From Wenjunlia vitaminophila DSM 41686 (GTDB lineage Bacteria; Actinomycetota; Actinomycetes; Streptomycetales; Streptomycetaceae), in contig NZ_KB904692.1 in NCBI RefSeq assembly GCF_000380165.1, positions 1-36,528 on the forward strand: a stretch of DNA of 36,528 nucleotides, in the 5' to 3' direction. Below, in pieces: positions 1 to 36,528 of this stretch (the stretch's first letter is position 1; each line of letters starts with the position of its first letter). A model generated the notes under the pieces. That model saw only the letters and a list, made by a program, of their open reading frames with translations, was not told the origin of the DNA and searched no databases. A program made the translations under genes and the position numbers.

Positions 1-2558
1 GTCCAGAGTTGGATCTGGGTGCCGTCGGCGGTGTTCGCTCCGGCGACGTCCAGGCACTTGCCGTTCACGCCCCGCACCGCACCACCGCGCGGGCCGGCGG
101 TCGGGGTGCTGAACTGGAAGTCGTCCACGTCGAACAGGGCCCCGGCGCCGCCCCGGAAGACCAGGTACAGCGTGGTTGTCCCGGCGGGCCGGTTGGTCAG
201 CGCGGTGGTCACGTCCTGGAATGTCTCCCAGTCGCCGGTGACCGGCACGGTCACGGTGCCCAGCAGCGTCCCGGTGGGGGAACCCGACCGCACCTCGACG
301 GTGCCGCCGGCGCCGGCGGAGGAGACCCGGGCGGTGAACGCCGAGGCGTCGTCCAGGGCGTAGGGGGCGAAGGAGATCCAGTCCCCGTCCTCGATGTGGC
401 CGACGGTCTTCCCGCCGTGCGCGGCGGTGTGGTTGACGGTCTGCACGCCGGAGGACCCGCTGTGGTGCTCGGCCTGCCGGTGGCTGGGCTGGCTGGTGTT
501 CTGGTCGTGGGTGGTCAGCGGCGGCTGCCCGCCCGCGCCCGCGTCGGTGTACTCCGCGTCCCAGACGCCGTAGATGTTGGCGTTGGGGTCGTGTTCGCCG
601 TCGGCGATGGTCTGCAGGGTGCCGGTGCAGCCGGTGGCGGAGGTCTGGGGGTGGCCGTGGCTGTCGTGGCCGAGGATGAAGGTGACCTTCACGCGGGAGC
701 AGTCGACGGTGGCGTCCTCGGGGTCGGTCACGGTGACGCGGAAGGGGACCGCCGCGCCGGGGTCGATGATCCGGCCGTCCACCGGCAGGTCGAGGCGGAC
801 GGTCGGGGCGGTGTTGCCGACGGTGATCAGGACGGAAGCGGTGGCGCTCTTGCCGGTGGAGTCGGAGACGGTGAGCGTCGCCGGGTACTGGCCGTTGGTC
901 CGGTAGGTGTGGGTGGGGTTGGCGGCGGTCGAGGTGGCGCCGTCGCCGAAGGCCCAGGAGAAGGTGATCGGGTCGCCGTCCGGGTCCGAGCTCCCGGCCG
1001 AGGAGAACGAGACGTCCAGCGGCCCCGGTCCCGAGGTGCGGTTCGCGGTGGCCCTGGCCACCGGCGAGAAGCCGCCGGTGACGTGTTCTATGCGGTACAG
1101 CGCGGAGTTCTCGTCGCCGGCGAACGAACCGGTGCCGTAGTCCAGGACGTACAGCGCGCCGTCCGGCCCGAAGGCCATGTCCATCACCTGGGTGCCGGTC
1201 CAGGGGAAGGTGTTGATCGACTGGACGGTTCCGTCGCCGCCCTGCTCGATCCGGCGGATCCACCGTCGGCCGAACTCACCGGCGAAGAAGTCGCCGTCGT
1301 AGGCCTGCGGGAACTTCACGTCGGAGGTGGACGCCGCGTCGTACCGGTAGACCGGGCCGCCCATCGGGGACTCTGAGCCGTCGCCGAACTCGGGGACCGA
1401 CGCCCCGTCGTAGGGCACCCACGCCGGCTGGGCGGGCGGGAGGTCGGTCAGACCGGTGTTCCGCGGCGAGGTGTTCTTCGGCGCGGAGCAGTCGTAGGTG
1501 GCCCCCGAGGTGCCGGTGGCGAAGTCGTAGTCGACGTAGGCGTCGTTGTCGCCGGTGCAGTAGGGCCAGCCGAAGTTGCCGGCCCTGGTGATCCGGTTGA
1601 ACTCGACCTGCCCGGCCGGGCCGCGGGCGGGGTTGGCGGTGCCGGCGTCCGGCCCGTAGTCGCCGAGGTAGACGATGCCGGTCGGCCGGTCGACGCTCAT
1701 CCGGAACGGGTTGCGGAAGCCCATGGCGTAGATCTCGGGGCGTGTCTTCGGGGTGCCTGGTGGGAACAGGTTGCCGGCCGGCACCGTGTACGTGCCGTCG
1801 GCGTTCACCTTGATCCGCAGAACCTTGCCGCGCAGGTCGTTGGTGTTGGCGCTGGAACGCTGGGCGTCGTACGCGGGGTTGCGGGAGGCGCGCTCGTCGA
1901 GCGGTGCGTACCCGTCGGAGGCGAACGGGTTCGAGTCGTCTCCGGTGGACAGGTAGAGGTTGCCCGCGGCGTCGAAGTCGATGTCGCCGCCCACGTGGCA
2001 GCACATCCCGCGGGACGCCGGAACGTCCAGGATCTTCTTCTCGCTGGCCAGGTCGAGGGTCCCGGCGGTGCTGAGGGTGAACCGGGAGAGCCGGTTCACC
2101 CCGTCGAACCGGGCGAAGTCCGCCGCCGAGCCGTCGCTGGGGGCGTCCCCGGTCGGGGTGTCGAGCGGCACCGCGTAGTAGAGGTAGATGTACCGGTTGG
2201 TGGCGAAGCCCGGGTCGATGCCGATGCCCTGGAGCCCCTCCTCGTCGTGGCTGTAGACGGCGACCCGCCCGCTGACCCTGGTGGCGCCCTCGGCGTCGGT
2301 CAGCCGGAGCGTGCCGTCGCGGGAGGTGTGCAGCACCGAGCGGTCGGGCAGCACGGCCATGGTCATCGGCTCGCCGGTCTCGGCGACCCCCTTGGCGAGG
2401 GTGACCTGCTGGAACTGCTCGGCCTGCGACGTCACGGCCGGGCGGTGGGCGGTGGGCTCCGCCGCCGCGGAGCCCACCGGGGCCAGGAAGCCGGTGGCCA
2501 GGACGGCACAGACCAGGGCGGCCGGGGCGCGGAGGAGCCGGAACGGTTTCTTGCGCAA
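1..2558 (-). CDS. Secreted glucose/sorbosone dehydrogenase-like protein with PKD, CBM6 and ricin-type lectin parts (3' end cut by window)
   Basis: The minus-strand frame stays open for 852 codons and runs off the left edge, so the C-terminus is missing. I chose the TTG at 2556-2558 because a GGGAG box lies six bases upstream. Residues 1-33 look like a signal peptide (basic start, then a hydrophobic run ending in Ala-rich SAAAE). Residues about 50-490 resemble the PQQ-type glucose/sorbosone dehydrogenase beta-propeller, including MCCHVGGDIDFDAAGNLYLS near 185-204 and an FRNPFR motif near 281. A PKD domain follows (about 497-581, with WAFGDG). Residues about 695-817 resemble a CBM6 carbohydrate-binding module, and a ricin B-type lectin repeat begins near 829 (GKCLDVAG). 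The likely role is extracellular oxidation or binding of carbohydrate; the substrate cannot be read from the sequence. It is transcribed away from the macro-domain gene. Confidence 0.85.
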   Translation of the reverse strand, partial: MRKKPFRLLRAPAALVCAVLATGFLAPVGSAAAEPTAHRPAVTSQAEQFQQVTLAKGVAETGEPMTMAVLPDRSVLHTSRDGTLRLTDAEGATRVSGRVAVYSHDEEGLQGIGIDPGFATNRYIYLYYAVPLDTPTGDAPSDGSAADFARFDGVNRLSRFTLSTAGTLDLASEKKILDVPASRGMCCHVGGDIDFDAAGNLYLSTGDDSNPFASDGYAPLDERASRNPAYDAQRSSANTNDLRGKVLRIKVNADGTYTVPAGNLFPPGTPKTRPEIYAMGFRNPFRMSVDRPTGIVYLGDYGPDAGTANPARGPAGQVEFNRITRAGNFGWPYCTGDNDAYVDYDFATGTSGATYDCSAPKNTSPRNTGLTDLPPAQPAWVPYDGASVPEFGDGSESPMGGPVYRYDAASTSDVKFPQAYDGDFFAGEFGRRWIRRIEQGGDGTVQSINTFPWTGTQVMDMAFGPDGALYVLDYGTGSFAGDENSALYRIEHVTGGFSPVARATANRTSGPGPLDVSFSSAGSSDPDGDPITFSWAFGDGATSTAANPTHTYRTNGQYPATLTVSDSTGKSATASVLITVGNTAPTVRLDLPVDGRIIDPGAAVPFRVTVTDPEDATVDCSRVKVTFILGHDSHGHPQTSATGCTGTLQTIADGEHDPNANIYGVWDAEYTDAGAGGQPPLTTHDQNTSQPSHRQAEHHSGSSGVQTVNHTAAHGGKTVGHIEDGDWISFAPYALDDASAFTARVSSAGAGGTVEVRSGSPTGTLLGTVTVPVTGDWETFQDVTTALTNRPAGTTTLYLVFRGGAGALFDVDDFQFSTPTAGPRGGAVRGVNGKCLDVAGANTADGTQIQLW

Positions 2559-2895
2559 GGGGGTCTCCCAGGGACTCGGGGTCAGCGGGCCGGGGGTGAG
2601 GCCGGCCGGGGTGGGACAGCGGACGCCGCCGGGCCGGGGCTGCGCGGAGAAGGGTGCGGCCGGAGGCGGGGGCACGTGGACTCCGGTGCGCGTGGAGGCG
2701 GGTGCGCCGGGAGCCGGTGCGACGAGGATCAGGCGGGACCAGAACCAGCAGACTGGCAGGTTCATTTCAATAATCGGAGAAGTGGGACCGGTCCACAAGC
2801 TTCTTTCGCGCAATTCGTGAGATCTTTCTCTGCGCGCTGGACAAAGCTGCCCGGGGTGCGGCCCCGCCCCCCGGACGACGTGCGATCATCACCGG
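2559..2895. other. Intergenic region with a 10-bp palindrome
   Basis: No convincing gene is seen in these 337 bases between two divergent genes. It contains a perfect palindrome GGACCGGTCC at 2785-2794, within GTGGGACCGGTCCAC (2782-2796), which also has matching outer arms GTGG and CCAC. The position, about 225 bases before the dehydrogenase start, could suit a LacI- or GntR-type operator for a carbohydrate gene. That role is inferred from shape only. Confidence 0.35.
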
Positions 2896-3420
2896 ATGAC
2901 GGACATCACGCTGGTCCGAGGGGACATCACCGAACAGGCCGTGGACGCCGTGGTGAACGCGGCCAACTCGTCGCTGCTCGGCGGCGGCGGGGTGGACGGG
3001 GCGATCCACCGCAGGGGCGGCCCGCAGATCCTCGCCGCCTGCAGGGAGCTGCGATCCAGCCAGTACGGCCGCGGCCTGCCCGCAGGCCAGGCCGTCGCCA
3101 CCACCGCCGGCCGGCTCCCGGCCCGCTGGGTGATCCACACCGTCGGCCCCGTCCACTCCGAGCAGGAGGACCGCTCCGCCCTGCTCGCCTCCTGCCACCG
3201 AGAGTCGCTGCGCCGCGCCGACGAGCTCGGCGCCGAGACGGTGGCCTTCCCCGCGATCTCCACCGGCGTCTACCGCTGGCCCCTGGCCGACGCCGCCCGG
3301 ATCGCCCTGACCACGGTGCGGCAGACCCAGACGCGCGTGATCGAGGTGCGGTTCGTGCTCTTCGACGACCCGGCGTACACGGTCTTCCGGGACACCCTCG
3401 ACGCCCTCGGCCCGGCCTGA
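2896..3420 (+). CDS. Macro-domain protein, O-acetyl-ADP-ribose deacetylase type
   Basis: The protein has 174 residues, which is a normal length for a single stand-alone macro domain of the MacroD/YmdB group. It starts with the typical strand and loop ITLVRGDITEQAVDAVVNAANSSLLGGGGVDGAIH, where the Asn-Ala-Ala-Asn and the Gly-rich loop bind ADP-ribose. A second signature is FPAISTGVYRWP near residue 115. Members hydrolyse O-acetyl-ADP-ribose or remove ADP-ribose from acidic residues in the cytoplasm. No clear ribosome binding site precedes the ATG; GATCAT lies six bases upstream and might be a weak -10 box of a leaderless message. The vanX remnant starts one base after the stop codon. Confidence 0.9.
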   Translation: MTDITLVRGDITEQAVDAVVNAANSSLLGGGGVDGAIHRRGGPQILAACRELRSSQYGRGLPAGQAVATTAGRLPARWVIHTVGPVHSEQEDRSALLASCHRESLRRADELGAETVAFPAISTGVYRWPLADAARIALTTVRQTQTRVIEVRFVLFDDPAYTVFRDTLDALGPA

Positions 3421-3421
3421 C

Positions 3422-3712
3422 GTCACGGATGTCGCCGCCAGGTCGGGACACGGTCGGGGCGGCACCGTTGACCTGACGCTCCACCACCTGGCCACCGGCG
3501 GACTCGCTCCCACGGGTGGTGACCACAACCTGATGGATGCGATCTCGCATCACGGAGCGAAAGGGATCACGCAGGTGGAGGTGGAAAACCGGCAGTGCCT
3601 CCGTTCCGTCAGGGAAGCCTGCGGTTTCAGCTCATACGATTGCGAGTGGTGGCACTACACACTGATGGGTGGACCTTACCCGGACACCTGTTTTGATTTT
3701 CCCGTCGCGTGA
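3422..3712 (+). pseudogene. C-terminal remnant of a VanX-type D-Ala-D-Ala dipeptidase (5' part lost)
   Basis: The frame ending at TGA 3710-3712 translates to about 96 residues that follow the C-terminal half of VanX/DdpX (peptidase family M15D). The zinc motif appears as SGHGRGGTVDLTL, with the His and Asp ligands. The catalytic Glu and third zinc His appear in CEWWHYTL, and the end reads PYPDTCFDFPVA. The roughly 110 N-terminal residues of a normal 200-residue dipeptidase are missing, because the reading frame runs straight back into the macro-domain gene. No suitable start codon or ribosome binding site is seen. Base composition is visibly less GC-rich than in the neighbours, for example around 3640-3705. 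I read it as the leftover of a deletion. Its last 37 bases overlap the 3' end of the facing methyltransferase gene. Confidence 0.8.
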
Positions 3713-4584
3713 GTCGGGCGCGCGCCGGCCGCGGCACGGGCGGGGTGGTTCAGAAGTCGTCGTGCTGTTGCGGGTGGCCTCGTCAGGGGGGCGCCCCACC
3801 CCCGCGGTGCCAGCGCCGCCCAGGCCACCGTGACCTCGCCCTGCCGCCAGCGGGCCGGACCGTCCAGCACCGGCCAGTCGCCGGCCACGGAACGCACCGC
3901 ACCGATCCACCGCTGCCGGGCTCCGAACGCCCGCAGCGGGGCCGCGGCGTTCCAGGCCCGGTCGAGGTCGCGCAGGAAGGAGTGGACCGGCTCCCCGGGG
4001 ACATTGCGGTGGATCAGCGCCTTGGGCAACCGTTCGGCCAGGTCGGACGGGGTGTCCAGGGAACCGAGCCGGGCCGCGAAGGTCACCGTGCGAGGCCCTG
4101 AGGGACCCAGCGCCACCCACACGTGACGCCGGCCGACCTCGTCGCAGGTGCCCTCCACCAGCAGACCCCCCGGGGCCAGCCGTGCGCACAGGGCGGCCCA
4201 CGCCGTGCGCACCTCGCCCTCGTCGTACTGGCGCAGCACGTTCGCCGCCCTGATCACCGCGGGCCTGCGTCCGGGCAGGGGCACCTCGAAGCCGCCGCGT
4301 CGGAAGGTCAGCCCGGTGCGGGCGTACGGCAGAGCGGCGGCCACCCGTTCCGGGTCGATCTCCACCCCGACCACCTCGGCGTCCGGGCGGACCCGACGCA
4401 CCTGGTCCAGCAACTCCACCGCGGTCCACGGGGCGGCGCCGTACCCGAGGTCCACCGCGACCGGGTCGGCGGCGCGCCTGAGCACCGGGGCGTGCACGGT
4501 GGTGATCCAACGGTCCATGCGCCGCAGCCGGTTGGGATGGGTGGTGCCCCGGGTCACGGTGCCCAGGGGCCGCCCGGGTCTCAT
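3676..4584 (-). CDS. Class I SAM-dependent methyltransferase
   Basis: The product has 302 residues. A SAM-binding motif I is seen as VDLGYGAAPWTAVEL (about residues 44-58), with the acidic residue of motif II in VGVEIDPER (about 73-81). I start at ATG 4584, which has GAGG nine bases upstream, rather than at the further upstream ATG of the same frame, which would run into the mshA control region. From memory, a gene of this type sits divergently from mshA in Streptomyces. The substrate is unknown. The last residues (GKSKQVSG) are encoded on the strand opposite the vanX remnant, so the C-terminus may have been altered by the event that truncated that gene. Confidence 0.8.
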   Translation of the reverse strand: MRPGRPLGTVTRGTTHPNRLRRMDRWITTVHAPVLRRAADPVAVDLGYGAAPWTAVELLDQVRRVRPDAEVVGVEIDPERVAAALPYARTGLTFRRGGFEVPLPGRRPAVIRAANVLRQYDEGEVRTAWAALCARLAPGGLLVEGTCDEVGRRHVWVALGPSGPRTVTFAARLGSLDTPSDLAERLPKALIHRNVPGEPVHSFLRDLDRAWNAAAPLRAFGARQRWIGAVRSVAGDWPVLDGPARWRQGEVTVAWAALAPRGWGAPLTRPPATARRLLNHPARAAAGARPTHATGKSKQVSG

Positions 4585-4657
4585 GGCGGGAGCCTCATGC
4601 CAACAGCCTAGGAAAGCTCCAAGGATCCCCACGACTTTCATAACGATTAGGCAAAAC

Positions 4658-4686
4658 GGAAATGCGAAAGGGGTCTGTTGGTGTTG
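4658..4686 (+). promoter_or_regulatory. Possible SigR-type promoter of mshA
   Basis: GGAAAT at 4658-4663 is followed after 19 bases by GTTG at 4683-4686. This resembles the SigR promoter pattern (GGGAAT, about 18 bases, GTT) used for thiol-oxidative-stress genes in Streptomyces. Mycothiol genes including mshA are reported SigR targets there. The match is imperfect and the spacing is one base long. Confidence 0.4.
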
Positions 4687-4722
4687 GAGCGGCCGGACCA
4701 GAGGAACGGGGCCGGATGCTGT

Positions 4723-4738
4723 CGAGCAACGTTGCTCG
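4723..4738. promoter_or_regulatory. 16-bp perfect palindrome upstream of mshA
   Basis: CGAGCAACGTTGCTCG is a perfect inverted repeat ending 34 bases before the mshA start codon and 19 bases before its AGGAGG. If the upstream SigR-like promoter is real, it lies just downstream of the transcription start, where a repressor or an RNA hairpin would act. I do not recognise the regulator. Confidence 0.5.
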
Positions 4739-4772
4739 GGGCGCAACCGCGCAACACAGGAGGTCGCTCGAC

Positions 4773-6116
4773 GTGAGCCAGCACGTTGCCCGACTGCAGA
4801 GGCGTGCGGGTGCACGCCAGGTTGTGCGTCCACTCCGCCCCCCGGCGGCCGAGGGGCGTCCCCGCCGGGTCGCCATGCTCAGCGTCCACACGTCGCCGCT
4901 GCACCAGGCCGGCACCGGTGACGCCGGCGGGATGAACGTCTACATCGTGGAGCTGTCCACCTGCCTGGCCCGGCTCGGCGTCGAGGTGGAGATCTTCACC
5001 CGGGCCACCAGCGCCGCGCTGCCGCCGACCGTGGAACTCGCCCCCGGGGTGCTGGTCCGGCACGTGGACGCGGGGCCCTACGAGGGGCTGGCCAAGGAGG
5101 ACCTCCCCAGGCAGTTGTGCGCGTTCACCCACGGGGTGCTCACCACCGAGGCCGCGCACCGACCCGGCCACTACGACCTGGTGCACTCGCACTACTGGCT
5201 GTCGGGGAGCGTCGGCTGGCGGGTCGCGCAACGTTGGGGCGTGCCGCTCGTCCACACCATGCACACCATGGCCAAGGTCAAGAACGCCGCCCTGGCGGAG
5301 GGCGACGTGCCCGAGCCGGCGGCGCGGATCATCGGCGAGAGCCATGTGGTCTTCGCCGCGGACCGGTTGATCGCCAACACGGCCGAGGAGGCCCACGACC
5401 TGGCCCACCACTACGGCGCCAGGGCCGGACAGATAGCGGTGGTGCACCCCGGGGTCAACCTGGACGTGTTCCGCCCCGCCGACGGAAGGGCAGCCGCCCG
5501 GCGCCGCCTCGGGCTGCCACAGGACGCGTTCGTCCCGCTGTTCGCCGGCCGTATCCAGCCGCTCAAGGCGCCGGACGTGCTGCTCCGCGCCGCCGCCCGG
5601 CTGGTGGCGGACGACCCCGGGCTGCGCCGCAGGCTGGTCCTGCCCATCGTCGGCGGCCCGAGCGGCAGCGGCCTCGCCAAGCCGGAGCGGCTGCACAAGC
5701 TCGCGGCCAGGCTGGGGCTGTGCGACGTGGTGCGGTTCCAACCACCGGTCACCCAACAGGAGCTGGCTGACTGGTACCGGGCCGCGACCGTTCTGGTCAC
5801 CCCCTCCTACAGCGAGTCCTTCGGCCTGGTCGCCCTGGAGGCGCAGGCGTGCGGCACCCCGGTGGTCGCCGCGGCGGTCGGCGGCCTGCCGGTGGCGGTG
5901 CGCGACGGGGTGACCGGGTACCTGGTGAGGGGGCACGACCCCGCGGGGTACGCGGCGGCGCTGCGCCGTTTCGTGGACGTGCCCGCCCTCGCCCGGGACC
6001 TGGGCACGGCCGCGGCCCGGCACGCCCGGGACTTCGGGTGGGGGTCCGCCGCGTCGGCGATGGCCGCGGTCTACTCCGAGGCGGCGCGCCGCGGCCACGC
6101 TGCCGAACCGGCCTGA
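4773..6116 (+). CDS. mshA: D-inositol-3-phosphate glycosyltransferase (first step of mycothiol synthesis)
   Basis: MshA joins GlcNAc from UDP-GlcNAc to 1-L-myo-inositol 1-phosphate, the first step of mycothiol synthesis in the cytoplasm. The GTG at 4773 is preferred because AGGAGG stands nine bases upstream (4758-4763) and the protein then starts MSQHVARL, as known MshA proteins do. The product has 447 residues. Visible family signatures are [27 protein letters not shown] near the N-terminus, the [15 protein letters not shown] strand, [14 protein letters not shown], and the GT4 C-terminal motif [20 protein letters not shown] containing the nucleotide-sugar-binding Glu residues. The gene is divergent from the methyltransferase gene and followed by the ybjN-like gene. 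Confidence 0.95.
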
Positions 6117-6169
6117 CCCGGCCACGTGGGAAGGCCGCGGCGGACGGCGTTACCCCATCAGACAGGCCC

Positions 6170-6175
6170 TAAGCT
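6170..6175 (+). promoter_or_regulatory. -10 box (TAAGCT), leaderless start of the ybjN-like gene
   Basis: TAAGCT lies six bases before the ATG at 6182 and no ribosome binding site is present. Transcription from this box would begin at or next to the start codon. Confidence 0.55.
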
Positions 6176-6181
6176 CGGACC

Positions 6182-6700
6182 ATGCCGGAAGCAGAGACCG
6201 CGGAGCGGGTGGCACGGGTCGTCCGACGCACGCTGGAGGAGGCGGAGCTCGAGTTCGAGCAGCCCGGACCGGGCACCTTCGTCGTCACCCTGCCCGGCAC
6301 CCGCAAGCTCGCCACCACCTGCTCGCTGGTGGTGGGGCAGCACACCCTGTCCCTCAACGCGTTCGTGGTGCGCCGCCCCGACGAGAACCACGAGGCCGTC
6401 TACCGCTGGCTGCTCGAGCGCAACACCCGGCTCTACGGCGTCGCCTACGCGATCGACCGGCTCGGCGACGTCTACCTGGTCGGCAAGCTGTCGCTGGCCG
6501 CGGTCACCCCCGAGGAGGTGGACCGACTGCTCGGCGCGGTCCTGGAGAACGCGGACGGCAGCTTCAACACCCTGCTGGAGCTGGGGTTCGCCGGCTCCAT
6601 CCGCAGGGAGTGGGAGTGGCGGGTCAAACGCGGCGAGTCGCTGCGCAACCTCGAGGCGTTCGCGCACCTGACCGACCCGGAGCAGCGTCCACGGCCGTAG
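6182..6700 (+). CDS. YbjN-domain protein
   Basis: The product has 172 residues and resembles the YbjN family (putative bacterial sensory transduction regulator), small cytoplasmic proteins with a fold like type III secretion chaperones and no known catalytic activity. Typical stretches are an N-terminal helix, then RKLATTCSLVVGQHTLSLNAFVVRRPDENHEAVYRWLLERN, and GVAYAIDRLGDVYLVGKL. It sits between mshA and gpmA, an order I remember from Streptomyces genomes. The exact role is unknown. The start is set by the -10 box just upstream. Confidence 0.8.
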   Translation: MPEAETAERVARVVRRTLEEAELEFEQPGPGTFVVTLPGTRKLATTCSLVVGQHTLSLNAFVVRRPDENHEAVYRWLLERNTRLYGVAYAIDRLGDVYLVGKLSLAAVTPEEVDRLLGAVLENADGSFNTLLELGFAGSIRREWEWRVKRGESLRNLEAFAHLTDPEQRPRP

Positions 6701-6747
6701 CCGGTTGCGTCCGGCTACCACCGGAATGTCGGTGAACCGGCATGGCC

Positions 6748-6753
6748 TAGGCT
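6748..6753 (+). promoter_or_regulatory. -10 box (TAGGCT), leaderless start of gpmA
   Basis: TAGGCT is separated from the gpmA ATG (6761) by seven bases. No Shine-Dalgarno sequence is seen, so a leaderless transcript is likely. Confidence 0.55.
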
Positions 6754-6760
6754 CAGCACC

Positions 6761-7519
6761 ATGGCCGACGCTCCTTACCAACTGATCCTCCTCCGCCACG
6801 GCGAGAGCGAGTGGAACGCCAAGAACCTGTTCACCGGGTGGGTTGACGTCAACCTCAACGCCAAGGGCGAGGAGGAGGCCGTCCGCGGCGGTGAGCTGCT
6901 GCGTGACGAGGGGCTGCTCCCCGACGTCGTCCACACCTCCGTGCTCCGCCGGGCGATCCGCACCGCAGCCCTGGCGCTGGACGCCGCGGACCGACACTGG
7001 ATTCCGGTGCGCCGCTCCTGGCGGCTCAACGAGCGGCACTACGGCGCGCTCCAGGGCAAGGACAAGGCGCAGACACTCGCCGAGTTCGGCGAGGAGCAGT
7101 TCGCCCGCTGGCGCCGCTCCTATGACACCCCACCCCCGCGGCTCGCCGACGACTCGGAGTTCTCGCAGGTCAACGACGCCCGCTACGCCGTGATCCCCCC
7201 CGAACTGCGTCCGCGGACCGAGTGCCTGAAGGACGTCGTCGAACGGATGCTGCCGTACTGGTACGACGCCATCGTCCCGGACCTGCTCACCGGGCGGACC
7301 GTGCTGGTGGTTGCGCACGGCAACAGCCTGCGCGGCCTGGTCAAGCACCTCGACGGCATCTCGGACGCCGACATCGCGGGACTGAACATCCCCACCGGCA
7401 TCCCGCTCCGGTACGAGCTGGACAGCGAGTTCCACCCGGTCACCAAGGGCGGGACCTACCTGGACCCGCAGGCGGCGGCAGCGGCCATCGAGGCGGTCAA
7501 GAACCAGGGCCGCAAGTAG
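6761..7519 (+). CDS. gpmA: 2,3-bisphosphoglycerate-dependent phosphoglycerate mutase
   Basis: The enzyme interconverts 3- and 2-phosphoglycerate in glycolysis and gluconeogenesis. The 252-residue length fits the cofactor-dependent family. The catalytic His is in [25 protein letters not shown] at the N-terminus. Further signatures are [19 protein letters not shown] and the second catalytic His in [19 protein letters not shown]. The ATG at 6761 follows a -10 box by seven bases. A strong hairpin follows the gene. Confidence 0.96.
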
Positions 7520-7549
7520 CAGCGGCGGAGAAGGGCAGCGGACACGTGC

Positions 7550-7583
7550 GCCCCGCTCCGGCCCGTCGGGGCCGGAGCGGGGC
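7550..7583. terminator. Bidirectional hairpin terminator after gpmA
   Basis: GCCCCGCTCCGGCCC (7550-7564) pairs perfectly over 15 bp with 7569-7583 around a four-base loop. It lies 31 bases past the gpmA stop and also beyond the end of the facing Cys-rich gene. There is no T-tract, as is common in this group. Confidence 0.75.
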
Positions 7584-7673
7584 GGTCACCGCCGTGCGGC
7601 GATGACCACAGCGGGGCGGTTGCCGCGGTGGGGCCCGACGGGCCCGTCACCGACGCGGGGAGGCGTCATCCGG

Positions 7674-7841
7674 TCAGCCGCAGCCGCCACCGCACGAGCA
7701 GGAGCCGCCGGACTGGCAGCCGCAGCCGCACGAGGGGCCGCAGCTACAGGAAGAGGCGGCGAGGAGCGCCACCTCGGGGCGCGGGTGCGCGGGTATCTCG
7801 GGTCGGACGTGCTCGCCGGTGCGGGTGGGGGAGTTCGGCAT
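7674..7841 (-). CDS. Small Cys/Gly/Ser-rich peptide of unknown function (metallothionein-like or RiPP-precursor-like)
   Basis: A 55-codon gene starts at ATG 7841 with a near-perfect AGGAGG five to six bases upstream. Residues 1-31 contain no Cys and read like a leader (MPNSPTRTGEHVRPEIPAHP, then a hydrophobic VALLAAS). The last 24 residues hold eight Cys and otherwise almost only Gly and Ser, in the pattern SCSCGPSCGCGCQ then a second CSC and a final GGGCG. Two readings fit. It may be a small metal-binding protein of metallothionein type. Alternatively it may be the precursor of a modified peptide, because a Cys-free leader with a Gly/Ser/Cys core is the layout of thiazole/oxazole precursors such as microcin B17. 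No YcaO, dehydrogenase or lanthipeptide enzyme lies in this window, which weakens the second reading. The gene faces gpmA and lies downstream of phoU on the same strand. Confidence 0.75.
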   Translation of the reverse strand: MPNSPTRTGEHVRPEIPAHPRPEVALLAASSCSCGPSCGCGCQSGGSCSCGGGCG

Positions 7842-8175
7842 GGTGCCCTCCTAGGCCGTCCTGGTCCTCTGGGCCGTGCCCCGGTCCTGGTGCCGCCGCC
7901 GGGGCCGGCGGCGGCACCGTGGCTGTCGGTCCTCCGGCAGCCGGCCCCGCGGGTGCCGACCACCAGGCGGCCGGCACCGCGGATGCCCACCTGGCCGCGG
8001 AACCGTGCCGCTCCCCCCAGTGAACGCCCTCCCGACTGGCGCATCAACAGCGCGTGGGTGCACTCGGACAGCACCTCCGCACCCCCGGCGGGGAACGGGC
8101 GGGCGGGAAGGGTCCGCGGGGCAGGTGCCTGGGCCGCCGGCGCCGCGACCGACCGGACGGTGCCCGCGGGGGCGC
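7842..8175. other. Gap between phoU and the Cys-rich gene, with a strong hairpin
   Basis: I find no supportable gene in these 334 bases. They hold the leader of the Cys-rich gene and the hairpin at 7889-7918. Short frames here have no ribosome binding site and an arginine- and proline-rich translation typical of noncoding high-GC DNA. Confidence 0.6.
7889..7918 (-). terminator. 14-bp hairpin between phoU and the Cys-rich gene
   Basis: GGTGCCGCCGCCGG (7889-7902) and CCGGCGGCGGCACC (7905-7918) form a perfect inverted repeat with a two-base gap. On the minus strand it lies about 260 bases past phoU and 48 bases before the Cys-rich start codon. It may end phoU transcription or act in the 5' leader of the peptide gene. 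Confidence 0.55.
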
Positions 8176-8844
8176 TCAGGTCCCCGGCGTCGCGGACAAC
8201 TCGTCCGCGTGCTCCCCGGTCACCAGGAACACCACCCGCTGCGCCACCGACACGGCGTGGTCGGCGAACCGCTCGTAGTACCGCCCGCACAGCGTCACGT
8301 CCACCGCGGTCTCGATCCCGTGCTGCCACCGGTCGTCCAGCAGGTGCTGGAACAGCGTCCGGTGCAGCAGGTCCATGGCGTCGTCGTCCTGCTCGAGCTG
8401 CATCGCCGCGTCCACGTCCTTGGTGGTGATCACCTGCCCGGCCTTGGCCACCAGGCGCTGCGCGAGCTGGCCCATCTCCAGGATCGTGGGGTGCAGGTCG
8501 GACGGCACCGCGGACGTCGGGTAGCGCAGCCTCGCCACCTTCGCCACGTGCCGGGCCAGGTCGCCGCAGCGTTCCAGGTCCGAGGTCATCCGCAGCGAGG
8601 TGACCACTATCCGCAGGTCCGTGGCGACCGGCTGTTGTCGCGCGAGCAGCGCGATGGCCCGCTGCTCCAGGTCGCGCTGGAGGTCGTCAACCCGTTCGTC
8701 GGCGGCGATGACGCTCTCCGCCAGCTTCAGGTCGGCGTCCAGCAGCGCGGTGGTGGCCCGCCCTATGGCGGACCCGACAAGCCGGGCCATCTCCACCAAG
8801 CCGTCCCCGATCGAGTCCAGCTCCTCGTGGTAGGCGTCGCGCAT
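8176..8844 (-). CDS. phoU: Phosphate signalling complex protein PhoU
   Basis: PhoU links the Pst phosphate importer to the PhoR-type kinase and dampens the phosphate response. The product has 222 residues with the two expected three-helix repeats. Repeat one begins MRDAYHEELDSIGDGLVEMARLVGSAI; metal-binding acidic and His motifs appear in SDLERCGDLARHVAKVA and ERFADHAVSVAQRVVFLVTGE. The ATG at 8844 has GAGAGGA a few bases upstream; longer upstream frames lack support. The gene is divergent from phoR, sharing a control region with a PHO-box-like repeat. Confidence 0.95.
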   Translation of the reverse strand: MRDAYHEELDSIGDGLVEMARLVGSAIGRATTALLDADLKLAESVIAADERVDDLQRDLEQRAIALLARQQPVATDLRIVVTSLRMTSDLERCGDLARHVAKVARLRYPTSAVPSDLHPTILEMGQLAQRLVAKAGQVITTKDVDAAMQLEQDDDAMDLLHRTLFQHLLDDRWQHGIETAVDVTLCGRYYERFADHAVSVAQRVVFLVTGEHADELSATPGT

Positions 8845-8958
8845 CGTCTTCCTCTCCTCATGCCGCGGAGGCACGGCACATGCCTTCCGAGCCTCGAGTC
8901 TGCCCCGAGGAGCCCTCCGGGTGCCACGCTGCGCGACCCGCCTGACCCCCCAGCGCTG

Positions 8959-8991
8959 GAGACCTGAACGCTCGCCCACGGCACGGTGAAC
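8959..8991 (-). promoter_or_regulatory. PHO-box-like direct repeats between phoU and phoR
   Basis: On the minus strand three 11-bp units are in register: GTTCACCGTGC (8981-8991), a degenerate CGTGGGCGAGC (8970-8980) and GTTCAGGTCTC (8959-8969). The first unit carries the exact GTTCACC core of the Streptomyces PhoP box, the third matches 5 of 7. The site is 115 bases before phoU and 75 before phoR, as expected for autoregulation. Confidence 0.65.
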
Positions 8992-9052
8992 TCTTGGCAA
9001 CGTCTCTGCTCAGGACGCCGCCGACCGCTACGGGCCACCCGGGCTCCCCGCC

Positions 9053-9058
9053 TACGCT
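9053..9058 (+). promoter_or_regulatory. -10 box (TACGCT), leaderless start of phoR
   Basis: TACGCT is followed by seven bases and the ATG at 9066. There is no clear Shine-Dalgarno sequence. Confidence 0.55.
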
Positions 9059-9065
9059 GGTGAGC

Positions 9066-10310
9066 ATGGACATCAACGCGGCGGTGGCCGCAGCCAGCGC
9101 GATAGCCGGTCTGTGCACCGGTGTCGTCGCCGCGCTGTCCATTCGCTGGAGCGAACGGGAGCAGGCCGGGCTGACCCGGTCCTCCCTGCACACCGAGGCC
9201 GTCCTGCCACCCGGGGTGGACACCGTGCTGTCCGTGCTGCGTTCCTCCGCCGTGGTGCTTGACGAGGCCGACACCGTGGTCAAGGCCAGCTCCGCCGCCT
9301 ACGCCCTGGGGTTGGTGCGCGGCGGCCGGCTCGCGGTGGACCGGATGCTCCAGATGGCCAGGGAAACCCGGAGGGACGGCGAGATACGCCAGATCGAGCT
9401 GGATCTGCCGCGCCGCGGCAGCGGACGCGGGGAGGCGCTCGCCGTCTCCGCCCGGGTCGCCCCGCTCGGCTCCCGGCTCGTGCTGTTGCTCGTGGAGGAC
9501 CTGACCGAGGCCCGCAGGATCGAGGCGGTGCGCCGGGACTTCGTGGCGAACGTCAGCCACGAGCTGAAGACGCCCGTGGGCGCGCTGTCCCTGCTCTCCG
9601 AGGCGGTGATGGACGCCAGCGACGACCCGGAGGCCGTGATCAGGTTCGCCGGCCGGATGCAGGTCGAGTCCACCCGGCTGACCAACCTGGTCCAGGAGCT
9701 GATCGACCTGTCCCGGGTGCAGAACGACCACCCGATGCAGGACGCCGAACCGGTCGCGGTGGACGACCTGGTCAACGAGGCCGTCGACCGCTGCCGTAGC
9801 CAGGCCAACACCAAGCAGATCACCATGGCCTCGGGGCCGGCCCCGGGGCTGCGCGTCTTCGGCAACCGAGGCCAGCTCGCCGCCGCGCTCGGCAACCTCG
9901 TCGAGAACGCGGTCAACTACAGCCCCTCGCGGACCCGGGTCGGCATCGCCGGCCGCCGGATCACCGCTGGGGGCGTCAACCTCGTTGAGATCTCCGTCAC
10001 GGACCAGGGCATCGGCATCCCGGAGCGCGACCGGGAGCGGATCTTCGAACGGTTCTACCGGGTCGATCCGGCGCGTTCCCGCGCCACCGGTGGCACCGGT
10101 CTTGGCCTGTCCATCGTCAAGCATGTGGCCGCCTCGCACGGCGGGGAGGTCACGGTGTGGAGTGCCGAGGGCCAGGGCTCCACCTTCACCCTGCGCCTGC
10201 CGGAAGCGGCGCACCCCCGTCGCGACGGACGTGACAGCAAGGCCCCGGACCGGCAGGACCCCCTGCCGGGCACCCTCCCGTCCCTACCCGCCCCGGAGGT
10301 CCTGCCGTGA
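9066..10310 (+). CDS. phoR: Phosphate-responsive sensor histidine kinase (PhoR/SenX3 type)
   Basis: The protein has 414 residues. One hydrophobic segment spans about residues 5-26, then a PAS-like sensor region follows (about 55-150). A HisKA domain carries the phospho-acceptor His165 in DFVANVSHELKTPVGAL. The ATPase domain shows the N box (LGNLVENAVNYSP), G1 (DQGIGIP) and G2 (TGGTGLGLSIVKH). This is the SenX3/PhoR organisation, and its place between phoU and phoP fixes the pathway. The gene overlaps phoP by the four bases GTGA, so the two are translationally coupled. The longer upstream frame starting at 8994 is not used because the -10 box falls inside it. Confidence 0.94.
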   Translation: MDINAAVAAASAIAGLCTGVVAALSIRWSEREQAGLTRSSLHTEAVLPPGVDTVLSVLRSSAVVLDEADTVVKASSAAYALGLVRGGRLAVDRMLQMARETRRDGEIRQIELDLPRRGSGRGEALAVSARVAPLGSRLVLLLVEDLTEARRIEAVRRDFVANVSHELKTPVGALSLLSEAVMDASDDPEAVIRFAGRMQVESTRLTNLVQELIDLSRVQNDHPMQDAEPVAVDDLVNEAVDRCRSQANTKQITMASGPAPGLRVFGNRGQLAAALGNLVENAVNYSPSRTRVGIAGRRITAGGVNLVEISVTDQGIGIPERDRERIFERFYRVDPARSRATGGTGLGLSIVKHVAASHGGEVTVWSAEGQGSTFTLRLPEAAHPRRDGRDSKAPDRQDPLPGTLPSLPAPEVLP

Positions 10311-10987
10311 CCCGAGTGCTCGTCGTCGAGGACGAGGAATCGTTCAGCGACGCCCTGTCGTACATGCTCCGCAAAGAAGGCTTCGAGGTCGCCATCGCCC
10401 CGACCGGCCCCGACGCGCTGGACGCGTTCGAGCGCAACGGAGCCGACCTGGTGCTGCTCGACCTGATGCTGCCCGGGCTGCCCGGCACCGAGGTGTGCCG
10501 GCAGCTCCGCAACAGATCCAACGTCCCGGTGATCATGGTGACTGCCAAGGACAGCGAGATCGACAAGGTCGTGGGCCTGGAGATCGGCGCGGACGACTAC
10601 GTGACCAAGCCGTTCTCGTCGCGGGAACTGGTGGCCAGGATCCGCGCCGTGCTGCGCCGGCGGGGCGAACCCGAGGAGGTCGCGCCCGCCGCCCTGGAGG
10701 CCGGCCCGGTCCGGATGGACGTGGAGCGGCACGTGGTGACCGTCAGCGGCGCCAAGGTGGACCTGCCGCTGAAGGAGTTCGACCTGCTGGAGATGCTGCT
10801 GCGCAACGCGGGCCGGGTGCTCACCCGGATGCAGCTCATCGACCGGGTGTGGGGCGCCGACTACGTCGGTGACACCAAGACCCTGGACGTGCACGTGAAA
10901 CGGCTCCGGGCGAAGATCGAGCCGGACCCGGGGACCCCGCGTTACCTGGTCACCGTGCGCGGCCTCGGGTACAAGTTCGAGCCCTGA
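10307..10987 (+). CDS. phoP: Phosphate-regulon response regulator, OmpR family (PhoP/RegX3 type)
   Basis: This 226-residue regulator has a receiver domain with the acidic pair in VVEDEE, phospho-acceptor Asp52 in LVLLDLMLPG, Thr79 in MVTAK and Lys101 in VTKPFSS. A winged-helix DNA-binding domain follows, with the usual LKEFDLLEMLLRNAGRVLTRMQLIDRVWG and the wing ending RGLGYKFEP. It would bind GTTCACC repeats such as the one at 8959-8991. It starts with GTG inside the phoR stop codon and ends 24 bases before a terminator. Confidence 0.95.
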   Translation: MTRVLVVEDEESFSDALSYMLRKEGFEVAIAPTGPDALDAFERNGADLVLLDLMLPGLPGTEVCRQLRNRSNVPVIMVTAKDSEIDKVVGLEIGADDYVTKPFSSRELVARIRAVLRRRGEPEEVAPAALEAGPVRMDVERHVVTVSGAKVDLPLKEFDLLEMLLRNAGRVLTRMQLIDRVWGADYVGDTKTLDVHVKRLRAKIEPDPGTPRYLVTVRGLGYKFEP

Positions 10988-11010
10988 GCCGATCGACGGG
11001 CCACGGGAGC

Positions 11011-11046
11011 ACGGGTGGGGCCGCCGGACCCGGCGGCCCCACCCGT
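11011..11046. terminator. Bidirectional terminator between phoP and the lipoprotein gene
   Basis: ACGGGTGGGGCCGCCG (11011-11026) pairs perfectly over 16 bp with 11031-11046 around the loop GACC. Both flanking genes end within 25 bases of it. Confidence 0.85.
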
Positions 11047-11052
11047 CCCGCG

Positions 11053-11787
11053 TCAGTGACCGCTCTCGGCCTCGTCGCCGGCCTTGGCGCTCTGGCTGGC
11101 GTTGGGGCTGGCCGGAGGGGTGTTCGAGGCCTTGCCGGCGTCGGCGGACGACTCGCCGCCGGCCTCGGTCTCGGCGTCGGCCGGCTCCCCGTCCTCGGCG
11201 CCCTCGTTCCCCTCGGCGCCGGCCGGCGGGGTCTCCCCGGCCTGCTCCGCCGTGCTCGACGGGGTGGCGGAGGGGCTGGGGGTGGCGGCCCACGGCGTGT
11301 AGAAGTCCTCGTCCGGCACCACGCTCGCCTCCAGCGGCACGTCACCGGCCTCGCTGAAGGCGAAGGTCACCGTCCGGAACCGGCCGAGCGCCTCGCTCAT
11401 CTCGTCGGACGCGTCCGGCAGCGTCGCCGAGGCGCCGTCCTTGCCGCCGATCCGCACCGTGCCGCCCGCCGGCACGGTGATGCCGGACTCGCCCTTGGGG
11501 CCGGCCAGCTCCAGCGGGGTGGAGAGGCCCTTGATGGTCACCGACTCCAGCGTCTGGGACGTGGACGTGTTGTTCACGACCGAGGCGGTGACCGCCACCG
11601 GCTGGTCCTCGCCCTCGCTGACGATCACCACGCCGCTCTGGATCTTGATGCCCCCGACGGAGGTCTCGGGGTTGTCGGGCTTGATGCCGAGGCTGGCCGC
11701 GTCGTTGCCGGCCGCGCACGCGGACAGGGAAGCGGTGGCCAGGACGAGAGAGGCGGCGAGGACGCCGCGTCGAAGGCTGCGGCTCAC
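11053..11787 (-). CDS. Secreted lipoprotein with acidic low-complexity tail
   Basis: The product has 244 residues. It starts with a lipoprotein signal peptide (MSRSLRRGVLAASLVLATASLSACAA), with the lipobox LSAC placing the lipidated Cys at about residue 24. The middle (about 40-165) is a beta-rich domain (SGVVIVSEGEDQPVAVTASVVNNTSTSQTLESV) that resembles the copper-chaperone-like domain (DUF461/PCuAC) seen in actinobacterial lipoproteins, but I see no clear Met/His copper motif. The last 75 residues are Ala/Glu/Pro/Ser-rich and probably disordered. The start is a GTG with AAGGAG about eleven bases upstream. It faces phoP across a terminator and is divergent from carD. Confidence 0.8.
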   Translation of the reverse strand: MSRSLRRGVLAASLVLATASLSACAAGNDAASLGIKPDNPETSVGGIKIQSGVVIVSEGEDQPVAVTASVVNNTSTSQTLESVTIKGLSTPLELAGPKGESGITVPAGGTVRIGGKDGASATLPDASDEMSEALGRFRTVTFAFSEAGDVPLEASVVPDEDFYTPWAATPSPSATPSSTAEQAGETPPAGAEGNEGAEDGEPADAETEAGGESSADAGKASNTPPASPNASQSAKAGDEAESGH

Positions 11788-12301
11788 GGCGGCGGCTTCT
11801 CCTTCGGGTGGTTGTCCGGTGGTACAGGATCTTCCAGCGCACTTAGGTTACCGAGCCGCTCCCGGCCGACCGCACCGGCCCACCCACGACCGGCCCGGCG
11901 CCGGTGGCGCCGTCTGCCGGCAGGAGCACCGGAGGGCGCCGGCAGGGGGACCGCACGCGACGAGAACCGCGTTTGCCGGCGGGGGGCGACAAGATCAGGA
12001 ATACGATCGAGAACGTGTTCCGCCAAACAGGCCCGATTATGGCTCGAGTGTCACTCGTCCGTCATTTGCCTCGGATCTTGCTCCGAACGGTCGAACGCAC
12101 TCCCACCGGGCATCCTCGAGGTCTGGACAACGCGGACGGATCGACACGCGCTCGCCGCACTCAAAGACGGGTAACGGGTGCCATTCGCGGCTTCCCCAGA
12201 ACCGCTCCGACCTGCGCAGACCTCGTCCCCGACCTGAGCCGCAGCACGCTCAAGCCGCTCTTGTCAAGCCCCGAGATGTGCTCTGACCTGCGCAAACGCC
12301 A
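11788..12301. other. Long intergenic region upstream of carD
   Basis: About 510 bases hold no frame that looks like a protein. A palindrome CGAGTG-T-CACTCG lies at 12045-12057. The 13-mer GACCTGCGCAGAC (12209-12221) recurs with one change at 12285-12297, 76 bases apart, just before the carD promoter. Neither is assigned to a regulator. Confidence 0.5.
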
Positions 12302-12330
12302 TTCAAGTGCACACGTTCCCGTGTTACCCT
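12302..12330 (+). promoter_or_regulatory. Sigma-70-type promoter of carD
   Basis: TTCAAG (12302-12307), a 17-base spacer and TACCCT (12325-12330) form a housekeeping-type promoter. Transcription would start near 12337, leaving a short leader that contains the ribosome binding site GGAAGGGG (12341-12348). Confidence 0.6.
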
Positions 12331-12358
12331 GGAAAGCCACGGAAGGGGTACCTGTCAC

Positions 12359-12841
12359 ATGACGTTCAAGGTTGGCGACACCGTGGTCTACCCCCATCAC
12401 GGGGCCGCGCTGATCGAAGCCATCGAAATTCGGCAGATCAAGGGCGTGGAAAGGACCTATCTGGTGCTCAAGGTCGCCCAGGGCGACTTGACGGTACGCG
12501 TGCCGGCGGACAATGCGGAGTTCGTCGGAGTGCGCGACGTGGTTGGCCAGGAAGGGCTGGACCGGGTCTTCGAGGTGCTGCGCGCGCCGTACACCGAGGA
12601 GCCCACCAACTGGTCCCGGCGTTACAAGGCGAACCTCGAGAAGCTCGCCTCCGGTGACGTGATCAAGGTTGCCGAGGTGGTACGCGACCTGTGGCGCCGC
12701 GAGCGCGAACGCGGCCTTTCGGCCGGGGAGAAGCGCATGCTGGCCAAGGCCCGGCAGATCCTGGTCAGTGAGCTCGCGCTGGCCGAGAACACCAACGAGG
12801 ACAAGGCCGAGGCGCTCCTCGACGAGGTACTGGCCTCCTGA
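12359..12841 (+). CDS. carD: RNA polymerase-binding transcription factor CarD
   Basis: CarD binds the RNA polymerase beta subunit and stabilises the open promoter complex, mainly at rRNA and other housekeeping promoters. The 160-residue length is normal. The N-terminal polymerase-interaction domain reads [21 protein letters not shown] with a conserved [16 protein letters not shown]. The C-terminal helical domain has the [17 protein letters not shown] segment, whose Trp wedges into the upstream edge of the bubble in studied homologues. The start is an ATG with GGAAGGGG about ten bases upstream. ispD lies 511 bases downstream. Confidence 0.96.
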
Positions 12842-13352
12842 CGCCTTCCGCCGCGACGCTCGGCCGAGCCCACGGTGTGGACCCCGAAGGTGCCGAACCC
12901 AGGGAAACTCCCGCGCGGACCCCTGGAGCCCCGGAACCTCGATCCACGGAACCGAACGGCACGGTCGGGCGCTTCGGCGCGCCCGGGTGCCCGACGCCCC
13001 AGTGCCCGACGCCTGAGTGCCCGACGGGGCCTCGAGGTGTTCTCCACCGCGACCCCGTCCACAGTCCACGCCGCCAGTCGGACCGACCGGGCCCGCGGCC
13101 GGCGAACCGCGCGCCGAACACCCGACCCGCCCCCGTTGTCGATGGCTCCTCGCCTCCCTACGACCGCGTGTGCCCGCGGCGGTCCGCCCGGGACAACACG
13201 GTGCTCCACTCCCACGTGACCTGCGTTTCCACAGGGGCATCGCTGCGATCTTCCGGTGCGACGCTGCGCCGGAGCATCGGGCACGGATACCATCCGGTCG
13301 TCACGGAAGGGGCCGGACGGTGTGCCGTGCCCGGCACGTTGAGGCGATACCC
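12842..13352. other. Gap between carD and ispD
   Basis: No supportable gene is seen in 511 bases. It contains the tandem repeat at 12987-13031 and the upstream region of ispD. Frames on both strands are Arg/Pro/Gly-rich without ribosome binding sites. Confidence 0.55.
12987..13031. repeat. Three tandem 15-bp repeats
   Basis: GTGCCCGACGCCCCA, GTGCCCGACGCCTGA and GTGCCCGACGGGGCC follow each other directly, sharing the first ten bases. They lie in the carD-ispD gap and look like a small slippage array. Confidence 0.7.
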
Positions 13353-14096
13353 ATGTCGACTAAGGAAGCAAACCTGACGACCGCAGCGGTCATTCCCGCC
13401 GCGGGCCGAGGAGTTCGGCTCGGCCCCGGGGCCCCGAAGGCGCTGCGGACGCTCGGGGGTGTGCCCATGCTGGTGCACGCCGTCCGCGCGCTGCTGCGCG
13501 CCCGAGCGGTGACCCTGGTCGTCGTGGTGGCGCCCCCGGACGGCGCGGTCGAGGTCCGGCTGCTGCTGGACAGCCACGGCCTGCCGGAGGGCAAGGAGAT
13601 ACTCGTCGTTCCCGGTGGGGCCACCCGGCAGGACTCGGTCCGGCTCGGTCTCGAGGCCCTGCCGGACGACGTGGGCACCGTGCTGGTGCACGACGCCGCC
13701 CGCCCACTGGTCCCGGTGGACATGGTGGACGCGGTGGCGGCGGCGGTGTGCGAGGGCGCACCGGCGGTCGTGCCCGCGCTCCCGCTGGCCGACACCGTCA
13801 AGCAGGTGGAACCGCGGGACCACGGCCCGGAACCCGTGGTCGGCACCCCCGAGCGCGCCCTGTTGCGTGCCGTGCAGACCCCGCAGGGGTTCCGTCGGGA
13901 CGTCCTGGTCTCCGCGCACCTCAGGGTGCCCGCGGAGGGCGAGGGCGCCACCGACGACGCCGGGATGGTGGAACGGCTGGGGACCCCCGTGGTGGTGGTG
14001 CCCGGCCACGAGGAGGCGTTCAAGGTGACCCGACCGCTGGACCTGGTCCTGGCCGAGGCCGTGCTCGCCCGCCGGAGGGCCGCCGATGACTTCTGA
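13353..14096 (+). CDS. ispD: 2-C-methyl-D-erythritol 4-phosphate cytidylyltransferase
   Basis: IspD makes CDP-methylerythritol from MEP and CTP in the non-mevalonate isoprenoid pathway. The 247-residue protein shows the CTP-binding loop [34 protein letters not shown], the VHDAARPLV metal and substrate motif, QTPQGFR and TDDAGMVE. I start at ATG 13353, which has GAGG eight bases upstream; the same frame stays open much further upstream but reads as noncoding. The gene overlaps ispF by 11 bases, so the two are probably co-translated. Confidence 0.95.
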
Positions 14097-14622
14097 GCCG
14101 ACGCGGTCGGGCGCGCCCCTGCCGCCGGCCCCCGAGCCCCGCTTCCCGCTGCCCCGCACCGGGGTCGGCACCGACGTCCACGCCTTCGAGGAGGGGCGTC
14201 CGCTGTGGGTGGCGGGGCTGTGCTGGCCGGAGTCCGGTCACGGCCTCGCCGGTCACTCCGACGGTGACGTGGCCGCCCACGCCGCGTGTGACGCCCTGTT
14301 CTCCGCGGCGGGGATCGGCGATCTCGGCGCTCACTTCGGCACCGACAGGCCCGAGTGGTCGGGGGCGTCAGGCGTCGCCCTGCTCACCGAGGCCGCGCGG
14401 ATCGTCCGGGCGTCCGGCTTCGCCATCGGGAACGTGGCGATCCAGGTGATCGGGGTCCGCCCGAAGATCGGCAAGAGGCGGCAGGAGGCCGAGGCCGCCC
14501 TGTCCGCCGCCGTCGGAGCCCCGGTGTCGGTGTCCGGCACCACCACCGACGGACTCGGTCTGACCGGTCGGGCCGAGGGGCTCGCCGCGATCGCCACCGC
14601 CCTGGTGGTGCCGGCCGGCTGA
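14086..14622 (+). CDS. ispF: 2-C-methyl-D-erythritol 2,4-cyclodiphosphate synthase
   Basis: IspF cyclises CDP-ME 2-phosphate to ME-2,4-cyclodiphosphate with release of CMP. The zinc ligands are seen in GVGTDVHAF and further His/Asp in [28 protein letters not shown]. The CMP-side motif [14 protein letters not shown] closes the protein. The 178 residues include about 25 extra N-terminal Pro-rich residues compared with a typical 158-residue enzyme. The ATG has GGAGGG close upstream and lies inside the end of ispD. IspD and IspF are separate proteins here, not the fusion found in some bacteria. Confidence 0.95.
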
Positions 14623-14642
14623 GCCGCCCTCCGGTCCCTCCA

Positions 14643-14659
14643 GGTCCCGGGCCGGGACC
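14643..14659. terminator. Short hairpin after ispF
   Basis: GGTCCCGG (14643-14650) and CCGGGACC (14652-14659) form an inverted repeat 21 bases past the ispF stop. The loop is tight, so the working stem is probably six pairs; a modest terminator at best. Confidence 0.45.
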
Positions 14660-14781
14660 GGCATCCGGCGAACACCCCACCAACGGCGGTATCGCGCACC
14701 GCGGGAGCTCCTGGCCACGGGGTGCACCATGGAGGGAACCGCACCTCCACGCTCACCTTTCCAGAGACGAGGCGATCGACT

Positions 14782-15177
14782 GTGGCCACCGCACTGCCCG
14801 AGGCGCTGAGGAACCTCGTCGACGAGCCGGTCTTCGCCACCCTGGCGACCATCCAGCCCGACGGCAGCCCCCAGGTATCCGTCGTGTGGGTGAAACGTGA
14901 CGGCGACGACGTGCTGTTCTCCACCGTCGAGGGCCGTCGGAAGCACCTCAACGTCGCCCGCGACCCGCGGGTCAGCGTGGTCCTCGTCTCCCCGTCGAAC
15001 CCCTACACCTACTTCGAGGTCCGGGGCACGGTGTCCCTGAGCCACGAGGGGGCCAGGGAGCTCATCGACGAACTGGCGCGCAAGTACCTGGGTGCCGAGC
15101 GGTACGAGGCTGACGGGCCCGACGACGTCCGGGTGGTGGCACGCGTCACCCCGCGCAAGGTGGTGAGCTGGGGCTGA
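14782..15177 (+). CDS. PPOX-class, probably F420-dependent, flavin/deazaflavin oxidoreductase
   Basis: The 131-residue protein has the split-barrel fold of the pyridoxamine-phosphate-oxidase-like family. Signatures are [51 protein letters not shown] and [27 protein letters not shown], which look like the actinobacterial F420-dependent TIGR03618/Rv1155 group. The substrate cannot be stated. The GTG at 14782 is chosen because GAGG lies nine bases upstream and the protein then begins at the conserved [17 protein letters not shown]; an in-frame ATG at 14722 would add a tail without family resemblance. Confidence 0.85.
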
Positions 15178-15277
15178 GCCCGGTCCGGCGGCGACGGGGC
15201 CCGGCCGCCCGGGCCCCGCGCGCGACGCCGGCGCCCTTCGGGACCGACGGCGTCGTGGGGCACGCCGCCGCGCCCAC

Positions 15278-15283
15278 TACTCT
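15278..15283 (+). promoter_or_regulatory. -10 box (TACTCT), leaderless start of cysS
   Basis: TACTCT is followed after seven bases by the GTG at 15291. The usual ribosome binding site is absent. Confidence 0.55.
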
Positions 15284-15290
15284 TGGGACC

Positions 15291-16688
<1,398 letters not shown>

Positions 16689-16830
16689 TCCGCCCCCGCG
16701 GCGAACCGCCCGTCGAACACCCCCGTCCGTCCCTCCGCACACGGTCCGGCCACACCGACCCGCCGCACCCGAACCACCCCTATGACGGCTGTGTCGCCCC
16801 AGCCGAACCGACACAAGGAAGTTGCAGATC

Positions 16831-17784
16831 ATGGCCGGGAACAGCCAGCCCAGGAACCGCCGCACCTCGTCCAAGAAGGGCGCCCAGGTGGGCACCGGGG
16901 GGCACAGTCGCAAGGCGTTGCGCGGCAAGGGCCCCACTCCGCCCGCCGAGATGCGCAAGGGCCACCCCAAACAGCGCGCCGCCGCGGTCAAGGCCAAACA
17001 GGCGGCCCGTCGCCCGCAGCCGCGCCGCGGCGGCCCCCGGGGCACCGCCGAACTCGTCGTCGGCCGCAACCCGGTGGTGGAGGCGCTGCGCGCCGGGGTG
17101 CCGGCCAGCGCGCTGTACGTCCAGCAGTTCGTCGACAGCGACGACCGGGTGCGCGAGGCACTGACCCTGGCCACCGAGCGGTCCATCCCGCTGATGGAGG
17201 CGCCCCGCGCCGAGCTGGACCGGATGACCAACCACCTCAACCACCAGGGTCTCGCGCTCCAGGTGCCGCCGTACGACTACGCGCACCCCGACGACCTGGT
17301 CCAGGCCGCGCTGGACGCGGGCGCCGCCCCGTTGATCGTGGCCCTGGACGGGGTCACCGACCCGCGCAACCTCGGGGCGGTGGTCCGCTCCGTGGCGGCC
17401 TTCGGCGGCCACGGCGTGGTGGTGCCGGAGCGCCGGGCTGCCGGGATGACCGCCGGGGCCTGGAAGACGTCGGCGGGCACGGCGGCCAGGGTGCCGGTGG
17501 CCCGGGCCACCAACCTCACCCGGGCGCTGGAGGCCTACCAGAAGGCGGGACTGACCGTGGTGGGCCTCGCCGCGGACGGCACCGTGGACCTGACCGAACT
17601 CGAGGTGCTCGACGGGCCCGTGGCCATCGTGGTCGGCTCAGAGGGCCGCGGCCTGTCCCGGCTGGTCGGTGAGACCTGCGACCTGACGGTCCGCATCCCC
17701 ATGCCCGGCGGGGCGGCCGAGTCACTCAACGCCGGCGTGGCCGCGGGCGTGGCGCTGTACGAGGCAGCGCGCCGCAGGGCGTGA
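16831..17784 (+). CDS. rlmB: 23S rRNA (guanosine-2251)-2'-O-methyltransferase RlmB, SpoU/TrmH family
   Basis: RlmB-type enzymes methylate the ribose of G2251 in the peptidyl-transferase P loop. The 317-residue protein begins with about 70 basic, Gly/Pro-rich residues ([17 protein letters not shown] onwards), probably a disordered RNA-binding tail common in actinobacteria. The substrate-binding domain starts at [16 protein letters not shown]. The SPOUT knot motifs are [32 protein letters not shown] and [24 protein letters not shown]. The ATG at 16831 with AAGGAAG upstream is preferred over the ATG nine bases before it. Confidence 0.93.
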
Positions 17785-17791
17785 ACGACCG

Positions 17792-17817
17792 GCACGGGGC
17801 GTGGACTCGCCCCGTGC
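17792..17817 (+). terminator. Terminator after rlmB
   Basis: GCACGGGGCG (17792-17801) pairs with CGCCCCGTGC (17808-17817) around a six-base loop, seven bases after the rlmB stop codon. Confidence 0.8.
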
Positions 17818-17906
17818 GCGGGGGGCGGTGGCACGGGGGTGCCGGCGTGCGGCCCACCGGGTCGGTCACAGCGTGTCCTCGGGCAAGTTCACTCGGTTAG
17901 TTCAAT

Positions 17907-19715
17907 GTGTCGTCCACCAGAACGGCCCGGCCTTCCCCGGGAGGGCGGGCGCGGGACAGCGGTGAGCCGGTGATCCGCGCCGTGCGGGTCCCCAGCGATC
18001 CGGCTCAGATCTACGTCAGCCAGGCCAGTTTCCGGGTGCGGTTCGCACAGCTCCCGGCCGCGGCCTCCTCCTTCGTCCCCGCCCCCCTCCGCCCCCGGCT
18101 GGTCCCGCACGGTCGTGGGGCACGCCCGATCCAGGTCAGGCCCCGGCTCCCGCGTGAGCGACGCGGTGCCGGCGCACTCGGAGGGGCCCCGTCGGCGGCC
18201 GACCCGCGCGCCGACGGCCCCAGGCCCGAACCGCCGACCGGGGAGGCCCCCCTCGGCCCTCCGGCCCTCGGCGTCCACCCCGGGGGGGCGTTCCCCACCG
18301 AGCTGGCCCGCGGGGCCCGGGTGCTGCGCGCCGGCAGGGCCGCCACCGGCCCGGCCCCCGCCGCTGGCCAACGCCCCCGTGTCCCGGGTGCCAGGCAGGC
18401 CGCCATATCCGGGACCCCGGCGGGCGGGAGCGCCACCGGCGGTCCCCCCGGGTACGGCCCGGCGCCCGGGAGCGACCTGGAGACCACCCAGCCCCTGGCC
18501 CCCGTCCTCCAGGACGACACCCGGCCGCTGCCCCGTGTCCAGGAGTTCGCCGAACCGCCGGTCGCCACCGTGTTCGGGCGGTTCGGTGACCACGACGAGG
18601 ACGGCGTCCACGACGAGGACGGCGGGCCCTGGGCCGCCCGGCCCGGCTCCGGCGCGCCCGGAGGGCACCCGGCGCCCCAGGCCCGCCGCAACCCCGGGGT
18701 GGTGCTGCTGCCGCTGCGCGTCTTCCTCGGCGGGATCAGCGTGTACGCGGGCATGGGAAAGCTCTGCGACCCGGTGTACTTCGACGGCGGGGAACGCGGG
18801 TCCATGGTCGCCTGGCTCTCCTCGCTGCACCCCTGGACGGCGGTCGAACCCCTGCGCCACTTCGCGCTCAGCCATCCCGTGGGTGCCGGACTGACCGTGG
18901 CCTTCCTCCAGATCGTCGTCGGCGTGTTGTCGGTGCTCGGGCTCTGGCAGCGGGCCGCGGCGGGGGCCGGGATGCTGCTGTCCGCAGCGCTGCTACTCAC
19001 CGTGAGCTGGCGGACCGTTCCGGTGTACGAGGCGCCGGACGTGGTGTACCTGGCTGCCTGGAGCCCGTTGCTCATCGCCGGGGCCCCTTACGGTTCGCTG
19101 GACGCCCGGCTGGCGGAGCGGGGGCGGCGCCGGTTCGGCCACCGCGCGCCGCCGGGTGAGCGCCGCCGGTGGGTGCTGCGGCGCGGCGCCGTCGTGGTCA
19201 CGGTGGTCTCCGGTCTCTGCCTGCTGACCGGTTCACTGTTCGGGGCCGCCGTCCGGTCCGGTGGCGCCCACACCGACCCGGTCGCCCCCACGGCCCCGCC
19301 CACCAACAACCTGCCCGGCTCGCCGCTGCCGACCAGGAGCAGCGGCGAGCCCGACGGCGGCGTCCGGTCGCCCCTGCCACCGCGGTCGGCGCCGAGCGGC
19401 CCGTCGGCCGGACCCACGCCCGCCGTCCCCCCGCTGCCCGGGACCGGGACCTCGACCGGAGCCGGTGACGCCCCCGCGGTGGGCGGCACCGTCACCCCCA
19501 CCCAGGGCACTGACCCATGGGCCACCCAGGTCCCCGAGCCGGTCGCCCCCGGCCGGACGCTGACTCCCTCGGCTCCCAGCGCCGGGCCGGACCTCGGGGG
19601 CGGCGGGACAGCCGTGGACGGCGGGCGTGGGTCCGGGGGCGCGCTCGGGGGCATCCTCGGGCGCGGGCTGCTCGGCATGGAGGCGGGCGCGGCCCAGGGG
19701 GACGCGGAGGCCTGA
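17907..19715 (+). CDS. Large DoxX-family membrane protein with disordered ends
   Basis: The frame gives 602 residues in three parts. Residues 1-260 are Pro/Ala/Gly/Arg-rich and probably disordered. Residues about 262-395 carry the DoxX-type core: VVLLPLRVFLGGISVYAGMGKLCDP, then hydrophobic helices near 326-346 and 352-368, and YLAAWSPLLIAGAP. A fourth hydrophobic helix lies near 428-449, followed by about 150 Pro/Ser/Thr/Gly-rich residues that should be outside the membrane. DoxX-like proteins are linked to quinone or thiol redox chemistry, but the role of this actinobacterial form is not known. The start is uncertain: GTG 17907 lacks a ribosome binding site, and GTG 17970 is an alternative. 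Confidence 0.75.
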   Translation: MSSTRTARPSPGGRARDSGEPVIRAVRVPSDPAQIYVSQASFRVRFAQLPAAASSFVPAPLRPRLVPHGRGARPIQVRPRLPRERRGAGALGGAPSAADPRADGPRPEPPTGEAPLGPPALGVHPGGAFPTELARGARVLRAGRAATGPAPAAGQRPRVPGARQAAISGTPAGGSATGGPPGYGPAPGSDLETTQPLAPVLQDDTRPLPRVQEFAEPPVATVFGRFGDHDEDGVHDEDGGPWAARPGSGAPGGHPAPQARRNPGVVLLPLRVFLGGISVYAGMGKLCDPVYFDGGERGSMVAWLSSLHPWTAVEPLRHFALSHPVGAGLTVAFLQIVVGVLSVLGLWQRAAAGAGMLLSAALLLTVSWRTVPVYEAPDVVYLAAWSPLLIAGAPYGSLDARLAERGRRRFGHRAPPGERRRWVLRRGAVVVTVVSGLCLLTGSLFGAAVRSGGAHTDPVAPTAPPTNNLPGSPLPTRSSGEPDGGVRSPLPPRSAPSGPSAGPTPAVPPLPGTGTSTGAGDAPAVGGTVTPTQGTDPWATQVPEPVAPGRTLTPSAPSAGPDLGGGGTAVDGGRGSGGALGGILGRGLLGMEAGAAQGDAEA

Positions 19716-19785
19716 GGGCTCTCTGGCGGGTCCCGCCGGGTGCCGTAGCTGCCCGGCCAGGTCCGTGCGGCCCCGGGCCCGCACC

Positions 19786-20511
19786 TCAGCCCGCGAGTTC
19801 CCGGGCGGCCTCGGTGAGGTCCTTGGCCGTGTCGATGGCCCGCCAGTAGGCGCCCTGCGGGATGGGGAAGCCCGCGAGGGTGCGTTCCCGGGCCAGCCTC
19901 GGGAACGTGGTGCGCTCGTGGTCGCCCCGCTGCGGCAGCAGGTGGGTGAAGGAGGGCGAGAAGACGTAGACCCCGGCGTTGATCAGGTAGGGCGACAGGG
20001 GGGCCTCGACGAAGTCCAGCACCTGCCCGAACTCGTTGGTCTCCACCGCCCCCCAGGGAATCCGTGGCCGCGCCAGGGCGAGGGTGGCGACGGCGGCGCG
20101 TTCCTCGTGGAACGCGGCCATGTCGCGCAGCCGGAACCTGGTCCAGATGTCGCCGTTGGTGGCGTACCAGGGCTGGTCCGGGTGGGGCAGCGACGCCGCG
20201 GCGTGCCTCAGGCCGCCTCCGCGGCCCAGCGGCTCGGTCTCCACCACCGTGCGCGCCCGCAACGGCAACTCCGTCTCGTCCAGCCAGGTCCGCAGCACCT
20301 CGGCGAGGTGGCCGCAGGAGATCACCACGTCGGTGACGCCCTCCTCGGCGAGCCAGGCGAGCTGATGACCGATGATCGGGGTTCCGGTGCCGGGGATCTC
20401 GACCATCGGCTTGGGACGGTCGTCGGTGTACGGGCGGAGCCGGGAACCCTGGCCGCCCGCGAGCACGACGGCCTGGGTGACGGGGGCGGAGGCATGGTGG
20501 GCACCTGTCAT
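19786..20511 (-). CDS. Sugar-phosphate nucleotidyltransferase (mannose-1-phosphate guanylyltransferase-like)
   Basis: The 241-residue protein has the nucleotidyltransferase signature VVLAGGQGSRLRPYTDDRPKPMVEIPG at its N-terminus, the metal-binding NGDIWTRF and ETEPLGRGGGLRHAA. The family joins a sugar 1-phosphate and an NTP to give an NDP-sugar and pyrophosphate. The short length without a left-handed beta-helix fits the single-domain GMPP/RmlA-like group. The actual sugar and base cannot be told. A -10 box lies seven bases before the ATG, suggesting a leaderless message. Its 3' end faces the DoxX gene. Confidence 0.85.
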   Translation of the reverse strand: MTGAHHASAPVTQAVVLAGGQGSRLRPYTDDRPKPMVEIPGTGTPIIGHQLAWLAEEGVTDVVISCGHLAEVLRTWLDETELPLRARTVVETEPLGRGGGLRHAAASLPHPDQPWYATNGDIWTRFRLRDMAAFHEERAAVATLALARPRIPWGAVETNEFGQVLDFVEAPLSPYLINAGVYVFSPSFTHLLPQRGDHERTTFPRLARERTLAGFPIPQGAYWRAIDTAKDLTEAARELAG

Positions 20512-20518
20512 GCCGGAA

Positions 20519-20524
20519 ACCCTA
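20519..20524 (-). promoter_or_regulatory. -10 box (TAGGGT), leaderless start of the nucleotidyltransferase gene
   Basis: On the minus strand TAGGGT is separated by seven bases from the ATG at 20511. No Shine-Dalgarno sequence is seen. Confidence 0.5.
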
Positions 20525-20583
20525 TGCGCCCCGGCTCCGGCCCGGTCACCGTGGCGGCGACGGGGCGCCGCCGGACGACGGGC

Positions 20584-21024
20584 TCATCCGGCGGACAGCA
20601 CCCCCGAGGCGAACGAGGTGTCGCAGACCGGACGGGACCACTGCTGGGCCCGGAGCGCGTCGCCCTGGTACCGGGCCACGGCCGCGCGGCCGAGCGCACG
20701 GGCGATGGAGGCGCAGTGGCCGGCCAGCGCGGGCCTGCGGGCCACCTCCTGCTGCAGGTGGGTGAGGGCCACGCCCGGGTCCCTGGTCTGCACCTCGTGC
20801 AGCAGCCGGGCCCGCAGCGCCTCCTGCGGACGCCGTTCCGCCCGGGTGTCCACGGCGTCGGAGGAGGCCCCGCCGGGTTCCTCGGCCGACGCGGTGAGCA
20901 CCTGGGCGTCCGGGCCGGACGGCGTCCAGGCCACGCGGGTGACCGCGAGCGTCCCGGAGAGCACGAGGACGACTGGGAGGACGAGGGCGAGGGACTTACC
21001 GAAGCGACGGGCTGCCTGGTTCAC
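20584..21024 (-). CDS. Conserved hypothetical membrane-anchored or secreted protein
   Basis: The product has 146 residues. A basic start and hydrophobic segment (about 11-30, LALVLPVVLVLSGTLAVTRV) form an N-terminal anchor or signal. The outer part is acidic at first, then helical, with LLHEVQTRDPGVALTHLQQEVARRPALAGHCASIARALGRAAV and the end SRPVCDTSFASGV. From memory, a protein with the same C-terminal motif lies next to msiK in Streptomyces. Two Cys residues remain in the outer part and could form a disulfide. No function is known to me. Confidence 0.75.
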   Translation of the reverse strand: MNQAARRFGKSLALVLPVVLVLSGTLAVTRVAWTPSGPDAQVLTASAEEPGGASSDAVDTRAERRPQEALRARLLHEVQTRDPGVALTHLQQEVARRPALAGHCASIARALGRAAVARYQGDALRAQQWSRPVCDTSFASGVLSAG

Positions 21025-21252
21025 GCCGGCGATCGTAGCGTCCGGTGATGATTTGGCGACAAACGGTTACACCATCGGGTGACGGTCCGCCGCCCTGCTG
21101 GTGCGCAGCGTTGACGTTCCCCGCCGACACCGGGCCGCCACCGCTTCCCCGCGTCGCCACGGCTTCCCGTTGCGGCCGGTCGGCCCCGGTACGCGACTGC
21201 CCTCTCCGTCCGCACCCGCACCACCGTCGGGGGGCCGCCGTGGGGAAGACGG

Positions 21253-21286
21253 CAGGGGCTGCTCTCCCCTCGGGGGAGCAGCCCCT
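21253..21286 (-). terminator. Terminator after msiK
   Basis: CAGGGGCTGCTC (21253-21264) pairs with GAGCAGCCCCTG (around 21275-21286), with an inner C-run and G-run extending the stem past one bulged base. It lies about 40 bases beyond the msiK stop codon. The rest of the 302-base gap up to 21025 holds nothing I recognise. Confidence 0.75.
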
Positions 21287-21326
21287 GTTCGTCCTGCCCA
21301 GGGCGCCGACCCGGTCGGCGCGTGCC

Positions 21327-22445
<1,119 letters not shown>

Positions 22446-22499
22446 GGTGAGTGGTCCCTTCACCGGCAGGAACGTGCCGGACGATCCGAGTAAAGGAGA

Positions 22500-22515
22500 A
22501 ATGGTCTGGTCCATT
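22500..22515. promoter_or_regulatory. Weak DasR-type (dre) operator candidate upstream of msiK
   Basis: AATGGTCTGGTCCATT matches the published Streptomyces dre pattern ACTGGTCTAGACCACT at 12 of 16 positions and has perfect outer arms AATGG and CCATT. It lies 55 bases before the msiK start codon. Identity as a DasR site is an inference. Confidence 0.4.
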
Positions 22516-22609
22516 GGCCTGGACTGTTGTGCGACCGTACCCGCAGGTGGGGCACTTTGTCAGTAGGATCAGACGGCGGATTTGGTAACGGCTCGGATCA
22601 CCCGTTGAG

Positions 22610-22615
22610 TACACT
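22610..22615 (+). promoter_or_regulatory. -10 box (TACACT) for tRNA-Thr
   Basis: TACACT ends 24 bases before the tRNA. TAACGG lies 18 bases further upstream as a weak -35 box. Confidence 0.45.
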
Positions 22616-22639
22616 GCACAGCAGCCCCACGAGGGCCGC

Positions 22640-22713
22640 GCCGCCTTAGCTCAGTTGGCCAGAGCATCGCTCTTGTAAAGCGAGGGTCGTCGGTTCGAAC
22701 CCGACAGGCGGCT
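22640..22713 (+). tRNA. tRNA-Thr (anticodon UGU)
   Basis: The cloverleaf is complete. Acceptor stem GCCGCCT (22640-22646) pairs with AGGCGGC (22706-22712), with T22713 as discriminator base. The D arm is GCTC/GAGC, the anticodon stem TCGCT/AGCGA carries loop CTTGTAA with anticodon TGT, and the T arm is GTCGG-TTCGAAC-CCGAC. CCA is not encoded. It reads ACA codons, which are rare in such GC-rich genomes. Confidence 0.97.
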
Positions 22714-22731
22714 CCCAGGTCAGACCACGGT

Positions 22732-22764
22732 GAACGCCCCGACCGATCATGGTCCGGGGCGTTC
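22732..22764 (+). terminator. Terminator after tRNA-Thr
   Basis: GAACGCCCCG (22732-22741) pairs with CGGGGCGTTC (22755-22764), with a further ACC/GGT pairing inside the loop. It begins 19 bases past the tRNA. Confidence 0.75.
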
Positions 22765-23004
22765 GGCACCAGTTCTCGCAACGCGGGCGTGTGGTTCCCG
22801 CTGCCGGCTTCCCGCGTCCCGCGTCCTGCCCGGGCGCCGGGCGCCGGGCCCCGGGCCCCGGCCAGCCCCGTTCCCCCGCGAGGTGACGCCGCCGTGGGGG
22901 CCGACCGGGTGACCGGGCGGGTTCACCGGCGTGACGTCGCCGCCCAACGGGCGCGGGCTCCTATCGTGGGAGCGACGCGACGGTGGATGGCGAGGCGGAC
23001 GCAG

Positions 23005-24234
23005 GTGAGGCGACCGGAGACCGACTACGCGGCCGTCTTCCAGGCGCTCCCCGGGGTGGTGGCGCTCCTGACGCCGCAACTGGTGTATGTCGATGTCAAC
23101 GGGGGGTTCCTGCGAGCCACCGGCCGCACCCGCGACCAGGTGATCGGCCGCTACATCTTCGACGTCTTCCCCGACAACCCCAACGACCCGACCGCGACCG
23201 GCATGCGGAACTTCCAGGCCTCGCTGCTGCGGGTGGTCGCCACCGGCGAGCGTGACGTCATGGCGGTCCAGCGCTACGACGTGGAGGACCCCGCCCGACC
23301 CGGGGTGTGGCAGGAGCGGTACTGGAGCCCGATCAACGTCCCGGTGTTCGCCCCCGACGGGCAGGTGATCATGGTGATGCTGCGGGTGGAGGAGGTCACC
23401 GAGCTCGTCCGCACGTGGAGCACCAGGAACGGCGGCAGCGGCGCCAGGATGCTGGAGGCCGACCTCTACACCCGCGCCCGCGAGTTGCAGGAGGTCAACG
23501 AACGGCTGCGCCGGGCCCACGCGCACGAACGGGAGGTCGCCCTGAGCCTCCAGGCGGCGATGCTGCCGGTGCCCCGGCCGGTCGGCCACCACCGGGCGGC
23601 CGTGCGGTACCAGCCGGCGGTCGGCACGTTGAACGTGTGCGGCGACTGGTACGAACTGACCGACATGCCGGGTGACCGGATCGCGGTGGCGGTGGGCGAC
23701 GTCGTCGGCCACGGGCTGCGGGCGGCCGGCGTCATGGGGCAGCTCCGCAGCGCGCTCAGCGCGGCGTGCCACGTCGCCAAGCGGCCGGCCCCGGCCCTGG
23801 AGGCACTGAGCACCTACGCGCTCTCGGTGCAGGGCGCGGAGTCCAGCACGGCGTTGCAGGCCTTCGTGGACTGGGAGACCAGGATCATCACCTACAGCAG
23901 CGCCGGCCACCCGCCGCCCGCCCTGGCGCACCCCGACGGCACCGTCGCCTTCCTCGACCAGGCCACGGGACCCCCGCTCGGCATCCCCACCGACTCCGAG
24001 GTCCGGCCCGAGGCCGTCGAGGAGTTCGACGAGGGGGCCGTGCTGGTGCTCTACACCGACGGCCTGATCGAACGCCGCACCGAGGACATCGACACCGGGC
24101 TGCGCCGGCTGGCCGTCTCCCTCGCCCGCCACCGCGGAGCGGACCCCGAGAGCCTGGCCGACGCCCTGCTCCTGGACCTGCTCCCGTCCAGGGGCATCAC
24201 CGACGACACGGTGCTGGTCGTCGTGCGGCTGTGA
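23005..24234 (+). CDS. PAS-SpoIIE (PP2C-type) serine phosphatase
   Basis: The protein has about 409 residues. An N-terminal PAS domain (about 5-135) includes VALLTPQLVYVDVNGGFLRATGRTRDQVIGRYIFDVFPDNP. A linker helix (about 152-185) leads to the SpoIIE/PP2C domain, with metal-binding Asp in CGDWYEL (213) and VGDVVGHG, plus SSAGHPPP and LVLYTDGLIE, and a final Asp in GITDDTVLVVVRL. Such proteins usually dephosphorylate anti-anti-sigma factors in partner-switching pathways; the partner is not visible here. The GTG at 23005 has GAGG nine bases upstream and begins at the conserved RPETDYAAVF; ATG 22987 and GTG 22966 are alternatives. Confidence 0.88.
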   Translation: MRRPETDYAAVFQALPGVVALLTPQLVYVDVNGGFLRATGRTRDQVIGRYIFDVFPDNPNDPTATGMRNFQASLLRVVATGERDVMAVQRYDVEDPARPGVWQERYWSPINVPVFAPDGQVIMVMLRVEEVTELVRTWSTRNGGSGARMLEADLYTRARELQEVNERLRRAHAHEREVALSLQAAMLPVPRPVGHHRAAVRYQPAVGTLNVCGDWYELTDMPGDRIAVAVGDVVGHGLRAAGVMGQLRSALSAACHVAKRPAPALEALSTYALSVQGAESSTALQAFVDWETRIITYSSAGHPPPALAHPDGTVAFLDQATGPPLGIPTDSEVRPEAVEEFDEGAVLVLYTDGLIERRTEDIDTGLRRLAVSLARHRGADPESLADALLLDLLPSRGITDDTVLVVVRL

Positions 24235-24348
24235 CCGCGTCGCCCGGGCTCCGGCGGCACCGGAGCGGGACGGTGCGGGGCCGTTCGGGGTGGGGGCCGC
24301 CTTACGGGTTCCGACAGTCGTGCGGGGTACCGGTCGGGCGGCGTTCCA

Positions 24349-24375
24349 CGACTTAAGTCGAGGTCCGGTGGACCT
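24349..24375. promoter_or_regulatory. Two adjacent perfect palindromes upstream of the Tat-exported protein
   Basis: CGACTTAAGTCG (24349-24360) is followed without a gap by AGGTCC-GGT-GGACCT (24361-24375). They lie about 130 bases before the next start codon, inside a 269-base gap that holds no gene. Operator function is inferred. Confidence 0.5.
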
Positions 24376-24503
24376 TCGGCCGACGCGTCCCCCGCTGGTC
24401 GGCGCGAGGCTGGTGCCCGGAAGCAACCGGAACCGGCAACGGCCGGGCACACTTCGCCCGCGTGCGGTGGTGCGGCGTGGGGCCCGTGCCTTGGAGGACA
24501 GAC

Positions 24504-25694
24504 GTGAACAACGACGCCTTGACGCGCAGGGCCACCTTCCTCAAGGGGGCGGCGGTCCTCGGGGCGGCGGCCGCGGGCGGGGTGCTGTCGGGCCCGGGCG
24601 AAGCGCGGGCGGCCCACCGCGGGAGGCGCGGGGCGCGCCGGGCCGGTGGGGGCCTGACGTACCGGGGCGTCGTCTATGACACCGGGACCGCCTTCGGACC
24701 GGGGTGGCCGCTCACCCGCGAGCTGTGGACCGACGCGTTGATGGGCACGGACATCCGGGCCATCGACCAGGAACTGCACTGCTCCGCGGTGTCCGTCATA
24801 GGGACCGACGTGGACCGTCTGGTGTCCACCGCGACGGCGGCCCTGGAACGCGGTCTCCAGGTCACCGTCCAGCCGCGGCTCTTCGACCACCCCCAGCAGG
24901 AGGTCCTGGAGCACCTGCGGCGGACCTGCCGGGAGGCGGAGAAGCTGCGCCTGGCCCACCGGCCCGAGGTGGTCCTGGCGGTCGGCTGCGAGTACGTGCT
25001 GTTCACCCCGGGCATCGTGCCGGGCGACACGTTCCTGGAGCGCATCCAGTACCTCGTCGAGGGGAACTACGACTACCGGGAGATCACGCGCCGGCTGCAC
25101 GCGTTCGTCGCCAGGGCGGTGGCGGTGGCCCGGGAGAACTTCGGGGGGCGGATCACCTATGCGGCGGCGACCGGCCTGGAGGAGATCAACTGGAACCTCT
25201 TCGACATCGTCGGCCTCGACTACTACACCTTCCACAGCGATCCCGCAGAGCACACCAGGGAACTGAGCCCCCACCGCCGCTGGGGCAAGCCGATCATGAT
25301 CATGGAGTTCGGCTGCTGTACCTACCGCGGTGCCGCCGAGCGAGGCGGCGACGGCTGGGACGTCATCGACTACGACAAGCCGGTCCCGGAGATCGTCGGG
25401 AACCTGGTGCGCGACGAGGCGGAACAGGCGCAGCACCTCGCCACCATGCTCGACGTCTTCGAGGCCGAGGGGTTCCTCAGCGCCTCGCCGTACCAGTTCA
25501 TCGCCACCGACCTCCCGCACTCGCCGAACCCCAGGTTCGACCTGGACATGGCGTCCTTCAGCCTGGTCAAAGTGGTTCGGGAGGACTTCGCCGACCCGCT
25601 CTCCCCGTACCACTGGAAGCCCAAGTCGGCCTACCACGCCGTTGCCCGGCACAACTGCGCCGCGGCCCGACGCCAGCGGGCCGCGGGGCGCTGA
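24504..25694 (+). CDS. Tat-exported TIM-barrel glycosidase-like protein (relatives often labelled 'abortive infection protein')
   Basis: The 396-residue protein begins with a twin-arginine signal (TRRATFLKGAAVLGAAAAGG, then cleavage likely near Ala37). The mature part looks like a clan GH-A-type TIM barrel: YRGVVYDTGTAFGPG, HCSAVSVIGTDVDRLV, VTVQPRLFD, VGCEYVLFTPG with Glu163, FDIVGLDYYTFH, and IMIMEFGCCTYRG with Glu268. Glu163 and Glu268 sit where the acid/base and nucleophile would be. From memory, close relatives carry the database name 'abortive infection protein', for which I see no support: export and the barrel argue for carbohydrate chemistry at the cell surface. The substrate is unknown. 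GTG 24504 has GGAGG six bases upstream. Confidence 0.8.
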   Translation: MNNDALTRRATFLKGAAVLGAAAAGGVLSGPGEARAAHRGRRGARRAGGGLTYRGVVYDTGTAFGPGWPLTRELWTDALMGTDIRAIDQELHCSAVSVIGTDVDRLVSTATAALERGLQVTVQPRLFDHPQQEVLEHLRRTCREAEKLRLAHRPEVVLAVGCEYVLFTPGIVPGDTFLERIQYLVEGNYDYREITRRLHAFVARAVAVARENFGGRITYAAATGLEEINWNLFDIVGLDYYTFHSDPAEHTRELSPHRRWGKPIMIMEFGCCTYRGAAERGGDGWDVIDYDKPVPEIVGNLVRDEAEQAQHLATMLDVFEAEGFLSASPYQFIATDLPHSPNPRFDLDMASFSLVKVVREDFADPLSPYHWKPKSAYHAVARHNCAAARRQRAAGR

Positions 25695-25711
25695 CGCCGG
25701 GCGGTGCGCCG

Positions 25712-26197
25712 TCACACCCGGGGGAAGCGGCTGCCCAGGTGCCAGACGGTCGGGTTGTCAGCCAGGGACTCGTGCATGTCGGTGAGGTCGGCGAGCAGGT
25801 CGTGGAGGAAGTCCCTGGCCTCCCGACGCAGATCGTGGTGTCGGACCGTCAGCGGCTCGCCCTCCACCCAGTCGGCACTGATCCGCACCCAGCCGAAGCG
25901 GCGGGCGAAGCGGAGCCGGTCGGCGGTCTCGGTGAAGTCCAGCTCGGCGGTGGTGACGCGGGACGCGCGACTGCCCGCCGGGTCACGGTCGAGCTCCTCG
26001 ACGATGTCGCACAGCGCCCAGGCGAAGTCCAGCACCGGCACCCATCCCCAGGCTGTGGACAACTCGTCGGCGTCCTGCGCCACGTAGACGTCACCGCAGA
26101 ACAGGTCGTGGCGCAACGCGTGGACGTCGGCGGTGCGGTAGTCGGTCTGCGGCGGGTCGGGGAAGCGCCTGGACAACGAATAGCCGATCTCGATCAC
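25712..26197 (-). CDS. Conserved hypothetical actinobacterial protein
   Basis: The 161-residue protein begins VIEIGYSLSRRFPDPPQTDYRTADVHALRHDLFCGDVYV. Later parts read STAWGWVPVLDFAWALCDIVEELDRDPAG, AELDFTETADRLRFARRFGWVRI and EARDFLHDLLADLTDMHESLADNPTVW. It is acidic, soluble and rich in Trp and Phe. From memory the same protein occurs in many Streptomyces genomes without known function. The GTG at 26197 is chosen because the family resemblance begins there; the longer frame up to 26401 crosses the terD terminator. No ribosome binding site is obvious. Confidence 0.7.
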   Translation of the reverse strand: MIEIGYSLSRRFPDPPQTDYRTADVHALRHDLFCGDVYVAQDADELSTAWGWVPVLDFAWALCDIVEELDRDPAGSRASRVTTAELDFTETADRLRFARRFGWVRISADWVEGEPLTVRHHDLRREARDFLHDLLADLTDMHESLADNPTVWHLGSRFPRV

Positions 26198-26273
26198 GCG
26201 GGTGATGGTGTCACGACGGCCCGGCCGGGCGTTCGGGTCCCGACCGGTCCGCGGCCGGGCGGGTTGGATGACC

Positions 26274-26310
26274 GCGGCCCCGGTCCGGCTGTCAGCCGGA
26301 CCGGGGCCGC
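26274..26310 (-). terminator. Strong terminator after terD
   Basis: A perfect 17-bp stem (GCGGCCCCGGTCCGGCT, 26274-26290, with 26294-26310) has a three-base loop and lies 13 bases past the terD stop. Confidence 0.88.
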
Positions 26311-26322
26311 GAGCGCCTGGGT

Positions 26323-26898
26323 TCAGAGGTTGACGCCGAAGTCCTGGGCGATGCCGGTCAGACCGCTGGCGTACCCCTGGCCGACCGCACGGAACTTCCA
26401 CTCCGCGCCGTGGCGGTACAGCTCACCGAAGACCATCGCGGTCTCGGTGGCCGCGTCCTCGGTCAGGTCGTAGCGGGCGATCTCCGCACCGCCGGCCTGG
26501 TTGAGCACCCGGATGTAGGCGTTGCGGACCTGCCCGAAGTTCTGACCGCGGTTCTCCGCGTCGTACACGGACACCGGGAAGACGATCTTCTCGACGTCGG
26601 GGGTCAGCGCGGCGAGGTTGACGTTGATCTGCTCGTCGTCGCCCGCGCCCTCGCCGGTGCGGTTGTCGCCGGTGTGCACGATGCTCTGGTCCGGGGTGGA
26701 CCGGTTGTTGAAGAACACGAAGTGCGCGTCCGAGACGACCTTGCCGGCCTGGTTGACCGCGATGGCGCTGGCGTCGAGGTCGAAGTCGGTTCCGGTGGTG
26801 GTCCGAACGTCCCAGCCGAGGCCGACCGTGACCGCGGTCAGGCCCGGAGCCTCCTTGGTGAGGGAGACGTTGCCACCCTTGGACAGGCTTACAGCCAT
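26323..26898 (-). CDS. terD: TerD-family calcium-binding stress protein
   Basis: The 191-residue protein is a standard single TerD domain. It starts [32 protein letters not shown]. The calcium-binding loops are [11 protein letters not shown] with FFNN and [19 protein letters not shown]. The C-terminal part includes [27 protein letters not shown] and [19 protein letters not shown]. TerD proteins occur in tellurite-resistance and general stress systems; streptomycetes carry many copies, and this one stands alone without terB, terC or terZ partners here. The ATG at 26898 has GAAAGG about eleven bases upstream. Confidence 0.95.
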
Positions 26899-27056
26899 TT
26901 GGACGGATCCCTTTCCTCTGTCGCGAGCCTGGTTTGCGGCTTGCGTCGGCCACGAGCGACGCTATCGCTAAGGGACAGAACGCCGTCAGGGGGATGGCCG
27001 GTTCCCTGGTGGAAACGCGGATGACGTGCGGCGCCGGTTGCGGGACCATGGGGCGC

Positions 27057-27485
27057 ATGACCGGGACCACACACGTCCGCGGCTCGGTCTCCATTCCGGA
27101 GGCCGAGCTGGCCTGGCGTTTCTCCCGCTCCTCCGGGCCCGGCGGGCAGCACGTGAACACCACGGACAGTCAGGTGGAGCTGCGCTACGACCTGGCGAGG
27201 TCCGAGGCCCTGCCGCCGGTGTGGAAGGAGCGGGCGCTGGAGCGCCTGTCCGGGCGCCTGGTGGACGGGGTGCTGGTGGTCCGCGCCTCGGAGCACCGGT
27301 CCCAGTGGCGCAACCGCGAGGTGGCCAGGGCCCGTCTTGCCGCGCTGCTCGCGGAGGCGACCGCGCCGCCACCCCGCGCACGCAAGCGCACCAAGCCGAC
27401 CCGGGGCATGATCGAACGCCGCCTGGAGAACAAGCGGCGCCGGGGGGAGCTCAAGCGTGCCCGGCGCGCCCGGTACGACGGCTGA
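27057..27485 (+). CDS. arfB: Alternative ribosome-rescue factor ArfB (YaeJ-type peptidyl-tRNA hydrolase)
   Basis: ArfB frees ribosomes stalled on mRNAs without a stop codon by hydrolysing peptidyl-tRNA. The 142-residue protein has the release-factor motif SRSSGPGGQHVNTTDSQVELR with the catalytic GGQ. Its C-terminal tail is strongly basic (RKRTKPTRGMIERRLENKRRRGELKRARRARYDG), as needed to enter the empty mRNA channel. No codon-recognition domain is present. ATG 27057 is used; ATG 27048 is an equally possible start adding three residues. It faces the flavin reductase gene. Confidence 0.92.
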   Translation: MTGTTHVRGSVSIPEAELAWRFSRSSGPGGQHVNTTDSQVELRYDLARSEALPPVWKERALERLSGRLVDGVLVVRASEHRSQWRNREVARARLAALLAEATAPPPRARKRTKPTRGMIERRLENKRRRGELKRARRARYDG

Positions 27486-27499
27486 CCCGCGCAGGGGCC

Positions 27500-27517
27500 T
27501 CCGGGGTCCTCCCCGGA
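27500..27517. terminator. Small hairpin between arfB and the flavin reductase gene
   Basis: TCCGGGG (27500-27506) pairs with CCCCGGA (27511-27517) around TCCT. It lies between two converging genes. Confidence 0.5.
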
Positions 27518-27564
27518 CCCGGAAGGGACCCGTGGGCTGACGGGGGCCCGTGGGACGTGGCCCC

Positions 27565-28107
27565 TCAGCTCAGGTAGCGGTAGCGCCCCCGGAAGTAGAG
27601 CAGCGGCCGGCCCTCGGCACTGGGGGTCGCGGTGGTGAGCACACGTCCGATCACCAGGCGGTGGTCGCCCGCGGGCACGCTCTGCTCGGTGCGGCACTCC
27701 AGCACCGCGAGCGCCCCGCCGAGCAGGGGGGCGTCGGTGGCCTCCCCCCGGTGGTACGCGACGTCCTCGAACAGCAACCGGTCGCTGACACGCCCGCGCA
27801 TGGCGAACCGTCCGGCGACGTGCCGTTGGCTCTCCGCGAGCACCGACACCGCCCACAGCGGCTGCCTGGACAGCAACTCGTCCATCCGGGAGTCCGCCCG
27901 CACGCTCACCATCACCAGGGGTGGGTCCAGCGACACCGACACGAAGGCGGTGGCGGTCATCCCGATGTCCTCACCCCTGGGGCCCTCCTCGGGGTCGTGT
28001 GCGGTGACCAGGACCACGCCCCCGGCGAGCCGGGAGAGTGTGGCCCGGAACGCGTCGGGGTCCACTCCGTGGTGGTCCCCGCCCGGTTCCGTCGCGTGAT
28101 CTGTCAC
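27565..28107 (-). CDS. Flavin reductase-like domain protein (FMN-binding split barrel)
   Basis: The 180-residue protein resembles the flavin reductase family that reduces FMN or FAD with NAD(P)H, often to feed a monooxygenase. Signatures are FRATLSRLAGGVVLVTAHD, GMTATAFVSVSLDPPLVMVSVRADSRM, WAVSVLAESQRHVAGRFA and the end GDHRLVIGRVL with LLYFRGRYRYLS. No monooxygenase lies nearby. GTG 28107 is used because CATCCT stands six bases upstream as a possible -10 box; ATG 28188 would extend the N-terminus by 27 residues. No ribosome binding site is clear for either. Confidence 0.85.
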   Translation of the reverse strand: MTDHATEPGGDHHGVDPDAFRATLSRLAGGVVLVTAHDPEEGPRGEDIGMTATAFVSVSLDPPLVMVSVRADSRMDELLSRQPLWAVSVLAESQRHVAGRFAMRGRVSDRLLFEDVAYHRGEATDAPLLGGALAVLECRTEQSVPAGDHRLVIGRVLTTATPSAEGRPLLYFRGRYRYLS

Positions 28108-28605
28108 GGAACCAGGATGCGGGACGGCTGAGGTGGGAGTCTGTGGTCGCACACGGTGAACGCTAACCCGGCGGAGTCGAACGGTCATCGGACCGGGGAC
28201 GGAGCCGGGGCGGGACCTTGGACCGAGTGATGGCGGGGCGACGTGCCCGCCCGCCGGACGTTGTCCCGGTGTGACGCACTCGCCGTGGGGTCATGGCGAG
28301 TGAAAGTGGGGAAGGATCAGTGCGGGGCGGGACAACGGGGTCAACGCCTTTGGGGGCGAACGTGGAGAAGAGCCAAGAAATCCGACACCTCACTTCTGGA
28401 TGAAGGGCGATTGTCGGATATGTTCATCCGCGTTCGAATGAATTCATACAATTCATAAATGTTGCACACGGGGGTGTGATGTGAGTCACAACATGAGGCT
28501 ATTGTTGACCCTGCGTACCGGGCGAACTCCTCCCTGTGATTCAGTTGCCCTTGCAATCGGACCATAGGAAATGTCGGGAGTAGTCGTCGAGGCTCGGGGA
28601 GAACA
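28108..28605. other. Long control region upstream of cdgB with an AT-rich stretch
   Basis: About 500 bases hold no convincing gene. The stretch from about 28420 to 28510 is unusually AT-rich for this genome. It contains a palindrome ATGAATTCAT (28438-28447), a near-repeat AATTCATAC/AATTCATAA, an inverted repeat GGATGAA (28398-28404)/TTCATCC (28423-28429) and the BldD-like site. Short frames here lack ribosome binding sites. Confidence 0.55.
28480..28490. promoter_or_regulatory. BldD-type palindrome upstream of cdgB
   Basis: TGTGAGTCACA is a perfect 11-bp palindrome that fits the early BldD pattern AGTGA-N-TCACC apart from its outermost bases. It ends 115 bases before the cdgB start. In S. 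coelicolor, cdgB is a reported BldD target, which raises the likelihood. Confidence 0.5.
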
Positions 28606-30249
28606 ATGGAAGCCGAGTCGGAGCCGTACGTCAGGCTGGGGACCCTACGCCAGTTGCACCAGGTCGTCGCCGGACTGAACACGGCCCGCAGCCTGGCGGA
28701 GACGCTACAGGCGGTCGCTGACGGCGCGGTGGCCGGGCTTGGTTTCGAGCTGTCCGTGGTGAACCTGGTGGGCCCGGACGGCGACCTCGTGGTGGCCGCC
28801 GTGGCCGGCAGCAGCGCGGCCGAGGCGTTGATGGGCGGCCGGGTGGGTTCCCGCGCGTCCTGGGAGCGGCGGCTGTCCATGGGCGAGGCGTGGGGCACCC
28901 TGCGGTTCATTCCCTACGAGGTCGGCTGGGTGCTGGACGGCGACGACGTACCCTCCTGGGTGACGGAGGGGCCCGAGCCCACCACCCCGGACGGCTGGCA
29001 CCCGGGCGACCGGCTGCTGGCGCCGATGTACTCCGGGTCCGATCTGCTCGGGGTGGTCTCGGTGGACCGGCCGCGCAACGGCAAGCGCCCCAGCGCCTGG
29101 GTCCGCGAAGCCCTGCACATGTACAGCAACCAGGCCGCCGTGGCGATCAGCAACGCCCGGCTGCGTTCCAACATGCAGCGCGCCCTGATCCGCCTCGAGC
29201 GGGAGCAGCAGGCGCTGCGGGCGAGCGAGGAGAGCTTCCGGCAGGCGTTCGAGTACGCGCCCAGCGGGATGGCCATCGCGGAGATGAGCGGGGGGCACCA
29301 GGGCAAGCTGCTGCGGGCCAACGACGCGCTGTGCCGGCTGCTCGGCCGCCCCGCCAGCATCCTGCGCCGCTACTCCTTCGCCGACCTGGTGCACCCCGAG
29401 GACAAGAACCTCTTCGACCGCACCTCCGCCGAGGGCGGCAGGGCCGAACTGCGGCTGTCCCGGCGGGACGGCACCTACCTCTGGGTCCACCTGAGGAACT
29501 CCGTGGTCGCGGACGCCGCGGACGGGCCCCGCTTCCTGCTCACCCACGTCGAGGACATCGAGGAGCGCAAGCGGCACGAACTACAGCTCGCCCACCGCGC
29601 CAGCCACGACGCGCTGACCGGCCTGCCGAACAGCGCCGAGCTGCGCTCCAGGCTGGGCCGGCGGCTGTGCGACCGCGGCCAGGACGAGCAGACCACCCAG
29701 GAGGACCCGGCCCTGGCCGTGCTGGACGGCACCGGGGACGAGTTCGCCTACCGGTACGCCGGCCAGGACAACAACGGGTTCGACCACCACGTGCACGCGG
29801 TGGCGCCGGACGAGGTGGGTGGGGTCGCGGGCGACGGCGAGGACCGCGGGACCAAGGGGCTCGCCGTGCTCTTCTGCGACCTCGACGGCTTCAAGCTGAT
29901 CAATGACAGGTACGGGCACCACGCCGGTGACGCGGTGCTGGTGGAGGTGGCCCGCCGGCTGACAGGCGGCGTGCGGGACGGCGACACCGTGGCCCGGCTC
30001 GGCGGTGACGAGTTCGTGGTGCTCGCGGACGGACTCGGTCGTCAGGACGCCGCGGACCTCGCCGAGCGGCTGCGCGCCGAGTTGCTGCCGCCGATCCGGG
30101 TGGACGGCCGGGCGGTGCGGGTCGGAGCCAGCTTCGGCATCGGCTGGGCGGCCTGCGGGATGACCGCGGACGAGGTCCTGCACTCCGCTGACCAGCGGAT
30201 GTACATGGACAAGAGGTCGCGCTCCCGCAACCACAAACGAGCGGGTTGA
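28606..30249 (+). CDS. cdgB: Diguanylate cyclase CdgB (GAF-PAS-GGDEF)
   Basis: CdgB makes c-di-GMP from two GTP and in streptomycetes affects the timing of development through BldD. The 547-residue protein has an N-terminal GAF domain (about 10-190), a coiled stretch (190-212), a PAS domain (about 213-325, FEYAPSGMAIAEMS and RRYSFADLVHPEDK) and a GGDEF domain (about 330-547). The active site GGDEF is intact (466-470) and the product-inhibition site RDGD stands five residues before it (457-460). A Gly/Asp/Glu-rich segment of about 60 residues (357-416) is inserted between SHDALTGLPN and LAVLFCDLDGFKLIND. No EAL domain is present. The ATG has GGGGAG four bases upstream. Both domain order and neighbours match S. 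coelicolor SCO4281 from memory. Confidence 0.93.
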   Translation: MEAESEPYVRLGTLRQLHQVVAGLNTARSLAETLQAVADGAVAGLGFELSVVNLVGPDGDLVVAAVAGSSAAEALMGGRVGSRASWERRLSMGEAWGTLRFIPYEVGWVLDGDDVPSWVTEGPEPTTPDGWHPGDRLLAPMYSGSDLLGVVSVDRPRNGKRPSAWVREALHMYSNQAAVAISNARLRSNMQRALIRLEREQQALRASEESFRQAFEYAPSGMAIAEMSGGHQGKLLRANDALCRLLGRPASILRRYSFADLVHPEDKNLFDRTSAEGGRAELRLSRRDGTYLWVHLRNSVVADAADGPRFLLTHVEDIEERKRHELQLAHRASHDALTGLPNSAELRSRLGRRLCDRGQDEQTTQEDPALAVLDGTGDEFAYRYAGQDNNGFDHHVHAVAPDEVGGVAGDGEDRGTKGLAVLFCDLDGFKLINDRYGHHAGDAVLVEVARRLTGGVRDGDTVARLGGDEFVVLADGLGRQDAADLAERLRAELLPPIRVDGRAVRVGASFGIGWAACGMTADEVLHSADQRMYMDKRSRSRNHKRAG

Positions 30250-30532
30250 TGGGCCGTCACCACGCGCGCGGGACGCCTGGACAACCTTCCGTGATCGGGC
30301 CACCCGGTCGAACCCGGGCACAGGAGGTGCCCCGTAAGAGGTAGTGTGCACTGGGTCAGTGATGTCCTCGAGATGACGGTGAACACCAACCCGCGGGGTC
30401 CCGCCATCAATTGAAGATCATGAATTTTGGCCATCCGTGCCCACCGTCCGCCCACTGGGCGTTGCGTGCCTCCAGGGCAGCCAGTGAGTGGGTGTGCGTC
30501 GTGGCCTGCCTGAGTGGGGAGTTGACGAGCGG

Positions 30533-31537
30533 ATGACGGCCGGCAGCAACGGCAACGGCGACGGCGCGCCCGAGGACGACGACCCCTTCGCCTACCTGTA
30601 CCGCCAGGAAGGCGACCCGGGGCCGGGGGAACCGCAGGGCGTGCCCCAGCAGCCGCACAGCACGACCGGGGTGCCCAGGACCTCGTACCACCAGGTGACC
30701 AGGGTCGGCCAGACCACCTACGGCGGCCAGCGTGACCGGTCCGGTGGCTATGGCTATCCCCAGGCGACGTCGGCGCAGGGCGGTTACGGCTACCCCCACG
30801 CCACGTCCTCGCCCGGCCCGCAGCCGCCCGGTCACCCGCCGGCCGCCGTGCCCGCCCAGCAGCCGGGGGACCGCCGTGGCGGTCCGGCCGCCGCAGGCCC
30901 CGGTGGGGGGCGCGGGAGCCGGTCCGGTGGCGGACAGGGGCTGTTGATCGGCGCGATCGCCGTGGTGGTCGCCGTGGCTGTCGGCGTGGGCGTGGTGATC
31001 TGGGCGGGGAACGACGACAACAAGGACAAGGCCGAGCCGGAACCAGCCAACAGCGTCACCGAGAGCGCGAGCTCGACCCCGACCAAGAAGTCCACGCCGC
31101 TGCCGCGGCAGCTCCCGCCGGTCACCGACGCGGTCAAGCTGCGCCCCGAGGGCGGTGCCCACCCCGAGTCCCAGTACTCCGGGGCGTTGGCCGAAGGCGG
31201 CTCCTACATCGCCGGGATGGACACCGTGGGCGCCAGCGTCACCTGGACGTTCACCGTTCCGGAGGACGGGCAGTACCGGGTGAACGTCCGCTACGGCAAC
31301 GCCGGGGGGGAGGCCAAGGCCACCCTGGTGGTCAACGGCAAGGGCCAGTCGATCTCGTTGGACAACTTCTCCGGCCAGAAGGACTGGTCGAAGGCGTGGA
31401 CCCGCTCCTGGGGGCAGGTCAACCTGACCAAGGGCGACAACACGGTCACGCTGACCTGCGGACAGGGTGACTCCTGCGGGTTCGTGCTGGACCAGCTCGC
31501 GATCACTCGGGACAGTTACCCGTCGAACTGGCCGTGA
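30533..31537 (+). CDS. Membrane-anchored CBM35-type carbohydrate-binding protein
   Basis: The 334-residue protein has a cytoplasmic Pro/Gly/Gln-rich N-terminus with a duplicated GGYGYPxATS motif (about 71-92). One membrane helix follows (136-158, LLIGAIAVVVAVAVGVGVVIWAG), then a Ser/Thr linker. A C-terminal beta-sandwich (about 205-328) resembles carbohydrate-binding module 35: ESQYSGALAEGGSYIAGMDTVGASVTWTF, YRVNVRYGNAGGEAKATLVVNG and LTCGQGDSCGFVLDQLAI, with a likely disulfide. It would display a glycan-binding domain at the outer membrane face. ATG 30533 is preferred over GTG 30488. Its last 35 bases overlap the facing SAM hydrolase gene. The 283-base gap after cdgB holds no other gene. Confidence 0.85.
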   Translation: MTAGSNGNGDGAPEDDDPFAYLYRQEGDPGPGEPQGVPQQPHSTTGVPRTSYHQVTRVGQTTYGGQRDRSGGYGYPQATSAQGGYGYPHATSSPGPQPPGHPPAAVPAQQPGDRRGGPAAAGPGGGRGSRSGGGQGLLIGAIAVVVAVAVGVGVVIWAGNDDNKDKAEPEPANSVTESASSTPTKKSTPLPRQLPPVTDAVKLRPEGGAHPESQYSGALAEGGSYIAGMDTVGASVTWTFTVPEDGQYRVNVRYGNAGGEAKATLVVNGKGQSISLDNFSGQKDWSKAWTRSWGQVNLTKGDNTVTLTCGQGDSCGFVLDQLAITRDSYPSNWP

Positions 31538-32414
31538 CCGTCACGGGGTCCCCCGGCGACAGCCCGAGCCGGGCCTCCGCGGAGCCGCCGTTGACCGCGA
31601 GGGCGAACCGGCCGGAGGAGTCGACGAAGCCGACCAGGGCGCCGCGCGGCACCTCGCCGAAGGTCGTCGCGTAGGGCACCTCACCGCCCCCCGGCTCCGC
31701 GCCGACCCGGAGCCGCAGCCGCTGGCCCGGACGCAACCCCAACGCCAACAGCATCTGTTGGCCCAGCGACGTCTGCACGTTGCCGAACCGGTCCACGGTC
31801 ACCACCTCGCCCTCGGCCAGCCCCGCGGCGGAGTCCAGGCGGCACCTGGGCACCGGGAGCCGCACCAGGTCCGCCGGGTCGATGGCCGGTCCGGTGTCCG
31901 CCAGCCCGACCCCGAGGGCGAGGTGCGCGGCGACCGGGGCGAAGACGTCCCGGCCGTGGAAGGTGCTGGACGGCGACGCGGCCATCAACTCAGGGTTGGT
32001 CAGGGTGTGCGCGGCCACGACGCCCCCGAGGGCCTCGGCGGCGGGCGGCAGCAGGCCGTTGTCCGGTCCGACCAGCAGGTCGCCGCGGGCGGTGGCCACG
32101 GCCACCGGACGGCGCGCGGTGCCCACGCCGGGATCGACCACGGCGATGTGCACGGTGCCGGGCGGCAGGCTGGGCACCGTGTCGGCGAGCACCGCCGCGC
32201 CGCGACGGACGTCCTGCGGCGGGACGAGGTGGCTGATGTCGATGACCACCACCCCGGGGGCGATGGTCGCGATCACCCCGCGGCAGGCCCCGACGAACCC
32301 GTCCTGGAGCCCGTAGTCGGTGAGGAAGGAACAGGTGCGCACCGCCCCCGGTGCCGGTGCCCGCGGGGGCCTGGGTGTACCGGGGGCCTGGTGCTCGTCG
32401 CCGACGTTGGTCAC
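31503..32414 (-). CDS. SAM hydroxide adenosyltransferase (SAM hydrolase, DUF62, fluorinase-like family)
   Basis: The family cleaves S-adenosylmethionine to adenosine and methionine with hydroxide, and is related to the 5'-fluoro- and chloroadenosine synthases. The 303-residue protein has CSFLTDYGLQDGFVGACRGVI, VIDISHLVPPQDVRRGAAVL, HIAVVDPGVGTARRPVAVATARG, LVGPDNGLLPPAA and the C-terminal RFGNVQTSL. The region where halogenases carry their extra loop looks short, so hydrolase activity is more likely. The GTG at 32414 overlaps the aldolase stop as GTGA. It is the last gene of the nagK operon, an unexpected place for this enzyme. Confidence 0.88.
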   Translation of the reverse strand: MTNVGDEHQAPGTPRPPRAPAPGAVRTCSFLTDYGLQDGFVGACRGVIATIAPGVVVIDISHLVPPQDVRRGAAVLADTVPSLPPGTVHIAVVDPGVGTARRPVAVATARGDLLVGPDNGLLPPAAEALGGVVAAHTLTNPELMAASPSSTFHGRDVFAPVAAHLALGVGLADTGPAIDPADLVRLPVPRCRLDSAAGLAEGEVVTVDRFGNVQTSLGQQMLLALGLRPGQRLRLRVGAEPGGGEVPYATTFGEVPRGALVGFVDSSGRFALAVNGGSAEARLGLSPGDPVTVTASSTGNCPE

Positions 32415-33268
32415 GAGGGCAGAGTAACGACGCGGAGGCACCGGGTCACGGCCAGGGCCGTCGCCTCCCGGGCCGACGCCAGGTACCCGCGGGGGTCCAC
32501 CCCGGTCGCGTCATCCTCGAGGTGGCCGCGGACCGCCCGGGTGAACGCCACGTTGAGCGCCGTGCCGATGTTCACCTTGACCATCCCCGCGCCGACCGCG
32601 GCCCGCAGTTCCCCGTCCGGCACCCCGGAGGAGCCGTGCAGCACCAGCGGGACCGGGACCGCGCGCCGCAACGCGTCGATCAGCCCGTGGTCGAGGGTGG
32701 CGGTCCGCTCGGTCATGGCGTGGCTGTTGCCCACGGCGACGGCCAGGGCGTCCACGCCGGTTGCCGAGACGTAGGCGGCGGCCTCGTCCGGGTCGGTGCG
32801 GGCCCCGGGTGCGTGCGCGCCCAGCGGGGGCTCGCCGGCCTTGCCCCCGACCCTGCCCAGCTCGCTCTCCAGCCACAGCCCGTGCCGGTGGGCCCAGCGG
32901 ACCGCTTCGGCGGTGGCGGTGACGTTGTCCCGGTAGGGCAGCGTGGAGGCGTCGAACATGACGGAGCTGAAACCCGCGGACGCCGAGGCGCGCAGGAGCT
33001 CCGGGTCCCGCACGTGGTCCAGGTGCAGGGAGAGCCGGGTGCTGCTGGCCCGGGCCACGGCGGCCACGGCAGAGGCGAGGGGCAGCACCCGGCCGCCGTG
33101 GAAGCTCACCGCGTTCTGGCTGATCTGGAGCACCGCGGGGGCCTCCGCGGCTTCGGCCCCGGCGGCGACGGCCTCGGCGTGCTCCAAGGTGATCACGTTG
33201 AACGCGGCGACCCCGCGGCCGGCCCCGGCGGCCTCGGCGACCAGCTCCGCGGTGGTCACCAGGGACAC
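32411..33268 (-). CDS. Class II ketose-bisphosphate aldolase (GatY/KbaY/Fba-like)
   Basis: Class II zinc aldolases split fructose- or tagatose-1,6-bisphosphate into DHAP and glyceraldehyde 3-phosphate. The 285-residue length fits the GatY/KbaY group. Zinc and substrate motifs are LSLHLDHVRD, SSVMFDASTLPYRDNVTATAEAV, ESELGRVGGKAGEPP, AVAVGNSHAM, LVLHGSSGVPDGEL and MVKVNIGTAL. GTG 33268 is preferred because ACGGAG lies close upstream; ATG 33283 is possible. The gene overlaps nagA by about 13 bases and the SAM hydrolase gene by four. Its place after nagA suggests amino-sugar use, perhaps galactosamine via tagatose phosphates, but no deaminase or isomerase is in this operon. Confidence 0.85.
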   Translation of the reverse strand: MSLVTTAELVAEAAGAGRGVAAFNVITLEHAEAVAAGAEAAEAPAVLQISQNAVSFHGGRVLPLASAVAAVARASSTRLSLHLDHVRDPELLRASASAGFSSVMFDASTLPYRDNVTATAEAVRWAHRHGLWLESELGRVGGKAGEPPLGAHAPGARTDPDEAAAYVSATGVDALAVAVGNSHAMTERTATLDHGLIDALRRAVPVPLVLHGSSGVPDGELRAAVGAGMVKVNIGTALNVAFTRAVRGHLEDDATGVDPRGYLASAREATALAVTRCLRVVTLPS

Positions 33269-34491
33269 GGCTGCTCCGTCCACCGGCCGCGCCGCATCAC
33301 TGCGACCACGTCGAAGGCGTCGTCCAGCACGACCAGGTCGGCGTCCTTGCCCGGCTCCAGGGAACCGACGCGGTCGTCCAGCCCGAGGACGCGGGCCGGG
33401 GTGAGGGAGAGCGCCAGGGCCACCTGCTCGATCGGCACGCGGTTGATGAGCACCGCCCGCTTCAGGGCGGTGTCCAGGGTGAGGGTGCTGCCGGCGATCG
33501 AGCCGCCCTCCACCAGACGGGCGACGCCGTTGTCCACGCGGACCTGCATCGGCCCCAGCGGATAGATCCCGTCCCCCATCCCCGCGGCGGCCATGGCGTC
33601 GGTGATGAACACCGTCCGCTCCGCGCCGGCCTGGCGGAACGCCAGGTTGAGCACCGCTGGGTGCAGGTGCACCCCGTCGTTGATCAGCTCGACGGTGATC
33701 CGTTCGTCCTCGAGCAGCGCGGTGACCGGACCGGGGTCACGGTGGTGCACCGGGGGCATGGCGTTGAACAGGTGGGTGGCGACGGTGGCGCCCGCCTCCA
33801 CGGCCTGCAGCGCGCTGTCGTAACTGGAGTCGGTGTGCCCGATCGCGGCGATCACCCCGCAGTCGGCGAGCAGCCGCACCGAGTCCAGGCCACCGGGCAG
33901 TTCCGGCGCCAGGGTGACCATCCTCGCGGCCCCCCGGGCCGCGTCCACGAGTTTGCGCACCACGGCCGGGTCCGGGTCCCGCAGCAGTGACGGTTCGTGC
34001 GCGCCGCACCTGGCCTCGCTGATGAAGGGTCCCTCGAAGTGGATGCCGGCCAGCTCCCCGTCCTCCACCAGCTCCGACAGCACGGCCGCCTGCCGGCTCA
34101 GGTCGTCGATGTCCCCGGTGACCAGGCTGGCCATGGTCGTGGTGGTGCCGTGGCGCAGGTGCAGCGCGGCCACGGTCCTCGCCTCCTCCACGGTGCCGGC
34201 GGAGAACGAGGCCCCACCGCCGCCGTGGACGTGGATGTCCACGAAGCCGGGCACCACCCAGTGCCCGGACAGGTCAAGGACCCGGGTGGGCGCCGCCTGT
34301 GCGCCCTGGTCGCCCTGGTTCGCAACGATCCGGCCGCCCTCGAGGGTCAGCTCCCCGTCCTCCACCACGCCGTCGGGCAGGACCACCCGGGCACCGCGCA
34401 GCACGGTGCGTTCGCCCGCCGTCCCGCCGGTTCGCCGTTGGTCCGGTGCGTCCGTTGCCCCGTCTCGGGCAGCCGAGCGTGCGTCGGTCAC
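33256..34491 (-). CDS. nagA: N-acetylglucosamine-6-phosphate deacetylase
   Basis: NagA removes acetate from GlcNAc-6-P, giving glucosamine-6-P for catabolism or wall synthesis. The 411-residue protein shows the metal site of the amidohydrolase superfamily: DIHVHGGGG, the metal Glu in GIHFEGPF, His in AAIGHTDSSYD and VATHLFNAM, and catalytic Asp in FITDAMAAAG. An N-terminal tail of about 28 residues precedes the usual TVLRGARVVLPDG. It starts with GTG within the nagK stop (GTGA) and has GGAG five bases upstream. Glucosamine-6-P is the ligand of DasR in S. coelicolor, so this enzyme makes its own operon's inducer. Confidence 0.94.
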   Translation of the reverse strand: MTDARSAARDGATDAPDQRRTGGTAGERTVLRGARVVLPDGVVEDGELTLEGGRIVANQGDQGAQAAPTRVLDLSGHWVVPGFVDIHVHGGGGASFSAGTVEEARTVAALHLRHGTTTTMASLVTGDIDDLSRQAAVLSELVEDGELAGIHFEGPFISEARCGAHEPSLLRDPDPAVVRKLVDAARGAARMVTLAPELPGGLDSVRLLADCGVIAAIGHTDSSYDSALQAVEAGATVATHLFNAMPPVHHRDPGPVTALLEDERITVELINDGVHLHPAVLNLAFRQAGAERTVFITDAMAAAGMGDGIYPLGPMQVRVDNGVARLVEGGSIAGSTLTLDTALKRAVLINRVPIEQVALALSLTPARVLGLDDRVGSLEPGKDADLVVLDDAFDVVAVMRRGRWTEQPCPW

Positions 34492-35444
34492 GGCTTCTCC
34501 TCCATCGACTCAGTGGTCAGCAGGTCCCAGGCCAACAGGCCGGCCCCCAGGTGTCCGGCGGCGTCACCCAGGGCCGCCGGGATGATTTCGGGTGGGTGCT
34601 GGAACGTCAGACGGTCCCGCACCGCGGTGCGCAGCGGGGCCAGCAGCGTCTCCCCGGACTCGGCGAGGCCGCCCCCAAGGACGATCAGCCTGGGGTCCAG
34701 CAGGGTGTGCGCGATGACCAGGCCGTCGGCGAGCGCCTCCACCGCGTCCTGCCAGACGCGGATCGCCCGGGGGTCCCCGGCGTCCACGGCGCGGGCCGCG
34801 TCCGCCGCGTCCGCGGTGGGGTTGCCGCTGGCCCGCGCCCAGTCCCGGGAGACGGCCGCCGCCGAGGCGACGATCTCCAGGCATCCGTCACGGCCGCAGC
34901 CGCACCGGGGGCCGTCGGGCCGGACCACGATGTGACCGATCTCACCGGCTCCACCGTGCGCCCCGGCCTCGATGCGGCCGTCGATCCCGATCGCGGCGGC
35001 TATGCCGGTGCCGAGTGCGACGAACAGGAAGCGGTCCTGGCCGCGTCCCGCGCCGATGCGGCCCTCGGCGAGACCGCCGGCCTTGAGGTCGTGGCCGAGC
35101 GCCACCGGGAAGGGGGCGGGACGGGAGCCCGTCAGCCGTTCGGAGAGCAGTCGGCGCAGGGGTACGTCGCGCCAGTTGAGGTTGGCGGCGAAGACCGCGA
35201 CCCCGGCCGCCACGTCCACCAGGCCGGGTACCACCACACCGGCGGCCCGGGGAGGCTCACCGAAACGGCGTTCCCCGGTGGCGTACAACTCGGCGGCGAA
35301 GTCCACCACGTCGGCGACGACGGCGTCCGGCCCCCTCTCCCGTCCGGTCGGGCGCTGCTCCCGGTGCAGCACCGTGCCGTCCGCGGCCACCAGGGCAGCC
35401 TTCATCCCGGTTCCGCCCACATCGAGGGCGATGACGTGTCTCAC
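34488..35444 (-). CDS. nagK: ROK-family N-acetylglucosamine kinase
   Basis: The 318-residue protein has the ATP-binding ALDVGGTGMKAALV at the N-terminus, the catalytic Asp in GHDLKAGGLAEG, LGTGIAAAIGIDG, and the ROK zinc motif GAGEIGHIVVRPDGPRCGCGRDGCLEIVAS. ROK proteins of this type phosphorylate glucose or GlcNAc; overlap with nagA supports GlcNAc as substrate. It has no N-terminal DNA-binding domain, so it is a kinase and not a ROK repressor. The start is a GTG at 35444 with no good ribosome binding site; GACACT lies six bases upstream as a possible weak -10 box. A dre-like operator lies 28-43 bases upstream. Confidence 0.9.
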   Translation of the reverse strand: MRHVIALDVGGTGMKAALVAADGTVLHREQRPTGRERGPDAVVADVVDFAAELYATGERRFGEPPRAAGVVVPGLVDVAAGVAVFAANLNWRDVPLRRLLSERLTGSRPAPFPVALGHDLKAGGLAEGRIGAGRGQDRFLFVALGTGIAAAIGIDGRIEAGAHGGAGEIGHIVVRPDGPRCGCGRDGCLEIVASAAAVSRDWARASGNPTADAADAARAVDAGDPRAIRVWQDAVEALADGLVIAHTLLDPRLIVLGGGLAESGETLLAPLRTAVRDRLTFQHPPEIIPAALGDAAGHLGAGLLAWDLLTTESMEEKP

Positions 35445-35471
35445 GGGAACAGTGTCGCGTTTCGACCCACA

Positions 35472-35487
35472 AAAGGTCTAGTCCACT
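35472..35487. promoter_or_regulatory. DasR-type (dre) operator upstream of nagK
   Basis: AAAGGTCTAGTCCACT matches the Streptomyces dre consensus ACTGGTCTAGACCACT at 13 of 16 positions, including the core GGTCTAG and CCACT. On the minus strand it covers TAGACC, a plausible -10 box for nagK, so a bound repressor would block transcription. Confidence 0.65.
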
Positions 35488-35625
35488 CATCGAGAATCGA
35501 TCATCGCGTCGCCGGGTCGTCGTGGTGCCGGGCCGCCTCCGAGGGATCGGTGACTCCCGGAACCGCGCCCCGGCGTGGCGGTCACCGCCCCCGCGGCCAC
35601 CGGGACGTGGGGGCGTGTCCCCATC

Positions 35626-35641
35626 ACTGGTGTAGACCAAA
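35626..35641. promoter_or_regulatory. Second DasR-type (dre) operator between nagK and the DUF3263 gene
   Basis: ACTGGTGTAGACCAAA matches the dre consensus at 13 of 16 positions and includes the inverted TGGTGTAGACCA. It lies 154 bases from the first site, 42 bases before the -10 box of the DUF3263 gene and about 180 bases from the nagK start. Confidence 0.6.
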
Positions 35642-35682
35642 TGTCAGGCAACGAGGCAGGCCGGAGAGTCAGCGGGGCCGGT

Positions 35683-35688
35683 TACGCT
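35683..35688 (+). promoter_or_regulatory. -10 box (TACGCT), leaderless start of the DUF3263 gene
   Basis: TACGCT is followed after seven bases by GTG 35696. This spacing equals that at phoR, gpmA and cysS in the same window and supports the GTG as the start. Confidence 0.5.
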
Positions 35689-35695
35689 GAAAACC

Positions 35696-36169
35696 GTGGC
35701 CGAGGAACCCGGGGGAGACATGGCCAAGGAACCTCAGAACGAACCACCCACCACACCGGCGCCGTCCACACCCGAAGCTCACCGACCGCGCAGCTCGGAC
35801 GCGCCCCAGCCCGGCCCCGCCGACCCCAGCTCCAACCCCGGCCCCAGCCCCAATCCCAGCCCCAATCCCAGCCCCATCGAGTCGGAGACGGAGCAGAAGG
35901 AGCAGGCGGAGGGGGCGGCGGAGGAGCACGTCCCCGCCGGCGCCTCGGAGTTGTCCGACCGGGACCGCGCGGTCCTCGCCTTCGCGCGCCGCACCTGGCA
36001 CCTGTCCGGGGCGAAGGAACGAGCGATCAGGGAACAGCTCGAACTGAGCCCCACCCGCTACTACCAGGTGCTGAACACCCTGATCGACCGCCCCGAGGCA
36101 CTGGCCCACGACCCGGTCACCGTCAACCGGCTGCGCCGGATGCGTCAGGCCCGCCGCTCGCGGCGCTGA
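35696..36169 (+). CDS. DUF3263 domain protein
   Basis: The product has 157 residues. The first 80 are Pro/Glu/Ser-rich and probably disordered, with a short NPGPSPNPSPNPSP repeat. The last 75 form the DUF3263 domain: LSDRDRAVLAFARRTWHLSGAKERAIREQLELSPTRYYQVLNTLIDRPEALAHDPVTVNRLRRMRQARR. This helical domain looks like a sigma-factor- or HTH-like DNA-binding unit (AIREQLELSPTRYYQVL), but its function is not known to me. The start is GTG 35696 by the -10 spacing; ATG 35720 with a close GGGGGAG is an alternative. It is divergent from nagK. Confidence 0.82.
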   Translation: MAEEPGGDMAKEPQNEPPTTPAPSTPEAHRPRSSDAPQPGPADPSSNPGPSPNPSPNPSPIESETEQKEQAEGAAEEHVPAGASELSDRDRAVLAFARRTWHLSGAKERAIREQLELSPTRYYQVLNTLIDRPEALAHDPVTVNRLRRMRQARRSRR

Positions 36170-36190
36170 GGCGCGGGCACGCGGGGCCGT

Positions 36191-36528
36191 TCACGCCCCG
36201 TCCAGGTACGCCAGCACCGCCAGCACCCGCCGGTTGTCGTCGTCCGACGGTGGCAGGTCGAGCTTGGCGAAGATGTTGGAGGTGTGCTTGGTCACGGCCC
36301 GCTCGGTGACCACCAGCCGCTGGGCGATCGCGGCGTTGGACCGTCCCTCGGCCATCAGCTCCAGCACCTCGCGTTCCCGTGCGGTCAGCCGGGCCAGGGG
36401 CCGGTCCCGCGCACTGCGGGCCAGCAACTGGGAGATCACCTGCGGGTCCATCGCGGTGCCCCCACCGGCCACCCGGCGCACCCCGTCGATGAACTGGTCC
36501 GCGTCGAACACCCGGTCCTTGAGCAGGT
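36191..36528 (-). CDS. NarL/LuxR-type response regulator, C-terminal part (5' end outside window)
   Basis: About 112 residues are visible and the frame stays open to the right edge, so the N-terminal receiver domain lies outside. The visible start LLKDRVFDADQFIDGVRRVAGGG is the end of a receiver domain. The LuxR-type helix-turn-helix follows: LTAREREVLELMAEGRSNAAIAQRLVVTERAVTKHTSNIFAKLDLPPS. It ends RRVLAVLAYLDGA. It faces the DUF3263 gene; a partner histidine kinase is expected next to it but is not in this window. Confidence 0.9.
   Translation of the reverse strand, partial: LLKDRVFDADQFIDGVRRVAGGGTAMDPQVISQLLARSARDRPLARLTAREREVLELMAEGRSNAAIAQRLVVTERAVTKHTSNIFAKLDLPPSDDDNRRVLAVLAYLDGA

Follow-up and report, generated by a model that had tools for sequence, protein, structure and literature searches.

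In the stretch of Wenjunlia vitaminophila DSM 41686 DNA analysed here (the window, 36,528 nucleotides), the gene for a short Cys-rich peptide is probably mtpA, judged by position and family to be the orthologue of Streptomyces coelicolor SCO4227, and its product a metal-buffering peptide; taken as a whole, this is the best explanation of our observations. The identification as mtpA (SCO4227) follows from the place of the gene beside phoU. An earlier note on this DNA had called the gene unrecognised and its family possibly undescribed. That view has to be given up, as a counterpart is known beside the phosphate-control genes of Streptomyces and the name mtpA is said to have been in print since 2006, in work by Ghorbel et al. 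A supposed unknown has thus become a named gene that is near-universal in the Streptomyces group; family and locus are already in print, and the gene is largely ordinary. Possibly new are the lack of a Pfam or NCBIfam model for the window peptide, a branch of the family linked to cydAB, and a conserved promoter-like element.

Table 1. Coordinates of the peptide gene, its neighbours and associated sequence elements in the window.
Feature	Position	Strand	Evidence and remarks
gpm, phosphoglycerate mutase-type	6761..7519	+	PF00300 (His_Phos_1); converges on the peptide gene
mtpA-type peptide gene, 55 aa	7674..7841	-	ORF call, conservation, synteny
Shine-Dalgarno AGGAGG	7847..7852	-	5 nt before ATG (7839-7841); equivalents in relatives
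GC-rich inverted repeat	7889..7918		within the additional leader DNA that separates the promoter-like element from the gene
promoter-like element TTGATG-N17-TTCACT	8019..8047	-	boxes 8042-8047 and 8019-8024; conserved in relatives
phoU	8176..8844	-	PF01895; directly upstream of peptide gene, 334 bp gap; start set at the ATG of MRDAYHEEL
phoR/senX3-type histidine kinase	8994..10310	+	PF00512, PF02518; divergent from phoU
phoP/regX3-type response regulator	10307..10987	+	PF00072, PF00486

The peptide and its family

The peptide (MPNSPTRTGEHVRPEIPAHPRPEVALLAASSCSCGPSCGCGCQSGGSCSCGGGCG, 55 residues) is read on the minus strand, from 7841 to 7674. It consists of a variable N-terminal tail (residues 1-31) and a Cys part (residues 32-55), contains no F, W or Y, and carries all eight Cys within residues 32-54. 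The earlier note had described the open reading frame, its composition and its ribosome binding site correctly, including the textbook AGGAGG, which lies 5 nt before the ATG. The strand, missing there, is the sole correction: the plus-strand reading of bases 7674-7841 is not the gene. That the gene is real, as claimed, is confirmed by the open reading frame, the eight Cys in the last 24 residues and the conservation of the peptide. No other stop-free stretch of the window holds at least eight Cys in 24 residues, and 100 mononucleotide shuffles of the window yielded zero such stretches in total, although conservation is more telling than this shuffle test. In a single-sequence search the peptide was matched in 42 of 61 genomes (E<=0.01, its own genome counted), and within the order a 29-row profile matched 284 of 293 genomes (E<=0.001, own genome included), most of them from genus g9. 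On these counts a chance open reading frame was rejected.

When the search was extended to 394 genomes drawn from the class, 64 matched: 38 of the same family, 20 of family f19 and six in families f21, f27 and f40. The last six (L113-L118) were judged to be non-members after their sequences had been read. One of these, L117 in an f27 genome, is a 662-codon open reading frame for a large protein whose Cys-rich tail, the terminal CSCGSNCNCGH, resembles half of the MtpA core. No peptide match was obtained in at least one f19 genome (G336), and tblastn with the peptide found none on plasmids at E<=1. A scan with pieces of the window peptide as patterns identified Streptomonospora alba (Nocardiopsidaceae) as a named relative among the matches listed. 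From the likeness of its peptide to those of f19, we infer that f19 corresponds to Nocardiopsidaceae. Likewise, f1 appears to be Streptomycetaceae and g9 Streptomyces, judging from the phoU context, the size of g9 and the SCO4226-like gene that adjoins the peptide gene in some genomes.

The constant part of the family reads CxCxxxCxCGCxxGxxCxCG, whereas the N-terminal half is variable in both its length and its sequence. Alignment A1, which comprises 29 of an initial set of 31 peptides (the near copies L034 and L037 were omitted), has ten invariant columns, in window numbering C32, C34, C38, C40, G41, C42, G45, C48, C50 and G51; all are Cys or Gly, and no Ser column is invariant. The earlier note had advised looking for relatives with conserved Cys spacing, which these are, and for conserved leader residues. 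The outcome for the latter is mixed, since the N-terminal half is variable but a start of the form MxxSPTxP recurs in many members. After rows identical in peptide and in the 60 nt upstream had been merged, the family numbered 95 rows of 27-63 residues with 7-9 Cys, none of them before the core, and with an aromatic residue in 19; these rows were selected by a fixed Cys pattern, so that Cys invariance among them is by construction and alignment A1 provides the free evidence. A Shine-Dalgarno-like word and a start are present in 95 of 95 rows, the start being the one chosen for the best Shine-Dalgarno word. When 94 distinct DNA sequences of the core are compared, codon position 3 differs most often (0.34 vs 0.20 and 0.13); the contrast between positions is weaker when the comparison is with the window's own core alone (0.28, 0.16, 0.32). 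Three members (L017, L030 and L120) have 27 residues, start with MSGC and consist almost only of the Cys part, with good Shine-Dalgarno sites. Elsewhere in genome G092 there is a second, altered match (L119, CQCGPGYSCGCCRSGGPCQCGGGCS) with no clear Shine-Dalgarno site.

The composition of the last 24 residues also led the earlier note to consider the precursor of a modified peptide. In such a precursor, of the azole or thiopeptide RiPP type, the leader would comprise residues 1-31, and a distant YcaO enzyme would modify the Cys/Ser/Gly core. Precursors of the microcin B17 type likewise have a Gly/Ser/Cys-rich C-terminal part, the recurring MxxSPTxP start would suit a leader, and one of only two weak Pfam matches among 29 family members is to the putative bacteriocin YxzE (one member, E 0.13). 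Nevertheless, we regard such a precursor as very unlikely, because some members are leaderless, modifying enzymes are lacking among the neighbours scanned, and the peptide occurs in genomes with no YcaO match. The three 27-residue members begin directly at the Cys part, and alignment A1 has invariant Cys and Gly columns but no invariant Ser. The six window neighbours scanned (glycosyltransferase, YbjN, gpm, phoU, kinase and regulator) are neither modifying enzymes nor exporters, with no YcaO or dehydrogenase gene among them. YcaO (PF02624) matched 40 of 61 genomes. The search for it elsewhere in the window genome, which the earlier note had recommended, gave a single match on another contig (G000:C25), whereas 11 of the 42 peptide-bearing genomes gave none (G004, G010, G018, G019, G025, G028, G029, G043, G046, G048 and G050, of which G048 is only 77% and G050 90% complete). 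In all three respects, namely neighbours without enzymes, leaderless members and a presence independent of YcaO, mtpA differs from the microcin B17 type.

Place beside phoU and the published record of mtpA

In the window the gene directly follows phoU in the same orientation, with phoR-phoP divergent, as in the published layout. The Pfam names of the neighbours are His_Phos_1, PhoU, HisKA/HATPase_c and Response_reg/Trans_reg_C. Counting best-scoring matches (up to 30 per search), phoU adjoins the peptide gene at 62 of 64 distinct same-family places (19/21 and 47/47 loci, with four places shared), including places in g9, the presumed Streptomyces. The start of the kinase gene is visible in most same-family short loci, and gpm adjoins in part of the relatives. 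At two loci of genus g2 (L018 and L022) the stretch that separates the peptide gene from the sensor kinase contains no phoU match, while gpm and the kinase are kept. Outside the family the picture is different: no phoU match was found in the fetched DNA at nine f3 loci (<=1.5 kb each side) or 20 f19 loci (<=3 kb each side), and part of gpm was matched at 42-47% in five of the nine f3 loci.

In PMC2267785, SCO4226, SCO4227 ["Metallothionein protein (mtpA)"], SCO4228 (phoU), SCO4229 (phoR) and SCO4230 (phoP) are consecutive. According to PMC11019849, mtpA comes directly after phoU and is expressed for the most part from a promoter of its own, with read-through from phoU in addition; its product is treated there as a predicted metal-binding protein. 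PMC7866108 and PMC11019849 label mtpA a metalloprotein or metal-binding-protein gene. The window gene resembles MtpA/SCO4227 of S. coelicolor and S. lividans in its place beside phoU, divergent from phoR-phoP, and in the metallothionein or metal-binding label. In contrast, no SCO4226-like gene was found in the window genome, and the likeness is one of position and family. An SCO4226-like gene (PF14026) was present in 15 of the 39 genomes searched and gave no match in 24, the window's own among them; as the search did detect the family in those 15 relatives, its absence from the window genome carries weight. In five genomes, all g9 (G009, G072, G080, G090 and G105), this gene lies 144-283 bp downstream of the peptide match on the same strand, which yields the published order SCO4226-SCO4227-phoU-phoR-phoP. 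It lies away from the peptide gene in nine others, and G014 had no peptide place for comparison.

A link of the peptide gene to phosphate is shown by its position and by published expression data. PMC3282765 describes mtpA as metallothionein-encoding, induced at limiting phosphate and PhoP-independent. This conflicts with PMC4991794, in which SCO4227 is termed PhoRP-regulated; there it is at 0.14-fold under oxidative stress, which counts against a simple oxidative-stress role. The linkage to phoU could also mean that the peptide is a redox- or metal-responsive partner of PhoU/PhoR that informs the phosphate sensor of metal or thiol state instead of buffering metal, and a proposal for PhoU and the mtpA product is printed in outline in PMC7866108. 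We consider this improbable. The missing phoU in the fetched f3 and f19 DNA indicates that a PhoU partnership is not general, and in PMC11019849 the spatial antibiotic phenotype was recovered with phoU-phoRP when mtpA was left out, so that mtpA is dispensable for it.

Promoter-like element and leader DNA

Pairs of boxes resembling TTGAyG/C-N15-19-TT(C/G)ACT precede the gene in 26 of the 95 rows. In mononucleotide shuffles 0.04 would be expected, but as the pattern was drawn up after some rows had been viewed, this figure shows only that composition fails to explain the element. By group, it was found in 16 of 20 same-family rows outside g9, in 9/9 f3 rows, in 1/45 g9 rows and in none of the 21 rows of f19 and S. 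alba. Within g9, the first box, (CG)TTGAyG, occurs within 120 nt of the start in 41 of 45 rows, and the second box differs. A generic scan of 7500-8200 for sigma-70 promoters and terminators returned nothing.

A regulon sharing the element was considered and not borne out. We scanned 15 hand-picked genomes, most of them known to show the element, with the pattern TGCGCCNTTGATGCGCC, also written TGCGCC-N-TTGATGCGCC, allowing at most one mismatch. This gave 14 sites in 12 of the 15 genomes, 12 of them at the mtpA place, compared to five for a reversed control pattern; no site was found in G000 (the window's own genome), G016 or G017. As the genomes were hand-picked, the scan speaks for one gene per genome, not for the frequency of the element.

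The promoter-like match ends 177 nt before the ATG in the window, compared to 32-85 nt in the 25 other matching rows and 42 nt in G001 of the same genus. The window leader (7842-8018) is thereby 92-145 nt longer than that of the other matching rows. The fold of 7835-8020 has a z of -2.98. The extra leader, with its inverted repeat, may affect mtpA expression.

Probable metal buffering and a cydAB-linked branch

Small size, a high Cys content, CxC motifs and few or no aromatic residues are features of metallothioneins that the family shares. The window peptide matched no Pfam or NCBIfam model at E<=10, the 29 family members matched nothing in NCBIfam, and the second of the two weak Pfam matches, to Metallothio_5 (E 0.15), was again limited to a single member. 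Solved structures gave no match, whether the query was the isolated Cys part or the profile. As metallothioneins are a functional class, the missing model match lowers the probability of membership in a described sequence family and leaves the mode of action unaffected. Among known systems, MymT is a mycobacterial copper metallothionein of about 53 residues, likewise an actinobacterial Cys-rich peptide; its Cys spacing and context appear to differ. Fungal copper thioneins of the Neurospora type and plant type 1 metallothioneins are similarly short and Gly/Ser-rich with repeated CxC pairs, but homology to the window peptide was found neither in solved structures nor as a significant Pfam match.

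A metal-buffering protein is the best reading of the window peptide. The earlier note had suggested this as well, and the suggestion agrees with the published annotation of mtpA/SCO4227 and with the conserved CxC pattern. The peptide, in which no signal peptide is obvious by eye, would stay in the cytosol. Without metal, the apo-peptide would be unfolded; its seven to nine Cys could then enclose soft metal ions, either Cu(I) or Zn(II), in a single small cluster, by which the metal would be buffered or detoxified, and the N-terminal tail would be a dispensable extension. Its role might be to hold metal that is freed when phosphate and polyphosphate run low.

Which metal is bound can be argued either way. 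Cu(I) may be slightly favoured, given the CxC/Gly/Ser-rich pattern and the resemblance to fungal copper thioneins. Zinc is held by some bacterial metallothioneins, such as SmtA/BmtA and PmtA, and abstracts link bacterial metallothioneins with zinc; a zinc-specific storage or donor protein in place of a Cu(I)-thionein is therefore conceivable, though in our view doubtful. In PMC11019849, the mtpA promoter was raised by magnesium and was unresponsive to manganese or zinc, and loss of mtpA left the magnesium effect unchanged. These observations do not fit a zinc-induced metallothionein.

Returning to Cu(I) or zinc buffering by MtpA-type peptides in general, a second genomic context was found in f19. 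With a query taken from one of the 20 f19 loci (L093-L112), cydA was located <=3 kb upstream of the peptide gene and in the same orientation in 14 of these loci as well as in S. alba (L038); at L106, both CydA and CydB were confirmed by Pfam. A gene with no Pfam match follows the peptide gene, in the same orientation, in 17 of the 20 loci (the query's own included) and in S. alba. There is thus a branch of peptide genes downstream of cydAB, presumed from the sequences to be that of Nocardiopsidaceae. Among the titles listed by our literature searches, none dealt with this cydAB-linked branch.

The branch provides a second, independent context for the idea of metal buffering. More tentatively, MtpA-type peptides could form a separate actinobacterial thionein superfamily that lacks a Pfam or NCBIfam model. 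Its members would have become fixed at two sites of unrelated function, one next to the phosphate-control genes in what we take to be Streptomycetaceae, the other downstream of cytochrome bd oxidase genes in the likely Nocardiopsidaceae. If this holds true, the promoter element in Streptomyces (TGCGCC-N5-TGCGCC over TTGATG) would serve mtpA alone, and through the peptide Cu(I) buffering may be tied to both respiration and phosphate status.
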